The notes under the pieces: model-generated | Told to the model about the DNA's origin: nothing | Seen by the model: only the letters and a program-made list of their open reading frames with translations | Databases searched by the model: none | DNA from: Pseudosulfitobacter pseudonitzschiae | GTDB taxonomy: Bacteria > Pseudomonadota > Alphaproteobacteria > Rhodobacterales > Rhodobacteraceae | DNA: 64,000 nucleotides | Direction of reading: 5' to 3' | Assembly: GCF_900129395.1 (NCBI RefSeq) | Contig: NZ_FQVP01000002.1 | Location: 186,001 to 250,000, forward strand | Shown: positions 1 through 64,000 of the stretch, in pieces | Layout: the number at the start of each line of letters is the position of its first letter | Numbering within the stretch: the first letter of the stretch is position 1 | Program-made: the position numbers and the translations under genes

Positions 1-16
1 TTTCACATAGAGAATT

Positions 17-41
17 GTACCACTTTTGTCGGTTTTGGTAC
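17..41. repeat. Short inverted repeat at the left edge
   Basis: GTACCA at 17-22 and TGGTAC at 36-41 form a 6-bp dyad around a 13-base spacer. It may be an operator or the foot of a hairpin for a gene that lies left of the window. Nothing else identifies it. Confidence 0.2.
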
Positions 42-79
42 GGATTTCAAGAGGTCGCAAGGCGGCCGCGCCTTGAGTG

Positions 80-111
80 ATGTCGGGGTGCACCACGATG
101 CACCCCGACAT
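80..111 (-). terminator. Strong hairpin just after ettA
   Basis: A perfect 13-bp inverted repeat (arms 80-92 and 99-111, six-base loop) starts four bases beyond the ettA stop codon. There is no clear U-tract, so it may be a weak or factor-assisted terminator, or an mRNA 3'-end protector, rather than a classical intrinsic terminator. Confidence 0.55.
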
Positions 112-115
112 TGGC

Positions 116-1771
116 TTAACGCATGAACTTCTTGTGCTTCAGACGCTTGGGTTCCAGCGCGTCGGCACCCAAGCGGCGTTTCTTGTCTTCTTCGTAGTCT
201 TCGAAGTTGCCCTCGAACCATTCCACGTGCGCTTCGCCCTCAAAGGCCAGGATGTGCGTACAGATCCGGTCAAGGAAGAAACGGTCGTGCGAGATGACCA
301 CGGCGCAGCCGCCGAAATCCACCAGCGCGTCTTCGAGCGCGCGCAGGGTTTCCACGTCCAGGTCGTTGGTCGGTTCGTCGAGCAGGAGGACGTTGCCGCC
401 CTCTTTCAGCAGGCGCGCCATGTGGACGCGGTTGCGTTCACCGCCCGACAGAAGGCCGACCTTTTTCTGTTGGTCGCCGCCCTTGAAGTTGAACGACGAG
501 CAATAGGCGCGGCTGTTCACTTCGGCGTTGCCCAGCGAAATCAGTTCGGCCCCGCCCGAGATCGCCTGCCAGACGTTGTCGTCGGCATTCAGGTCGTCGC
601 GGGACTGGTCAACATAGGACAGTTGGACCGTGTCGCCGAATTCAATCGTGCCCTCGTCGGGTTTTTCCTGACCTGTCAGCATCTTGAACAGCGTGGATTT
701 ACCCGCGCCGTTGGGACCGATCACGCCGACGATGCCGCCCGGGGGCAGGGAAAAGTCCAGCCCGTCGATCAGCTGCTTGTCACCCATGTGTTTTTTCAGA
801 CCGCTGACGTCGATCACCTTGTTGCCCAGACGGGGGCCGTTGGGGATGACGATCTGGGCATAGGCCAGTTTTTCGCGCTCGGTTGTTTCCAGCAGGTCGT
901 TGTAGGAATTGATCCGTGCCTTGGATTTGGCCTGACGCGCCTTGGCGCCCTGCCGCATCCATTGCAATTCGCGCTCCAGCGTCTTTTGCTTGGATTTGTC
1001 TTCGCGCGATTCCTGCTCAAGCCGTTTGGCTTTCTGTTCCAGCCATGCGGAATAGTTGCCCTCGTAGGGAATGCCGCGGCCACGGTCCAGTTCCAGAATC
1101 CAGCTGGTGATGTCGTCCAAGAAATACCGGTCGTGGGTGACGATCAGGATCGTGCCCTTGTAGTTGACCAGGTGCTGTTGCAGCCAGGCGATGGTTTCCG
1201 CGTCCAGGTGGTTGGTCGGTTCGTCCAGCAGCAGCATGTCGGGCGCTTCGAGCAGCAGTTTGCACAGGGCCACGCGGCGGGCTTCACCGCCCGACAGGTC
1301 CTGAATGCGTGCGTCGTCGGGGGGGCAGCGCAGTGCCTCCATCGATACGTCGATCTGGCTGTCGAGGTCCCACAGGTTCTCGGCGTCGATCTGGTCCTGG
1401 AGCGCGGCCATCTCGTCGGCGGTTTCGTCCGAGTAGTTCATCGCCAGTTCGTTGTAGCGGTCCAGTTTCGCCTTTTTGCCGGCGACGCCCAGCATGACGT
1501 TTTCACGCACGCTGAGGTTTTCGTCCAGCTTGGGTTCCTGTGGCAGGTAACCCACGCGCGCGCCCTCGGCGGCCCAGGCTTCGCCGGTGAAATCCTTGTC
1601 CATGCCTGCCATGATCTTCAGCAGGGTGGATTTACCCGCGCCGTTGACCCCGACAACGCCGATCTTGACGCCCGGAAGAAAGTTCAGGTGGATGTTCTCG
1701 AATGTCTTCTTGCCGCCCGGATAGGTCTTGGAGACCCCGGACATGTGGTAAACGTACTGATAGGCCGCCAT
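116..1771 (-). CDS. ettA: Energy-dependent translational throttle protein EttA (ABC-F)
   Basis: Soluble ABC-F ATPase of 551 aa. In E. coli, EttA binds the ribosomal E site and gates the first peptide bond according to the ATP/ADP ratio. The sequence has two ABC domains and no membrane segments. The first Walker A (VGVNGAGKST) is at about residues 40-49, followed by the signature LSGGEARR and the box LLLDEPTNHLD. A charged arm/linker rich in Lys, Arg and Gln comes next, then a second Walker A (GPNGAGKST) and signature LSGGERNR. Length and domain order match the family. The ATG is preceded by AAGGAGGG with ideal spacing, which fixes the start. The gene looks monocistronic. Confidence 0.95.
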   Translation of the reverse strand: MAAYQYVYHMSGVSKTYPGGKKTFENIHLNFLPGVKIGVVGVNGAGKSTLLKIMAGMDKDFTGEAWAAEGARVGYLPQEPKLDENLSVRENVMLGVAGKKAKLDRYNELAMNYSDETADEMAALQDQIDAENLWDLDSQIDVSMEALRCPPDDARIQDLSGGEARRVALCKLLLEAPDMLLLDEPTNHLDAETIAWLQQHLVNYKGTILIVTHDRYFLDDITSWILELDRGRGIPYEGNYSAWLEQKAKRLEQESREDKSKQKTLERELQWMRQGAKARQAKSKARINSYNDLLETTEREKLAYAQIVIPNGPRLGNKVIDVSGLKKHMGDKQLIDGLDFSLPPGGIVGVIGPNGAGKSTLFKMLTGQEKPDEGTIEFGDTVQLSYVDQSRDDLNADDNVWQAISGGAELISLGNAEVNSRAYCSSFNFKGGDQQKKVGLLSGGERNRVHMARLLKEGGNVLLLDEPTNDLDVETLRALEDALVDFGGCAVVISHDRFFLDRICTHILAFEGEAHVEWFEGNFEDYEEDKKRRLGADALEPKRLKHKKFMR

Positions 1772-1861
1772 GGGACCCTCCTTGCCGATGCGTGGAATTG
1801 TCTGGTGTCTTAGGCTGCGGCGCGCGACTTGGCAAACAGGTTTGATGTATGGGTGCGCAAT

Positions 1862-2677
1862 CTAGTTGGTCTGCGGGGCCAGCCAGATTTCCAGCAGGTT
1901 GGGCTGAGCGATCAGCCCCGCCTGTGAAAAGTCGTTCACCAGGATTTCAGCGCCGTCCAGCCGCGCGGACAGATCGCGGGCCAGCCAGCGTGCGTTTTCC
2001 GCGTAGTCGGCGCTGTAGTATCTGATCTGGGTTCTGGAGGGGCCGCGCGTCACCTCTTCGCCGCCCTGACTGCCGCCCGCGATATCCCAGCCGTTGTCGG
2101 CAAGGTCGCGGGCAATCTCGCGCGATGTGGTGCGGGTGATGGGCGGGGTGAATTGCAAATGGATCACCGGCGGGGCGGGGGCGGGACCAGCGACGATGAC
2201 GGGCGCGTCCGTGATCGGCGTGCCGCTGATCTCGCTGGTGTTCCCTGCGGGTTGGGCAGGCAGGTCGGGTGCGTCCGAGGACACGGCAAAGCTGTTGCCT
2301 TGCTGGCCGTTCTCGAAACGTGCCTCGCAGATCCGTGGCGGTTCTTCCAGGATGGTGCGCCAGCAGGGCGGCGACGGGGTGCGCCCGGTGATTTGGATCA
2401 CGCTGTCGAAGGCGCAGAACAGGATCACCCCGAAGACCACGACAAACATCCACCCCAGCACTGTTTTCATCAGCGGGTTGGAGACGACAAAGGTCAGTAT
2501 TGCCGCGATCACTCCAAAGCCGAGGATGTAGAGCGCCAGCGTGATCACGTTCTGCCCGCCGCCCATCCAGCTGACCGCGATGGCCGCCGCTGCGAGCACG
2601 CCAAGGCCGGTCATGATCAGGATTGTGCCGCCGCGATTGAGCTTGAGAAGGGATTGCAGGAATTCTATCGGGGTCAC
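1862..2677 (-). CDS. Hypothetical inner-membrane protein with C-terminal soluble domain
   Basis: A 271-aa protein I cannot assign. The N-terminal 100 residues hold about three hydrophobic helices. A Pro/Ala-rich linker follows (about residues 130-175), then a soluble C-terminal segment with alternating helix and strand character that includes the run TSREIARDLADNGW. The tail is loosely reminiscent of LytR_C or other small alpha/beta envelope domains, but I would not name it. The start is GTG, with AAGGA seven bases upstream. It is transcribed in the same direction as ettA, 90 bp upstream of it, and is divergent from the MOSC gene. Confidence 0.75.
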   Translation of the reverse strand: MTPIEFLQSLLKLNRGGTILIMTGLGVLAAAAIAVSWMGGGQNVITLALYILGFGVIAAILTFVVSNPLMKTVLGWMFVVVFGVILFCAFDSVIQITGRTPSPPCWRTILEEPPRICEARFENGQQGNSFAVSSDAPDLPAQPAGNTSEISGTPITDAPVIVAGPAPAPPVIHLQFTPPITRTTSREIARDLADNGWDIAGGSQGGEEVTRGPSRTQIRYYSADYAENARWLARDLSARLDGAEILVNDFSQAGLIAQPNLLEIWLAPQTN

Positions 2678-2770
2678 GGAAAAGTCCTTGGGTCAAATAT
2701 GTTGCCGGAAGGTAAAGCACTTTATACGGGAGGCGTTAGTGGTTTTTACACATGACGGCAGGGTGCTGAA

Positions 2771-3241
2771 ATGCAGGTGATGGCCGATTTGCTGGCGCGT
2801 CATGCGCAGATGGGGCGTGTTGACTGGATCGGTCTGCGACCCGCGCGGCGGGCAGAGGTGCAGGCCGTGCCACAGGTGCAGGTCGGGTTGTCTGGGTTGG
2901 ACGGCGACCGCGCACGGGCAGGCAAGCGGGCGGTGACGCTGATACAGGCCGAGCATCTGCCGGTGATCGCGGGGGTGCTGGGCGTGGATGTGGTGACGCC
3001 GGATGCCTTGCGGCGCAACCTGTTGATTTCAGGCATCAATCTGGGTGCACTCAAGGGGCGCGAAATTGCCGTGGGCGCGGCAGTGCTGCGGCTGACGGTG
3101 ATCTGTGCGCCGTGCAGCCGGATGGAGGAAACCTTTGGGTTCGGGGGATATAATGCGGTGCGTGGGCATGGCGGTTGGTGTGCCGAAGTGGTCACGCCCG
3201 GTCTGGTGACGCGCGGGGACGTTGTAGGTGTGGTTGATTGA
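2771..3241 (+). CDS. MOSC domain-containing protein
   Basis: A 156-aa single-domain MOSC protein. MOSC domains occur in molybdenum cofactor sulfurases and in YiiM/YuaD-type proteins handling hydroxylated bases or sulfur carriers. Family features here are GLSGLDGDRA near the N-terminus, the invariant-cysteine region CAPCSRMEE, and the closing GDVVGVVD. No PLP-dependent sulfurase domain is attached, so it is a stand-alone form with unknown substrate. An internal ATG at 2780 is an alternative start. It runs into nadD 24 bp downstream, and the two probably share a transcript. Confidence 0.85.
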   Translation: MQVMADLLARHAQMGRVDWIGLRPARRAEVQAVPQVQVGLSGLDGDRARAGKRAVTLIQAEHLPVIAGVLGVDVVTPDALRRNLLISGINLGALKGREIAVGAAVLRLTVICAPCSRMEETFGFGGYNAVRGHGGWCAEVVTPGLVTRGDVVGVVD

Positions 3242-3265
3242 CCCCGCACAGTCGGGCAACAAGCG

Positions 3266-3874
3266 ATGATGAACAGCGCACGCCCCTTTGTCAGGCCCGG
3301 CCAGACCATTGGCCTGTTGGGCGGATCCTTTGATCCGGCCCACGCGGGGCATGTGCATATCACCCGTGAGGCGCTGAAGCGGTTTGATCTGGACTGTGTC
3401 TGGTGGCTGGTCAGCCCGGGCAATCCGCTCAAGTCACACGGGCCTGCGCCGCTGGAGAAGCGCATGGCGCAGGCGCGGCGGGTCATGCAGCACCCGCGTG
3501 TCACGGTGACCGACATCGAGGCGCGGCTGGGGACGCGATATACGGCGCAGACGCTGAAGGCGTTGAAGGCGCAGTATCGGGGGGTGCGGTTTGTCTGGCT
3601 GATGGGAGCGGACAACCTGGCGCAGTTTCATCTCTGGCAGGACTGGCAATGGATCATGGCCAATGTGCCGGTCGGTGTGCTGGCCCGTCCGGGTGACCGG
3701 ATTTCGGCGCGGATGAGCCCGGCGGCGCGGTTGTTTGCGCCTTACCGGATTGCCGGGCGGCATTCGCATCTTTTAGGCTGGTCCGATCCGCCTGCGTGGT
3801 GCTTTGTCAACGTGCCGATGGTGGCGCAATCGTCCAGTGCGATCCGTGCGGCGGGAGGCTGGTCAGCCACGTAG
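3266..3874 (+). CDS. nadD: Nicotinate-nucleotide adenylyltransferase NadD
   Basis: Adenylates nicotinate mononucleotide to deamido-NAD in NAD biosynthesis; cytosolic. The 202-aa sequence has the nucleotidyltransferase motif [14 protein letters not shown] near residue 20, SPGNPLK for substrate contact, [11 protein letters not shown], and the C-terminal SSSAIRA that replaces ISxTxIR. An alternative in-frame ATG lies one codon inside. The 3' end overlaps the convergent EamA gene by 12 bp. In many bacteria nadD sits beside rsfS and proB; here it follows a MOSC gene instead. Confidence 0.93.
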
Positions 3875-4720
3875 GCGGGCCGAGGCCAGACCCGCGCCCA
3901 CGATCAGCGCCAGACCAAGCCACGTCAGCGCATCGGGCAGGGCCCCGAAGATGGCCCATCCCAGGGCGACCGCTGCGATGAGCTGGAAATAGACGAGCGG
4001 GGCCAGTTGCGTGGCGGGCGCGATCCGGTTGGCATAGAGCAACAACAGGTTGCCCAGCAGGGAGCCTGCCGCGCTGAGCACGGTCAGCCCCGCCACGGCG
4101 GTTGTTGCAGGCGGCAGGTTGGCCAGCCCGAAAGGCAATAGGGCAAGGGCGGCGATCCCGAACTGGGTAAAGGCCAGCGCGACCGGCGATCCGGCGCCCG
4201 CCAGCCAGCGTGTCGCAGTCAGGAACAGTCCGTAAAAGCTGCCTGCGGCCACGGCCCACAGCAACCCCGCACCGCCGCCAAAGCCGGGGCGGACCACGAC
4301 CAGAACCCCCGCAAATCCGCAGGCGATCAACACCGCGCGCAGTCCTGTTATCGGCTCGCGCAGGACCAGCGCGCCCAGGGTGAAGCTGATCAGCGGGCCG
4401 ATGAAGAATGCTGCGAACACATTCGCTATGTCCTCTGTGCGCAGGGCCATCTGGATGCAGGTGATGCCCATCGCCAGAATCAATCCCCGCAGCCAGATCC
4501 GCCAGTTGCGCAGCAGCGCAAAGGTGCCGTGTGGCACAAAGGGTGCAATCATCGCGGTGGCCAGAAAAAACCGGGAGGATGCGACCCACAAGGGGGATAC
4601 GCCATGGGCCGAGGTCAGCAGTTTGCCAGCGCTGTCTCCCAATGGGATCAACGACATGGCGACAAACATGATCAGGGCGGCGCGTTCCATCCGCGGGCTG
4701 CTAGCACGCAGGGCGCGCAT
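3863..4720 (-). CDS. EamA-family (DMT superfamily) membrane transporter
   Basis: A 285-aa integral membrane protein with about ten hydrophobic helices in two repeated EamA units, as in drug/metabolite exporters. The second repeat begins near [15 protein letters not shown], and the last helix ends in [15 protein letters not shown]. The substrate cannot be read from sequence; related proteins export amino acids, S-adenosylmethionine or nucleosides. I prefer the ATG at 4720 (MRALRASSP) over the upstream start at 4774 because it leaves a short cytoplasmic tail before the first helix. It converges with nadD and is divergent from dacB. Confidence 0.85.
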
Positions 4721-4803
4721 ATGGAATGCACCACGTTTCTGTGACCGAAAACGAACTAATTGCGGCTTGTCCATTTCTTTGCGGCAAGGTTATTCTGCGC
4801 CCC

Positions 4804-6294
4804 ATGTCATACCCTGTTTCCAGACGTTTCTTTTTGTCCGCCACGGCGGCCACCCTTGCCTCCGGTGCATTTGCCGATGCGCCCGACGGGTCGCTGCGTC
4901 CGCGTTTGCGCGGCGAGGGCATTGCCAAGAAGGCCGTCGCAGGCCCCGAGGTCATCGTGGCCAACGCCAAGCTGGGCGGGCAGGTGTGCTATTCGGTGGC
5001 GGATGCCAAGACCGGCCTGCGGCTTGAGGGGATGAACCCGCAAACCGGAACGCCGCCGGCCAGCACGGCCAAGGCAATTACGGCGCTATATGCGCTGAAG
5101 GTGCTGGGCAGTGCGCACCGGTTCGAAACGCAAGTGGTGGTAACCGGTGCCGTCACGGATGGCATCGTGTCGGGTGATCTGGTGCTGTCGGGGGGCGGTG
5201 ATCCCAGTCTGGACACCAATGCGCTGGCCACGCTGGCGGCCAACGTCAAGGCGGCGGGCATCCGCGAAGTGCACGGGGGGCTGGTGATCTATGATGGCGG
5301 GTTCCCGCATGTCCGTACCATCGATCCCGACCAGCCTGCGCATCTGGGGTACAGCCCTGCCGTTTCGGGGATCGCGCTGAACTACAACCGGGTCCATTTC
5401 GAGTGGAAGCGCGAGGGCGCCAATTATGCGGTGACCATGGACGCACGGTCGGACAAATACCGTCCCGACGTGGTCATGGCGCAGATGCGTGTCGAGGACC
5501 GCACGGCCCCCGTTTACACCTATGCCGAAAGCGGCGGGCGCGACGACTGGACCGTGGCGCGGGGTGCGCTGGGCACGGGCGGCGCACGCTGGTTGCCGGT
5601 GCGCAATCCTGCGCTGTATGCGGGCGACGTGTTCCGCACCATGCTGCGGTCGCAAGGCATTGACGTCCCTGCGGCCAAGGTGACGATGGCCCGTCCATCG
5701 GGTCAGGTGGTGGCGCGGCAGTTCAGCGACGAGCTGCATGTTCTGCTGAAGGATATGTTGAAGTATTCCACAAACCTGACGGCTGAAATGGTGGGGCTGG
5801 CGGCCACGGTCAAACGCGGTGGCACGCCGCAGACGTTGAAAGAGTCGGCCAGCGCCATGAACGATTGGGTGCGTGCAGATCTGGGCGCGCAGGGCATCGA
5901 GCTTGTGGACCACTCGGGTCTGAGCGAGGACAGCCGGGTGACGGCGGACGGGATGGTCGGTGCGCTGGTCAAGGTTTACGGCGACAACGAGCTGCGTCCG
6001 CTGTTGAAGGAAATCCCGCTGCGCGATGCCAAGGGGCGGCCGATCAAATCCGGTCCGATCACGGTGCACGCCAAGACCGGCACGCTGAACTTTGTCTCGG
6101 GTCTTGCGGGGTACATGACGGCACATGATGGCACGGTCATGGCCTTTTCGATCTTTGCAGCCGACGAAGACCGCCGCGCCAAGCTGACGCGGGCACAACG
6201 CGAAAGCCCCGAAGGCGCGCGTTGGTACAACGGACGCGCCAAGAACATGCAGCAGGAACTGATCGAACGCTGGGCTGCGCAGTACGGAAGCTGA
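4804..6294 (+). CDS. dacB: D-alanyl-D-alanine carboxypeptidase/endopeptidase (PBP4, DacB)
   Basis: Class C low-molecular-mass penicillin-binding protein of 496 aa that trims D-Ala from, and cleaves cross-links in, periplasmic peptidoglycan. Peptidase S13 motifs are all visible: SxxK as STAK (S87, K90), SxN as STN (322-324) and KTG (424-426). The N-terminus SRRFFLSATAA followed by an Ala-rich stretch ending GAFA resembles a Tat signal with cleavage near residue 24. The long insertion between SxxK and SxN is normal for PBP4. The ATG at 4804 is chosen because it directly precedes the signal peptide; an upstream start at 4726 would put more than 20 non-signal residues before it. Confidence 0.93.
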   Translation: MSYPVSRRFFLSATAATLASGAFADAPDGSLRPRLRGEGIAKKAVAGPEVIVANAKLGGQVCYSVADAKTGLRLEGMNPQTGTPPASTAKAITALYALKVLGSAHRFETQVVVTGAVTDGIVSGDLVLSGGGDPSLDTNALATLAANVKAAGIREVHGGLVIYDGGFPHVRTIDPDQPAHLGYSPAVSGIALNYNRVHFEWKREGANYAVTMDARSDKYRPDVVMAQMRVEDRTAPVYTYAESGGRDDWTVARGALGTGGARWLPVRNPALYAGDVFRTMLRSQGIDVPAAKVTMARPSGQVVARQFSDELHVLLKDMLKYSTNLTAEMVGLAATVKRGGTPQTLKESASAMNDWVRADLGAQGIELVDHSGLSEDSRVTADGMVGALVKVYGDNELRPLLKEIPLRDAKGRPIKSGPITVHAKTGTLNFVSGLAGYMTAHDGTVMAFSIFAADEDRRAKLTRAQRESPEGARWYNGRAKNMQQELIERWAAQYGS

Positions 6295-6295
6295 G

Positions 6296-6697
6296 TTACA
6301 GCGTGAGGTGCCGCGCCCGTGCGCCCCGTTCGATGGCGGCGGCGTGCAAGCGGTCAAGGTTCAGCTCATAGCGGATTTCTTCAAGCAGGCGCAGTTCGCC
6401 ATCGCTGAGGTGCCCGTTTGAGGCCGCCACATCGCAGGCCAGCGCATAGGCGGTTTCGAACAGACGTTCGGGCAGTGCCTCGCGCACCAAGCCAAAGAGC
6501 GCGTCCAGCCCGTCCTCTTCGTCGAACAGGTCGAGCACGACTTGGCTGACGGTCGACAGACGGTCAACGTCATAGTCTGCAAAGACGGGCAGATTGTTGA
6601 TGGCTGAGTTGATCTTGATCAGTTCGGCGGTGTCCATTTTCGAATCCGATGCGGACACGGCGATCATCACGGCGACCAACGCGTCCTGTTCGGTCAT
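6296..6697 (-). CDS. TerB-like tellurite-resistance domain protein
   Basis: A small all-helical acidic protein of 133 aa of the TerB/DjlA-N type. These domains often bind metal ions and appear in stress and membrane-associated processes. Features are DALVAVMIAVSASD at the N-terminus and the central CDVAASNGHLSDGELRLL, where the acidic DGE motif matches the TerB metal site. No other ter gene is nearby, so tellurite resistance is not implied. The ATG at 6697 starts at the expected domain edge; an upstream TTG would add 29 atypical residues. It converges with dacB, with one base between the stop codons. Confidence 0.8.
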   Translation of the reverse strand: MTEQDALVAVMIAVSASDSKMDTAELIKINSAINNLPVFADYDVDRLSTVSQVVLDLFDEEDGLDALFGLVREALPERLFETAYALACDVAASNGHLSDGELRLLEEIRYELNLDRLHAAAIERGARARHLTL

Positions 6698-6838
6698 TGA
6701 ATGCTGGGTGTCTTGGGGCACGGGCACCGTCCTTTGGTCTGCGTGTTGCAGGTGCAGAATATTGACGCGCTTGCCTTTGCACAATAGGTAGCGGCGGGAT
6801 TGCGCGGTTATGCGCGACCGATGTTAAGGATATATGAC

Positions 6839-8422
6839 ATGGCGAAAATGACGGAAGCTGGCATGACCAGCAAAGCGTGGCCTTTCGAAGAAGCACGCCG
6901 CATCCTCAAACGCTATGAAAAGGCGCCGCCTGAAAAGGGTTATGTGCTGTTTGAAACCGGCTATGGCCCCAGCGGCCTGCCGCATATCGGCACCTTTGGC
7001 GAGGTGGCGCGGACCACGATGATCCGCCGTGCCTTTCAGGAAATCAGCGACATCCCGACACGGTTGATCTGTTTCTCGGACGATCTGGACGGGATGCGCA
7101 AGGTGCCGGGCAACGTGCCGAACCCTGACGCATTGCAGGAGCATCTGCAAAAGCCGCTGACCTCGGTGCCGGACCCTTTCGAGAAATTCGAAAGCTTTGG
7201 CCACCACAACAACGCGATGCTGCGCCGGTTCCTTGATACCTTCGGGTTTGAATACGAGTTCATCTCGGCCACAGAATTCTATGCCTCGGGCAAGTTCGAC
7301 GAGGTGCTGTTGCGCGCCGCCGAGAAGTACGACGAGATCATGGCGGTGATGCTGAAAAGCCTGCGCGAAGAGCGTCAGCAGACCTATTCGATCTTTCTGC
7401 CGATCCATCCCGAAACGGGCCGTGTTCTGTATGTGCCGATGAAAAAGGTGGATGCAGCCGAGGGCACGATCACCTTTGACGACCCCGAAACCGGCACCGA
7501 GATGACGCTGCCGCTGACCGGTGGCAATGTGAAGTTGCAGTGGAAGCCCGATTTTGGCGCACGCTGGGCCGCACTTGAGGTCGATTTCGAGATGTACGGC
7601 AAGGACCACAGCACCAACACGCCGATTTATGACAGCATCTGCCGCATCCTGGGATGGAAAGCGCCCGAGCATTTCACTTACGAGCTGTTTCTGGATGAGA
7701 ACGGTCAGAAGATTTCCAAATCTTCCGGCAATGGCGTCAGCATCGACGAATGGCTGACCTATGCCAGCGCGGAAAGCCTGTCCTATTTCATGTACCAAAA
7801 GCCGAAGACGGCCAAGCGGATGCATTTCGATGTGATCCCCAAGGCGGTGGACGAATACCACCAGCAACTGCGGGCCTATGTGGATCAGGACGACAAGGCG
7901 CGGCTGAACAATCCGGTGTGGCACATCCACGGCGGTGACGTGCCCGAGTCCAAGATGCTGGTGCCGTTCTCGATGTTGCTGAACCTTGCGTCGGTGTCGC
8001 AGGCCGAGGACAAGGACCGGCTGTGGGGCTTTATCCAGCGGTACGCGCCCGATGCGACACCGCAAAGCAACCCGGACATGGATCAGGCGGCAGGCTTTGC
8101 CGTGCGCTATTTCAACGACTTCGTGAAGCCCAAGCGCACCTTCCGTCTGCCCACCGACCTTGAGCGCGAGGCGCTGGAGGCTTTGCGGGACGAGTTGAAG
8201 GCCTATGATGGCGCGCTGGACGATGAGGCGTTGCAATCCATCGTCTATTCCGTCGGGCGCGACCGGTTCGATCCGCTGCGCGCGTGGTTCACGGCACTGT
8301 ACGAAGTGTTGCTGGGCGCAAGTCAGGGGCCGCGGTTCGGCGGGTTTATCGCGCTGTATGGTGTCGATGAAACCATCGCGTTGATCGACCGGGCCCTGGC
8401 GGGCGAGTTGGTCAAAGGCTGA
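6839..8422 (+). CDS. lysK: Lysyl-tRNA synthetase, class I
   Basis: Charges tRNA-Lys with lysine. This is the class I (archaeal-type) enzyme found in many alphaproteobacteria instead of the class II LysS. The 527-aa protein carries the Rossmann signature [13 protein letters not shown] (HIGH motif) and the KMSKS equivalent KISKSSGNG, with a helical C-terminal anticodon-binding region. The ATG at 6839 is preceded by AAGGA at 6826-6830 with eight-base spacing, which decides between several upstream ATGs. It is followed by a good intrinsic terminator, so it is probably monocistronic. Confidence 0.95.
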
Positions 8423-8433
8423 GCATTGCAGGG

Positions 8434-8475
8434 ATGCGGGCTGGGGCAACCCTGTCCGCATTTTGTTGTTTTAGA
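8434..8475 (+). terminator. Intrinsic terminator after lysK
   Basis: Arms 8434-8445 and 8450-8461 form a 12-position stem (one G-U, one mismatch) closed by a GCAA tetraloop. A T-rich run follows to 8475. Confidence 0.8.
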
Positions 8476-8518
8476 AATCTACGCTAGTTTACTCCGTGTG
8501 TTCATAACGAGGTAAGCC

Positions 8519-8932
8519 ATGTTCAGATTTATCCTGCCTGCCCTGATTGCCCTGACACTGTCCCTGACCGTGCCTGTGTCCGTCCAGGCCCAAGAGACCG
8601 CGATCACCGACACGATCGGTCGACAGATCGAAGCCTTTCAGGCTGATGATTTCGATCAGGCATTCGGTTTTGCCAGCCCGTCGCTGCAAAGCATGTTCCG
8701 CACGCCAGAGAATTTCCGACAGATGGTCACCCAAGGCTATCCGATGGTCTGGCGCCCCGCGCAGGTCGAGTATCTGGACCAGCGGACCGAGGACGGGACG
8801 GTTGGGCAAAAGGTCATGATCACCGACCAGAAGGGCGGTGTGCATGTGCTGGACTACCGGATGCTGCAAACCGAAGAGGGTTGGAAAATCAACGGTGTGA
8901 CCCTGTTGGACAGCAGCGCGGTCGCTGTCTGA
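8519..8932 (+). CDS. Secreted DUF4864 domain protein
   Basis: A 137-aa protein with a clear Sec signal peptide (hydrophobic stretch at residues 5-20, cleavage after VQA near residue 24). It is followed by a compact domain matching DUF4864 of alphaproteobacteria: TIGRQIEAFQADDFDQAF, AFGFASPSLQ and the closing EGWKINGVTL. The fold resembles the NTF2/SnoaL-like alpha+beta cone, where a helix pair precedes a curved sheet. Function is unknown; a periplasmic ligand-binding role is possible. It has its own promoter space after the lysK terminator and is followed by a structured leader region. Confidence 0.8.
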   Translation: MFRFILPALIALTLSLTVPVSVQAQETAITDTIGRQIEAFQADDFDQAFGFASPSLQSMFRTPENFRQMVTQGYPMVWRPAQVEYLDQRTEDGTVGQKVMITDQKGGVHVLDYRMLQTEEGWKINGVTLLDSSAVAV

Positions 8933-8971
8933 GACGGACCCACCGTGACGGTGCTGTGAGGCGCTGTTAAC

Positions 8972-9032
8972 CCGGTGTTGATACACCCTGCCGCCGGAAC
9001 GGGTGGCATAGCCCCTGTCAGGTCAACACCGG
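8972..9032. repeat. Long-range inverted repeat before the beta-helix gene
   Basis: CCGGTGTTGA at 8972-8981 is exactly complementary to TCAACACCGG at 9023-9032. A smaller nested pair, CCTG/CAGG, lies inside. The element sits between the DUF4864 stop and the start at 9087. It could be a terminator without a U-tract for the upstream gene or a structured 5' leader for the downstream gene. Confidence 0.5.
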
Positions 9033-9086
9033 CGCAGGCACGGGGTCATTCGGACCTTTTGCCGCGCTGCGGGAAAGGGTGAGTTT

Positions 9087-11372
9087 ATGAACAAGGCAAT
9101 TACCGATGGCGTGCTGTTAATGCCGCCGCCGTTCGCGAATGGTTTGGATGTCTATTCCAGCGGCGACGGCACACCGGGGTCGGACACCTATGCCAATGCG
9201 GCCAATGCGGCCTTTGTCCCTGCCGATCAGGACTTTGCCGGCTGCCTTGAGGTTCAGAAGAACGCATCCACGACCAAGGTGCGGTACATGGGTGAAACGC
9301 CCCTGCTGCCGGGGTGCTATTTGCGGGTGACGGTGCGGGTGAAGGCCGTCAGCGGCAACCTACCCTCGGTTCGGGTGGCGGGCTATGCGGCGGCTGCGGG
9401 GGGCGGCAACGTGTCGGGCGTGGATCAGACCAGCGACAGTGTGGCGCTGACCGCTTATGGCGAGGTGGTCGAGGTCAGCGCGATCATCGGCACAGGCGAC
9501 CGCAACGGCGTTGATCTGGTCTGGGGGAGAGAGGCCATCTATGGCCACTTCGGGCTGGACCTGACGGGGCCGAACGGTGGCGTGGTGCGTATTGATGACA
9601 TCGTGATCGAGGACGTCACTTCGGTCTTTCTGCGCGATATGCTGGCGCAGGTGGATGTGCGCGACTATGGCGCGATTGGCGATGGGACGACCGACGACAG
9701 CGCCGCATTTGATGCCGCCAATGCCGCTGCCAACGGGCGCGTGGTGCTGGTGCCTGCGGGCACCTATCGGCTGAACAGCGATGTGACCTTTGACACCCAT
9801 GTGAAGTTCGAGGGCAAGGTCACAATGCCGGTGGATGCGGTCCTGTTGCTGCGCCGTGATTTCCATTTGCCAGCCTACATCGACGCATTCGAGAACGAGG
9901 AAGAGGCATTCAAGAAAGCGTTCCAGGCGCTGCTGAACAATGCCGATCATGAATCGCTGGACATGGGCGGGCGCAAGGTGGCGGTGACGGCCCCCATCGA
10001 CATGGTTGCGACCGTGCCCAGCAAGACCAGCTATGCCACCCGCCGGATCATCCGCAACGGGCAGTTCGAGGCATCGGGCACCGCTGCCTGGGCGACCGAA
10101 ACCACCACGTCGCAGGCCACTTATGACCCCGGCAATGCAACCCGGTTGGACAATGTGGTGAACGTGGCCAACATCCCGGTTGGCAGTCTGGTTCAGGGCA
10201 ACGGCGTGGGGCGCGAGGTGTATGTCCGCTCCAAGAACGTGGCACAACAGCGGATTACCCTGTCGGCGCCGCTGTTTGATGCGGATGGCACGCAGAACTT
10301 TACCTTCAAGCGGTTCAAATACCTGCTGGATTTCAGCGGCTTTTCCAACCTGGCCAAATTCGGTCTGGATGGCATCGAGTTCCAGTGCAACAACGTCTGC
10401 TCGGGCATTCTGCTGGCGGAATCCGGGCTGACGTTCACGGTGCAGGACTGTTTCATCTCGCGGCCCAAGGATCGCGGGATCACCTCGCACGGCGGCGGTT
10501 GTCAGGGCATGATCATCGACCGTTGCCAGTTCCTGTCATCCGAGGATGGGGCGGACGTGTCTGACCGCGTTTCCATCGGGTTCAACACCAACGCCAACGA
10601 CGTGAAGATCCGCAACAACCGGGCCACCAAGTTCCGCCACTGGGCGGTGATCGGCGGCGGGTCGTCGATCATTATCGGCAACCATTTCTTTCAGGGCGAC
10701 ACGGTCAACGGTGGTGTCCGCAGCGCGGGCATCGTGATGGCCAAGCCGCACAGCTCGGGGGTGATTTCGGGCAATTACATCGACAACTGCTTTATCGAAT
10801 GGACCAACGAACACGATCCGGCACCTGACTTCAGCTCGGAGTTTTCGTTCAGTGCCCTGTCGATCACCGGCAACACATTCCTGTCGGGCAGCGTGGCGCC
10901 GTGGTTCAGCTATATCGTGGTCAAGCCGCATGGCGCGGGGCATTTCCTGTCGGGCGTGTCGATTACGGGCAACAAATTCCGGTCGATCAGCGGGAACATT
11001 GATCGGGTGGAACGGGTCGACACATCCTTTGCCGACCTGGATCGGGGACGGTTCAAGGATGTTGAGTTTCATGGCAATTCGTTCCACGGGATCAACACGC
11101 CGGTGTCGAACCCGCTGCGGGTCCGTCATGGCGAGACGACAACAGCGCAAACATGGGTGATCGACACCAATGGAGAGCTGCCGTTTGAAGGGTGGGCCAC
11201 GCAGGTGGTTGCCGTCACGGCCCATGGCCGGTTGCGCAATGACAACAACGTCACAAAGTTCGATTTCCCCTATACCGACCCCGAAGAAGGCCCGAACCGC
11301 GATCAGGTCCATCTGGGGTGGGACCAGCCGATGAAAGGGACGGTGAACCTGATTGTGCGTATGGACAATTAG
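9087..11372 (+). CDS. Pectate-lyase-3 / GH28-related right-handed beta-helix protein
   Basis: A 761-aa protein. Residues 1-185 form a beta-rich module of the carbohydrate-binding or tail-adaptor kind. At about residues 190-240 comes the diagnostic Pectate_lyase_3 entry motif, VRDYGAIGDGTTDD followed by PAGTYRL. The rest is a parallel beta-helix with repeated turns such as ISGNYIDN, ITGNTFLSG and ITGNKFRS. There is no signal peptide, unlike secreted polysaccharide lyases. No catalytic Asp cluster of true GH28 is obvious, so activity is uncertain. Possible roles are a surface or exopolysaccharide-modifying protein or a phage-tailspike-like adhesin. SD AAAGGGTGAG precedes the ATG. Confidence 0.8.
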   Translation: MNKAITDGVLLMPPPFANGLDVYSSGDGTPGSDTYANAANAAFVPADQDFAGCLEVQKNASTTKVRYMGETPLLPGCYLRVTVRVKAVSGNLPSVRVAGYAAAAGGGNVSGVDQTSDSVALTAYGEVVEVSAIIGTGDRNGVDLVWGREAIYGHFGLDLTGPNGGVVRIDDIVIEDVTSVFLRDMLAQVDVRDYGAIGDGTTDDSAAFDAANAAANGRVVLVPAGTYRLNSDVTFDTHVKFEGKVTMPVDAVLLLRRDFHLPAYIDAFENEEEAFKKAFQALLNNADHESLDMGGRKVAVTAPIDMVATVPSKTSYATRRIIRNGQFEASGTAAWATETTTSQATYDPGNATRLDNVVNVANIPVGSLVQGNGVGREVYVRSKNVAQQRITLSAPLFDADGTQNFTFKRFKYLLDFSGFSNLAKFGLDGIEFQCNNVCSGILLAESGLTFTVQDCFISRPKDRGITSHGGGCQGMIIDRCQFLSSEDGADVSDRVSIGFNTNANDVKIRNNRATKFRHWAVIGGGSSIIIGNHFFQGDTVNGGVRSAGIVMAKPHSSGVISGNYIDNCFIEWTNEHDPAPDFSSEFSFSALSITGNTFLSGSVAPWFSYIVVKPHGAGHFLSGVSITGNKFRSISGNIDRVERVDTSFADLDRGRFKDVEFHGNSFHGINTPVSNPLRVRHGETTTAQTWVIDTNGELPFEGWATQVVAVTAHGRLRNDNNVTKFDFPYTDPEEGPNRDQVHLGWDQPMKGTVNLIVRMDN

Positions 11373-11397
11373 ACCCGCCGCCCGTTTCATGGTCCAA

Positions 11398-11423
11398 GGC
11401 CCGCGCCCCCTCCGGTGCGGGTC
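11398..11423. terminator. Hairpin between convergent genes
   Basis: GGCCCGC (11398-11404) pairs with GCGGGTC (11417-11423), one G-U pair, followed by TTGT. It lies between two convergent stop codons and may serve both strands, weakly. Confidence 0.45.
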
Positions 11424-11438
11424 TTGTGCCGTTTGGAG

Positions 11439-12104
11439 TCAGAAGCTGTGCCACAGCCCCAGCTTGATGCCATAGCCGGTGCGGTGGCTTTGGGTGGCTT
11501 CGACCCCGACCAGATAGCTGAATTTGCCGCGTTTCGGGGTGTAGACATAGGATGAGGACAGGGTGGCGGCGCTGTAGCCCGTGTTTGTACCCGTCCAGAA
11601 CATCTGGACCATTGCCTTGCTGCGGTTGTTGAATTTCAGGCCCGCGATCGTGTCCACCTTGGCCGTGCGCAGAGCGGTGCCAAAGTTCCATTGCAGCGCG
11701 GTGTCAACGCCCAGCCACCCGTCGTATCGCCCCAGCTTGATCCCGCGTCCGTAGCTAAGTCCCAGCCGTGCCAATGGTGTCACCGCGATCCCGTCGAAAT
11801 CCGCGCCCAAGCCGATCTGATAGGCCCAGACGGACCGGTCATTGCCAAAGGGCAGGGCGCGGCGGGCAAAGACGCGACCGCTGCCAATCTGGCCCCATCC
11901 GGTTGCGATCATATCAACGTCCAGCCCGATGGTGGTTTTGGTCGTCAGGCCATATTCGAAATAAATGCTGTTCTTCGTGACCAGCTGATCAGTCAGCGTC
12001 GTCGTGGTTGCGGAGAACCCGGCGCCCTTGTCGCGCAGCCAGGCACCGGCTGTGGCGGACGTGGCTGCAAGACTGCTGCATAATATGGCGACCCACAGAC
12101 GCAC
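11439..12104 (-). CDS. Putative outer-membrane beta-barrel protein
   Basis: A 221-aa protein with a Sec signal peptide (VAILCSSLAATSATAG; cleavage near residue 19). It is followed by alternating amphipathic strands and ends in GLWHSF, with the C-terminal Phe typical of outer-membrane barrels recognised by BamA. Small-residue/aromatic alternation (for example YEYGLTTKT-type strands and FSYLVGVEA) supports eight to ten strands. I do not recognise the family or substrate. The start is GTG with AAGGGG five bases upstream, and no in-frame ATG fits. It converges with the beta-helix gene. Confidence 0.7.
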   Translation of the reverse strand: MRLWVAILCSSLAATSATAGAWLRDKGAGFSATTTTLTDQLVTKNSIYFEYGLTTKTTIGLDVDMIATGWGQIGSGRVFARRALPFGNDRSVWAYQIGLGADFDGIAVTPLARLGLSYGRGIKLGRYDGWLGVDTALQWNFGTALRTAKVDTIAGLKFNNRSKAMVQMFWTGTNTGYSAATLSSSYVYTPKRGKFSYLVGVEATQSHRTGYGIKLGLWHSF

Positions 12105-12185
12105 GGCATCCCCTTTGACTGTGGCAACAGACTGCGGGGCGTGTGGTTAACAATTGGTTACGACGTGATGGCGGGTCTCCATGGC

Positions 12186-12221
12186 AAAAGCCGGACACCC
12201 CTTTCGGGCTGCCCGGCTTTT
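12186..12221. terminator. Bidirectional intrinsic terminator
   Basis: AAAAGCCGG (12186-12194) pairs with CCGGCTTTT (12213-12221), with CCC/GGG pairing possible inside the loop. The A-run and T-run give a terminator shape on both strands. On the minus strand it follows the small membrane-protein gene. Confidence 0.75.
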
Positions 12222-12232
12222 ATCGGCTGTCG

Positions 12233-12270
12233 GCTTAACGCTGTGGTCTTAGCTTAACGCTGTGGTCTTA
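12233..12270. repeat. Perfect 19-bp tandem duplication
   Basis: GCTTAACGCTGTGGTCTTA occurs at 12233-12251 and again immediately at 12252-12270. The second copy contains the stop codon of the small PLDc_N gene, so the duplication added a second TAA downstream without changing the protein. Confidence 0.9.
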
Positions 12271-12453
12271 GATGTTGACCGAGCTGCCGCGCGGTCCTGC
12301 GATGAGCCAGGCGATGAAGCCCAGAACCGGCAGAAGGACGATAACGATGGTCCAGATCAGTTTTGCACCGGTCGAGGCCGACGAAGTCAAAACCTGATAG
12401 ATCGCGTAGATATCGGCGATCAGAACCAGCAGTCCGACTAATGAATATCCCAT
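12268..12453 (-). CDS. Small PLDc_N-type membrane protein
   Basis: A 61-aa protein with two transmembrane helices. The pattern ADIYAIYQVLTSSAS, WTIVIVLLPVLGFIAWLI and GPRG matches the PLDc_N (phospholipase D N-terminal) small membrane family seen in many bacteria, here without a nuclease domain. Function is unknown. The ATG at 12453 (MGYSL) is chosen because AAGGA lies seven bases upstream; the ATG at 12468 has no ribosome binding site. Confidence 0.8.
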   Translation of the reverse strand: MGYSLVGLLVLIADIYAIYQVLTSSASTGAKLIWTIVIVLLPVLGFIAWLIAGPRGSSVNI

Positions 12454-12616
12454 GACGTATTCCTTCATTGCTTAACATAATTTCTGGTCAACCAACCGCA
12501 GACCCAGCGCAAAGGTTCCGTCAGAGCCTCAAACTAATTCTTGGAACAAACCGCGACAAAGGCGTGTTGTCTGGGTGCAAACACAGAAAATTGAAGATGA
12601 ATTGAAGGAGACCATA

Positions 12617-12907
12617 ATGAAAACCGGAGCCACAATCGCCATTGCCGTCGTCGCTGTTGCCGCCATTGCTGCAGGTATTTACATGATCGACGTGGATCAG
12701 ACCGAAGAGGCGCGGCTTCCCGACGTTGAGCTGAACGTCGAAGGTGGCAACCTGCCGAAATTCGACGCCGAGGTCGGCTCGGTTGAAGTGACCGAAGAAG
12801 ACGCCACCGTGAAAGTGCCCGATGTGGACGTGTCGATGGAAGAGACCACCGTCACAGTTCCCGGCATTTCGGTGACGCCGCCGGAAGAAGAAACAGCGTC
12901 GAACTAA
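12617..12907 (+). CDS. Membrane-anchored acidic hypothetical protein
   Basis: A 96-aa protein. Residues 5-27 form one hydrophobic helix (uncleaved anchor or signal), and the rest is very acidic and strand-like with a repeating V-x-V-P cadence (VKVPDVDVS, VTVPGISVT). The topology suggests a periplasmic tail of about 65 residues. I do not recognise a family. AAGGAG sits just upstream of the ATG at 12617, which rules out the longer reading starting at 12575. A terminator follows. Confidence 0.7.
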   Translation: MKTGATIAIAVVAVAAIAAGIYMIDVDQTEEARLPDVELNVEGGNLPKFDAEVGSVEVTEEDATVKVPDVDVSMEETTVTVPGISVTPPEEETASN

Positions 12908-12945
12908 GTCACGCATTTCAGCCGCGTGTTCACGCGTGCAACGGG

Positions 12946-12975
12946 GGCCTCTTGCAGCCATGCAAGGGGCCTTTT
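12946..12975 (+). terminator. Intrinsic terminator
   Basis: An 11-bp stem (12946-12956 with 12961-12971, one G-U) with loop GCCA is followed by TTTT. It ends the transcript of the acidic membrane protein. Confidence 0.8.
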
Positions 12976-13058
12976 GCATTCGCTGGCTTGCATTTGTGCA
13001 GGGCAGGGGTGCACCGGCGCACGTTGAGAGACAACACGCGCTGTGTTAGGCAAACGCC

Positions 13059-13610
13059 ATGATAAAGCCTGCACATCCTCTGGCGCTGGACCAGCGCGAC
13101 GGCCTGCCCGACAGCCTGCGCGTGCTGGCCGATGCCTATCCGCGTGGCACGTGGGAAAAGCACGACAATTTCAACCAGATGATCCAGTTCTGGATGCAGC
13201 GGCACATGATGTTCCGGCAGTTGATGGAGCTGTTGAACAAGGACGCCGAACACCTGATGGACCGCAAGATCGGGTTTAAGGATTACGCCCCGCGCCTGTC
13301 GCATTATGCGGGGTCGCTGCTGAACGAATTGCACGGTCACCACCACATCGAAGACGCCCATTATTTTCCGCAACTGATCCAACTGGACGGGCGTATCGAA
13401 AAGGCGTTCGACCTGCTGGAAAGCGATCACCTGGCCATGGACGGGCTGCTGCACGGCATGGCCAATGGCGCCAACGCGGTGCTGCAAGGCGGAGAGATCG
13501 GCACGTTCCGTGATACGCTGACAGAGTTCGGCACGCTACTGGAACGGCACCTGACCGACGAGGAAGACATCGTCGTGCCGGTGGTGCTGGAGACGGGGTT
13601 TCAGGGGTAG
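13059..13610 (+). CDS. Hemerythrin HHE-domain protein
   Basis: A 183-aa four-helix protein with hemerythrin-type metal ligands. They are H in FWMQRHMMF, the block ELHGHHHIEDAHYFP (HxxxE-like with adjacent His), SDHLAMDGLLHG, and HLTDEEDIVVP near the C-terminus. Such proteins carry a diiron centre and act in oxygen, NO or iron homeostasis in the cytosol. The specific role cannot be told. It is convergent with uvrB, with only nine bases between the stops, and shows no terminator. Confidence 0.88.
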   Translation: MIKPAHPLALDQRDGLPDSLRVLADAYPRGTWEKHDNFNQMIQFWMQRHMMFRQLMELLNKDAEHLMDRKIGFKDYAPRLSHYAGSLLNELHGHHHIEDAHYFPQLIQLDGRIEKAFDLLESDHLAMDGLLHGMANGANAVLQGGEIGTFRDTLTEFGTLLERHLTDEEDIVVPVVLETGFQG

Positions 13611-13619
13611 GGCGCGCCC

Positions 13620-15821
13620 CTACCGCTTCCCCCCGTACCGCGATTTGCCGCCGCGCATGCCGCCACGTCCGCCGGTGCTGCGACCCGATGCTTTTTGTGC
13701 GTCGCCCACGGCCTTTTCCACCGCGTATTGCCGCGCCATCGGATCGTCGGCCACCACAAGATCCACCGCTTCCAGGCGTTTGACTTCGTCGCGCAGGCGG
13801 GCGGCCTCTTCGAATTCCAGGTTTTCGGCGGCCTTGCGCATGTCGGTGCGCAGGCCGTCCAGAACCGCCTGAAGGTTGCCGCCGGCCAGCGATTTGTCGA
13901 TCTTGGCGGTGACGCGGGATTGGTCGGTGTCGCCCTTGTAAAGACCGGCCAGGATATCCTCGACGTTCTTTTTGACCGTCGCGGGGGTGATCCCGTGTTC
14001 CTTGTTATAGGCCAACTGCTTGTTGCGGCGGCGTTCGGTTTCGCCCATAGCGCGTTCCATGCTGCCGGTGATACGGTCGGCGTACATGATCACGCGCCCG
14101 TCGGCGTTGCGCGCGGCGCGTCCGATGGTCTGGATCAGCGAGGTTTCCGAGCGCAAAAAGCCCTCTTTGTCCGCGTCCAGAATGGCGACCAGCCCGCATT
14201 CGGGGATGTCCAGGCCCTCGCGCAGCAGGTTGATCCCGATCAGCACGTCAAAGGCGCCCAGCCTTAAATCTCGCAGGATTTCAATGCGTTCGATGGTATC
14301 GATGTCGCTGTGCATATAGCGCACGCGAATGCCCTGTTCGTGCATGTATTCGGTCAGGTCTTCGGCCATGCGCTTGGTCAGCGTGGTGCACAGGGTGCGC
14401 ATACCGTTGGCAGCCACTTTGCGCACCTCGTCCAGAAGGTCATCGACCTGCATGTCCACGGGGCGGATTTCGATCACCGGATCGACAAGGCCGGTGGGGC
14501 GGATCACCTGTTCAGTGAAGACGCCGCCGGTTTGCTCGATTTCCCATGCGGCGGGGGTGGCGCTGACGAAGACCGATTGCGGGCGCATGGCGTCCCATTC
14601 CTCGAACTTCAGCGGGCGGTTGTCCATGCAGGACGGCAACCGGAACCCGTGTTCGGCCAGCGTGAACTTGCGCCGGTAGTCGCCTTTGTACATGCCGCCG
14701 ATCTGCGGCACGCTGACGTGGCTTTCGTCGGCAAAGACGATGGCATTGTCGGGGATGAACTCGAACAGGGTGGGGGGCGGCTCGCCCGGCGCGCGGCCTG
14801 TCAGATAGCGCGAGTAGTTTTCGATCCCGTTGCACACACCGGTCGCTTCCAGCATTTCCAGATCAAAGTTGGTGCGCTGTTCCAGCCGTTGCGCCTCCAG
14901 CAACTTGCCGTCGCCGACCAGTTGGTCCAGCCGCATCCGCAGCTCTTTCTTGATGCCGATGATGGCCTGCGACATCGTCGGTTTCGGCGTCACGTAGTGG
15001 CTGTTGGCGTAGACGCGGATCTGGTCCATCGTCGCGGTTTTCTCGCCGGTCAGCGGGTCGAATTCCGTGATGCTTTCCAGTTCCTCGCCAAAGAAAGACA
15101 GCCGCCATGCGCGGTCATCAAGGTGGGCGGGAAAGATTTCCAGCGCATCGCCGCGCACGCGGAAGGCCCCGCGAAAGAACGCCTGATCGTTGCGTTTGTA
15201 TTGCTGGGCCACCAGGTCGGCGATCACCTGACGCTGGTCGTACATCTGTCCGACCTTCAGATCCTGTGTCATCGCACCATAGGTTTCGACCGAGCCGATG
15301 CCGTAGATGCACGACACCGAGGCCACGATAATCACATCGTCACGCTCCAACAGCGCCCGCGTGGCCGAGTGGCGCATGCGGTCGATCTGTTCGTTGATCT
15401 GGCTTTCCTTCTCGATATAGGTGTCCGACCGCGCCACATAGGCTTCGGGCTGGTAGTAGTCGTAGTAGCTGACGAAATATTCGACCGCGTTGTCGGGAAA
15501 GAAGCCCTTGAATTCGCCATAGAGCTGCGCCGCCAGCGTCTTGTTCGGGGCCAGGATGATCGCGGGACGCTGCGTTTCCTCGATCACGCGCGCCATGGTG
15601 AACGTCTTGCCTGTGCCGGTCGCGCCCAACAACACCTGATTGTGCTCTCCCGCCAGAACGCCCTCGGTCAGTTCCTTGATCGCAGTGGGTTGGTCGCCTG
15701 CGGCTTCGAATTCAGTGTGCAGCCGGAAACGTTGTCCGCCCTCAAGCTTGGGGCGGTTCTTTACGTCCGGCGCAGGGTTCGACAGCACCGGCGCGGAGGA
15801 GTCGGAGTGGGCGTAGGGCAT
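13620..15821 (-). CDS. uvrB: Excinuclease ABC subunit UvrB
   Basis: DNA-damage verification helicase of nucleotide excision repair; it receives lesions from UvrA and hands them to UvrC. The 733-aa protein has Walker A GATGTGKT (residues 66-73), the beta-hairpin [11 protein letters not shown] that locks the strand, DEAH-like DESH, the superfamily 2 motif VI IGRAARN, and a C-terminal UVR coiled coil ([18 protein letters not shown]) that binds UvrC. The Gly/Arg-rich tail of about 30 residues ([19 protein letters not shown]) is an extension common in alphaproteobacteria. The ATG at 15821 is assumed; a TTG at 15845 is possible, and the GGAGGT in between is 15 bases upstream of the ATG. Confidence 0.96.
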
Positions 15822-16012
15822 GGCAGTCTCGCTTTCACCTCCCAACTTGGTCCGTTTGACGCCAGACGCAAGGGGGGCGGCGGGCGATGCTGTCAGAAAT
15901 TGTCAGCAAATGGCGAGGCTGCGTTGCCGCAAGTGACGCAATCCGTTCAGGGAAATGTGGAAATTCCAAAATGTCTGCATTAACCTGTGCGAGATTTTAC
16001 CGGAAGATTGTC

Positions 16013-17881
16013 ATGCGCCTGATTTCACTGACCCTTGTCGCCCTGTCCCTTGTCACCAGTGCCGTTGCACAGATCCCCGACGGCTATTGCACTGTCGTGC
16101 TCTCCTCACGCCCGACCCTGGCGCAGGCTGCGGATGACGTGCGCGCCCGTTGGTCTGACCGCGACACCACGGTCTATCTGTCGCAAAACGGCTGGTATGC
16201 GATCACGGCCCAAGTGGTGCGCAAGGACCGCGCCGACACCGTTCTGGCACAAGGCAAGGCGGCGGGGCGGCTGCCCAATGACGCGCTGTGTTCGGCCGGC
16301 AAAAGCTATACCCGTGTCGCGGCGCGATTCGATGCGGCGGCAACGGGTGAGAACATCATCTGGCAGGCGGTGGACGCGTCGCGCATGGGCAAGCAGGACA
16401 AGCGTTTCATCCAGCTCGCATTGGCCTTTCAGGGCGATTACAATGGTTTGCTGGACGGCGACTGGGGCAAGCGCAGCCAGCAAGCGTTGGAAGCCTATGC
16501 CTTTCGCGAAAGCGGGCAGGCCCCGGCCAACTGGCACCTGTCGGGGCTGGCATTCGATCTGGTCGAGGAAATGGACCGCGGCGGCTGGCAGATGTATTAC
16601 AATGCACTGCTGGGCATGAGCTATCTGTTCCCGCAGGCACAGTCTGAAGAGGCGGGGTCGGATTCCAATTTCAACAATTGGGAACACACCGCCAGCAGCC
16701 TGCGCTATTCCTTCACCACCAGCGATCAGGACCGCGCCCAGGGTATCCACGATTTTGTCTATGGCGAAGCGGCGCCCGGTTCTGACCCCTATTCACTGCG
16801 CAAGGACGATTTCGCGATCACGGCGGTGCAAAAGGCAAATGGCCGGCACCTCTATGCCCGTTCGCATTTCCTGCGTGGCCAGTGGTCCACCGTCATCCTG
16901 TCGGCAGAGGATCGTGACGTGCATCTGGTGCGTGCGGTCACGGCCTCGATGCAGCAGGGGCAGGCGACACCGATCCGCTTTCAGGAAGGCGGTTTCCTTG
17001 ATCGCAACATTCAGGCAACGCTTGATTTCATCGACCGGCAGGAGGAGGAAAATCCGCCCGTCGCAGCACCCTCGGCGCCCGTCGCGGCGGCCAGCGGTGG
17101 CGACAGTGTGAACCGTCCCCGCACATCGCAGCCGCAACAGGTTGCCGTGGCCCCGCCGCAGGCACGCCCACAGCCGCCCACCAGCACGGGCGACAGCGTC
17201 AACCGCCCGCGTCGCACGGCGGAGCCTGCGCCAACTCCTGCACCCGTCACCCGCCTCGAACCCAAGCGCAGCGCCAGCAGCTCGGGCACCGGGATTGTCG
17301 TGCGTTCGGACGGGCTGGTGCTGACCAACGCCCATGTGGTTGACGGCTGCACCGACCTGCGCATCGATGGCCGCCCCGCGACCCTGCGCAATGTCTCGGA
17401 CACTTACGATCTGGCGCTGTTGTCGATCGACGCGGCCAAGGCACTGCCCTACGCCGCTTTTGCCCCCGAAGCGGCGGGCTTGAACTCGGACGTGACCGTG
17501 CTGGGCTATCCGCTCAGTGGCCTGTTGGGTGGGCTGAACGTGACGCGCGGCGCGGTGTCGGCGGTGACCGGCCTGAGCGGCGATTCCATCACCATGCAGA
17601 TCACGGCACCGGTGCAGCCGGGCAATTCGGGCGGTCCCGTCGTGGATGACAAGGGGCAGGTGGTCGGCGTCGTGGTGTCCAAGCTGGACGCGCAGCGGCT
17701 GGCCGAGCGCATCGGCGACATTCCCCAGAACGTCAACTTTGCCATTCGCGGGGGCGTCGCCAAACGCTATCTGCGGATGAACGGCGTGCGGCACACCGAA
17801 CGGTCGGGTGCGCCGGTGCTGTCGCCCGTGTCGCTGGCTGAAACCGCCAAGGCCTTTACCACGTTCATTGAATGCGACTAG
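16013..17881 (+). CDS. Secreted trypsin-like serine protease with SPOR-like and peptidoglycan-binding-like domains
   Basis: A 622-aa exported protein. The signal peptide is residues 1-20 (cleavage AVA-Q). Residues 24-100 look SPOR-like ([19 protein letters not shown]). Residues 130-165 match a PG_binding_1 helix bundle ([16 protein letters not shown]). A Pro/Ala-rich linker holds two GDSVNRPR repeats (about residues 365-405). The C-terminus is a chymotrypsin-fold protease with triad H441 (TNAHVV), D466 (YDLALL) and S539 (PGNSGGP). No PDZ domain is present, unlike DegP. The architecture suggests a cell-wall-associated protease. SD is weak; this ATG is chosen because it starts the signal peptide. 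Confidence 0.85.
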
Positions 17882-17960
17882 CGCGGCCCGCGTCAAAACG
17901 CATCTTGCCCCACGGGGCGAAATTGCCGATATATCAACCCGTAATCTCAGGAGCCTGTCC

Positions 17961-18272
17961 ATGCGCGCACGAATCTACCAACCCGCAAAAACCGCCATGT
18001 CGTCGGGCACGGCGCGCACCAAGGGCTGGGTGCTGGAGTTCATCCCTGCCACCGCACGCACTGTTGATCCGCTGATGGGCTGGACGTCCTCCGACGACAC
18101 CCAGGCCCAGGTGCGCCTTCGCTTTGACACCCGTGAGCAGGCCGAAGATTACGCCCGTGAAAACGGCATCGACGCAGTGGTCCAGGACCCCAACAAGCGC
18201 AAAGCCAACATCCGCCCCGGCGGCTACGGCGACAACTTTGCCACCAACCGGCGCGGTGTGTGGACGCACTGA
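17961..18272 (+). CDS. ETC complex I subunit, NDUFS4-like
   Basis: A 103-aa homologue of the mitochondrial NDUFS4 (18-kDa) accessory subunit of NADH:ubiquinone oxidoreductase, a gene typical of alphaproteobacteria. Features are [16 protein letters not shown], the core [25 protein letters not shown] and [11 protein letters not shown]. It would bind the peripheral arm of complex I on the cytosolic side. It is encoded away from any nuo operon, as is common. CAGGAG is found eight bases upstream of the ATG. Confidence 0.9.
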
Positions 18273-18371
18273 GGTTTGTAAATCGGGTTAAAGATCCCGC
18301 GAAGCATTGGACTGAGCTAAATGCGGGGCGCCCACCGGGCACCTTTTCCATATGTTGATTGACCTGTGCGG

Positions 18372-18554
18372 ATGGCCGGAAAGGCGCCGAAAAAGGTCAA
18401 TTTGGTGGCGCTGGACCCAGAAGTTCTGGCCGCACTGCTGCTAGAGGTGGTAAGGGGCGATACTGCGCGGCAACGTCGGGTGCGCATGGTCCGGCCGGGG
18501 ACACTTCGGGTAGCACAGTCGTGCAGGGCAAGCAGGGCGTTTGACGCAACATAG
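18372..18554 (+). pseudogene. Possible N-terminal remnant of a DUF6880-type gene
   Basis: A 61-codon frame reading MAGKAPKKVNLVALDP, then EVLAALLLEVVRGD and ARQRRVRMV. This run resembles the N-terminus of DUF6880 proteins (a leucine-rich helix followed by GD and an Arg-rich helix). Those proteins are several hundred residues long, but here similarity stops after RVRMV, and the frame closes in unrelated sequence. No continuation is visible in the other two frames. I read it as a decayed fragment; chance resemblance is possible. Confidence 0.35.
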
Positions 18555-18717
18555 TCAAAAGCACCTCATTTGCAGAGCTTTAGGGCATCTATCAAATTCT
18601 GGATGTGGCAGAAACACGACGGCTACGTTTGAAAAACGCTTCGCGCGCTTTTCAGACCCATGAATTGCAATCAATAGTTATGATTAATATTGTGCCGTAC
18701 AAACTGGAGTTGCATTG
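18555..18717. other. AT-richer non-coding stretch before the OMP gene
   Basis: This stretch is visibly AT-richer than its surroundings, without ORFs of note. It includes the segment TTATGATTAATATTGTG (about 18678-18694), which probably contains the promoter of the downstream beta-barrel/Cache gene pair. No clear operator was found. Confidence 0.4.
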
Positions 18718-19341
18718 ATGTTCAAGCGCGATCTCAAGCCCCAACCGCTTTTGGGTAGGTTGCGGCGCATCGCAGCAGTAACAATGGTCTGTGGGATATG
18801 CCCTCTTTGGGCATCCACCGCCCATGCGGACGGGGAGTTCTTGCAACTCGACCTTTCGGAATCAACGTCCACCGGCACGCTCAGCATTGCGCGCGGACCT
18901 TTGACCTATGGCGCAAGTGCGGTCTCCTACGAAGGCGGAAGCACTTACGGGTTAAGCGCGACGTATCAATTGCCTGTCGCCCAGCAATTCGTCACCCTGC
19001 GGTTTGGCCCCGCGCTTGGCTATGTCAACGAAGACGGCGCGGACGGGTCCTTCGAGGCGGGGGTCAAGTTGGTGGCAGAACGCTATATCCCGACCGATTT
19101 CGGGAACGTTTTCCTGCTGGCCGATCTGAACAGCATCGAAAATTCCTGGTTCGTTCTGGCGCAACTTGGGCTGTCCAGACCCGGCGTCTCGTTCGAGCTG
19201 TCCCATGGGGAAAGCGAGACCTATTCCGAAACATCCCTCGCCATTGCAAAACGGTTCGGCGACAGTCCGACAAGTCTGCGTGCAGGTTACAGGTTCGATG
19301 CCAAGGAAGTGTTCGTCGGACTGTCGGTCAACACCTTCTGA
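18718..19341 (+). CDS. Putative outer-membrane beta-barrel protein next to the glucan locus
   Basis: A 207-aa protein with an Arg-rich N-region and signal peptide (cleavage after AHA near residue 37). It is followed by repeated amphipathic strands and ends GLSVNTF with C-terminal Phe, the hallmark of an outer-membrane barrel. Strand candidates include LTYGASAVSYEGG, TYGLSATYQL and FVTLRFGPALGYV. No family is recognised. It is followed after ten bases by the Cache sensor gene and faces the synthase operon. It might be an outer-membrane exit for the polysaccharide or an unrelated envelope protein; sequence alone does not settle this. Confidence 0.65.
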   Translation: MFKRDLKPQPLLGRLRRIAAVTMVCGICPLWASTAHADGEFLQLDLSESTSTGTLSIARGPLTYGASAVSYEGGSTYGLSATYQLPVAQQFVTLRFGPALGYVNEDGADGSFEAGVKLVAERYIPTDFGNVFLLADLNSIENSWFVLAQLGLSRPGVSFELSHGESETYSETSLAIAKRFGDSPTSLRAGYRFDAKEVFVGLSVNTF

Positions 19342-19351
19342 GAGGAACACC

Positions 19352-20446
19352 ATGTCAGATCAGGCCGCGATCTACCCCCGCTTGACACTCGCACGCGCGA
19401 TGTACGGGTTCGTATTGCTTGGCGTGCTCGCCGTCGGGCTGATGGGGGCCGTCATCCTGAACACACGCGCCTCTACGCTGGTGGACGCGTCTCTGGACCG
19501 TGCGGTGCGTCTCAGGACCGAATCTGCGGGCGAGACCCTCGCCCGAAGTCTTCACGCGGATTGGCAGGACCTCAAGTTTCTTGTGAGCAAGGTCGCGGAC
19601 AGCGATGCCGAGGTGCTGACGGGGCTTATGGACGGGATGCGTGGCGACGGGCAGCGGATCAGTTGGATCGGCTATGCCGACATTAACGGTGAAGTTTTGC
19701 AGGCCTCGGACGATCTGCTGGTGGGCCAGGACGTGAGCGAGCGCCCCTGGTTCCGGAACGGCCTGCGGGGGCCCTATGCCGGTGATGTGCACGAAGCGGT
19801 TCTGCTGGCGAAACTGATTGCGTCCGACCAGCCGGGCGGTTTGCGCTTTGTCGATCTGGCCATGCCGGTGAAACGCGCAGACGGACAGGTGATCGGCGTG
19901 GTCGGGGTCCACATCAACTTTGCCTGGGCCGAACAGTTCCTGAAAGAACTAGCGGCGGCGCTGGCGGTCAACCTGTACCTGTCCGGGCCGGACGGGCAGA
20001 TCATTGTTACCACGGCCTCGACGGTTCCGACTGCGCAAGAGGTGCGCATCCTGCGCGCAGCCCAACCCGCCAGCGAAGCCGCAACACGCGAAATCTGGCC
20101 GGACGGGAAAACCTATTTTTCGTCACTGGTGCCCCAGGTCAGCTATCAGGATCTGCCCAGTTTCGGGTGGCGGCTGATTGGTCGTCTGGACGGCGACAGC
20201 TATTCAGATGGCCTTGTCTGGCTTCGCGCGACGTGGATCATCGGGCTGATCGCGATGCTGGCGGTGATCGGTGCATTGACCTCCGTTTTTGTTCTTGCCT
20301 TCATCCGTCCGTTTGAAAAACTGGGCAATGCGGCCGAACAGATTGCTGCCGGGCAGGATGTCTATCCGCCCGACGAGAGACGCACACGCGAGATGGCACA
20401 ACTGTCGGCTGCCCTTGCGCGGCTGGAGACCGACCAAAAAGACTGA
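19352..20446 (+). CDS. dCache-type sensor protein with HAMP-like tail and no output domain
   Basis: A 364-aa protein. TM1 is at about 15-36, a periplasmic double-Cache domain spans about 40-290 (motifs WIGYADINGEVLQAS, DVSERPWFRNGLRGPYAGDVH and FVDLAMPVKRADGQVIGVVG), TM2 is at about 294-318, and a HAMP-like helix pair runs to the C-terminus (ALARLETDQKD). Cache-HAMP proteins normally continue into a kinase, GGDEF, EAL or chemotaxis signalling domain; here the frame stops and nothing downstream encodes one. It may work through a partner protein. AGAGGA precedes the ATG. Its stop is 37 bp from the convergent synthase stop. Confidence 0.85.
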   Translation: MSDQAAIYPRLTLARAMYGFVLLGVLAVGLMGAVILNTRASTLVDASLDRAVRLRTESAGETLARSLHADWQDLKFLVSKVADSDAEVLTGLMDGMRGDGQRISWIGYADINGEVLQASDDLLVGQDVSERPWFRNGLRGPYAGDVHEAVLLAKLIASDQPGGLRFVDLAMPVKRADGQVIGVVGVHINFAWAEQFLKELAAALAVNLYLSGPDGQIIVTTASTVPTAQEVRILRAAQPASEAATREIWPDGKTYFSSLVPQVSYQDLPSFGWRLIGRLDGDSYSDGLVWLRATWIIGLIAMLAVIGALTSVFVLAFIRPFEKLGNAAEQIAAGQDVYPPDERRTREMAQLSAALARLETDQKD

Positions 20447-20483
20447 AGCCAGCGGCGTCGAGCGCCTTCACAAAGCGCGAGGT

Positions 20484-22463
20484 TCAGGACGAGTCCGAAC
20501 TGAAAGACAGCCTGCGCGCGATGTCCCGCAGCATGGCCGCTGTCCGCACCCGCGCAATACCAGGCATATTGTCCTCGGCATAGAATCGCAGCAGCAGCGC
20601 CTCGCGTTGTTCATCGGTCGGCAAAAGATGCAGGCGCGCGCCATCGGCCAGCGTTGCGATGACATAGGCCTCGACCTCGCCCACGTCGCGGATGGCCAAA
20701 CGCCCCCGCGTGCCCTCTGCATAAGGATGCCCGCGCAGGCGCACGGTGTCGGATTTCAGCGATGCAATCCACAGGTCGCGCTGTTTCTCTCCCGTGTCGA
20801 AACGCGCCTTTTCCGGCGCGTCCGCCACATGCCGCTCGCGGCGCGGCAATTCGATACAGGCGATGATTGCGACACTCAGCACGAACAGATTGTAGATCGT
20901 CCAGAACAGCACCACCCATTTCCCGTCGCCCGCGTCGCTAAAGGCGAAACGGTCCCAGAAGATGCCGATGACAAGCCCCAGAAGCGTCAGGCCCAACAGC
21001 ACCGCAAAGGGTGCCATCATACTCCATTGCACGACGATGCGGGTACGATCGCCGCCCTTGGCCGTCACGCTGAAGGGATAGCCCTTGGGCTTGATCAACC
21101 CGACAATCGCGGCCCGGCTGATCGGGATGGCACCGATCAACTGGCTGACATCGTTCAGGATCGGGATAACCATGCCGCGGCTGAGTGTATTCAGAACGAT
21201 CAGAATCCACAGATAGTAGGCCCCGAAATAGCTGATCACATCCGGAAGGCGCGCGTCGACCACAGTGACGTTTCCGAACCAGTAGAGCAGCGGATAGACG
21301 ATGGCAGCCAGACGGAAGGGAAAGGTGGTCAGCCAATAGAAAACGGAATCTGCCACGCTCCAGCGATCCCGCAGGCGCAGCTTGTTCTTGCCCAGCGGAC
21401 CAAGGTCAGACCGCGCGATCTGCATCAGCCCCAGGCACCACCGCGCGCGCTGGGTCACGTATTCCTTCAGACCTTCCGGGGCCAGCCCTTCGGTCAGCGG
21501 TTCGGCCAGATAGACCGATTTCCAGCCCGCGTTTTGCAGGGTCAGCGTCAGCATAAAGTCTTCGGTGATGCTTTCGGTGGGCAGGCCCCCGATCTCCTGA
21601 AGCGCCGACCAGCGCACCATCGACGAGGTTCCGCAGCAAAACGCAATGCCCCACCCATCCCGGCAGGGCTGCATATGATCGAAGAAAAACCGCTGCTCGT
21701 CCGGATATGACCGGCTGAGACCCAGATTATGCTGGATAGGATCGGCGTTGAAAAAATGCTGTGGTGTCTGCACCAGCCCCACGGTGGGGTCATGAAACAG
21801 TGCCATTGACCGCGAGATGAACCCGCGGTGCGGGACAAAATCCGCATCAAGGACGGCAACGAAATCCGGCGGCACGGGATCGGCGGCCAACAGGGCCAGC
21901 GTGTGGTTGATATTGCCCGCCTTGGACCCTTTGTTGTCGGGACGGCGCACATAGCGCACCTGCTGGCTTTCGCAATAGTCGCGCAGCCAGTCGCGGCGGC
22001 CGTCGTCCAGCACGATGACCTCCTTGTTGTCGTGGCGCAGGGATTTTGCGCCAACCACCGTGCGTTCCAAAACGTCCAGAGTCTCGTTGTAGGTGGCGAT
22101 CAGGATGGCGACCCTGGGGCTTTTTTCGCCCCACCACCCGGCATGTTCCGTCGCCTCGTCGCTGCGCCCGCGTTGTCGGGACATGATCAGAAAGGCGCTC
22201 ATCGAGCCGACCAGCGCCAGCATCTCCAGCGCCAGCAGCGACCAGCTTGCCAGCATGTCCATCGTCAGCCCAAAGGGGGCAACCGTTTCCGTGATCCGCC
22301 AGAACGCATATCGTCCTGCCAGCAGTGCCGCCAGGCCAAGGACCAATGACCGTTGAAATGTACTGTTTCGGTCGATCACCGTGGGCAAGATCAATCCAAC
22401 ACCCGCCAGCAGCATCAATAGGGTAACGCTGGACTGGACCTCGCTGAGATGCGGAAAGACCAT
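20484..22463 (-). CDS. Family 2 processive beta-glucan synthase (BgsA/BcsA-like)
   Basis: A 659-aa inner-membrane glycosyltransferase that should polymerise UDP-glucose and extrude the chain. Two N-terminal helix pairs precede a GT2 domain with DDG (153-155), DAD (206-208), TED (300-302) and QRARW (338-342). About four or five helices follow, then a cytosolic tail of about 100 residues. The tail lacks a convincing PilZ signature: PRRERHV is a degenerate RxxxR, and DxSxxG is absent. That, with the HlyD-like partner and no BcsB or BcsC, fits rhizobial BgsA (c-di-GMP-responsive mixed-linkage beta-glucan synthase) better than BcsA. Cellulose or curdlan-like products remain possible. Start ATG at 22463, four bases after the adaptor stop. 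Confidence 0.85.
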   Translation of the reverse strand: MVFPHLSEVQSSVTLLMLLAGVGLILPTVIDRNSTFQRSLVLGLAALLAGRYAFWRITETVAPFGLTMDMLASWSLLALEMLALVGSMSAFLIMSRQRGRSDEATEHAGWWGEKSPRVAILIATYNETLDVLERTVVGAKSLRHDNKEVIVLDDGRRDWLRDYCESQQVRYVRRPDNKGSKAGNINHTLALLAADPVPPDFVAVLDADFVPHRGFISRSMALFHDPTVGLVQTPQHFFNADPIQHNLGLSRSYPDEQRFFFDHMQPCRDGWGIAFCCGTSSMVRWSALQEIGGLPTESITEDFMLTLTLQNAGWKSVYLAEPLTEGLAPEGLKEYVTQRARWCLGLMQIARSDLGPLGKNKLRLRDRWSVADSVFYWLTTFPFRLAAIVYPLLYWFGNVTVVDARLPDVISYFGAYYLWILIVLNTLSRGMVIPILNDVSQLIGAIPISRAAIVGLIKPKGYPFSVTAKGGDRTRIVVQWSMMAPFAVLLGLTLLGLVIGIFWDRFAFSDAGDGKWVVLFWTIYNLFVLSVAIIACIELPRRERHVADAPEKARFDTGEKQRDLWIASLKSDTVRLRGHPYAEGTRGRLAIRDVGEVEAYVIATLADGARLHLLPTDEQREALLLRFYAEDNMPGIARVRTAAMLRDIARRLSFSSDSS

Positions 22464-22467
22464 TGTG

Positions 22468-23634
22468 TCAGAACAACCGGCGCAGCCAGTCAAGCGGGCG
22501 CCGTTCAAAGAAAACCCGACCGGTACGCCCGACGGCGCAGGCCAGCTCCGGGTCGTCCTTCAGCCCGCTGACCAGCAAGGTCACATCGTAGCGTTCCAGA
22601 TGTTTGCTGCTGGGGGCAACTGCGAGATTGCGGTAGACCGTCGCGGCCCCCGCACCGGCCAGCCGCAGCACGGTCGCGTCAAAGACCTGCGAACCGCCCT
22701 GGGGGCGGAACTCGGCGCTTTGGCCTGGCGACAGGGAGTTATACACACCTTCGCTTACGGACAGAGACACCATGACGGACCCACAATCGACCAACTTCAG
22801 AACCGGATCGCCACGTTCCAAATGCTCGCCGTCTGCCGCCAACACTTCCCAGACCAGCCCGTTGACGGGTGCGGCCAAATCACCACCACTCAACCCGTTC
22901 ACACGTTCACGCTCCCGCCCTATACGTTTTGTAAGGGCAGCCTGCCGTGCCTGGGCGTCTGCAAGCGAGGACTGGATCGCCGCGATTTCACTGCGCAATT
23001 CGACGGCACGCTGTTCGGCGTTCGGCGCGTCGTTGTACCCGTCCCCCAGGAACACGCCAGCCTTCGCCGCGTTCACGGCGACTTCCAATACCTCAACCCG
23101 CTCACGCGCATGATCCAGCGCCAGCGCCGGAAACCGATCCGCGCCGGGCAGTTCTTCGGTAGCCGTCCCCACGGCGTCCACAGCCGCGTTTTCATCACCA
23201 ACATCTCCGCGGCCCTCGATCAGCGCAAGCCGCGCGCGGGCATGTTGCAGACGTATTTCCAGTTCGGCGACGCGATGCTGGGAATAGGTCGCTGCACGCT
23301 CTTCCAGACCGGACAGGATCTGGCGCGTGGCATCTGCGTCGCTGCTCAGGCGGATGATTTCCGACGCTAGAAAATCCTGCTCAAGAAGAAGGTCATTCAA
23401 TCGAACTGAATCGGCCAGAGAGTCCGTAACAGACGCCACCACCTCGCCCTTGCCGACACGCGCACCCAAGGCCCGTGCAGGCATCTCGATCTCTCCAGCG
23501 ACATCGCTGCGCAGGGTGACAAGCCGGGCATTGATAAAGGCGTTTGCACTTGCGCTGGACATCTGCTCACCGACGATAATCCAAAGTGCGACAACAATCG
23601 CCAGAAAGCCGATGAAAAGGCGGGAATACTTCAC
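22468..23634 (-). CDS. HlyD-family periplasmic adaptor (BgsB-like)
   Basis: A 388-aa membrane-fusion-type protein. It has an N-terminal anchor helix (residues 5-24), a lipoyl-like half motif (IEMPARALGARVGKGEVVAS), a long coiled-coil hairpin over roughly residues 75-215, the second lipoyl half (LAAPVNGLVWEVLAADGEHL) and a beta-barrel domain. In this position it probably couples the synthase to the periplasm, as BgsB does for BgsA in Sinorhizobium meliloti. The start is GTG with GAGG seven bases upstream. It lies between the GH8 gene and the synthase gene on one transcript. Confidence 0.85.
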   Translation of the reverse strand: MKYSRLFIGFLAIVVALWIIVGEQMSSASANAFINARLVTLRSDVAGEIEMPARALGARVGKGEVVASVTDSLADSVRLNDLLLEQDFLASEIIRLSSDADATRQILSGLEERAATYSQHRVAELEIRLQHARARLALIEGRGDVGDENAAVDAVGTATEELPGADRFPALALDHARERVEVLEVAVNAAKAGVFLGDGYNDAPNAEQRAVELRSEIAAIQSSLADAQARQAALTKRIGRERERVNGLSGGDLAAPVNGLVWEVLAADGEHLERGDPVLKLVDCGSVMVSLSVSEGVYNSLSPGQSAEFRPQGGSQVFDATVLRLAGAGAATVYRNLAVAPSSKHLERYDVTLLVSGLKDDPELACAVGRTGRVFFERRPLDWLRRLF

Positions 23635-23739
23635 AACAAAGCCTCACTCGTATAGGTGGCGGTCACTCAATCTTGATGCGCTGTTGTCCGCCTTCAAGTC
23701 AAGGCAGCGACCCTTTGGCGGGTATTCAAATGTTTGCAA

Positions 23740-24777
23740 CTATTGCATGCAAGCACCGCCTTCGCGGGCTGCCAGTGCTGCTAAAAGTTCCAGCGTTGCA
23801 GGGTAATACGGCTGAACCGACAACACGCCCGTTGTTTTTCCTGATTCCTTGCAAGATGCGAGTTCGGCCAATGCGGCGTAGCCCGCAAAATTACTCTGCT
23901 CAAGAAGGACACCGCCCAGCGTCGTTACGACCGCAACATGATCGGGCAGGTCGGCCTGTGCGAGCATATCAAAGCCGCGTTTCACTGCCCCATGTCCGGC
24001 ATTCCCTGACCAGGTAAGGTAAAGCGGCACCCGCAAGGCGTCATATCCTGACAGATAATCGTGCTCGACCGGCGCTGCATAACCTTCGGGCGTCACATCG
24101 ACCCAATCAGGTACCGCACCCAATGCAGCCAGTTCGGCAAGGACGGTCTCCCCATGATCCGCTGCGGCGATCAGTTCGGGGCGTGCGGCGGCGTGTCCAA
24201 GCTCCCGCAGGGCGCGCGGCATGATATAGGAGGGATTGATCAGAACCCGTTCTGCATCGGCACGCGACGCGCTGCCCGGTATCAACAATGGTGACCCAGC
24301 CACACGCGGATCAGGGCGCAGGCAACAGTCGGCGATGTCACGCGCTATATCTTCCGATTGTCCTGCCCATTCCGACCAACCTGAATCTCGCGCGGCCCGC
24401 AACAACGCCCATGCTCGAAACAGGTCTCCGTCGGTCGCTGTGACCTGATCTTCGGGTGCCACGCCCATGTCTTCATGCCAACGCCAGCCCATCAGATGAT
24501 CACGTCGAACAAGCAGGTTTGCCCGTGTCCATGCCTCGATCTGTTGAAAGGCCGTCCGGTCTCCTTGGGCTTGTGCCAACAATGCGCCAAATCCTTGACC
24601 CTCGGAATGGCTGATCCCGCCATTGCCGTCGTCAATGACCCGACCGTCAGCGGAAAGAAACCGGCGCTTCCAGGCTGACCAAGCACGCGCATCGAATTCC
24701 GCGCCGCGTCCTGCCGCCGCTGCTGCGAAGGCGATGAGATAGAGGGCAGATGCCTGCAGCGCAGCGCGACGATTCAT
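23740..24777 (-). CDS. GH8 family endo-beta-glucanase (BcsZ-like or licheninase-like)
   Basis: A 345-aa exported glycoside hydrolase. An N-terminal signal peptide (LYLIAFAAAAAG) is followed by the GH8 fold. The catalytic-acid motif is ISHSEGQGFGALLA with Glu in SEGQ, and the base region is TATDGDLFRAWALL with Asp. GH8 includes cellulases such as BcsZ, lichenases, chitosanases and xylanases, so the product made here cannot be deduced from this gene alone. First gene of the GH8-adaptor-synthase operon; AAAGG is found five bases upstream of the ATG. Likely role is trimming or releasing the polymer in the periplasm. Confidence 0.9.
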   Translation of the reverse strand: MNRRAALQASALYLIAFAAAAAGRGAEFDARAWSAWKRRFLSADGRVIDDGNGGISHSEGQGFGALLAQAQGDRTAFQQIEAWTRANLLVRRDHLMGWRWHEDMGVAPEDQVTATDGDLFRAWALLRAARDSGWSEWAGQSEDIARDIADCCLRPDPRVAGSPLLIPGSASRADAERVLINPSYIMPRALRELGHAAARPELIAAADHGETVLAELAALGAVPDWVDVTPEGYAAPVEHDYLSGYDALRVPLYLTWSGNAGHGAVKRGFDMLAQADLPDHVAVVTTLGGVLLEQSNFAGYAALAELASCKESGKTTGVLSVQPYYPATLELLAALAAREGGACMQ

Positions 24778-25034
24778 GAAAACCTTTGCATGTCATTGGC
24801 TTTTGTTTTTTGGAAAATAACACGTCAGGTGCTGTCAACCAAAGGCCGTTTGCCGAACCTTGCAAGTTGTACTTCCGTCAATGGCAGGTCTGGGCCGTTT
24901 GCATTGCCGGGAAGTGCCGACGGGAAGGGGAGGCAGCAGCCTTTTCCCCTTTCGGACTGTCTGCACCCCAACAGAAGCGGACGGACCCGCGACCCGTGTG
25001 CTGGTTGGCCTCTGTTTCACAGGTCCGCGCCTGC

Positions 25035-25670
25035 TCAGGCCGCAATAGCCGCCCAGCTCATCTGGGCGATGTTGTCTCTTTGCGCATCGGTCAGCTGGCT
25101 TTGGGTTGCACGGTGCCATTTCAACGCGTTGCGAATGCCGCCGCCGACAAAACCGGCCATTGACCTTGGTGCAAAGGATTTCAAAACGCCCTGCTCTTGG
25201 GCATCGGCGAAAATCGCACGGTTGTAGTCGCGCAGGGGTTTGAACACTTCGGCAATTTCGGGTGTCTCGATCACCGGAACATTGGTCAGATATTCAAACA
25301 AGACGGCGCGATCCGGGTCGGCCCAGAAGAATTCGATATAGGCGTGAATATAGGCCATGACGCGCGCCTTTGGATCGCGCGTGTCTGCGTCATCATCTGC
25401 GACAAGGGCTTCGTTTATCTGGCTGGCAAGTTGCTGATAGACGCCCAGCACCAGCGCGCTCTTGGACGGGAAATAGTTATAGATCGACCCCACCGCCACG
25501 CCGGATTCGCGGGATATGCGCGACATCGGGAATTCCAGTCCGTAGCGCACAAGCAACCTTTCGGTTGCCTCGAGTATACGCGCGCGCTTGTCGTTTTGCG
25601 GCGTAGAGGTGGTGTCCTCGGCCGCGATTTCCTGGTCTTGAAGGGTCATATGTGGTTCGCCTGATCGCAT
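25035..25670 (-). CDS. TetR/AcrR-family transcriptional regulator
   Basis: A 211-aa repressor-type protein. The N-terminal HTH spans about residues 30-75 (ILEATERLLVRYG, ISRESGVAVGSIYNYFPSK), followed by an all-helical ligand-binding domain with WADPDRAVLFEYLTN. A start at 25649 (MTLQDQ) is also possible. It lies 15 bp after the metallophosphoesterase gene on the same strand, so the two are probably co-transcribed and divergent from the ABC importer. It likely binds the palindrome at 26595-26612; the inducing ligand is unknown. Confidence 0.9.
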   Translation of the reverse strand: MRSGEPHMTLQDQEIAAEDTTSTPQNDKRARILEATERLLVRYGLEFPMSRISRESGVAVGSIYNYFPSKSALVLGVYQQLASQINEALVADDDADTRDPKARVMAYIHAYIEFFWADPDRAVLFEYLTNVPVIETPEIAEVFKPLRDYNRAIFADAQEQGVLKSFAPRSMAGFVGGGIRNALKWHRATQSQLTDAQRDNIAQMSWAAIAA

Positions 25671-25685
25671 GAGCAGAGAGTGAAT

Positions 25686-26516
25686 TTAGATGGCATATAC
25701 TTTTCTCAACACGTCGGCCTCTGGATGGTGCATGGCGGCTGGAAACTGCATGTCGACCTCAACGCCCCTGGGCGAGAACCGGTAGGACACCAGCCCACAG
25801 CGTTTGTCCCCCACGCGTGGCTGGACGTCATCGGGCAGGGTAAAGGCGGTGGCGGGGCACCACACATGGCGGGTATTGCCACGCCAATGGTCGCGCGCCT
25901 GATGCACATGACCGCAGGCAAACAGCCGTACGTCAGCAGCATCCATCGCCGCCACCAGCGGGCCGCGGTTGACCAGCGGCACATAGCGGTAAGGCACGTC
26001 CACGGGTTCGTGAATCGCGTCGCGCAACAGCGGTTTGTGGCAGAAAACTGCGACCGGCCTGGCGTCGGCCGACGCCAATGTTTCCACCAGCCAGTCCAAT
26101 TGTTGCTGTTCACGCGCAAGGCCTGAACTGAACAGTTGCGCGTTCAACCCGATCAGCCGCCAACCGGCCTGGTCGATCACCCAATGATCAGGTCCAAAAT
26201 GGTCCTCGTAGGTCTGCACCAGCGCGTCTGTCACGGGCTTTGGTGGCATATAGCCATGATCCGAAGGATTATCGCCCACATCATGGTTGCCGGGGATCGC
26301 GTAATAGGGCGCGTCCAGGCTGTCCATCGCCTCTTTGCCGAACAACAAATCATCACTTCGCGCGGTTGCCTCAACGGCGATATCGCCGGTGTGGACAACC
26401 ACATCAGGCTTAACCTTTCCTATGAGTTTTGAAGCGATTTCAAAGTTGCCCGAAAACTCGGGGCGTTCGCGTGACAGGTGGGTGTCGGTGATTTGTATCA
26501 GGGTGAATGTGTTCAA
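25686..26516 (-). CDS. Calcineurin-like metallophosphoesterase (CpdA/GpdQ type)
   Basis: A 276-aa cytosolic two-metal phosphoesterase with every family block: ITDTHLS, HTGDIAVEA, PGNHDVGDN, FCHKPLL and CGHVHQARDHW. Related class III enzymes hydrolyse cAMP (CpdA) or glycerophosphodiesters (GpdQ). Being divergent from a Ugp-like importer, a glycerophosphodiesterase role is attractive: imported phosphodiesters would be cut to alcohol plus glycerol-3-phosphate. That is inference from context; cAMP hydrolysis is the main alternative. First gene of the phosphoesterase-TetR transcript. Confidence 0.88.
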   Translation of the reverse strand: MNTFTLIQITDTHLSRERPEFSGNFEIASKLIGKVKPDVVVHTGDIAVEATARSDDLLFGKEAMDSLDAPYYAIPGNHDVGDNPSDHGYMPPKPVTDALVQTYEDHFGPDHWVIDQAGWRLIGLNAQLFSSGLAREQQQLDWLVETLASADARPVAVFCHKPLLRDAIHEPVDVPYRYVPLVNRGPLVAAMDAADVRLFACGHVHQARDHWRGNTRHVWCPATAFTLPDDVQPRVGDKRCGLVSYRFSPRGVEVDMQFPAAMHHPEADVLRKVYAI

Positions 26517-26594
26517 AACTGTCCTCGCAATAGCCCCCTCGGGACCTGTTTCCTGAGAGGGTCGTAGCGGGGTTTCGTGGCAGTTTTATTACAG

Positions 26595-26612
26595 AATGAA
26601 TAATCATTCATT
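26595..26612. promoter_or_regulatory. Palindromic operator candidate for the TetR regulator
   Basis: AATGAAT and ATTCATT flank four bases (AATC), an 18-bp dyad typical of TetR-family sites. It lies in the divergent region between the phosphoesterase-TetR transcript and the ABC importer, 87 bp before the binding-protein start, where it could control both. Confidence 0.6.
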
Positions 26613-26699
26613 TCACAGAACTGTCACGGTCCTGTTGGAAAAGCGCAATCTAACACTGCTGTAACGCCGGGTGTCACGTCCTTCCAACCGGAGAACCCC

Positions 26700-27974
26700 A
26701 TGCTGTCCTTTTCGCTCAAGTCCCTCACCCTTGGTGTCGGCCTGGCCGTCGCTGCGTCACTTGGCGCTGCCCCCCATGCCTTTGCCGAGACCGAGATCAC
26801 CTTTTATCACTACCAGTCGGGCGGTAACTACGACGCCTTCCGCGCCATTCTGGACGATTTCGAGGCCCAGAACGAAGACATCAAAGTCAAAGACATCTTC
26901 GCGCAATCACAGCAGATAACGGCCGAAGTGCAGGCGGCTCTGGCCGCCGGGCGCCCTGTGGATGTGGCCACGGTGATCGGCAAGAACATCGTCTATTTCC
27001 TGAACAATACCGACGCTGTCGATCTGGTCGAAGCGTCGAAAGGCGACACCGAATGGCTGGATGGCTATCTGCCGAACTTTCTCGACCTGGGCCGTGTGGG
27101 TGACGCGGTATACGCCATCCCCCACGCCTATGGCACACCAATGCTGTATTATAACCGCGATATTTTTGCCGAGGCCGGTCTGGACCCCGAAACGCCACCC
27201 GCCACATGGGCAGAGTTTCTGGCCGCAGGTAAAACCATCACCGAGAAAACCGGCAAGCCGGGCGGCGCGCACCTGCACGCATCAATGGGCGATTATGGCA
27301 CCATGGTCATGGTGACCAACGCCGGCGCAACCTATCTGAACGCTGACGGCACCGAAGCGGAGTTCGATAGTCCCGAAGGCATCGCCGCGCTGCAAAACTG
27401 GCAGGACATGGCCAAAAACGGGATGATGCCCATCGCAACAGACAGCGAGTGGAGCGGGGCGTTCATGGGTGGCCAGATGGGGATGTATATCACCTCGTCC
27501 GCAGGCCTGCGCGCGGCTGTGGATGCATCCGAGGGCAAGTTCGCGCTGGGTGTTGCGAATTATCCGCTATTCAAAGACGCCCCGCGTCGCGTGAACAACT
27601 CGGGCGCTGCCTTGATGCTGTATTCCAAAGATGCCGAAAAACAGGCGGCTGCTATGGCCTTGCTGCGGTTCATCTCGCAAAAGGAAATCGCCAACCGCTG
27701 GTCACGCGAGTCTGGCTACATGCCTGTTGTCCAGGACCCGCTGAGCGATCCGGCGATGCAGGAGTATGTAACCTCGTTCCCTTACGTGAAGGCGGTCATC
27801 GAGCAGATGTCGCAGACAGTGCCCACCAATGTCTGGCCCGCCAAAGGTACACTTGAGGCGCAAACCGTGATCCGCGCCATGCTGGACGAACTGTGGGCGG
27901 CAAAGCGCCCCGCGTCCGAAATCGTGCCCGAAGCGGTGGCCAAGGTGAATGCAGCACTGGCGGTTAACCGGTGA
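26700..27974 (+). CDS. ABC importer solute-binding protein (UgpB/sugar type)
   Basis: A 424-aa periplasmic binding protein of the SBP_bac_1/8 group used by UgpB and maltose-type systems. The signal peptide is residues 1-29 (cleavage AFA-E). The mature start TEITFYHYQSGG and the core YAIPHAYGTPMLYYNRDIFAEAGLD and TPPATWAEFLAAG are family hallmarks. GGAG precedes the ATG. It overlaps the next gene by four bases. The substrate is probably glycerol-3-phosphate, a glycerophosphodiester or a sugar; the divergent phosphoesterase favours a phosphorylated compound. Confidence 0.88.
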   Translation: MLSFSLKSLTLGVGLAVAASLGAAPHAFAETEITFYHYQSGGNYDAFRAILDDFEAQNEDIKVKDIFAQSQQITAEVQAALAAGRPVDVATVIGKNIVYFLNNTDAVDLVEASKGDTEWLDGYLPNFLDLGRVGDAVYAIPHAYGTPMLYYNRDIFAEAGLDPETPPATWAEFLAAGKTITEKTGKPGGAHLHASMGDYGTMVMVTNAGATYLNADGTEAEFDSPEGIAALQNWQDMAKNGMMPIATDSEWSGAFMGGQMGMYITSSAGLRAAVDASEGKFALGVANYPLFKDAPRRVNNSGAALMLYSKDAEKQAAAMALLRFISQKEIANRWSRESGYMPVVQDPLSDPAMQEYVTSFPYVKAVIEQMSQTVPTNVWPAKGTLEAQTVIRAMLDELWAAKRPASEIVPEAVAKVNAALAVNR

Positions 27975-28930
27975 GCCTGCACCAGCCGCAAAAACAGGTT
28001 GTTGCCGGAGCGGTCCCTGCGGGGGCCGTTTCCGGACAACCGTCGGCACGCAGGCAGCGCAGGGACCTGGCTCCGTGGCTGTACCTTGCGCCGACGGTCC
28101 TGTTGCTGGCGGTGTTCACCTACTGGCCGCTTCTGCAAACTGCATATCTCAGTCTGGTCGACTGGAACCTGAACCCTGGGCAGTCGGCTGATTTCGTTGG
28201 GTTGAACAATTATGGACGTGTTGCGGGATCAACTCTGTTTCAGGCCGCGTTCCTCAACACGCTGATCTATATCGGCGCATCGATCCCGCTAAAGGTGCTC
28301 TTGCCAATTCCCGTCGCCGTGTTCCTTTGGAGTGTCGGGCAAAAGGGCCATTTCTACCGTGCCATCCTGTTTCTGCCGACGCTGATCAGCTTTGTCGTGG
28401 TCGGCATCGCGTTCTTGTGGATTCTCAATCCGATCTTCGGCTACGCCAAGGTGATCTTTGCGGAACTTGGCCTGCGCTTCCCCAACCTGCTGGCCGATCC
28501 CGATACGGCGATTTGGGTTATCATCGGTATCTCGACCTGGAAGGTTCTGGGCTTCAACGTGTTGATCTATCTGGCGGGCCTGGCCAGCATCAACAAGGAG
28601 CTGATCGAAGCCATGCGGATGGACGGTGCGGGGGACATTACCATCTTTCGCCGCCTGATCTGGCCACTGTTGACACCAACGCTGACCTTCGTCGCGATCT
28701 CGACCGTGATCTTTACCATGCAACAGGTTTTTACCCCCATTGACCTGATGACCGAAGGCGGGCCGTCAAATTCGACGACCAACCTGTTTTACATGATCTA
28801 CCAATACAGCTTTGTCACCTTCGACGTTGGCGGCGGTGCCGCCGGGACAATGATGCTGTTCGGCTTTCTGATGATCATGGCCTTTGTGCAATTCCGCGTG
28901 CTCGACCGGCGCGCGCACTATCAACAGTAG
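27971..28930 (+). CDS. ABC importer permease (UgpA/MalF type)
   Basis: A 319-aa inner-membrane permease with six transmembrane helices and a cytosolic N-terminal tail. The EAA loop that docks the ATPase is EAMRMDGAGDITIFRRLIWPLL. Hydrophobic blocks include WLYLAPTVLLLAVFTYWPLL near the start. The GTG start overlaps the binding-protein TGA (GTGA), indicating translational coupling. It pairs with the next permease. Confidence 0.92.
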   Translation: MSLHQPQKQVVAGAVPAGAVSGQPSARRQRRDLAPWLYLAPTVLLLAVFTYWPLLQTAYLSLVDWNLNPGQSADFVGLNNYGRVAGSTLFQAAFLNTLIYIGASIPLKVLLPIPVAVFLWSVGQKGHFYRAILFLPTLISFVVVGIAFLWILNPIFGYAKVIFAELGLRFPNLLADPDTAIWVIIGISTWKVLGFNVLIYLAGLASINKELIEAMRMDGAGDITIFRRLIWPLLTPTLTFVAISTVIFTMQQVFTPIDLMTEGGPSNSTTNLFYMIYQYSFVTFDVGGGAAGTMMLFGFLMIMAFVQFRVLDRRAHYQQ

Positions 28931-28936
28931 GGTCCG

Positions 28937-29755
28937 ATGCAGCTTTCCCGTCCAATGATGATTGTCGGGCACATCCTGGTGCTGGCGATATGCCTGTCCA
29001 TCCTCTTTCCGATGGCGATCGTGCTGAGCACCGCGTTCAAGCCAATGAACGAAATCTACGCAGGCGGGCTGTTGCCGCAGGCGCCCACGTTCGAGAACTT
29101 CGCGCGATTGTTCGAGAAGACCGCCTTTGGCTGGTATATCTGGAATTCGTCCGGGACGACCCTGCTGCGGGTGATCGGACAACTGATCATCGGCGTGCTG
29201 GCTGCCTATGCGTTTGCCCGATTCCGTTTTCCCTACCGCGATGTGTTGTTCGCGCTGGTGCTGGGGGCGATGATGATCCCGCAGGTGCTGACGATGCTGC
29301 CGATCTATATCATGATGGCGCAGCTGGGATGGTTCGACACATGGTGGGCGTTGATCGTGCCCAATCTGGCGACGCCCATCGCGGTGTTTTTGTTGCGCCA
29401 GCACATGATGTCCTTTCCAAACGAACTGATCGATGCGGCGCAGATGGACGGGGCCGGACATTGGACAACGCTGTGGCGGGTCATCGTGCCCAACCTCGGA
29501 CCCGCGATGGCAGCCCTGACAATCATCATTTTTATCGACAGCTGGAACGAGTACTTTTGGCCGCTTCTGGTCACCGAAAGCGCCCACTCGCGCACCATCC
29601 AGATCGGTCTGCGCGAGTTTCTGCAAGAAGACATGAACGATTACGGTGCGCTGATGGCCGGCATCATCGTCGCCAGCATACCCGCAATTGCCGTCTTTTT
29701 GTTCTTTCAACGACGGGTGATGGACACCTTCGTGTCCTCTGGTCTCAAAGGATAA
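28937..29755 (+). CDS. ABC importer permease (UgpE/MalG type)
   Basis: A 272-aa permease with six helices. The EAA motif is DAAQMDGAGHWTTLWRVIVP, and the MalG-like C-terminus AVFLFFQRRVMDTFVSSGLKG (position 29693 onward) carries the conserved FVSSGLKG tail. It forms the translocation pore with the upstream permease. It is six bases from the upstream stop and three from the downstream start. Confidence 0.92.
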   Translation: MQLSRPMMIVGHILVLAICLSILFPMAIVLSTAFKPMNEIYAGGLLPQAPTFENFARLFEKTAFGWYIWNSSGTTLLRVIGQLIIGVLAAYAFARFRFPYRDVLFALVLGAMMIPQVLTMLPIYIMMAQLGWFDTWWALIVPNLATPIAVFLLRQHMMSFPNELIDAAQMDGAGHWTTLWRVIVPNLGPAMAALTIIIFIDSWNEYFWPLLVTESAHSRTIQIGLREFLQEDMNDYGALMAGIIVASIPAIAVFLFFQRRVMDTFVSSGLKG

Positions 29756-29758
29756 CCC

Positions 29759-30853
29759 ATGGCTTCGATCTCTTTTCAAAACATCGAGAAACACTTTGAC
29801 ACGGCACAGGCTGTGGCTGACTTCAATCTTGATATTGCAGACGGTGAATTCGTGGTTCTTGTCGGGCCCTCAGGCTGCGGCAAGACCACGTCCTTGCGTA
29901 TGCTTGCGGGACTGGAACAGCCGACCGGCGGCAAAATCCATCTCGACGGTCAGGACATCACCCATGTCCCGTCCAAGTCACGTGCCCTTGCGATGGTGTT
30001 CCAGTCCTACGCGCTGTATCCGCATATGACCGTGGCCGAGAATATCTCCTTCGCGCTTTCGTTGCAAAAGATGCCCAAGGCGCAGATCGCGCCGCGGGTC
30101 CAGGAGGCCGCGGCACTTCTGGGCATCGAACATCTGTTGGACCGCAAGCCCCGCGCCCTGTCCGGCGGCCAGCGGCAGCGCGCCGCCGTGGCGCGGGCCA
30201 TCATCCGCAATCCCAAGGCGTTTCTGTTCGACGAACCGTTGAGCAACCTTGACGCCAAACTGCGCCATTCGGCACGGGTCGAAATCCGCAAGCTCCAGCA
30301 AAAACTGGGGACCACCACGGTCTACGTGACACATGATCAGATCGAAGCCATGACCATGGCGGATCGTATTGTCGTTATGGAAGGCGGGTGCATTCGCCAG
30401 GTCGGAACTCCGATGGAGCTTTACCGCAGGCCCAACAGCACTTTCGTGGCCGCATTCCTTGGCTCGCCCCCCACCAATTTTATCACGGGCCAGTGCATCC
30501 ACGAAAACGGCCGCGCACAGTTTGTGAACGGCCGCATGACCATCCCGCTGAACCCCGGCATCGCCAGCGGCGCGGTCACCTTGGGAATTCGCCCCGAACA
30601 TGTCAGCCCAAAGCACGCGGCCCCGGACCAGATCCGAATGACCGGCGGGGTGCGTTTCGTCGAAGCCCTGGGCGCAGAGACGCTGATTGATATCGACCTG
30701 GGCCAAGCTCAGAATGCCAGCCAAACCTTGACCGCGCGGCTGGCGGGGCAACACGATCTGGCCCCCGGCTCAAGGCTTGAAATCGGGTTCTCACCACGCG
30801 ATTCCATGTTGTTCGATGCCAAGGGAGACGCAGTGCCGAATGCTTTCGCCTGA
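29759..30853 (+). CDS. ABC importer ATPase (UgpC/MalK type)
   Basis: A 364-aa energising subunit. Walker A is GPSGCGKTTSLR, Q-loop VFQSYALYP, signature LSGGQRQR, Walker B FLFDEPLSNLD, and a switch His in VTHDQIEA. A C-terminal regulatory domain of the MalK/UgpC kind follows (about residues 240-364), where inducer exclusion or substrate feedback acts in homologues. Last gene of the four-gene operon. No convincing terminator follows, though an 8-bp inverted repeat lies at 30989-31018. Confidence 0.93.
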   Translation: MASISFQNIEKHFDTAQAVADFNLDIADGEFVVLVGPSGCGKTTSLRMLAGLEQPTGGKIHLDGQDITHVPSKSRALAMVFQSYALYPHMTVAENISFALSLQKMPKAQIAPRVQEAAALLGIEHLLDRKPRALSGGQRQRAAVARAIIRNPKAFLFDEPLSNLDAKLRHSARVEIRKLQQKLGTTTVYVTHDQIEAMTMADRIVVMEGGCIRQVGTPMELYRRPNSTFVAAFLGSPPTNFITGQCIHENGRAQFVNGRMTIPLNPGIASGAVTLGIRPEHVSPKHAAPDQIRMTGGVRFVEALGAETLIDIDLGQAQNASQTLTARLAGQHDLAPGSRLEIGFSPRDSMLFDAKGDAVPNAFA

Positions 30854-31101
30854 CGATTGTTTCCCTGTTTCCAACGGGAGAAACACCGGAGGCGATATTC
30901 GGGGAGGCCCCGGTTGTGTGCCAAATGCCTTGGCTGGTGACCTTGTGCCGTTCCGAGTTTTCCGGCGACCTTCCACCTAATCGAAAATGTTGATTGTGAT
31001 CGAAAACAGCCAATCAACTGGCGCCGGGCGGACCCCAACAAGAATCCGCCCGGATCTCACGGCTCGGTTTGTAGAAGTCGGCGTAAAATCCGCCAAGTGT
31101 T
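30854..31101. other. Intergenic gap between convergent operons
   Basis: There is no gene in these 248 bases. GTTGATTG at 30989-30996 pairs perfectly with CAATCAAC at 31011-31018 around a 14-base loop, without a U-tract on either strand. It may be a weak terminator for either operon. Confidence 0.4.
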
Positions 31102-34192
<3,091 letters not shown>

Positions 34193-34208
<16 letters not shown>

Positions 34209-34606
34209 TCGGAACTCCAAAGGGTGTCAAGACCCGCACGGACGCGGGCAATATCGGTCGGCGTTCCCGCCAGCTCGAATTTATACAGCACGGGCACACC
34301 GCATTTCGCGGCGATCACATCGGCGGCGCGGGCATAGGTCTGGCCAAAGTTGCGGTTGCCCGCACCGATCACGCCCCGCAGCCGCGCGCGTCGGGCGGGG
34401 GCGTTGAGGAAACGGATCACCTGCTTGGGCACCGCACCACGCCCTGCGCCATCGGCATAGGTCGGACAGATCAGGACGTAAGGACCTTCGCAGTCGGGGA
34501 AGGGGGCCGCGTCGTTGATCGGAATGCGGTCCGCCGCCAGCCCCAGCCCCGCGACGAACCGTGCAGTATTGCCCGAGGCCGAGGAATAATAGATCAGCCC
34601 GCCCAC
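34193..34606 (-). CDS. nrdI: Flavodoxin-like NrdI
   Basis: A 137-aa flavoprotein that supplies oxidant for assembling the NrdF dimanganese-tyrosyl cofactor. The N-terminus [17 protein letters not shown] is the FMN phosphate loop, followed by [16 protein letters not shown] and [18 protein letters not shown] near the flavin. It is located between nrdH (four-base gap) and nrdE (overlap). Confidence 0.95.
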
Positions 34607-34610
34607 CGGA

Positions 34611-34832
34611 TCAGGCCAGTTGACCGATCATATCGGGCCGGAATCCGGCCCAATGGGTGTCGTCCGCGATCACCACCGGGGCCTGCCGATAGCCAAGCGC
34701 GGTCACATGCGCCATTGCCGCGGAATCCTGCGTCAGGTCGATCACGGCATAGGACAGCCCCTTTGCGTCCAATGCGCGGGTCGTGGCGGTGCATTGCACG
34801 CATGCGGGTTTAGAATAAACGGTGATGGTCAT
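34611..34832 (-). CDS. nrdH: Glutaredoxin-like NrdH redoxin
   Basis: A 73-aa thiol carrier that reduces the NrdE C-terminal disulfide. The active site is CVQC in VYSKPACVQCTAT, and the thioredoxin-fold Pro is in QAPVVIAD. GAGGAAC is found about ten bases upstream of ATG 34832; the longer reading to 34922 has no support. First gene of nrdHIEF, 107 bp after the riboswitch B12 box. Confidence 0.94.
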   Translation of the reverse strand: MTITVYSKPACVQCTATTRALDAKGLSYAVIDLTQDSAAMAHVTALGYRQAPVVIADDTHWAGFRPDMIGQLA

Positions 34833-34864
34833 GCCTGTTGTTCCTCTGGCTTTGCGTGGGAACA

Positions 34865-34914
34865 GGCACGGGGTATGGGGCAGGGCATTCCTGTCCACAC
34901 CACGCCCCCGTGCC
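34865..34914 (-). promoter_or_regulatory. Hairpin in the nrd leader, candidate expression platform
   Basis: GGCACGGGG (34865-34873, plus strand) and CCCCGTGCC (34906-34914) are perfectly complementary. The stem lies between the riboswitch aptamer and nrdH and does not include the ribosome binding site or a U-tract. It could act as an anti-terminator-type switch element. Confidence 0.45.
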
Positions 34915-34939
34915 CGCCGCACGGTTTCGTCTTGTCGTT

Positions 34940-35105
34940 GTCAGGCAGGTCTCCTGGCTTGCGGGTCGAAACTTGGCTGGCCTTCCCGGAACGTTTCCCA
35001 GTGGCATCTCAGCGTCGCTCGCCGCTTACAGTTGCGGGGGCAGCGCCGGATTTGGTACATGCACCGCACCGGCTTCCCTTTTCACTTCCGACTCGCATCG
35101 GAAGA
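34940..35105 (-). ncRNA. Cobalamin (B12) riboswitch upstream of nrdHIEF
   Basis: On the minus strand the conserved cobalamin aptamer pieces appear in order: GGGAAGCCGGTG, TCCGGCGCTGCCCCCGCAAC, TGTAAGCGG, GAGATGCCACTGG, GGGAAGG and finally the B12 box AGCCAGGAGACCTGCC. Outer stem bases lie near 35080-35105. Adenosylcobalamin binding should lower nrdHIEF expression, so the cell relies on a B12-dependent class II reductase when cobalamin is plentiful. That logic is known for nrd operons of other bacteria. Confidence 0.93.
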
Positions 35106-35553
35106 ACCATGACACAACAGTTAGTGGTTGAATGCGGAATTTCTGTCAAGATGTTGATGTTCGGGTTTTTGATCCAAAGAAATTTTGGCCGGATATGCCA
35201 GCGGTTTCCGCTCATCCGGCAGGCGCCATTCCGACCTGTCCGCAAGCGGCGTCACCGGTGTTTCGTGCCGGAAAAGGCCTGTGCAATCCGCATTTGAACA
35301 GGGCCGCGTTTGGCTCAACCCGGTAGAAATACAGCCGGGACCCGCGCGTCAAAAATGCAACTTATGCGATTTTTTGGCGCGCGGACCTCTCATTTTGCGA
35401 TGCGCTGCATCTCCATGCCTTGGCCCGTCTCACGCCGTCGTGATAGGGCGGTCAAGCTGTCCACGAAACGCCCGCAGCACGCAGCGGACCGCACGTCCAA
35501 TCCGGTACCCAAAGCGCGGCCACAAGGTCACGAGTCTCCAGTAAGGCATTGCC
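35106..35553. other. Non-coding region between nrd leader and MYG1 gene
   Basis: These 448 bases hold no convincing gene; short frames on both strands look random. The promoter for the nrd leader should lie at the left end: a minus-strand TTGACA (plus 35144-35149) could be its -35 element, but a matching -10 is poor. I found no NrdR-type repeat pair. Confidence 0.45.
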
Positions 35554-36471
35554 ATGACGATTAACCACCTTGTTACCCATTCCGGCGGCTTCCATGCCGA
35601 CGAACTTCTGTCCTCAGTCATCTTGACGCGGCTGTTTCCGAACGCACAGCTTGTGCGCAGCCGGGACAAGGCGTGGATCACGCCGGACACGGACCGTATC
35701 ATCTATGACGTGGGTGGCCAGTTTGATGCGGCAGCACAGATTTTTGACCATCACCAGCGTCCCAACCCGCTGCGCGAGGATGGCCAGCCTTACAGCTCGT
35801 TCGGTTTGATCTGGGCGCACTATGGCCGCGACTACCTGACGGCGATGGATGTGCCACATCAGGACGTCGACACGATCCATGCCAGTTTCGACCGCAGTTT
35901 CGTGCTGCCGATTGACCTGTTGGACAATGGCACGGTGAACGCCTCGGAGGCGGGTCCATTCGTGGGGCTGACGCTGCCGGTGCTTTTGGAAAGCCTCAAA
36001 CCTCAGTTCGACGACCACACCAAGGGGGCCGACGACCGCGCATTTCTCGATGCCCTGTCGGTTGCGCGTGCGCTGGTCGAGGCACAGGTGCACCGCCGGG
36101 CCGCCAAACTCCGCGCCGAGGCGATCGTGATGGCCGCCATCGAGCAGGCTGCCGAGGGGCGTATTCTGGAACTGCCGATGGGCATGCCGTTCCGCGCAGG
36201 GATCGAGAAAGCAGGCGCCGACCACCTGTTGTTCGTGGTGCACCCGCGCGGCGAGGACTGGACGCTGACCACCATCCGCACCGGAGATGATACATTCGAG
36301 GCGCGCGCCGACCTTCCCGCCGCATGGGCCGGATTGACCGATGCGGCGCTGGAAGCGGCTTCGGGCGTCAAAGGCGCCAAATTTTGTCACAACGGACGCT
36401 TTATTGCCGTGGCCGACAGCCGTGATGCGATTTTGGAACTGGCGCACCTGGCCGTGGCCGAGGCAGAGTAG
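35554..36471 (+). CDS. MYG1 family metal-dependent protein (UPF0160)
   Basis: A 305-aa homologue of eukaryotic MYG1, a DHH-like phosphoesterase fold; mammalian MYG1 is reported as a 3'-5' RNA exonuclease. Features: THSGGFHADELLSS (metal-binding His/Asp), FDHHQRP, SSFGLIWAHYG and a later HRRAAKLR region. Cytosolic; bacterial role unestablished. The GNAT gene follows 31 bp later and may be co-transcribed. Confidence 0.9.
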   Translation: MTINHLVTHSGGFHADELLSSVILTRLFPNAQLVRSRDKAWITPDTDRIIYDVGGQFDAAAQIFDHHQRPNPLREDGQPYSSFGLIWAHYGRDYLTAMDVPHQDVDTIHASFDRSFVLPIDLLDNGTVNASEAGPFVGLTLPVLLESLKPQFDDHTKGADDRAFLDALSVARALVEAQVHRRAAKLRAEAIVMAAIEQAAEGRILELPMGMPFRAGIEKAGADHLLFVVHPRGEDWTLTTIRTGDDTFEARADLPAAWAGLTDAALEAASGVKGAKFCHNGRFIAVADSRDAILELAHLAVAEAE

Positions 36472-36502
36472 GGCACAACACCCACAACGTCAGAGCTGTC
36501 TC

Positions 36503-36964
36503 ATGCCTCTTACCATCACCACCGCAACCGCAGATGATGTCCAGGTCAGTGCGCTCTTGCTGCGCCACATGCAGACGATGCAGGCGGATACGCCGCCCGA
36601 AAGCTGCCACGTGATGGACCCGGAAACGCTTTTCGGCGCGGGCGCGGTGCTGTTGGCGGCAAGGGACGGGAACGCGGTGCTGGGTGTCGGCGCGCTGAAA
36701 CCGCTTGATGCGCAGCATGGCGAATTGAAATCCATGCACACCGCCGCCGAGGCCCGCGGGCGCGGTATCGGAAAGGCGATCTTGTGCGGCCTGATGGATC
36801 TGGCCCGCGCCAAGGATATGCAGCGGCTCAGCCTGGAAACCGGTACGAGCGAGCTTTTCGCGCCGGCGCGCGCAATGTACCGCGCCCAGGGGTTCGAGGT
36901 ATGCCCGCCCTTCGGAAGCTACCACCTTGATCCCCTGAGTGTCTTTATGACGCGAACGCTTTAG
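36503..36964 (+). CDS. GNAT-family N-acetyltransferase
   Basis: A 153-aa acetyltransferase. The acetyl-CoA loop is EARGRGIGKAILCGL, preceded by ELKSMHTAAEA and followed by LETGTSELFAPARAMY. The C-terminal segment FGSYHLDPLSVFMTR is similar to the PanM-like/YhbS-like group whose substrates are small molecules or protein amino groups; I cannot say which. The ATG at 36503 is chosen by the domain edge. Confidence 0.88.
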   Translation: MPLTITTATADDVQVSALLLRHMQTMQADTPPESCHVMDPETLFGAGAVLLAARDGNAVLGVGALKPLDAQHGELKSMHTAAEARGRGIGKAILCGLMDLARAKDMQRLSLETGTSELFAPARAMYRAQGFEVCPPFGSYHLDPLSVFMTRTL

Positions 36965-36966
36965 CG

Positions 36967-37491
36967 TCAGCTCGCGGGTTCGAACACGCCACAGGCAATG
37001 CGCGATCCCGCGTCACCCGCAGGTTGCGATGTGTAATCATCCGCACCCGAGTGGACGACAAACGCAGCGCCATCCTCATCCATGATCATGCTGTCCAGAT
37101 CCAGCGTACTCAGGAACACATCCGCTTTCAGGATGCCGTCGGCGCCCACGGTCATGTTCGGCATGTCACCGGGATGCGGCCCGCCCTCGCTCAGGATACC
37201 GTGGTTCTGGTCGCCCGAAATATGGCCACCTGCCGATTTGAAATCAGCCGCAGAACAATCGCCTGTCTCATGCAGGTGCACGCCATGTTCCCCTTCGGGC
37301 ACGCCGGTCAGGTCGATCTGAACCAGCGTCATGCCCGACGCGGTCTGGTTCAGCGTCACCGTCCCGGACAGGCCGTCCTCGGCGCCTTTGACATCTGCCG
37401 TGGCAGCCGGGGTCATGTGCCCTTCGGCAAATGCAGGCAGCGCCAGCGGCAGGCAAATCGCGGAGGCGAGCAGGGTTTTACTGAGTTTCAT
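36967..37491 (-). CDS. sodC: Periplasmic Cu/Zn superoxide dismutase family protein
   Basis: A 174-aa exported protein; signal peptide cleaves after AFA near residue 22. Copper/zinc ligand motifs are GVHLHETGDC (two His), GGHISGDQNHG, GPHPGDMPN and FVVHSGADDY; Cys residues in GDC and IACGVFEP form the usual intramolecular disulfide. It dismutates superoxide in the periplasm. AAGGAGA six bases before the ATG fixes the start; the longer reading from 37611 is spurious. The stop is two bases from the convergent GNAT stop. Confidence 0.92.
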   Translation of the reverse strand: MKLSKTLLASAICLPLALPAFAEGHMTPAATADVKGAEDGLSGTVTLNQTASGMTLVQIDLTGVPEGEHGVHLHETGDCSAADFKSAGGHISGDQNHGILSEGGPHPGDMPNMTVGADGILKADVFLSTLDLDSMIMDEDGAAFVVHSGADDYTSQPAGDAGSRIACGVFEPAS

Positions 37492-37655
37492 GATGGATCT
37501 CCTTCTATCACATGGTCTCAACACGCCCTTGTTCGGATGGTTCCTTTTGCGGCGGTCGAAACTGCCTGCGCTACCGCGGCCCGTCTTTCCGGTCGCCCGA
37601 TTGGCGACCAAGTTGACAAAGCGGGGGAATTGGCTAACACAGCCGCAATAAACGC

Positions 37656-37733
37656 GGGCCGTTAGCTCAGCTGGATTAGAGCAGGGAACTTCTAATTCTC
37701 AGGTCGGGGGTTCGAGTCCTCCACGGCTCGCCA
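37656..37733 (+). tRNA. tRNA-Arg (anticodon TCT)
   Basis: A complete cloverleaf: acceptor GGGCCGT/ACGGCTC (one G-U), D-arm GCTC/GAGC, anticodon stem GGGAA/TTCTC with loop CTTCTAA (anticodon TCT, reading AGA/AGG), T-arm GGGGG-TTCGAGT-CCTCC and an encoded CCA end. Confidence 0.95.
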
Positions 37734-37955
37734 TTTTCCCCTCCAAACCGCCACCGGACATAAGCAGGTGCTGTTCCGGCAGCATTTGCGCAGCAGCGTT
37801 TGCCCCTCACACGCCCGATACAACCGTGGGTTTGGTCGTCCGCAGAGTTGAGACAAATTGTTCAAGAAACCATCACGGAACTGTCGCACAGCACACCGAT
37901 AAAGCGCCGAAACCAGCCCCGACCTGTGGGGCTGATATCTGCAAAGGTTTGCCTC
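37734..37955. other. Leader of the phosphodiester-type operon
   Basis: These 222 bases between the tRNA and the binding-protein gene have no credible ORF. They contain TTGAGACAAATTG and TTGTTCAAGAAACC near 37847-37872, which could hold promoter elements, but no clear operator is visible. Confidence 0.35.
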
Positions 37956-39584
37956 ATGCTTATTCATCGCCGCCACGCTCTTGGACTTATGGGGGCCGCT
38001 GCCGGCTCTTTGGCTCTGCCGGGGCTGTCGTTCGCACAATCCCAGCGCCGCACCGTCACCATCGCCGTCCAAAAGATCACCAACAACAACACGATGGATG
38101 TCTGGAACGAACAGTCCAACGTCGGTGAACGCGTGTTTTTCCCCAACCTGTGGGAAGGTCTGATCAACCGCAACTGGATGGGCGATCAGGGTGGTGTGCC
38201 CGGTCTTGCGACAAGCTGGAAGCGTCTGGATGACAAGACCATCGAACTGAAGCTGCGCGAAGGCGTGAGATTCCACAACGGCGACGAAATGACCGCCGAC
38301 GACGTGGTGTTTTCGTTCTCGGACGAACGTGTGTTTGCGGGGACCCAGCCCGACGGCGGCGAAACGCTGTATGCGGACAATTTCAAGCCCAAGACAGACA
38401 AGGAACTGCCCGCCGGTGTGCCCGGTGTGGGCCGTCGTCTGTGGCCCGCCCTGCGCGGTGTCGAAGCGGTGGATAAGTACACCGTGCGGTTCCACAACGC
38501 ATCGCCTGATGTGACGCTTGAAGGGCGCCTGATCGCCTTTGGCTCGCAGATCGCCAGCCGCCGTGCGTGGGACGAAGCTGCGACATATGCCGACTGGGCC
38601 AACGCGCCCGTGACGACCGGCGCCTATAAGGTGCAGGAATACCGCCCCGACGTGTCGCTGACACTGGTCGCACACGATGACTATTGGGGCGGCCGCCCGC
38701 CGCTGGCGGAAATCCGGTTCCTGGAAGTGCCCGAAGTGGCCAGCCGCGTGAACGGTCTGCTGTCCGGCGAATACGATTTTGCCTGCGACCTGCCGCCCGA
38801 CCAACTGGACGCCGTGCGCAACACCGCCGGGCTTGAGGTGCAGGGCTCGACCATTCTGAACCACCGCATTCAGGTCTTTGACAAGGTGCACCCGGTCCTG
38901 TCCGACCCGCTGATCCGCCGCGCCATGACCCATTCGATCGACCGCCAGCTGATCGTCAACGCCTTGTGGGACGGCCAGACCAAAGTGCCCGCAGGTCTGC
39001 AATTTGAATTCTACGATGACATGTTCATCAAGGGCTGGACCGCCCCCGAGTTCAACCTGGAAATGGCGCGCGATCTGGTGAAACAGTCCGGCTATCAGGG
39101 CGATGCGATCCCGTTCCGCGTGCTGAACAACTATTACATCAACCAGGTTTCGAACGCGCAGATCATGGTCGAGATGTGGAAGCAGGCGGGCCTGAACGTC
39201 GAAATCCAGATGGTCGAAAACTGGGGCCAGGTGCTGGAAGACAACGACACACGCGGCATCCGCGACTGGTCGAACTCGGCCACGTTCAACGATCCGGTGT
39301 CGTCGATTGTGGCGCAGCATGGGCCGAACGGTTTGCAGCAACAGCAGCACGAATGGACCAACGTCGAAATGAACGAGCTGTCGAACTTCATGCAGAAGTC
39401 GACGGATCGCGGCGCGCGCAAAAAAGCGTTCGCGCGGATGCTGGAAATCACCGAGCGTGAAGATCCCGCATTCCAGGTCCTGCACCAGAACTGCGTGTTC
39501 ACCGGCATGAAATCGGACCTGAACTGGAAGGCCGCACCGGCCTTTGCGATGGATTTCCGCGCCGACAACTGGAACGCGTCCTGA
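37956..39584 (+). CDS. Opp-type ABC solute-binding protein (SBP_bac_5)
   Basis: A 542-aa periplasmic binding protein of the dipeptide/oligopeptide cluster. The N-terminus has twin Arg (RRHALGLMGAAAG) and a signal cleaving after SFA near residue 27. Family blocks: LREGVRFHNGDEMTADDVVFSF and IRRAMTHSIDRQLI. This family also carries agrocinopine (AccA), glutathione, nickel and sugars, so peptide uptake should not be assumed. First gene of an eight-gene operon with a phosphodiesterase and phosphatase. Confidence 0.92.
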   Translation: MLIHRRHALGLMGAAAGSLALPGLSFAQSQRRTVTIAVQKITNNNTMDVWNEQSNVGERVFFPNLWEGLINRNWMGDQGGVPGLATSWKRLDDKTIELKLREGVRFHNGDEMTADDVVFSFSDERVFAGTQPDGGETLYADNFKPKTDKELPAGVPGVGRRLWPALRGVEAVDKYTVRFHNASPDVTLEGRLIAFGSQIASRRAWDEAATYADWANAPVTTGAYKVQEYRPDVSLTLVAHDDYWGGRPPLAEIRFLEVPEVASRVNGLLSGEYDFACDLPPDQLDAVRNTAGLEVQGSTILNHRIQVFDKVHPVLSDPLIRRAMTHSIDRQLIVNALWDGQTKVPAGLQFEFYDDMFIKGWTAPEFNLEMARDLVKQSGYQGDAIPFRVLNNYYINQVSNAQIMVEMWKQAGLNVEIQMVENWGQVLEDNDTRGIRDWSNSATFNDPVSSIVAQHGPNGLQQQQHEWTNVEMNELSNFMQKSTDRGARKKAFARMLEITEREDPAFQVLHQNCVFTGMKSDLNWKAAPAFAMDFRADNWNAS

Positions 39585-39646
39585 CCCAAACCCGATACCT
39601 GTGGCGCAGCGATCCTGCTGCGCCACAGGCTATTTGAAAGCCTGAA

Positions 39647-40639
39647 ATGTCTTATGTTTCCATACGTGACCTGAAAGTTTCCTTTGATGGGGTTCAGGTT
39701 CTGCACGGCATCAATCTTGATGTCGCCAAGGGCGAGGCGCTGGGGCTGGTGGGTGAATCCGGCTGCGGCAAGTCGGTGACCTGGCTGGCCGCACTGGGCC
39801 TGTTGCCGGGCAAGGCGACGGTCAGCGGATCGGTGACCGTCGAAGGCCAGCAGTTGATCGGCACCGGACGCGCCGCCGTCGAGGGGGTGCGCGGTGGCAA
39901 GGTCGCGATGATTTTTCAAGACCCGTCGTCGTCGCTGAACCCGGTGCGCACCGTCGGTCACCAGATTGGCGAGAGCCTGCGGTTGCACCGTGGCATGGAC
40001 CGCCGCGCAGGCCGGATTGAGGCCGTGCGCTTGCTGGATATGGTCGGCATTCCGGGCGCATCCAAACGGGTCGATCTGTACCCGCACGAGTTTTCCGGCG
40101 GCCAGTGCCAGCGCGTGATGATCGCCATGGCGCTGGCCGGCGCGCCGGATCTTTTGATCGCCGATGAACCCACGACGGCGCTGGACGCCACGATTCAGGC
40201 GCAAATCCTTGACCTTCTGGCGACATTGCGCCGCGAAACGGGGATGGGCATGGTGTTCATCAGCCACGATCTGGGCGCGGTTGGTGCGATCTGTGACCGT
40301 GTGCATGTGATGTACGCAGGCCGGATCGTTGAAAGCGGTGCCATCGGCCCGATGTTCGACGCACCGCGCCACCCCTACACCCGTGGCCTGTTCGACGCGA
40401 TCCCGCGACTGGACGGCACGCGCGACCGGTTGATCCCGATCCACGGCACCGTGCCGGACCCGCGCCATATGCCCCAAGGCTGCGCCTTTGCCCCGCGCTG
40501 CGCCAAGGCGCAGGCGTTCTGCAACAGCGACGTACCCGCGCTGAAACCACAGCAGGATGGCCGCCAGTTGGCTTGTTTCTATCCGGTCACGGCGCCCGCC
40601 ACCGGCACTGCTGCCACCGACGAAAGGCTGCCGGCATGA
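39647..40639 (+). CDS. Opp-type ABC ATPase, OppD/DppD position
   Basis: A 330-aa ATPase: Walker A GESGCGKSVTW, signature FSGGQCQR (with an unusual Cys for Arg/Lys), Walker B LLIADEPTTALD, and the oligopeptide C-terminal domain with PQGCAFAPRCAKAQAFC, which may bind an iron-sulfur cluster in relatives. Its TGA overlaps the next ATG by four bases. Confidence 0.92.
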   Translation: MSYVSIRDLKVSFDGVQVLHGINLDVAKGEALGLVGESGCGKSVTWLAALGLLPGKATVSGSVTVEGQQLIGTGRAAVEGVRGGKVAMIFQDPSSSLNPVRTVGHQIGESLRLHRGMDRRAGRIEAVRLLDMVGIPGASKRVDLYPHEFSGGQCQRVMIAMALAGAPDLLIADEPTTALDATIQAQILDLLATLRRETGMGMVFISHDLGAVGAICDRVHVMYAGRIVESGAIGPMFDAPRHPYTRGLFDAIPRLDGTRDRLIPIHGTVPDPRHMPQGCAFAPRCAKAQAFCNSDVPALKPQQDGRQLACFYPVTAPATGTAATDERLPA

Positions 40640-41619
40640 CCGCATTGCTGCAAGCGCGCGGGCTGGTCCGCTGTTACGCGGGCCAGAAATCCCTGTTCAC
40701 CAAACCGTCCTTGGTGAGGGCGGTCGACGGTGTCGATCTGACCCTGAACCCGGGCGAAACGTTGGGCATCGTTGGGGAAAGCGGTTCGGGCAAGTCGACG
40801 CTGGGCCGGATGCTGCTGGGCATTGATGCCCCGACCGAAGGGCAGGTGCTGTTCGACGGCCAGCCCATGCCCGCGCTGCACAGTGCGCCGTGGCGGGCGT
40901 TGCGCGCACAGATGCAGTTTGTCTATCAGGACCCGTTGGCCGCATTGGACCGCCGGCTGACCATCGCCCGCCAGATCGGCGAGCCGCTGGAGATCCACGG
41001 CCTTGCCACCGGGGCCGAACTGGCCGAACGCGTGGCCGAACTGATGGCGCAGGTGGGCCTGCGGCAGGATCAGGGCGCGCGCTATCCCCACGAGTTGTCG
41101 GGCGGCCAGCGCCAGCGGGTGATCATCGCCCGCGCCTTGGCCACATCGCCCCGTCTGCTGGTCTGTGATGAGCCGGTGTCGGCGCTGGATGTGTCGATTC
41201 AGGCGCAGGTGGTCAACCTGCTGCGCGATCTTCAGGAACGCCACGGGATCGCCATGGTGTTCATCAGTCACGACCTGAAAGTCGTGCGCAACATCTGTGA
41301 CCGTGTCGCGGTGATGTACCTTGGCCGGATCGTGGAAGAGGCCAGCTCGGACCAGATTTTCGCGCAGCCCGAACACCCCTATACCCAAGCGTTGGTGTCG
41401 TCGGTGCCGGTGCCCGGAAAACGGCTGCAAGGCCGCATCCTGCTGAAGGGCGAGCCGCCAAACCCCGCGCAACGCCCTGCGGGATGTGCGTTCCACCCGC
41501 GCTGTGCGGCGGCGCTGCAGATTTGTGCGCAATCCGTTCCGCCCTTGCAACCCACCGCCCCCGCGCGCCGCGCCGCCTGTCACCTGCTGGACGCCAGCCA
41601 CGCCGGACAGGCCGCCTGA
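40636..41619 (+). CDS. Opp-type ABC ATPase, OppF/DppF position
   Basis: A 327-aa second ATPase: Walker A GESGSGKSTLG, signature LSGGQRQR, Walker B LLVCDEPVSALDVS, C-terminal RPAGCAFHPRCAAALQIC. It forms a heterodimer with the upstream ATPase under the two permeases. The ATG at 40636 is the overlap start (ATGA). Confidence 0.92.
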   Translation: MTALLQARGLVRCYAGQKSLFTKPSLVRAVDGVDLTLNPGETLGIVGESGSGKSTLGRMLLGIDAPTEGQVLFDGQPMPALHSAPWRALRAQMQFVYQDPLAALDRRLTIARQIGEPLEIHGLATGAELAERVAELMAQVGLRQDQGARYPHELSGGQRQRVIIARALATSPRLLVCDEPVSALDVSIQAQVVNLLRDLQERHGIAMVFISHDLKVVRNICDRVAVMYLGRIVEEASSDQIFAQPEHPYTQALVSSVPVPGKRLQGRILLKGEPPNPAQRPAGCAFHPRCAAALQICAQSVPPLQPTAPARRAACHLLDASHAGQAA

Positions 41620-41650
41620 TGGCGCGCGCCATGACCCCGAAAGCCACACG

Positions 41651-42580
41651 ATGCTGAACTATTTTGTGACCCGCCTGTTCCGCGCGGTGCTGACGATCCT
41701 GTTGGTGATGACCTTTGCCTTTGTGGTGCTGCGCCTGTCGGGCGATCCTGCCTCGATCCTGCTGGGACCGGATGCACCCACCGACAGCATAGCGGCGTTC
41801 CGCGCCCGGTGGGGTTTGGACGATCCGCTGTGGAAACAGTATCTTGCCTATCTCAAATCCATCGCCCAACTGGATTTCGGCGTGTCCATGCGCGACCGCT
41901 CTCCGGCGATCGATCTGGTGCTGGAACGGGTGCCCGCCACGCTGGCCCTGACCGTGCCGACGCTGTTGATCCAGCTTGGCGTCGGCATTCCCGCAGGCGT
42001 CTACGCCGCCTTGCACCGTGAATCCGTGGCGGATCGCGGGGTTATCATGCTGTCTATATTCGGCTTTACCATCCCGTCCTTTGTCATGGGGCTGGTGCTG
42101 GTTCTGGTCTTTGCCGTCACGCTGGGCTGGTTGCCATCCGGCGGGCAGGACAGTTGGCAACACGCGATCCTGCCGATTGCCACCATGTCGGTCGGCGGTA
42201 TCGGCATCCTTGCCCGCTTCTCGCGCTCGGCGATGATCGAAGTCATGGGCCAGCCCTATATCCGCACCGCCATGGCCAAGGGGCTAAGCTGGCGCGACGT
42301 GGTGTGGAAACACGCGTTGCCCAATGCCTCGGTCCCGATCGTGACCATCGTCGGCTTCATGGTCGGGTCGCTGATCGCGGGGGCCGTGGTGGTCGAAAGC
42401 ATTTTCTCATGGCCCGGCATCGGCAGGTTGCTGATCGTGTCGGTGTCGAACCGTGATCTGGCGGTGGTGCAATGCCTGCTGCTGGTGATCGCCTCGGCCA
42501 TGGTCATCGCCAACCTCTGTGTCGATTTCGCCTATGGCCTGCTGGACCCGCGCCTGCGGGCCAAAGCCGCCGCACATTAA
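41651..42580 (+). CDS. Opp-type ABC permease, OppB/DppB position
   Basis: A 309-aa permease with six helices; N-terminal FVTRLFRAVLTILLVMTFAF and a long periplasmic loop are typical of DppB. The EAA loop is AMAKGLSWRDVVWKHALPNA. The ATG at 41651 is chosen from the conserved LNYFVTRL start. Second permease starts 11 bases after its stop. Confidence 0.93.
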   Translation: MLNYFVTRLFRAVLTILLVMTFAFVVLRLSGDPASILLGPDAPTDSIAAFRARWGLDDPLWKQYLAYLKSIAQLDFGVSMRDRSPAIDLVLERVPATLALTVPTLLIQLGVGIPAGVYAALHRESVADRGVIMLSIFGFTIPSFVMGLVLVLVFAVTLGWLPSGGQDSWQHAILPIATMSVGGIGILARFSRSAMIEVMGQPYIRTAMAKGLSWRDVVWKHALPNASVPIVTIVGFMVGSLIAGAVVVESIFSWPGIGRLLIVSVSNRDLAVVQCLLLVIASAMVIANLCVDFAYGLLDPRLRAKAAAH

Positions 42581-42591
42581 AGGACAGTGAT

Positions 42592-43458
42592 ATGACCGCT
42601 CAGGCAACAAACATCACCGCGGCCCCCTCGCTGGTACGGCGCTTGCGGATCAGGGTGCCGCTGCTGGTGGCCTTTGGGCTGGCGTGGCTGGGGCTGATGG
42701 TGTTCACGGCCGTTTTCGCCGACCTCATCCGTCCCTATGACGTGACGCAGATGGACCTGTCGGCGCGTCTGGTCGGCCCGCTTAGCCCCGGTCACCTGCT
42801 GGGCACGGACGAGCTGGGCCGTGATGTGCTCTCGCGGCTGATCCAGTCCATTCGCGTGTCGCTGGCGATCGCCTTTGGCGCGACGCTGCTGTCGGCGTTT
42901 TTCGGCACCACGCTTGGCTTTCTCGCGGCACAGTTTCGTGGCGTGGTCGAACACCTGATCCTGGTGCTGGCCGACTTTCAGGCGGCGCTGCCGTTCCTGA
43001 TCCTGTCGCTGGCGGTCCTGGCGTTCTTCGGCTCGTCCATGGTGCTTCTGGTCGGACTGATGGGGTTCTACGGCTGGGAACGGTACGCCCGCATCTCGCG
43101 CGGTCTGGCGATTTCGGCGGGGGCGCAGGGCTATGCCTCGGCTGTGGTGCAACTGGGCGCCAAGCCATCGCGGGTGTACCTGCGGCACATCCTGCCCAAC
43201 GTCGCCTCTACCCTGATCGTGTCGATGACCCTGACCTTCCCCGAGATCATCCTGATGGAAAGCGGGCTGTCGTTCCTGGGCCTGGGCGTGCAGCCCCCCG
43301 AAAGCTCGCTGGGCAATATGGTCGGCTTTGGCCGCGAATATCTGACCCGCGCGCCGTGGATCATGCTGGGGCCTGCCTTTGTGATCATGATGACGACGCT
43401 GTCGATCTCGCTGGTCGGGGACTGGCTGCGCGACAAGCTTGACCCGACTATTCGCTGA
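42592..43458 (+). CDS. Opp-type ABC permease, OppC/DppC position
   Basis: A 288-aa permease with six helices. N-terminal cytosolic tail, then VPLLVAFGLAWLGLMVFTAV. The DppC-type signature LGTDELGRDVLSRLI and EAA loop VQLGAKPSRVYLRHILPNV are present. AGGACAG precedes the ATG. Confidence 0.93.
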   Translation: MTAQATNITAAPSLVRRLRIRVPLLVAFGLAWLGLMVFTAVFADLIRPYDVTQMDLSARLVGPLSPGHLLGTDELGRDVLSRLIQSIRVSLAIAFGATLLSAFFGTTLGFLAAQFRGVVEHLILVLADFQAALPFLILSLAVLAFFGSSMVLLVGLMGFYGWERYARISRGLAISAGAQGYASAVVQLGAKPSRVYLRHILPNVASTLIVSMTLTFPEIILMESGLSFLGLGVQPPESSLGNMVGFGREYLTRAPWIMLGPAFVIMMTTLSISLVGDWLRDKLDPTIR

Positions 43459-43473
43459 CAAAGGACACCTGAC

Positions 43474-44232
43474 GTGACCCAAATTATCGCCCATCGCGGC
43501 GCACGCAATCTGTGGGCGGAAAACTCCCTGTCCGGGTTCCGCAATGTGGTGGAACTGGGCGTCGGCGCGGTGGAATTCGACCTGCATCTGGGCGCAGGCG
43601 GCGAGGTTCTGGTGATCCACGACGCCACGCTGGACCGCTCGACAACGGGCACAGGGCCGGTGCGCACGCTGACCGACGCCACCCGCCACGACCTGCGCCT
43701 GATCGGCCCCGACGGCGAGATTGCCGAAGGCGTGCCGACCTTGGCCGAAGTGCTGGATATCCTCGCCCACGTGCCGGGCCTGCGGCTGTTCCCCGAGATC
43801 AAGGCAGACGAGACCGGGTTCTACGACCCCGCGCTGATTGCCGCCACGGTTGAGACGCTGCGCGCCTATGATCTGGTATCACGCACGGTTCTGCACAGTT
43901 TCGACACCGGCGTGTTGCGCATGATCCGCGACACGGCACCGGAATGTGCGCGCAAGATCTCGGTCAACCGCGATTGGGTCGACCGTCAGGGTGGCGTCGC
44001 GGCGTTCTTTGACGGGCTGGGTGATCTTGCCGGTTTGGTGGCCGTGCATCACGCGCTGTTCGAGGCTGAATTCGACCTGATCACCCGCTTGTTTCCGTTG
44101 GAGCAGCTGGGCGTCTGGACGTTGAACAATCCTGACCTGATTGCACGTTGGTTGGGCCGCGGTGTCGGGTTTCTGACCACCGATGACCCGCGACTGGCGC
44201 ACAGGATCATGGCGCAGGAGATGGCGATATGA
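43474..44232 (+). CDS. Glycerophosphodiester phosphodiesterase family enzyme
   Basis: A 252-aa TIM-barrel phosphodiesterase. The catalytic sites are IIAHRGARN (HR pair), ENSLSGF, VEFDLHLGAGG and LVIHDATLDR. There is no signal peptide, so it acts on imported substrate. In Agrobacterium the homologous AccF opens agrocinopine. Start is GTG with AAGGA ten bases upstream; its TGA overlaps the HAD gene's ATG by four bases (ATGA), so coupling with the phosphatase is tight. Confidence 0.92.
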   Translation: MTQIIAHRGARNLWAENSLSGFRNVVELGVGAVEFDLHLGAGGEVLVIHDATLDRSTTGTGPVRTLTDATRHDLRLIGPDGEIAEGVPTLAEVLDILAHVPGLRLFPEIKADETGFYDPALIAATVETLRAYDLVSRTVLHSFDTGVLRMIRDTAPECARKISVNRDWVDRQGGVAAFFDGLGDLAGLVAVHHALFEAEFDLITRLFPLEQLGVWTLNNPDLIARWLGRGVGFLTTDDPRLAHRIMAQEMAI

Positions 44233-44912
44233 CTGCCATAGAGCTGGTCATTTTCGACTGTGACGGTGTGCTGATCGACAGCGAGGCCATGGGGGCCACT
44301 GCCTTGGCCGGCGCCATTTCCGATGCGGGCGTGCCGATGACGACGCAAACCGCCGAGCGGACGTTTTCCGGCGCAGGACGGGATGAAACCCACGCATTGA
44401 TCGCCGGACTGGGGCTGAATGCCACGCACGTCCTGACCGACGCGGGCGCACGGCTTGAGGCCTTGTTCGCCCAAGGCGTTCCGCCCGTGCCCGGGATGCA
44501 CCGCCTTCTGGCCGCGCTGGATGTGCCGGTTTGTGTCGCGTCCAACAGCGGCGTTGACCGTTTGCGCGCAAGCCTTGGCCGTACCCCGCTGGCCGCTTTT
44601 TTCGGCCCTCATATCTACAGCGCCGACCACGTCGCGCACAGCAAGCCGGCGCCCGATCTGGCCCTGCATTGTCTGGCGCAGATGCACACCGCCGCAGATT
44701 GCGCGGTGTTCATCGATGACAACATTCACGGCATCCGCTGTGCCCGCGCGGCCGGTGTTCTGGCCATCGGCTTTGTCGGGCCGGCTGACCATCGCGCGAA
44801 CCATGCCGACACGCTGCGCGCGGCAGGGGCCGACCACGTGGTGCACGGTGCCGAACAGCTTGGCAGTCTGCTGGCCCGCCTGACCCAACCCAGCGTCGCT
44901 GCCACTGTTTAA
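44229..44912 (+). CDS. HAD-superfamily phosphatase
   Basis: A 227-aa hydrolase of HAD subfamily I: nucleophile motif FDCDGVLIDSE (DxD), SNSGV (motif II), KPAPD (motif III Lys) and FIDDNIHG (motif IV). The cap type resembles beta-phosphoglucomutase/phosphoglycolate phosphatase-like enzymes that dephosphorylate sugar phosphates. In this operon it should remove phosphate from a product of the phosphodiesterase. Substrate unknown. Confidence 0.9.
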   Translation: MTAIELVIFDCDGVLIDSEAMGATALAGAISDAGVPMTTQTAERTFSGAGRDETHALIAGLGLNATHVLTDAGARLEALFAQGVPPVPGMHRLLAALDVPVCVASNSGVDRLRASLGRTPLAAFFGPHIYSADHVAHSKPAPDLALHCLAQMHTAADCAVFIDDNIHGIRCARAAGVLAIGFVGPADHRANHADTLRAAGADHVVHGAEQLGSLLARLTQPSVAATV

Positions 44913-44947
44913 GCTTTCCCCTTCACTCAACACGCAAGGACCACACC

Positions 44948-45772
44948 ATGACCGATCTTCCGCTGCTGGGCGCCGCTATGCCGACGGCCACGCTTGAAAC
45001 GCTTCAGGATTTCATCCTGTCCGAAAACCGCGATCTGGAAATTCAGGATTTCTGCGACGGCGATCTGCTGAACGACGACTGGAAAACAGTCGCCGACCAC
45101 GCCCGAAACCTGCTGACCGGATACACCGGACGGCTGGGCATTCACGGGCCGTTCTGGGGCCTGAACATCGCCAGCCCGGACACCGAAATGCGCGCGCTGA
45201 ACAAGCGCAAGCATTTGCAGGGCATCGAGGTGTGCGAATATCTGGGGGCCACCCAGATGGTCATTCACAGCCCCTACACCACGTGGAGCTTCAACAACCT
45301 GGACAACGCGCCCGCGCGCAAGGAATACGACCGGCTGGTGGAAAACTGCCATGACACCATGGACGAAGTCGTGAAACGCGCCGAGGATTGCGGTGTGACC
45401 ATGGTGATCGAAAACATCGAGGACATCGACGCCGACATCCGCTGCGCGCTGGCCGACAGCTTTAATTCGCCCGCCATGGCCGTGTCGATTGACACCGGGC
45501 ACGCGCATTACGCACACGGCACGAATGGTGCGGCACCGGTGGATTTCTACGTGCGCCGTGCCGGTGACCGGTTGCAGCACATCCACCTTCAGGACGCGGA
45601 CGGATACGCCGACCGTCACTGGTCCATCGGGCAGGGCACCATCCGCTGGGAGGCCGTCTTTCGCGCGCTGGGCGAGTTGGGCAGCAACCCGCGCCTGATC
45701 CTGGAACTGCGCGACAAGGACGGCATTCTGCCTTCGGTGGAGTATCTGCAATCGCTCGGCCTGGCCCGCTGA
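44948..45772 (+). CDS. Sugar phosphate isomerase/epimerase-like TIM barrel
   Basis: A 274-aa xylose-isomerase-like (AP endonuclease 2 family) barrel. Metal-binding positions are visible as LGIHGPFWG, MVIHSPY, MVIENIEDID (Glu), SIDTGHAHYAH (Asp, His), HIHLQDADG and LILELRD (Glu). It probably isomerises or epimerises the sugar or polyol freed by the two preceding enzymes, though family members also include dehydratases. Last gene of the operon, followed by a strong terminator. Confidence 0.88.
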   Translation: MTDLPLLGAAMPTATLETLQDFILSENRDLEIQDFCDGDLLNDDWKTVADHARNLLTGYTGRLGIHGPFWGLNIASPDTEMRALNKRKHLQGIEVCEYLGATQMVIHSPYTTWSFNNLDNAPARKEYDRLVENCHDTMDEVVKRAEDCGVTMVIENIEDIDADIRCALADSFNSPAMAVSIDTGHAHYAHGTNGAAPVDFYVRRAGDRLQHIHLQDADGYADRHWSIGQGTIRWEAVFRALGELGSNPRLILELRDKDGILPSVEYLQSLGLAR

Positions 45773-45781
45773 GCATTGACC

Positions 45782-45817
45782 GCCCCCCGCCGCCGCAGCG
45801 CGGGGGGCATCGTTTTT
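45782..45817 (+). terminator. Intrinsic terminator of the Opp/GDPD operon
   Basis: GCCCCCCGC (45782-45790) pairs perfectly with GCGGGGGGC (45800-45808); a T-run follows to 45817. Confidence 0.85.
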
Positions 45818-45851
45818 CAGGTCTCCGGTCTGGTTCTGACTTCCGCAGGTC

Positions 45852-46154
45852 CTACCGACAGCCGAACTCTGCCTTCAGGTCCTGCACCCGCGCCAGCGAC
45901 GCAGGCGTGCTTTGACCGCAAAGCTTTTCACAAGGCACCCCGTCGTGATCGCCATCTGCACGGGCATAGCCGCAGACGCACCATTGATAGACAGCCTCGC
46001 GGCAACTGCCGACCTGACCACAGGTTCGCCCGCAGGAATAGGATTGTGCCACCTGATATGCCTCAGGAAGAGGCGTCGAAAGCTGTTGTGCAAAACAACA
46101 GACAGGCAACAGCATCACCAGACATGCGATTGCGGCATATGCTTTGGCGGGCAC
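45852..46154 (-). CDS. Small secreted Excalibur-like calcium-binding protein
   Basis: A 100-aa protein: signal peptide to about residue 23, then a Cys-rich region (SCGRTCGQVGSCREAVYQWC) and the Excalibur core ADGDHDGVPCEKLCG, in which the DxDxDG loop binds calcium. Six or more Cys after the signal suggest disulfides. The C-terminus is a short helix ending FGCR. Function in the envelope unknown; monocistronic. Confidence 0.85.
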   Translation of the reverse strand: MPAKAYAAIACLVMLLPVCCFAQQLSTPLPEAYQVAQSYSCGRTCGQVGSCREAVYQWCVCGYARADGDHDGVPCEKLCGQSTPASLARVQDLKAEFGCR

Positions 46155-46320
46155 GGCTGTTGTCCTTTGATGGTCACGCTTGCACGGGCATAATTGTCGC
46201 CTGCATTTACCATCTGTTAACGCTTTTGCGCCTAAATGAAAGGGCGGGATGCGTTCGTACAGGCAATTCAGGCCACCCTGTCCGGGCAGCCCGCAAACCT
46301 TGGCACCTGGGGTCGGCCGT

Positions 46321-47079
46321 CTAAACCGCGGTTGCCTGATCCCATGACACGGCGGAACTGACGTTCATGATCGCGGCCTGCGTGTTGTCGCCGCTGATGT
46401 TCAGCTTGGGGCCCATCGGGACTGCGCTGAACCCCAGACGCGTCATCCACCGCTGGAAAATGGCGGGGACAATGCCGATGACGAACTTTGCGCCCTGGGC
46501 ATTGGCCGAACTGGCCATCGCCTGCATCAGCTTGGTTTGCACAAGCATCCGCCGCTCTGCCGAAACATCGGGCGTGATGAAAAGCCGGGTCGCCTCGATC
46601 ACATGGGGCGCAACGGGCGCTTCCTGGTACAGAACCGTTTCCGGGATGTCCTGCAACAGCCCTCGCTGCGCGTCCTTCAGCATGTAGGTATAGCACCCGC
46701 AATAGGCCGTGGTCGGCAGCAACCGCACACCGGCCAGCACCCGCCCGAACTCATGCACCACCACGGCCGAGCTTTGTGGCGTATCGTATTGGTCGAATTC
46801 CATGCCGTCGGTGTTCGGCAGGTCCCATTTCTTGTGATCGATAAAGACACGTTTCCTGGCCCGCAGGAAATCAACATACAACTCGCCAAACCGGTGCTGG
46901 TTGGCGACGGACACCGTCGTCGCCATGATCCGGTTGGCCGGCGCGTTCACGGCTTCGACGTTCAGATATTCGGACCGAGGCTTGAAAGACCGATCATTTC
47001 GGGCAGGTTTCTCTGGAGCCTGCGGACGTAGACCGGGAAAGTGAGCGGCCGCGGTTCCGTTGTGTGCAGAGGATTCCAT
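46321..47079 (-). CDS. LuxI-family autoinducer (acyl-homoserine-lactone-like) synthase
   Basis: A 252-aa GNAT-fold protein with the LuxI invariant pattern. It has R75, F79 and W85 in RKRVFIDHKKW, then E94, D96 and D99 (MEFDQYD), R119 in LAGVRLLPTT, and the EATR motif. These match LuxI R24/F28/W34/E43/D45/D48/R70/E101/R104 by spacing. The first 50 residues are an unusual extension; a second ATG at 46926 would remove it. No LuxR gene is in the window; the divergent neighbour is a membrane histidine kinase. The product could be an acyl-homoserine lactone or a related N-acyl signal. Confidence 0.85.
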   Translation of the reverse strand: MESSAHNGTAAAHFPGLRPQAPEKPARNDRSFKPRSEYLNVEAVNAPANRIMATTVSVANQHRFGELYVDFLRARKRVFIDHKKWDLPNTDGMEFDQYDTPQSSAVVVHEFGRVLAGVRLLPTTAYCGCYTYMLKDAQRGLLQDIPETVLYQEAPVAPHVIEATRLFITPDVSAERRMLVQTKLMQAMASSANAQGAKFVIGIVPAIFQRWMTRLGFSAVPMGPKLNISGDNTQAAIMNVSSAVSWDQATAV

Positions 47080-47182
47080 CGTCTCGTTTGCCTTTTAGGT
47101 TGAGTGGTTCTACCAAGAACAACTAATACGATTAGACCCATATTTTGCCACTTTACTGACAATATTTCCCGTTAGGGTGGTT

Positions 47183-47203
47183 TTGTTGATCTTTTTGCAA
47201 CAA
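47183..47203. promoter_or_regulatory. Dyad in the luxI/kinase divergent promoter region
   Basis: TTGTTG (47183-47188) and CAACAA (47198-47203) form a 6-bp inverted repeat around nine bases, total 21 bp. It is placed between the divergent starts, where a regulator could act on both. It is not a good lux box (no CTG/CAG core). Confidence 0.35.
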
Positions 47204-47234
47204 TAGTGGGCGCGCTCCGGCGCATTAATCGAAT

Positions 47235-48617
47235 ATGGAAATGACAAAAATTGTTGTTCCTGACACGCCGCTCGGCCTGAAAGCACACGTGACCTGGGCC
47301 GATAGGCACCGGCTGCGGGACTATGCTCAGATCGGCCAAAAGCTGTTCATCCAGCGTTTTGTTATCTATTCGGCGGCCATTCTGCTCACGGGTTTTTACT
47401 ATGACTGGGGCACGGCAGCGTTCTATTTTGCTGCCGTAATTCTGTGTGAACTCTTTGATTTCAAAGTGTTTAACACCGTTCTAAAGCGCAAGTCCCTGAC
47501 GCCGCGCGTGTTCCGCAGGGACATGGTAAAAGTCTATATCGGCACTTTCTTAAGCGCCCTGACGATCTCGATGTTCTGCATCTCGATCGCCCGGCTTCAG
47601 GGTCTGGGCGGCGGGCACTTTTTCCCGCTGTTCATGCTGGTCTCGGCTTCGATTTTCGCGGCCATGAACAATCATCACTTTCTCTTGGTACTCGCCTTGC
47701 GATTGTTCATTTACGTGGCGGCAATCTTGTACATACCGATTCGGGATGTCGTCATCGTTCAACCTCCCCTGAACTCGGAAATCTGGATGAGCCTGTTCAC
47801 GGTGCTCTTTGTCTTGGGGTTCATCGTGGAACTGGCGCGAAATTTTCTGGTCGGCTATTCGGTCCAACTGGCCAGCCGGATCGAGCTTGAGAACGAACAC
47901 AAACGGGCGCTGTCCGCCGTCGACGCAAAAACCCGCTTTCTGGCGACGGTCAGCCACGAATTGCGCACGCCCCTGACCTCGATCAAGGGGGCGCTGGACA
48001 TGATCAATTCGGGCGTTCTGGGCAAACCACCCGACAAGATGGGGCGCCTGCTGGAAATGGCGGGGCGCAACAGCGACCGTTTGGGAGATCTGGTGGGTGA
48101 CCTGCTGTTCCTGCAATCTTCGGATGCAGGTCACATGACTCTGAACAAGGAACGGCTGGACCTTGGCCGCCTCGCGCATGAGGCGGTCGAGCAGACCTTG
48201 CCTTATGCCCAGCGGGTCAACGTGACCATCCGCGTCGATGCCACGCCGGATGAACATTGGATCGAGGGCGACAAGAAGCGGATTGAACAGGTGCTGCTGA
48301 ACCTTCTGTCCAATGCCGCCAAGTTTTCCAATGTCGGTGGCGACGTGCGCGTCACTGTCGAAACGCTGGACGATCAAGTGTACCTGCGGGTCAGGGATGA
48401 GGGCATCGGAATTCCCAAGGGGACCGAAACCCATATCTTCGAAGAATTCTTCCAGATCGACAGCCAGGACGACCGTCAGTTCGAAGGCTCGGGCCTGGGG
48501 CTCAGCATTTCCAAGCGCATCGTCGAGGCGCATGGCGGCGAGATCACCTATGACAGCGAACTTGGCGTCGGCACCACATTCGTCGTGGTCTTTGATGCGG
48601 CTGATACTGCGCCGTAA
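47235..48617 (+). CDS. Six-helix membrane sensor histidine kinase
   Basis: A 460-aa kinase. Residues 35-205 contain about six transmembrane helices with almost no periplasmic domain, as in kinases that sense small hydrophobic signals (compare LuxN or CqsS type). Then HisKA with ATVSHELRTPLTSIKGAL, N box LLNLLSNAAKFS, and HATPase blocks GIGIPK and SGLGLSISKR. No receiver domain and no adjacent response regulator. Divergent from the luxI-like gene by 155 bp. Sensing the synthase's product is an inference from proximity. Confidence 0.88.
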   Translation: MEMTKIVVPDTPLGLKAHVTWADRHRLRDYAQIGQKLFIQRFVIYSAAILLTGFYYDWGTAAFYFAAVILCELFDFKVFNTVLKRKSLTPRVFRRDMVKVYIGTFLSALTISMFCISIARLQGLGGGHFFPLFMLVSASIFAAMNNHHFLLVLALRLFIYVAAILYIPIRDVVIVQPPLNSEIWMSLFTVLFVLGFIVELARNFLVGYSVQLASRIELENEHKRALSAVDAKTRFLATVSHELRTPLTSIKGALDMINSGVLGKPPDKMGRLLEMAGRNSDRLGDLVGDLLFLQSSDAGHMTLNKERLDLGRLAHEAVEQTLPYAQRVNVTIRVDATPDEHWIEGDKKRIEQVLLNLLSNAAKFSNVGGDVRVTVETLDDQVYLRVRDEGIGIPKGTETHIFEEFFQIDSQDDRQFEGSGLGLSISKRIVEAHGGEITYDSELGVGTTFVVVFDAADTAP

Positions 48618-48634
48618 ACCTGTCCATCGCACCC

Positions 48635-48678
48635 CCTCCAGTTTCATACATTTAAGTAAGCTTCGGACAAACTGGAGG
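48635..48678. repeat. 10-bp inverted repeat after the kinase gene
   Basis: CCTCCAGTTT (48635-48644) and AAACTGGAGG (48669-48678) are exact complements with a 24-base loop. No U-tract. Possible rho-independent-like end of the kinase transcript or an operator before the patatin cluster. Confidence 0.45.
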
Positions 48679-48749
48679 CCGGACCTCTCCGTCATACCAA
48701 ACTCAAGAAGTATCGCCGTTTCACGCGATACCGGATGGAGTTTGATGCG

Positions 48750-49877
48750 ATGGCAGAAATCAAGGAACATATCGTCCTGGTCTTGCAGGGCGGCGGGGCG
48801 CTGGGTGCTTATCAGGCCGGGGCCTATCAGGCGCTGGCCGACTCCGGTCTCAGGCCGGATTGGGTTGCAGGCATTTCCATCGGTGCAATCAACGCCGCTC
48901 TGATCTGCGGCAATGAACCGGAAAAGCGGCTCGCGGCCCTCCAGGGGTTCTGGGATCGTGTCACGTCGCGGCTGGCCATCGCCCCGTGGTTTGTCGGCCC
49001 GTTCGGCCGCATGATCTATGGCGAGGCGGCCGCAGCCACCGTCATGGCGACGGGGGTTCCGGGCTTTTTCAAACCGCGCCCGCCCGCTGCGTTCCTGCCG
49101 CTTTCCCACCACTCCGCAATCAGCGTCTATGACACCACGCCGCTGCGCGACACGCTGCTGGAGTTTGTGGACTTCGACCACCTGAACACCACTGGCCCGC
49201 GCCTCAGCGTCGGGGCCGTGGATGTCGAAACCGCAAACTTCGTCTACTTCGACAGTGCGAAAACGCGCATCACCCCCGAACACATCATGGCCAGCGGTGC
49301 CTTGCCGCCGGGGTTCGCCCCGGTCGAGATCGACGGGCGGTTTTACTGGGATGGCGGGCTGGTCTCGAACACGCCGCTGCAGTTCGTCATGGACAACCTC
49401 GGTGTGGACCCGGCGCTGATCTTCCAGATCGACCTGTTCAGCGCCCGCGACACGGTGCCCGCCGCGATGACCGATGTGGCACAGCGTCAAAAGGACATCC
49501 AGTATTCCAGCCGCACCCGCCTGACCACCGACCGCTATCGCCAATTGCACGACATCCGCATGACCGCGAACCGACTGGCCGCCGCGCTGCCGCAGGATCT
49601 GCGTGACAACCCCGACCTGCGCGCCCTGCAGGCCACTGGCCCCGATTGCCCGATCACATTGGTCGAGCTGATCCACCGCAAGCAAAGCTTCGAGGGCGGT
49701 GCCAAGGACTATGAATTCTCACGCCTGTCCATGACCCAGCACTGGAACGAGGGCCAGCAGGACGTGGACCGCACCCTGAACCACAAAGACTGGAAATCGC
49801 GCGTTGCAGGGCAGGACGGCTTGCAACTGTTCGACCTCGGCGCGCCTGACACACCGACCAAAGGAAAATCGAAATGA
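48750..49877 (+). CDS. Patatin-like phospholipase family protein
   Basis: A 375-aa serine acyl hydrolase: oxyanion loop [11 protein letters not shown], nucleophile elbow GISIGAIN and the dyad Asp in WDGGLVSN. The C-terminal 90 residues resemble the DUF3734 extension. Patatins of this group occur with 3-hydroxybutyrate dehydrogenase in Rhodobacterales and may act on intracellular polyhydroxybutyrate or lipids. GGAG nine bases upstream favours ATG 48750 over 48735. The TGA overlaps the next ATG. Confidence 0.88.
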
Positions 49878-50617
49878 AAGTTACAGATGTCACCGCCCGG
49901 GCCTTCTCGATGCCACTCACCAGCCCGTCGTACCCGCGCGGCCCCTACCGTTTCGTGAACCGTGAATTCCTGACCATCACCTATCGCACCGATATGGACG
50001 CCCTGCGCGCCGTGGTGCCCGAACCGCTTGAGGTCACCGACCCGCTGGTCAAGTTCGAGTTCATCCGAATGCCGGATTCCACCGGCTTTGGCGACTACAC
50101 CGAAGCGGGACAGGTGATCCCGGTCACCTACAAGGGCCAAAAGGGCGGCTACGTGCATGGCATGTACCTGAACGACGACGCCCCCATCGCCGGGGGCCGC
50201 GAGATCTGGGGCTTTCCCAAAAAGCTGGCCGAACCCGCGCTGCGCGTCGAAAGCGAAACGCTGGTGGGCACGCTGGACATGGGGTCGGTGCGGGTGGCCA
50301 CAGGCACCATGGGCTATAAACACCGCTCACTGGACCATGACGCGGTGTTGGAAAACCTGACCGCCCCCAGCTTCCTGCTCAAGATCATCCCCCATGTCGA
50401 TTGCACGCCGCGCATCTGCGAACTGGTCCGCTACTACATGACGGACATCACGCTGAAAGGCGCATGGGAAGGGCCCGCCGCATTGGACCTGCATGCCCAC
50501 GCACTCGCCCCGGTCGCTGACCTTCCGGTGCGCGACGTCGTCAACGCCGTGCATCTGGTGGCCGACCTGACGCTGGGTCTGGGCGAAGTCGTCCACGACT
50601 ACCTGGCCAAACCCTAA
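49874..50617 (+). CDS. adc: Acetoacetate decarboxylase
   Basis: A 247-aa enzyme converting acetoacetate to acetone and CO2. The Schiff-base Lys lies in [15 protein letters not shown], and the Glu/Arg activating region includes [18 protein letters not shown]. Translationally coupled to the patatin gene (ATGA). It could serve to remove acetoacetate formed by 3-hydroxybutyrate dehydrogenase two genes downstream. Confidence 0.92.
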
Positions 50618-50650
50618 GACCTGGAACCAACAAGACAAAGGCACATACCC

Positions 50651-51013
50651 ATGTTCGAACTCATTCAACCCACACCGCAAAACCTCATCGCCGTCAAAGC
50701 CGTCGGCAAGATCGAGGACGCGGATTACAAAACCGTCCTGGCCCTGGCCGTGGACAGGATGGTGGCCGAGCAAGGCAAGGCGCGACTGGTCTTTGAAATC
50801 GGCTACGAATTTGACGGCTTCACGGCCCATGCCGCTTTGGACGACGCGGTGCTGGGCATCGAACATTGGCGCGATTTCGAAAAGATCGCGCTTGTGACGG
50901 ACCACTCATGGATCGCGGGCGCAGTGCGGATGTTCGCGCCCTACATGCCCGCCCAGGTAAAGCTCTTCGGCTTGCACCAGCGCGATGACGCGCTGGCGTG
51001 GGCTTCCAACTGA
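50651..51013 (+). CDS. SpoIIAA-like (STAS-fold) protein
   Basis: A 120-aa alpha/beta protein of the SpoIIAA-like family (PF11964 type): [30 protein letters not shown] and the helix [19 protein letters not shown]. In relatives it binds hydrophobic ligands or membranes. Inserted between the decarboxylase and dehydrogenase genes with short gaps; role in the pathway unknown. Confidence 0.88.
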
Positions 51014-51041
51014 TCAACATGCAACCGAAAGGAACCAGATC

Positions 51042-51824
51042 ATGAACCTCAAAGACAAAGTCTGCATCATCACCGGCGCGGCCAGCGGCATCGGCCTTGG
51101 CATCGCCAAACGCTACGTGGCCGACGGCGCGCGCGTCGTCATCGCCGACCTCAAGCTGGACGCGGCTGAAAAAGTGGCCAAGGACCTGACCGCCCAGGGC
51201 CCGGGCAAGGCGATGGCCGTGGAAATGAACGTCACGGACGAAAAACAGGTGAACGACGGCGTGGCGCAGGTGGTCAAGGCCTGGGGTGGCGTCGATGTGC
51301 TGGTCTCCAACGCCGGCATCCAGATCGTGCATCCCTTGCAGGACTTCCCCTATGACGAATGGAAAAAGCTGCTGTCGATCCATCTCGACGGCGCCTTCCT
51401 GACCTCCAAGGCGTGCCTGCCGCATATGTACAAGGCGGGCAGCGGTTCGATCATCTTTATGGGGTCGGTCCACTCGAAAGAGGCATCGCCGCTGAAGGCG
51501 GCCTATGTCACCGCCAAACACGGCCTGTTGGGACTGGCCCGCGTCATCTCGAAAGAGGGCGGCGATAAAGGCGTGCGCGCCAACGTGATCTGCCCCGGCT
51601 TTGTGAAAACCCCGCTGGTCGAAAAACAGATTCCCGAACAGGCCCGCGACCTTGGCATTTCCGAAGAGGATGTCGTGAACAAGGTCATGCTGGGTGAAAC
51701 CGTGGACAAGGAATTCACCACAGTCGAGGACGTGGCGAACGTCGCCTGGGTCTTTGCCGCCTTCCCGACCAATGCGCTGACCGGGCAATCGCTGAACGTC
51801 AGCCACGGCTGGTCGATGACCTGA
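51042..51824 (+). CDS. bdhA: 3-hydroxybutyrate dehydrogenase
   Basis: A 260-aa short-chain dehydrogenase: NAD site [21 protein letters not shown], catalytic Ser in [12 protein letters not shown], Tyr and Lys in YVTAKHG, and the BdhA-type helix [19 protein letters not shown] with substrate specificity. It oxidises 3-hydroxybutyrate to acetoacetate using NAD. AAGGAACC precedes the ATG. Likely last core gene of the patatin-adc cluster. Confidence 0.93.
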
Positions 51825-51882
51825 CCGCGCTGGCCTGACACTGCATCGGAAACCGCAATCTGAACACGAATGGAGAGAGAAA

Positions 51883-52398
51883 ATGAATGAACTGATCGTC
51901 ATTGGGTACGACACCCCCGACGCCGCCGAAGCGGCCCGTGCCGAACTGTTTGGCATGTCCAAGGAATATCTTGTCGAAGTGGCCGACGCTGTCGTCGCCA
52001 CCGCCGATGCGGATGGCAGGATCAAGCTGAACCAGATGGTCAACACCTGGACCGTCGGTGCCACCGGCGGTGCCTTCTGGGGGCTTCTGGTGGGCCTGCT
52101 GTTCTTCAACCCGCTGCTGGGCGTCGCCGTGGGGGCAGGGGCCGGTGCGCTGTCGGGCGCGCTGACCGACTATGGCATCAACGACGACTTCATGAAGGAC
52201 GTATCCAAGGTGCTGCAACCGGGGCAGGCGGCCTTGTTCATGATGATGCGCACCGACGCCAGCGACCGCGTGATCAAACGTCTGGGCATCAAGGGCGGGC
52301 ATATCCTGCGCACCAACCTTGACCGCAGCAAGGAAGAGCACCTGCGCCGCGCCTTCAACGAGACCCACGCAGGGATCAGCGTAGAAACCGCGGCCTGA
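51883..52398 (+). CDS. DUF1269 membrane protein
   Basis: A 171-aa protein of the DUF1269 family: soluble N-terminus (IVIGYDTPDAAEAARAEL), a pair of Gly/Leu-rich helices (GGAFWGLLVGLLFFNPLLG, AVGAGAGALSGAL) and a soluble tail that includes LQPGQAALFMMMR. Function unknown; often seen near stress genes. 58 bp after bdhA, so it may be on the same transcript. Terminator follows. Confidence 0.9.
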   Translation: MNELIVIGYDTPDAAEAARAELFGMSKEYLVEVADAVVATADADGRIKLNQMVNTWTVGATGGAFWGLLVGLLFFNPLLGVAVGAGAGALSGALTDYGINDDFMKDVSKVLQPGQAALFMMMRTDASDRVIKRLGIKGGHILRTNLDRSKEEHLRRAFNETHAGISVETAA

Positions 52399-52439
52399 TC
52401 CGCTCATGCGGGGCGCAGCAGGCCTCCCGCCAGACAGCA

Positions 52440-52464
52440 AAAAGCCCGGGCGAGCCGGGCTTTT
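52440..52464. terminator. Bidirectional intrinsic terminator
   Basis: AAAAGCCCGG (52440-52449) pairs with CCGGGCTTTT (52455-52464) around GCGAG; serves the DUF1269 gene and the convergent GlsB gene. Confidence 0.9.
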
Positions 52465-52482
52465 CCTTGGGCAATTCGCTTA

Positions 52483-52737
52483 TCAGGCCCGGCGGACCAG
52501 CCGCAGCAGCAACAACAGGATCACTGCCCCGATGGTGGCATGAATGATCGACGCCAGAATACCGCCGCCCAGCGCCAGCCCGAACATCGGGAACAACAGC
52601 CCCGCGATAAACGCCCCAAGGATACCGACCGCGATATTGCCGATCAGGCCAAAGCCGTAGCCGTCCACCAGCAAACCGGCCAGCCAGCCCGCGATTGCGC
52701 CGATCAGCGCGATGATAAGAAGTGATTGCAGTGCCAT
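52483..52737 (-). CDS. GlsB/YeaQ/YmgE family stress-response membrane protein
   Basis: An 84-aa hydrophobic protein with three helices and Gly-rich packing: IGAIAGWLAGLLVDGYG, GNIAVGILGAFIAGLLFP and GAVILLLLLRLVRR. Upregulated by stress in other species; function at molecular level unknown. Own promoter at right; ends in the shared terminator. Confidence 0.92.
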   Translation of the reverse strand: MALQSLLIIALIGAIAGWLAGLLVDGYGFGLIGNIAVGILGAFIAGLLFPMFGLALGGGILASIIHATIGAVILLLLLRLVRRA

Positions 52738-52813
52738 GACGAACCCCTTTCAAGGATGTGTTGCAATGGCTTGAATGCTACACCCGCCCGCGTGCCTGCA
52801 ACTGTCCCAAATC

Positions 52814-54190
52814 TTACAAATCGGACAATTTTCCCGCACCCTTGCGCGGAAACACCACCCGCACCCGCAGCCCCGGGTCATTGTCGGCCAGCGTGACCGT
52901 CGCCCTGTGCCGGTCCGCCACGCTTTTGACCAGGGTCAGGCCCAGCCCGTTGCCATCCGTGCTGCGGGCCTCTTCGGCGCGGAAAAAGGCGTCGAACACC
53001 CGTGCCTGATCGGCCTTGGCGATGCCGGGTCCGGTGTCGGCAACCTCGATGGCGGGGCCTTGATCCGTGTCGCTCAGGCTCAGCGTGATCTGGTTGCCGT
53101 CCTGCCCGTGGGTCACGGCGTTCTGCAGCAGGTTGGCCAGCATCTGCGCCACCATGCGCGCGTCGCCCTGTATCACCAGCCTGGGCACATGCGGCAGCGA
53201 CAGCGTCATCGCCTGTCCGCTCTCCTCGGCCACCACCTGATAGGTCTCGGCAATGTCGCGCACCACCTCGACCAGATCCACATCCCTTGGCTGCGCCATC
53301 CCATGATCCGCGTCAATGCGCGCGATCCGCAGGATTGCGTCGAAAATGCCGTTCAGGTTGGTCAGCTCGTGCAGGCTGTCCTCCAGCGCCTCCTGCGGTA
53401 CATGTCCTTGCTCGGCCAGCGTCAGCGCATGTTCCATCCCCAGCAGCGCCCGCGCCAGCGGCCGCTTCAGGTCGTGGGAAATGGCAACGGCGCTGGTGCG
53501 TGTCTCGGTCATCAGCACCGACAGCCGGTCCAGTTGCGCGTTCATCGTCTGCGCGATCCGGTCCACCTGGTCGTTGCTGGTGGCCACAGGCAACCGCGCA
53601 TCGGTGTCGCCACCGGCAAAGGCGCGCAAGGCCTGCCCCATCCGCTCCAGCTTGCGCTGCACGCTGCGGCTGGTAAGATATCCCAGCGCGATAAAGGCCA
53701 GCGACAGCACACCCCCGATGATCATCAGCGTGCGGATGAAAATGATCTCGACCCGCTCCAGCGGCGCCAGCGCCTCGCCGATGACAAAGCGCAACCCGCC
53801 GATCTGCTCAACGCTCAGGTAGTAAGAGGCGTGCCCCCCATCGGTGGGGACGTCCTGCACCTGCCAGCCGCCGGGGGACAGCGACAGATCGAACTGCCCG
53901 GCAATCTGCGCGCCGCTTGCACCGCGCACGCTCAGCAGCCGGTCGGTCGTTCCTGCCAGCCCCGCCGTCTCGTTCAGATGTGAGACCACCGCGGCGTCCC
54001 CACCGCGCGCCTGAATGTCACGGTACATCTCGATCACCGGTGCGGCGCGGGCGCGAACCTGTTCGTATTGTTCGTCCTGAAGATAGGTGTATCCGGCAAT
54101 CGCCGTGGCGACAAAGACGATGGCCAGCACCAGCGTTGCATAGACCGTGACCCGGAACGCCCCGCCCGAAAAGACGTTACCGCGGTCCAT
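52814..54190 (-). CDS. Sensor histidine kinase of an OmpR-type pair
   Basis: A 458-aa kinase: TM1 about 12-34, periplasmic domain to about 150, TM2 about 152-175, HAMP (RKLERMGQALRAFAGGD), HisKA with ISHDLKRPLARAL (His), N box MLANLLQNAVTH, and GNGLGLTLVKS. The first 14 bases overlap the response-regulator gene, so the two are co-translated. Signal unknown; architecture like PhoQ/QseC-type envelope sensors. Confidence 0.92.
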   Translation of the reverse strand: MDRGNVFSGGAFRVTVYATLVLAIVFVATAIAGYTYLQDEQYEQVRARAAPVIEMYRDIQARGGDAAVVSHLNETAGLAGTTDRLLSVRGASGAQIAGQFDLSLSPGGWQVQDVPTDGGHASYYLSVEQIGGLRFVIGEALAPLERVEIIFIRTLMIIGGVLSLAFIALGYLTSRSVQRKLERMGQALRAFAGGDTDARLPVATSNDQVDRIAQTMNAQLDRLSVLMTETRTSAVAISHDLKRPLARALLGMEHALTLAEQGHVPQEALEDSLHELTNLNGIFDAILRIARIDADHGMAQPRDVDLVEVVRDIAETYQVVAEESGQAMTLSLPHVPRLVIQGDARMVAQMLANLLQNAVTHGQDGNQITLSLSDTDQGPAIEVADTGPGIAKADQARVFDAFFRAEEARSTDGNGLGLTLVKSVADRHRATVTLADNDPGLRVRVVFPRKGAGKLSDL

Positions 54191-54854
54191 GCATCGAATA
54201 CCCGGTGTTGCGAATGGTGTGGATCAGGGGCACGTCAAACGGCTTGTCCACCTTGGACCGCAGGCGGCTGATGTGGGTTTCGACCACGCTGGTGTTGGGA
54301 TCAAAGTTGAAATTCCACACCTTCTCCAACAGCATGGTGCGGGTCACGATCCGCCCCGCATTGCGCATCAGGATTTCCAGCAACGCGAATTCCTTGGTCT
54401 GCAACTCGATCAGCTGATGTTGCCTGCGGGCGGTGCGTGCCAGCAGGTCCAGCGTCAGGTCATGCACCTCAAGCTCGGTCTGGGTGACATGATCCGTCCG
54501 CCGCCGCGTCAGCGCCAGAACCCGCGCCATCAGTTCGGAGAAATGGAACGGCTTGGCCAGATAGTCATCCGCACCCGCCTGCAACCCCTCAACCCGGTTG
54601 TCCACATCGCCAAGCGCCGTCAGCATCAGCACCGGCATGTTCTGGCCCGCCGCCCGCAAGGCCTTGAGCACGTTCAACCCGTCCATGCCCGGCATCATCC
54701 GGTCCAGAACCGCAACTTCGCAGTCGTTGTACATGCAATAGCTCAGCGCGTCGCGCCCGTCGGTGACGTGATCGACACTGTGGCCGCTTTCCTCGAACCC
54801 GGCGATGATGAATTTCGCGACCTCGGCATCGTCCTCGGCCAACAGGATTTTCAT
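54177..54854 (-). CDS. OmpR/PhoB-family response regulator
   Basis: A 225-aa regulator: receiver with acidic pocket LAEDD, phospho-acceptor Asp in AVLDRMMPGMDG, Lys in YLAKPF, and a winged helix domain (LLEIL then TRTMLLEKVWNFNFDPNTSVVE) at the C-terminus. Transcribed first in the pair. Divergent from an HdeD-like gene, a possible target. Confidence 0.94.
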   Translation of the reverse strand: MKILLAEDDAEVAKFIIAGFEESGHSVDHVTDGRDALSYCMYNDCEVAVLDRMMPGMDGLNVLKALRAAGQNMPVLMLTALGDVDNRVEGLQAGADDYLAKPFHFSELMARVLALTRRRTDHVTQTELEVHDLTLDLLARTARRQHQLIELQTKEFALLEILMRNAGRIVTRTMLLEKVWNFNFDPNTSVVETHISRLRSKVDKPFDVPLIHTIRNTGYSMHGPR

Positions 54855-55046
54855 ATGGTGTCGCTCCTAATTCAGCCCGGCCCTTGGTGTCGCCCATAGC
54901 CCCGCACCCCGATCATCCGTGGCAGGGAACCCCCTGACAACCCCGCATGACGTTTCTGAAAAATATGTAAGGTTCGCACAAGGGTGGGGCGGGACAGCGC
55001 GCCTAAATACACTGCAAGAACCACAACCCCGTCAAAGGACAGTTTC

Positions 55047-55583
55047 ATGATCCGCCGAACCCACACCCCGACCACCCCCGCCAGATCCTTTCGCACGGTC
55101 GGCATCGTCTTTGCCGGTCTGGGTGCCTTTGCCATCCTGGTCCCTGCCGCCGCCACGGTGATCGTCGAACAGCTGGTGGCTTGGCTGATGCTGTTCTGGG
55201 GCATCGCGGGGCTTTTGTTCGCACGGTCGTTCCGCGCCTTTTCAGAGTGGAAAATCGTCGCCGCAGGCTTTGCCGTCGTGGCGCTGATCGGGCTGTTCTT
55301 CGTGGTCTATCCGGGCACGGGGGCGGCGTTCATGACGGCAATCCTGATCGCCGTGTTCCTGATGGAGGGCATCCTGTCGATCCTGCTGGGCCTGCGGATG
55401 AGCGGTCAGGTCACCCACTGGCAATGGATCGTGGCCAGCGGCGCCTGTTCGTTCATCCTGGGCGCTGTGATCCTGTCGCAATGGCCGCAAACGGCGAATT
55501 GGGTCGTGGGCTTTCTCGTTGGCCTGAACTTCCTCAGCACCGGCATCGCGATGCTGCTGGTGTCGCGGGCGGCACGCAGGTGA
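55047..55583 (+). CDS. HdeD-family membrane protein
   Basis: A 178-aa protein with six helices in three pairs, the HdeD layout: VGIVFAGLGAFAILVPAAA, AWLMLFWGIAGLLFA, IVAAGFAVVALIGLFFVVYPG, then LTAILIAVFLMEG-like and WIVASGACSFILGAVIL. HdeD homologues contribute to acid resistance in E. coli. AAAGGA precedes the ATG at 55047. Confidence 0.88.
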   Translation: MIRRTHTPTTPARSFRTVGIVFAGLGAFAILVPAAATVIVEQLVAWLMLFWGIAGLLFARSFRAFSEWKIVAAGFAVVALIGLFFVVYPGTGAAFMTAILIAVFLMEGILSILLGLRMSGQVTHWQWIVASGACSFILGAVILSQWPQTANWVVGFLVGLNFLSTGIAMLLVSRAARR

Positions 55584-55676
55584 CGCCGCACCGCGCCCGC
55601 GCCAAACCACTTGGCCGCAGACTGCAAAAGCGGTGATACTGGCGCGACCGGCTCGAAAGCAACGCAGGGGGACACC

Positions 55677-56003
55677 ATGATCGAACGCTATTCGGAACAC
55701 GCCTCGAACGAACGCACCTTCCTGTCGTGGGTGCGCACGGTGATCGCCATCGTGGGCTTTGGTCTGGGGGCTGCACGCCTCAGCCAGACCCGCGCCGACA
55801 TCTGGTCCGAGGTGGTGATGCTGGCCGCCGGCGCTCTGGTGATCCTGCTGGCTTTCCTGCGTATGCGCCACGTGCGCCGCAACATCGCCTCGGCCGAACC
55901 GATCGACGACACCGCCCTGACCGCCGATGCCTTCCTGCTGGTGCTGGTCGCGGCCCTGTTCGGGCTGATCGCGGCCTTTGGCATCCACGTCACCCCGCAA
56001 TAG
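55677..56003 (+). CDS. DUF202 (YidH-like) membrane protein
   Basis: A 108-aa protein with three helices. The N-terminal block YSEHASNERTFLSWVRT is the DUF202 hallmark. Unknown function; commonly paired with other small membrane proteins. Located 93 bp after the HdeD-like gene on the same strand. Confidence 0.9.
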   Translation: MIERYSEHASNERTFLSWVRTVIAIVGFGLGAARLSQTRADIWSEVVMLAAGALVILLAFLRMRHVRRNIASAEPIDDTALTADAFLLVLVAALFGLIAAFGIHVTPQ

Positions 56004-56024
56004 GAACCACCTGGCCCGAAGCCG

Positions 56025-56501
56025 CTAGTCAAAGGCCAAAGGTTTCGACATCTGGAAGTTGGTCAGCCGGACGCCATCCTTGACCACGGTCTGTTCGGCG
56101 TCCACCTGCCACCCCATGCGCTCGAAGAAGGGCCTGGCCTTCTTGCTGGCCTCGGTGGTCAGCCGCGCAATCCCCTCGGCCCGTGCGCGCGCTTCGATCC
56201 GGTCGTAGATCGCACGCCCCACGCCCCGCCCCGACAGGTCCGATCTGACAAAGGCAAGGTCGATATAGCCGTCTGCATCCAGGGTCATGAACCCCGCCAT
56301 CACGCCGTCAACCTCTGCCGCAACCCCTGAAACATCCGCAAACCTCTTGCGCCAGCGCGTAGGGCTAGGGGCCGCTCCGGCCCATGCCCGGCGCTGGGCC
56401 GCCGAATAGACATCCGCCGTGCCCTTGTGCACCGCGTCAAAGAAAATCGCGGCGGCGGCCTCCCCGTCTTCGGCGGTAAGGGGTCGAATGTGTATTGCCA
56501 T
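56025..56501 (-). CDS. GNAT-family N-acetyltransferase
   Basis: A 158-aa acetyltransferase: IDLAFVRSDLSGRGVGRAIY is the beta4/acetyl-CoA loop, then IARLTTEASKKARPFFERMGW. Similar to putative acetyltransferases YafP/PhnO-like of unknown substrate. ATG at 56501 preferred over 56519 by CGGAAA spacing. 24 bp after the gamma-glutamyltransferase stop on the same strand. Confidence 0.9.
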   Translation of the reverse strand: MAIHIRPLTAEDGEAAAAIFFDAVHKGTADVYSAAQRRAWAGAAPSPTRWRKRFADVSGVAAEVDGVMAGFMTLDADGYIDLAFVRSDLSGRGVGRAIYDRIEARARAEGIARLTTEASKKARPFFERMGWQVDAEQTVVKDGVRLTNFQMSKPLAFD

Positions 56502-56525
56502 GGTCTTTCCGTTCAACATGCGCGG

Positions 56526-58121
56526 TTAAAACCCCACTGCCGCCCCGTCCTTGCGCGGGTCCGACCCGCCCGCATAGCCACCGCCGTCAAGCCGGTGAAT
56601 CAACTGCGCCCCGCCAAAGCCAAAGGCGTTGTCAGGTGCTTCCAGTGTGATCTGGTGCCCCAGATCGCGCAGCGCCTGCAAGGTCGCGGCGGGCAGCGTG
56701 GTCTCACAGGCCACGCCCAGCCCTTCCGTCACCCGCCAGCGCGGCGCATCTGCCGCCACCTGCGGATCATTGCCCCACAGTTGCGTGCGCAACACCATCT
56801 GCACATGCCCCTGCGCCTGCATCGGCCCGCCCATCACGCCAAAGCTCATGCGCGGCCCTTCCGGCCCCATCAGAAACGCCGGAATAATCGTGTGAAAGGG
56901 CCGCTTGCCACCCGCCACCACGTTCGGGTGACCCGGGTCCAGCACAAAGCCCGCACCACGGTTCTGCAAGGCCACGCCGGTCCCCGGCACCACCACGCCC
57001 GAGCCAAAGCCCGCATAGTTCGACTGGATGAACGACACCATCATCCCCGAGGCATCCGCCGCCGCCAGATAGACCGTGCCGCCCCGCTTGGGCGCGCCTG
57101 CGCCAAAATCCTGCGCCCGCGCGGGATCAATCAGCGCCGCCCGCGCCGCAAGATAGCCATCGTCCAGCATGTCCTGCGTGGTGACATCCACCATATGCGC
57201 GGGGTCGGCCACATAGGCCTCGGCGTCGCGCAGCGCCAGCTTCATCGCCTCGATCTGCAAGTGCAGCGCCTGCGGATCATCGGCGGCCATCTCGCGGATC
57301 GGCGTGTGGGACAGAATGCCCAACCCCATCAGCGCCGCGATCCCTTGGCCGTTGGGCGGAATCTCGTGCAACGTCGCGTCGTCGAATTCGGTGCTGATCG
57401 TGCCGCACCACTCGGGCCGATGGTTGGCCATATCCGCAAGGCTCAGCGCCGCGTCATGCTCTTTTGCATAGGCGACAATGGCCTCGGCAATCTCGCCTTC
57501 GTAAAACGCCCGCCCCTTGGTCTGCGCAATCGCCCGCAGGGTGCGCGCATGGCCCGGTGCGCGAAACCGCGCGCCGGCACGCGGGGCGCGGCCATCGGGC
57601 AGGAACGTCTCGGCAAACCCGGGCTGGTCGCCCAATTGCTCCGCCGCCCGCGCCCACAGCGCCGCAATCACCGGCGACACCGCAAACCCGTCCTCGGCAT
57701 AGCGGATGGCAGGCGCAAAGAGATCGGCAAAGGGCAGGGCACCGAACCGCTCGGACAGCGCCACCCAACCTGACACGGCACCGGGCACGGTCACGCTCTC
57801 CCAGCCGCGAAAGGGCATCTCGCCCCGACCGCCAAAGCGCTGCGCGTTCCACGCCGCAGGTGCCGCCCCCGAGGCGTTCAGCCCGTGCAATTCCTGCCCG
57901 TCCCACAGGATGGCAAAAGCATCGGACCCCAGCCCGTTGCCCGTGGGTTCCAGCACCGTCAGCGCAATCGCGGTGGCCAGCGCCGCGTCGACCGCATTGC
58001 CGCCCTGCGCCAGCATCGCCAGCCCCGCCTGCGCCGCCAGCGGCTGCGAGGTCACCACCATATTATCGGCCAAAACCGCAGAGCGGCGCGAAGGGTAGGG
58101 AGATTGGGCGGCGATTTGCAT
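56526..58121 (-). CDS. Gamma-glutamyltransferase family protein
   Basis: A 531-aa Ntn-hydrolase. The autoprocessing Thr is in RGGTVYLAAAD (the second His/Thr of the classic TTH is replaced), followed by SFIQSNYAGFGSG for glutamate binding. N-terminal AAQAGLAMLAQGGNAVDAAL is a family block. No signal peptide is evident, unlike periplasmic GGT, so it is a cytosolic YwrD-like form. AAGGACAG precedes the ATG at 58121; the longer frame to 58991 is a shadow. Confidence 0.92.
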   Translation of the reverse strand: MQIAAQSPYPSRRSAVLADNMVVTSQPLAAQAGLAMLAQGGNAVDAALATAIALTVLEPTGNGLGSDAFAILWDGQELHGLNASGAAPAAWNAQRFGGRGEMPFRGWESVTVPGAVSGWVALSERFGALPFADLFAPAIRYAEDGFAVSPVIAALWARAAEQLGDQPGFAETFLPDGRAPRAGARFRAPGHARTLRAIAQTKGRAFYEGEIAEAIVAYAKEHDAALSLADMANHRPEWCGTISTEFDDATLHEIPPNGQGIAALMGLGILSHTPIREMAADDPQALHLQIEAMKLALRDAEAYVADPAHMVDVTTQDMLDDGYLAARAALIDPARAQDFGAGAPKRGGTVYLAAADASGMMVSFIQSNYAGFGSGVVVPGTGVALQNRGAGFVLDPGHPNVVAGGKRPFHTIIPAFLMGPEGPRMSFGVMGGPMQAQGHVQMVLRTQLWGNDPQVAADAPRWRVTEGLGVACETTLPAATLQALRDLGHQITLEAPDNAFGFGGAQLIHRLDGGGYAGGSDPRKDGAAVGF

Positions 58122-58250
58122 GGGCTGTCCTTTCTGCCTGCGATGACCGGACCATCGCTTTTGTGACAGCGGTGTGACACAGCCCCTGTGCCCTTGGCAA
58201 ATGCCGCGTCTTTTGCCATCAGTCGGGCACCGCGCATGAAAGGCTGCCCC

Positions 58251-58931
58251 ATGTACCACCGCTACGCGATCTATGTCACCGCAGCACCTGACACGGCGCT
58301 CGCGCGCTTCGGGGCCGCATGGCTGGGCTGGGACAGCGCCACCGGCACAGCCGTGCCGCAGCCGCAGGTGCCGGGGCTGGACATGCCCGCGATCACCGCA
58401 GCGCCGCATCCCTACGGCTTTCACGGCACCATCAAACCGCCCTTCCGGCTGGCCGCGGGCAGCACCCCCGACGCGCTGCTGGCCGACCTGACGGCGCTGT
58501 GCACGCGACTGCCCGCCGTGACCTTGCAGGGGCTTGAACTGGCACGGCTCGGCGGCTTCTTTGCGCTGGTGCCACAGGGCGATGCAACGGCCCTTGCCGA
58601 TCTGGCGGGGCAGGTGGTGCAATCGCTGGACCACCACCGCGCCCCACCGACCCAGGCCGAGCTGGACAAACGCCGCGCCGCCCGCCTGAACCCGCAGCAA
58701 GAGGCGCATTTGCAGCGATGGGGCTACCCTTACGTGCTGGACCAGTTCCGCTATCACATGACCCTGACGGGACGGCTGGACCCGGACACCCGCCCGACCG
58801 CACAGGCCGCAATGGCCGACCGCATCGCGGCGCTGCCGCTGGCCCCGTTCACCATCGACGCACTGACACTGCTGGGACAGGACGACGCGGGCCGTTTCCA
58901 CCAGATCGCCCGCCTGCCGCTGGCAGGCTGA
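58251..58931 (+). CDS. DUF1045 protein (2H phosphoesterase-like)
   Basis: A 226-aa protein with two HxT/S motifs, YGFHGTIKPPF and YHMTLTG, arranged as in the 2H phosphoesterase superfamily. DUF1045 genes usually sit in phosphonate (phn) clusters where the protein may process phosphoribosyl intermediates; here no phn genes are near. AAAGG precedes the ATG. Divergent from the gamma-glutamyltransferase. Confidence 0.85.
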   Translation: MYHRYAIYVTAAPDTALARFGAAWLGWDSATGTAVPQPQVPGLDMPAITAAPHPYGFHGTIKPPFRLAAGSTPDALLADLTALCTRLPAVTLQGLELARLGGFFALVPQGDATALADLAGQVVQSLDHHRAPPTQAELDKRRAARLNPQQEAHLQRWGYPYVLDQFRYHMTLTGRLDPDTRPTAQAAMADRIAALPLAPFTIDALTLLGQDDAGRFHQIARLPLAG

Positions 58932-59142
58932 CCAATCGGAATCACAGTCCCTGTAAACAACGGCAGCCTGCATAATCGCTTGTGAGGTCAACCTTGGGTG
59001 GAGCCGCTCAGGAAAATGTCCTTATCTTTCAGACAACTTGCCAGTTTATTGTTTCGTCAAGCTTGCACCGTTCCGACCCGCGCCGTAATTTGTTCACAAT
59101 ATTTCCAGAACACATTTGATGCATTTTGATAGGACTGCGCAC

Positions 59143-60711
59143 ATGGCACTTTACACCGGAACTCACCCCACCACCTACATCGGCTATGACACTGATCCGA
59201 ACGACGCCGATCAGGACATTGACGCGCTGATTCAGGGCTATGCATGGGATGTGACAGCGACACGCACGCTGGCCTTCAGTTTCCTCAAGTATGAAGAGGA
59301 AAAGCACTATACCGACAGCGCCTATAACGAGACCGAGTTTACCGAGACCTGGAAAGCCCAGGCCCGTCTGGCTCTGCTGGAGTTCACCAAAGTTATCGAC
59401 ATCGACTTTGAGGAACAGGCCCAGCCCACAGATGTGACCGACGCCACCAACAACGGTTCGGACGGCGTGCTGCGCTTTGCCACCGCCGACGGCATGGGCA
59501 CGGCCTTCGGCTATTACCCGAACTCGGGTGAATCCGGCGGCGACATGATGTTCAACTATTCGAACTATGACGACGATGCGAACATCGGCACCTACACATA
59601 TGCCACCATGATGCACGAGATCGGTCACACAATGGGGCTGGCCCATGGTCATGAAACGTCGCGTGGCGGGGCCATGACCGCCGATAAGGATTCGATGGAA
59701 TATTCCATCATGACCTACAATTCGCACACCGGCGATCCCGCACCCTTTTATACCAACGCCGACGGACACTATGCCCAGACGCTGATGATATATGACATTG
59801 CGGCCCTGCAACGTCTGTACGGTGCCGACTTTACCAAGGAAGCGGGCGATACCGTCTATACCTTCGACACCACCACCGGCGAGATGTTCATCAACGGTGT
59901 CGGTCAGGGTGCTGCGCGCGACGATTCCAACAACCTGTCGAACGTGACCTTCCGCACCGTCTGGGACGGTGATGGCAAGGACACCTATGACCTGTCAAAC
60001 TTTACCAATGACTTGTTGATCGACCTGACACCGGGCGGCTATTCCGACTTTGACGTGAACGGCAACGACCTGCGCGCCATGCTGAACCAGGGCTGGGACG
60101 AATCTGGCAACTACGTCGGCGCTTCGGCATTTGAATATGCCCGCGGCCACCTGTTCAACGCCCTGCAATACGAAGGCGACGCGCGCTCGCTGATCGAACG
60201 CGCCATCGGTGGGACCGGTGACGACACGATGATCGGCAACGTCGCCAACAACAGACTGTATGGCGGCGAAGGCGAGGACATGCTGCTCGGAAACAATGGC
60301 CGCGACGACCTGCGCGGAGAGGCCGGTTCGGATATCATCTACGGCGGCAACGGCTACGACTTTATCCGGGGCGGCAAGGACCGCGACTACATCTATGGCG
60401 AAAACGGCAACGATAAGATTGATGGCAACAAGGGCCGCGATATCATCACCGGCGGCAAGGGCGAAGACACCCTGACCGGCGGGGCAGGGGCCGACAAGTT
60501 CAAGTTCGCCAAGAACGACGGCAACGATCACATCACCGATTTCGAGCTGGCCTTTGACACGCTGGTCATCGACATCGACAAATCCGCCAGCCCGATCACC
60601 GGCAGCACGGTGGGCGGCGATTTCGTGATTGATTACGGCTATGGCGAAACGATCACGCTCGAAGGTCTGGCAGGCATCACGCTGAATGACATCGACATCA
60701 TCCTGACCTGA
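59143..60711 (+). CDS. Serralysin-like M10 metalloprotease with RTX repeats
   Basis: A 522-aa secreted zinc protease. No N-terminal signal peptide. Zinc site HEIGHTMGLAHG at residues 158-169 and Met-turn YSIMTYNSH. RTX nonapeptides of the GGxGxDxxx kind run from about residue 356 to 450 (GGTGDDTMI, GGEGEDMLL, GGKGEDTLT, GGAGADKFK), binding calcium outside the cell. C-terminal hydrophobic region is the type I secretion signal; no ABC/HlyD/TolC exporter is nearby. Strong terminator follows. Confidence 0.94.
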   Translation: MALYTGTHPTTYIGYDTDPNDADQDIDALIQGYAWDVTATRTLAFSFLKYEEEKHYTDSAYNETEFTETWKAQARLALLEFTKVIDIDFEEQAQPTDVTDATNNGSDGVLRFATADGMGTAFGYYPNSGESGGDMMFNYSNYDDDANIGTYTYATMMHEIGHTMGLAHGHETSRGGAMTADKDSMEYSIMTYNSHTGDPAPFYTNADGHYAQTLMIYDIAALQRLYGADFTKEAGDTVYTFDTTTGEMFINGVGQGAARDDSNNLSNVTFRTVWDGDGKDTYDLSNFTNDLLIDLTPGGYSDFDVNGNDLRAMLNQGWDESGNYVGASAFEYARGHLFNALQYEGDARSLIERAIGGTGDDTMIGNVANNRLYGGEGEDMLLGNNGRDDLRGEAGSDIIYGGNGYDFIRGGKDRDYIYGENGNDKIDGNKGRDIITGGKGEDTLTGGAGADKFKFAKNDGNDHITDFELAFDTLVIDIDKSASPITGSTVGGDFVIDYGYGETITLEGLAGITLNDIDIILT

Positions 60712-60733
60712 TCGGGGCAAAGCACAGATCAAG

Positions 60734-60766
60734 GCCCCGCGCGTTTCCTGACGCGCGGGGCTTTTT
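60734..60766 (+). terminator. Intrinsic terminator after the serralysin gene
   Basis: Perfect 11-bp stem (60734-60744 with 60751-60761), TTTTT tail. Confidence 0.93.
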
Positions 60767-61248
60767 CATGCGGCGACAGGGGGCAGCGTGGAATGCGCCA
60801 GGTAAAACGGTCTTGCGTGTCAGATTGCTGACCCACATCACATGGGAAATAGGAATGTGACCATTCATGCCGCGCGCAGCGAATGACCGAAAAGGGCGCG
60901 TTCCGCATTCCACCAAGCGCGGAATCGAGGCCGAAGGCCGCCGCGCATCGACGGGCACCCCACGGCACGGCGATTTGGCTGCTGTTGAGCGTGACGGATA
61001 GCTCGGATGTGTTTGGCTGCCATTAAGTGGCAGACACTAAAGTTGCATCGCCGCACCTCGGCCCGTCGATGCGCGGCTTTGCTAACGACAGCATCGTCCG
61101 CTTACCTGACCTTCACGCGCGTCGCAGCGAATGTCCGGTTTGGGTCGGAAATGCCAGGCATCTAGAATTGCTGTGGCGAACGGCCCCCCGACAAGCTTCA
61201 GATAATCCGGGGGATCGCGTCGCTTTAACATAGCACCCAACACAGGGC
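60767..61248. other. 482-bp non-coding region with inverted repeats
   Basis: No gene is supported here. It contains a 16-bp inverted repeat (60941-60956 and 61061-61076), and the 8-base sequence GCAGCGAA recurs at about 60878 and 61124. Only short unrelated frames are present. It looks like decayed or repetitive intergenic sequence. Confidence 0.5.
60941..61076. repeat. 16-bp perfect inverted repeat
   Basis: CCGCGCATCGACGGGC (60941-60956) and GCCCGTCGATGCGCGG (61061-61076) are exact complements separated by 104 bases, within sequence that has no gene. Could be ends of a small non-autonomous element or a long hairpin. Confidence 0.75.
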
Positions 61249-62256
61249 CTAAACCGTCTCCGGCACACCCTGCAAACTGCGCAGCGCCTCGGCGGCAATC
61301 TCGAACGACCGCACCCGTGCGGCGTGATCGTGGATCATGCCGGTCACCATCAACTCGTCCGGCTGGTGCGCCTCGATGATCCGTGCCAGCCCGTCGCGCA
61401 CGTTTGCAGGCGATCCTTGGGCCGAGCACGACATCGCCTGTTGCACCCCTGCCATCACCTGCGGCGGGATCTGGTCCTCGACGTTTTTCACGGGATAAGG
61501 CAGCTTGCCCGGACGCCCCGTGCGCAGCCGCGCAAAGGACAACAGCTGCGACGACCGCAGATACTCTGCCTCGGCATCGGTCTCAGCCGCACAAACCCCC
61601 GCCGCGACGATCACATAGGGCTTGTCCAGCCACGCCGACGGCTTGAAGTCCCGCCGGTAGATCGCCAACGCCTCGTCCAGCATCGCAGGCGCGAAATGCG
61701 AGGCAAAGGCATAAGGCAGCCCGAAATGCGCCGCCAATTGCGCACCATACAGCGACGACCCCAAGATCCAGACCGGCACCTTGGTGCCCTCGCCCGGAAA
61801 GGCACGCACAGCCGCGCTGCCGTCACCCTCTTCCATGTATTGGATCAGCTCGGCCACATCCTGCGGAAAGCTGTCCTCGGGCGCCATGTACCGGCGCAGG
61901 GCGCGGGCGGTGGCCATATCGGTGCCCGGCGCACGGCCCAGCCCCAGGTCAATACGGTCGGGGTAAAGCGTGGCCAGCGTGCCGAACTGCTCGGCCACCA
62001 TCAGCGGCGCGTGGTTGGGCAGCATGATGCCGCCTGCGCCCACACGAATGCGTTTCGTGGCTCCGGCGACATGGCCGATCACCACGGCAGTGGCGGCGCT
62101 GGCAATGCCCGGCATGTTGTGATGCTCCGCCAGCCAATAGCGGTGATAGCCCACAGCTTCGGCCGCCTGCGCCAGCTTGACGGTGTTGGCCAATGCATCG
62201 GCGGCGGTGGACCCTTCGGGCACGGGAGAGAGATCAAGAAGCGAGAAATGTTGCAT
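61249..62256 (-). CDS. LLM-class flavin-dependent oxidoreductase
   Basis: A 335-aa luciferase-like monooxygenase-family enzyme. Typical blocks: [57 protein letters not shown] and [24 protein letters not shown]. Uses FMN or F420; substrate unknown. AAAGG some 12 bases before the ATG. It follows a histidine kinase gene by 29 bp on the same strand. Confidence 0.92.
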
Positions 62257-62285
62257 ATCGGAAGATACCTTTCGTTGGTATCAAT

Positions 62286-63611
62286 CTAGGTATCCGCATC
62301 GTCGGAACCAACCACCTGTTTGCATTCGACCTGTGGCAGCAGCACCGACACCGTCGTGCCACGCTGGCTCGACCGGATCAGGACGCCGCCACCCAGGCTT
62401 TGCGCGATGGAAAGCACCATCGCCAGCCCCAACCCGGTGCCCTTGCCTTCGGGCTTGGTGGTAAAGAACGGCTCGACCACCTGCGCCAGATGTTCCGCAG
62501 GAATACCTTCGCCGGTGTCGCGCACATCATAGCTGACATAGCGTCCCTGCGGCAGGGATTGGCCGCCTGCAACGGTCAATGGCGCGCTGATGGTGACCAA
62601 CCCGGCCCGGACAATCACGGACCCACCCTTGGGCATCGCATCATTCGCATTGACGATCAGGTTGAGCAACGCGGTGACAATCTGCCTGCGGTCCGCCTGA
62701 ACGCAGGTCGGATGTTGCAGGAACCCGATTGTCATCTCGACCTCACGCGACAACAGGCGCCGCGCCAGCAGGTCAATGTCGATCAACGGTGCGTTGGCAT
62801 CAAGGTTGACCAGCCGCATCGGCGTCCTGCGGGCAAAAAGCAAAAGCTCGTTCACGATCAGCGCGGCCTGATCCGCAGCCGTCCGCACGGCATCCAGACA
62901 ATCGGCACGTCCCTTGGGGTCTTCCAGATCGTCATACAGCTCAAGGCTGCCGCTGATCACGGTCAGATGGTTGTTGAAATCATGGGCAATACCGCCCGCC
63001 ATCTGCCCGACCGCCGCCAGCTTTTGCGCTTGCGCCGCATTGTCGCGCGCCTGTTGCTCTGCCAGTTTCAAGGCCCGGCTCTGCAACATGGATTGCGCAA
63101 AATAACTGACCAAAGCCATCCAGCAGATAACAAGGCCGATGCGGCTGACCAGCCCATTGAATTCCGGCAGGACCTTGATCAGAACACTGGTCATCGTCCC
63201 CCAGATCACCACGATCTCGCTGACAATCACATACAACGATACGTCATTGCGCCGGATCAGATAGACCAGCACGCAACCGAACAATCCGGCTCCGGACAGG
63301 CTGACGGCACGGCTTTCCTGTGCGACCATCCAGGCGGGTGCCCAAACGAAACTGATCAGCACCACCAGGAACAAGGTCTGCGCGATGCGCAGCTCTCGCA
63401 TGGTGGCGGATTTCAGATTGCTGCGCAGAAACAAATAATAGACCAGATGCGCCAGCCCAAAGCCCACGCACCACAGCAACACAGGGGATTTGTGCGTCAA
63501 CTGGGCCAGCAGCACACTGCCAAGCGTAATGCCGAACAGACGCGCAATCCATTCGGGCTTGTCTGAATATTCCAGATTAATCAGACGGGATATTTCTTCG
63601 GTTGGGTTCAT
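62286..63611 (-). CDS. Orphan membrane sensor histidine kinase
   Basis: A 441-aa kinase with six or so N-terminal helices (about 30-190), HisKA block GQMAGGIAHDFNNHLTVI (the NtrB-like HDFNN type), N box LLNLIVNANDAMPKGG and GKGTGLGLAMV. No response regulator is adjacent. Start at 63611 is uncertain; it lacks a clear ribosome binding site. Same strand as the LLM gene. Confidence 0.85.
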   Translation of the reverse strand: MNPTEEISRLINLEYSDKPEWIARLFGITLGSVLLAQLTHKSPVLLWCVGFGLAHLVYYLFLRSNLKSATMRELRIAQTLFLVVLISFVWAPAWMVAQESRAVSLSGAGLFGCVLVYLIRRNDVSLYVIVSEIVVIWGTMTSVLIKVLPEFNGLVSRIGLVICWMALVSYFAQSMLQSRALKLAEQQARDNAAQAQKLAAVGQMAGGIAHDFNNHLTVISGSLELYDDLEDPKGRADCLDAVRTAADQAALIVNELLLFARRTPMRLVNLDANAPLIDIDLLARRLLSREVEMTIGFLQHPTCVQADRRQIVTALLNLIVNANDAMPKGGSVIVRAGLVTISAPLTVAGGQSLPQGRYVSYDVRDTGEGIPAEHLAQVVEPFFTTKPEGKGTGLGLAMVLSIAQSLGGGVLIRSSQRGTTVSVLLPQVECKQVVGSDDADT

Positions 63612-63908
63612 TTGCCGATAATGTACATCGTAATAGCCAAAGGTCACCGAATTTCCGTCTTTCCATAAGCGAATTGACACCGGTGCGGCGACTTTGCGCT
63701 GCTTGCAGTGGCAGCAGTCTACAAGGGCGATTCGCCGCAAAATCAGGCGCTACACCAGTTTTCCACCCTTTCACAGGGGCACGGGTTGCACCCGGCGAAG
63801 CAGGCTCCATAATCGGGGGACTGTTCGGGCGGCCCACGCTCAAAATGTCCAAGTCGCAGGGATTGCGATGACAGGCAGACGCAATGCCAAGTTCGAGAGC
63901 GCAGCCAG
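63612..63908. other. Intergenic region at right end
   Basis: These 297 bases carry no convincing gene on either strand. They should contain promoters for the divergent kinase and the partial gene at the right edge. No clear motif seen. Confidence 0.35.
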
Positions 63909-64000
63909 ATGAGCCAAAGCACCCAATCCCTCAGCCGTCGTATCCAGGACCTGGTCCAGCAGATCTATCCCGAACTGGATGCCACCATCCTCGCCAGCCT
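63909..64000 (+). CDS. Partial gene, N-terminus only
   Basis: Thirty codons beginning MSQSTQSLSRRIQDL and continuing VQQIYPELDATILAS before the window ends. The helical start with QIYPELD is loosely reminiscent of GH13 sucrose phosphorylase or amylosucrase-type proteins, but too little is present to name it. Confidence 0.5.
   Translation, partial: MSQSTQSLSRRIQDLVQQIYPELDATILAS

Follow-up and report, generated by a model that had tools for sequence, protein, structure and literature searches.

An Acc-like operon of Pseudosulfitobacter pseudonitzschiae that probably imports and breaks down a small phosphodiester

What would be imported and broken down by the eight genes at positions 37956-45772 of the window, i.e. 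the whole 64,000-nucleotide stretch of Pseudosulfitobacter pseudonitzschiae DNA that was analyzed? To our knowledge, few phosphodiester importers are known, and we consider it likely, judging from sequence comparisons, that these genes serve the uptake and breakdown of a small phosphodiester.

Gene layout and relationship to acc

All eight genes are intact open reading frames of the window on the + strand, without internal stops, and their family assignments by Pfam and NCBIfam were concordant (Table 1); Walker A and ABC signature motifs are present as well, and so are the motifs of the GDPD and HAD families. The initial annotation had described tight ATGA overlaps at three junctions; two lie within the operon (at 40636 and 44229), not three, and the five other gaps are of 62 nt (binding protein/ATPase 1), 31 nt (ATPase 2/permease 1), 11 nt (between the permeases), 15 nt (permease 2/GDPD) and 35 nt (HAD/barrel). 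The identical eight-gene order was found in locus L034, Pseudosulfitobacter pseudonitzschiae pSMR1-1 and Paracoccus methylovorus p1, and all eight genes were present in rearranged order in loci L035 and L085. This recurrence shows that the arrangement goes beyond chance; the operon itself, with its eight intact co-directional genes, is real.

Table 1. Genes of the operon, with positions in the window
Feature	Position	Strand	Evidence
AccA-like family-5 substrate-binding protein	37956..39584	+	PF00496; AccA nearest by sequence and fold
ABC ATPase 1 (OppD type)	39647..40639	+	PF00005, PF08352; Walker A, signature
ABC ATPase 2 (OppF type)	40636..41619	+	PF00005, PF08352; ATGA overlap with ATPase 1
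Permease 1 (OppB type)	41651..42580	+	PF00528, PF19300
Permease 2 (OppC type)	42592..43458	+	PF00528
GDPD-family phosphodiesterase, GTG start	43474..44232	+	PF03009, E 5e-22
HAD-IA phosphatase, ATGA overlap with GDPD	44229..44912	+	PF13419
TIM barrel, AP-endonuclease-2 superfamily	44948..45772	+	PF01261; Endo IV-type metal-ligand set

The acc operon of Agrobacterium fabrum pTiC58 has the same order, i.e. binding protein, two ATPases, two permeases, GDPD and phosphatase, and the nearest solved relatives of the window's binding protein, by sequence and by predicted fold, are the AccA structures (4ra1, 4ze9); the Acc-like logic that had been read from the locus was thus borne out. However, the binding protein is only 34% identical to AccA, and the barrel has no counterpart in acc and is an extra in the window. 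The GDPD protein, which has no leader and retains the catalytic motifs, is 32% identical to AccF over 156 residues. As had been proposed, a phosphatase gene follows GDPD, but its HAD product is unrelated to AccG (E 11), which is an inositol-monophosphatase-family protein; the best NCBIfam match of HAD was 6-phosphogluconate phosphatase, under the cut-off, and its best PDB match was 2fdr. A one-sequence model of AccR (DeoR family) gave no match at E 1e-6 between positions 30001 and 55000 of the window. By these comparisons the operon is Acc-like, and is not acc.

The binding-protein pocket

The N-terminal leader of the binding protein resembles, by eye, the Tat or Sec type. By Pfam SBP_bac_5 alone was matched, with no match to the CUT1-type domain SBP_bac_1, and the protein fell under every NCBIfam Opp, Dpp and Nik cut-off (best 128.3 bits vs 600). 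A peptide-specific binding protein, which the initial annotation had named as evidence against its proposal, was not what we found, as the nearest protein is AccA and not a peptide binder.

In AccA, N54, N284, S419 and E510 contact the sugar OH1 and Y375 and Y376 hold the phosphate (PMC4526662). Comparison with the AccA pocket, which had been suggested as a check, gave agreement for five of these six anchors, i.e. N55, N302, Y393, Y394 and S439 in the window, equivalent to AccA N54 (retained in 69/73 family rows), N284 (72/73), Y375 (71/73), Y376 (73/73) and S419 (73/73). In contrast, E510 is replaced by F530, with Phe at this position in 58/73 family rows, and the gate formed by W178/W423 is replaced by F195/T443, neither tryptophan being conserved across the family. 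Because Glu510 and the Trp gate are not conserved, the sugar part of the ligand may differ from that of AccA. The five retained residues are not exclusive to the family: among 15 more distant binding proteins, two retain all five and five retain four. The deep pocket varies little across the transporter family, with a pattern (QSN-N-YY-WS-Q-W-F) that differs from that of AccA. A P. pseudonitzschiae binding protein is 96% identical to that of the window. Relatives with 70-74% identity include soil and plant bacteria, in which the deep pocket is near-identical, and the marine origin previously suggested for the ligand is therefore unsupported.

The transporter family and its interchangeable partner enzymes

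Related loci were scored at an identity of at least 45% (n=59), with a partner counted if it lay within 7 kb. A GDPD, PehA, NPP or SpdA-like phosphodiesterase adjoins the transporter in 45/59 loci, which together with the AccA kinship supports the earlier suggestion of phosphodiester import and cleavage. In a further 8/59 loci the barrel is present without a phosphodiesterase, and in 6/59 neither was found, the loci without partners falling into two groups (L094, L095 and L155; L165-L167). GDPD is the most frequent partner, yet it occurs in 26/59 loci only, and HAD in 10/59; the second ground for refutation named in the initial annotation, i.e. GDPD and HAD not being conserved with the transporter, thus applies in part, although a phosphodiesterase of some family usually accompanies the transporter. 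On a tree of the binding protein, partner state requires at least 30 changes across 82 loci. The transporter is thus a conserved module, and the enzyme family that occupies its phosphodiesterase slot varies from lineage to lineage. In a control covering six genomes (8 kb), a phosphodiesterase was present at 7/7 AccA-like places vs 4/98 other family-5 places, although the partner HMMs were built from the family's own partners, so detection was favoured beside close relatives; the enzymes beside the other family-5 transporters were of the SpdA and NPP types, and under a looser rule at least 6/98 of these places had one.

In Rhizobium johnstonii 3841 the partner of the transporter is RlPMH (PehA; 2VQR), a phosphonate monoester hydrolase and phosphodiesterase, and PehA relatives occupy the slot in 14 further scored loci. 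This enzyme belongs to another superfamily and is absent from the window, where the slot holds GDPD and the barrel. The barrel was found with PehA in 0/15 loci vs 33/44 loci otherwise (Fisher p 1.9e-7), but independent pairs on the tree gave no significant exclusion (median p 0.25), and we dropped the claim that the two are mutually exclusive.

The barrel itself is annotated in public records as a sugar phosphate isomerase/epimerase. It has the invariant residues H66, H107, E155, D182, H185, H213, D222, H224 and E253; eight of the nine Endo IV metal-binding residues align in 60/60 barrel rows, and the ninth ligand, H66, is invariant and lies three columns away from Nfo H69. The barrel thus has in common with CbiR and endonuclease IV both the superfamily and the metal-ligand set, but falls below both curated cut-offs (CbiR, its best NCBIfam match, 46.7 bits vs 105; nfo, 25.3 bits vs 129.65). 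Among proteins of solved structure, TTHB071 and MJ1311 come closest, relatives elsewhere often adjoin Ugp-type (CUT1) or phosphonate transporters, and no cobamide or DNA-repair genes were present among the partners looked for. The Endo IV-type ligands, the 0/15 co-occurrence with PehA and the Ugp and phosphonate neighbours lead us to read the barrel as probably an organophosphorus ester hydrolase, although in Foldseek sugar epimerases appeared from rank 7 on and Endo IV was not among the best 50. The initial annotation had seen a sugar isomerase in it, and in its favour are also the Pfam name and weak matches to the NCBIfam D-tagatose/psicose 3-epimerase models (32 bits vs a cut-off of 300). 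We regard an isomerase or epimerase acting on a sugar freed by GDPD and HAD as rather unlikely: D-tagatose 3-epimerase lacks part of the Endo IV metal set that the barrel has in full, the best NCBIfam match is CbiR, relatives lie in phosphonate gene contexts, and the barrel is found alone beside the transporter in some loci and never with PehA.

Proposed pathway and surroundings of the operon

In the proposed pathway, the periplasmic binding protein would contact the phosphate of the ligand and a hydroxyl next to it, with phosphate-holding residues as in AccA, and the two permeases and two ATPases would bring the molecule in intact. In the cytoplasm GDPD, and probably also the metal-dependent barrel, would cleave P-O-C bonds, and HAD would strip the phosphate from the resulting monoester to give phosphate and an alcohol or sugar; we infer both the order of these steps and the chemistry of the barrel and HAD. 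Ugp and the glycerol-phosphate importer GpxB likewise take up organophosphorus compounds, but belong to the CUT1 and PhnT families, not to family 5 (PMC12718374). In Xanthomonas, XanT-XanP serve uptake and hydrolysis of xanthosan, a sugar phosphodiester, by a TonB-dependent transporter and a 2H phosphoesterase, families that differ from those of the window (PMC12807533).

The AccA kinship, the gene order and the five anchors would also fit a true agrocinopine/pyranose-2-phosphate system that had moved into marine bacteria, with an arabinose-2- or glucose-2-phosphodiester as ligand, as for AccA. This is improbable given the Phe at the Glu510 position, the replaced gate tryptophans, the low identity to AccA, the lack of an AccG- or AccR-type gene and the presence of relatives in bacteria without a known crown gall link. 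A special case of the small-phosphodiester operon would be a scavenger of glycerophosphodiesters (e.g. glycerophospho-inositol, -glycerol or -choline) that supplies phosphorus and glycerol, with GDPD as a classical glycerophosphodiesterase. The frequency of GDPD among the partners and the Ugp-type (CUT1) neighbours of barrel relatives point this way, but PehA, NPP and SpdA-like enzymes, which are not classical glycerophosphodiesterases, occupy the same slot, and glycerophosphodiesters are usually imported by Ugp, so we hold this narrower version to be somewhat unlikely. Family-5 transporters are mostly peptide or nickel carriers, and a few loci have neither phosphodiesterase nor barrel; nevertheless, the partner counts in the scored loci and the control, AccA as nearest relative and the unmatched Opp, Dpp and Nik models make it very unlikely that this is a peptide, opine or metal-chelate importer beside which GDPD, HAD and the barrel lie by an accident of operon history.

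Extending the small-phosphodiester reading to the whole family, we tentatively suggest, as a possibility that falls somewhat short of an even chance, a widespread and undescribed importer class through which soil, plant and marine bacteria would take up one common phosphodiester core. The cutting role would have passed repeatedly between enzymes of at least four unrelated superfamilies (GDPD, SpdA of the calcineurin-like type, PehA/NPP of the alkaline-phosphatase type and the Endo IV-like barrel). RlPMH would then have this ligand as its natural substrate, and the barrel would represent a new class of three-metal phosphoesterases, active beside Ugp-type and phosphonate importers as well. As a weak indication, a literature search mostly confined to sources other than subscription journals returned no description of the wider transporter family. 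If true, one transporter family would flag bacteria able to use a phosphodiester, the barrel would add a new class of phosphoesterase, and RlPMH, much studied as a model of catalytic promiscuity, would be connected to an uptake route, so that screening the binding protein next to it could lead to its natural substrate.

A tRNA-Arg gene ends 222 nt upstream of the operon start, but a repeat search found no downstream copy of the tRNA end and the GC content is not unusual, and a tRNA-borne island was rejected. The opposite strand carries a gene of the LuxI type 0.55 kb downstream of the operon; the nearest relative has different genes at this position, and we judged the proximity coincidental and rejected a quorum-sensing link as in Agrobacterium. 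Scanning for promoters and terminators gave nothing useful. When upstream regions were scanned with a PHO-box consensus of 14 positions, the consensus was somewhat enriched in the family, with sites of at least 11/14 matches in 9/59 loci, vs 2.6% among 630 random windows and 1.7% after shuffling; the best site of the window scores 9, which is chance level, and we do not claim phosphate-starvation control for this operon. In favour of the phosphodiester reading, regulators of the SorC/DeoR type (7/59 loci) and the RpiR type (3/59), both types known to sense phosphosugars, lie near some relatives.

Relationship of the operon to acc

The operon opens with the gene for a family-5 binding protein, continues with those for two ABC ATPases and then two permeases, and closes with those for a GDPD-family phosphodiesterase, a HAD-IA phosphatase and an AP-endonuclease-2-superfamily TIM barrel (hereafter the barrel). 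The initial annotation had described a single operon with ATGA overlaps at three junctions; the gene set and tight packing agree with this, but the overlaps number two, the remaining junctions being spaced by 11 to 62 nt. We found the identical eight-gene order in L034 (the locus of a relative), P. pseudonitzschiae pSMR1-1 and Paracoccus methylovorus p1. No copy of the end of the neighbouring tRNA-Arg was seen downstream of the tRNA.

When the binding protein was searched against PDB sequences, the top seven rows were AccA entries (including 8cke, whose entry name is generic), with 4ra1 at E 2.8e-80, whereas the first non-AccA protein followed at E 2.3e-27. Foldseek with its AlphaFold model (mean pLDDT 90.5) likewise placed AccA in rows 1-11 (E 1.4e-50 to 1.8e-46), with row 12 at 1.5e-38. 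The gene order is that of the agrocinopine (acc) operon of pTiC58, with 34% identity to AccA and, for the GDPD, 32% to AccF over 156 aligned residues. However, AccG is an inositol-monophosphatase-family protein to which the HAD phosphatase has no similarity, and the operon departs from acc in pocket and regulator as well; these three differences rule out identity with acc i.e. the operon acts like acc yet is not acc. Related published ideas concern xanthosan use in Xanthomonas (PMC12807533; a different transporter family) and marine-bacterial glycerol-phosphate importers (PMC12718374; different transporter families).

The binding protein is sparsely distributed: with the source genome of the window counted in every case, matches at E 1e-90 or better occur in 13/295 sampled genomes of the taxonomic family, 14/385 of the class and 3/6 of the genus. 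Among 72,556 plasmid records, 242 contain a relative at E 1e-60. The genome scan yielded at least 580 relatives, from which 80 named loci were taken. The proposal of a ligand of marine origin is unsupported, since relatives 70-74% identical include those in Rhizobium, Sinorhizobium, Microvirga and a grassland-soil Paracoccus.

Features of the window and of related loci (L, locus; G, genome; C, contig)
Feature	Location	Strand	Remark
Eight-gene operon	window 37956-45772		co-directional; all genes intact
tRNA-Arg (TCT)	window 37656-37733	+	ends 222 nt ahead of binding-protein gene
LuxI-type autoinducer synthase	window 46321-47079	-	PF00765, E 3e-15, under NCBIfam cut-offs; 0.55 kb downstream of operon, opposite strand; missing there in nearest relative (L107)
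Tandem AccA-like binding-protein genes	L104 7356-8897, 8935-10551		none of the sought phosphodiesterases nearby
Barrel relatives (44-48% identical)	L122 6986-7801; L119 6974-7810; L121 6974-7801		within phosphonate transport/synthesis clusters
Second, divergent barrel	L108 15305-16228; L111 15319-16233		after GDPD in rhizobial operons; similar metal-ligand pattern
Other family-5 binding proteins adjoining SpdA-like or NPP-type enzyme	G000 C19 ~81-87 kb, C22 ~672-679 kb; G092 C23 ~105-110 kb, C6 ~70-77 kb		may belong to additional phosphodiester importers of that genome
AccA of pTiC58	L125 33299-34864		Trp at 504

Exchange of partner phosphodiesterases

We scored 59 loci (at least 45% identity, adequate flanks) for phosphodiesterases within 7 kb, using HMMs made from the partners in the first loci. 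At least one of GDPD (26 loci), PehA (15), NPP (6) and SpdA-like enzyme (4) was present in 45; eight had the barrel alone, six had neither phosphodiesterase nor barrel, and a HAD lay nearby in ten. One of these four enzymes was also found in 15 of 19 relatives of 33.5-45% identity and in one of five below that. A control run apart from this scoring searched six genomes with public family models: a phosphodiesterase lay within 8 kb of 7/7 AccA-like places vs 4/98 other family-5 places, the latter rising to 5/98 within 10 kb (Fisher p 3.5e-8) and to at least 6/98 with weaker matches included. On the binding-protein tree, which was built quickly and joins some long branches, partner state requires at least 30 changes over 82 loci. 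The partners come from unrelated groups, namely GDPD, calcineurin-like SpdA, the alkaline-phosphatase superfamily (PehA, NPP) and the barrel, and have phosphate-ester cleavage in common; this convergence is the strongest argument that the ligand is a phosphodiester.

RlPMH, a PehA-type enzyme, has been placed among phosphodiesterases/phosphonate monoester hydrolases (PMC5488252). In Rhizobium johnstonii 3841 the gene immediately upstream of the binding protein exceeds the PehA cut-off and matches the RlPMH structure (PDB 2VQR, pRL90232) over all 514 residues with 1223 bits. To our knowledge the natural substrate of RlPMH is unknown; the importer adjoining its gene makes this a testable matter.

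Function of the barrel

The best NCBIfam match of the barrel, under the cut-off (E 2.7e-12), is CbiR, an AP endonuclease 2 superfamily enzyme with cobamides as substrate (PMC7733943). In sets of 38 and of 21 aligned rows there is no variation at H66, H107, E155, D182, H185, H213, D222, H224 and E253. Taking what we assume to be the metal-ligand positions of E. coli Nfo, eight of the nine Endo IV ligands coincide in 60/60 rows, H66 lying three columns off Nfo H69; TTHB071 and MJ1311 have the barrel's pattern, whereas D-tagatose 3-epimerase has no counterparts of H107, D222 and H224. The barrel is probably an organophosphorus ester hydrolase. Evidence to the contrary is that its best 50 of 241 Foldseek matches (E up to 0.001) consist of TTHB071, MJ1311 and sugar epimerases, Endo IV being absent.

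Among 25 barrel loci scanned, to which these counts are confined, CUT1 (Ugp-type) genes lie near 11 and phosphonate-type genes near 7 (five of these 18 loci supplied the models, and PhnM matches may be other amidohydrolases); seven have neither, one of them having an SpdA-like enzyme. Beside AccA-like transporters the barrel occurs at 0/15 loci with PehA vs 33/44 without, an avoidance that was not significant in tree-corrected pairs, and in seven Bradyrhizobium-type loci it is the sole partner.

Binding pocket and predicted pathway

In AccA, N54, N284, S419 and E510 contact the pyranose OH1, and N54, S419, Y375 and Y376 the phosphate (El Sahili et al. 2015, PMC4526662). Across 73 family rows N54 is kept in 69, N284 in 72, S419 in 73, Y375 in 71 and Y376 in 73, whereas at E510 58 rows have Phe and 4 retain Glu, and neither W178 nor W423 is conserved. 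Among 15 more distant binding proteins all five kept residues occur in L180 and L182, four in L174, L177 and L188-L190, and at most two in the other eight; the set therefore marks a wider AccA-like group and not this family alone. At loci of at least 45% identity the pocket pattern (QSN, N, YY, WS, Q, W, F) is nearly constant across phosphodiesterase-partner groups, exceptions being few e.g. three loci without a partner that start with ASN and lack WS as written. We infer that the ligand's buried portion is largely the same whatever the neighbouring enzyme, namely phosphate plus adjacent hydroxyl, on a scaffold that differs from AccA's sugars.

In the predicted pathway the ligand would be bound in the periplasm and imported as the intact diester, GDPD and/or the barrel would cut it in the cytoplasm, and the HAD would then remove phosphate. 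That cleavage would follow import is suggested by the GDPD sequence, because it starts at the catalytic domain, without a leader. SorC/DeoR-type regulators lie near 7/59 relatives and RpiR-type near 3/59 (ten loci, some also the source of the models); by analogy with AccR, which senses arabinose-2-phosphate (PMC4526662), these neighbours would fit a phosphosugar inducer. Neither type was found at E 1e-6 in window 30001-55000.

PMC4526662 places Glu504 in the AccA pocket, although the pTiC58 protein has Trp at this position; the Trp is conserved in 72/73 relatives.
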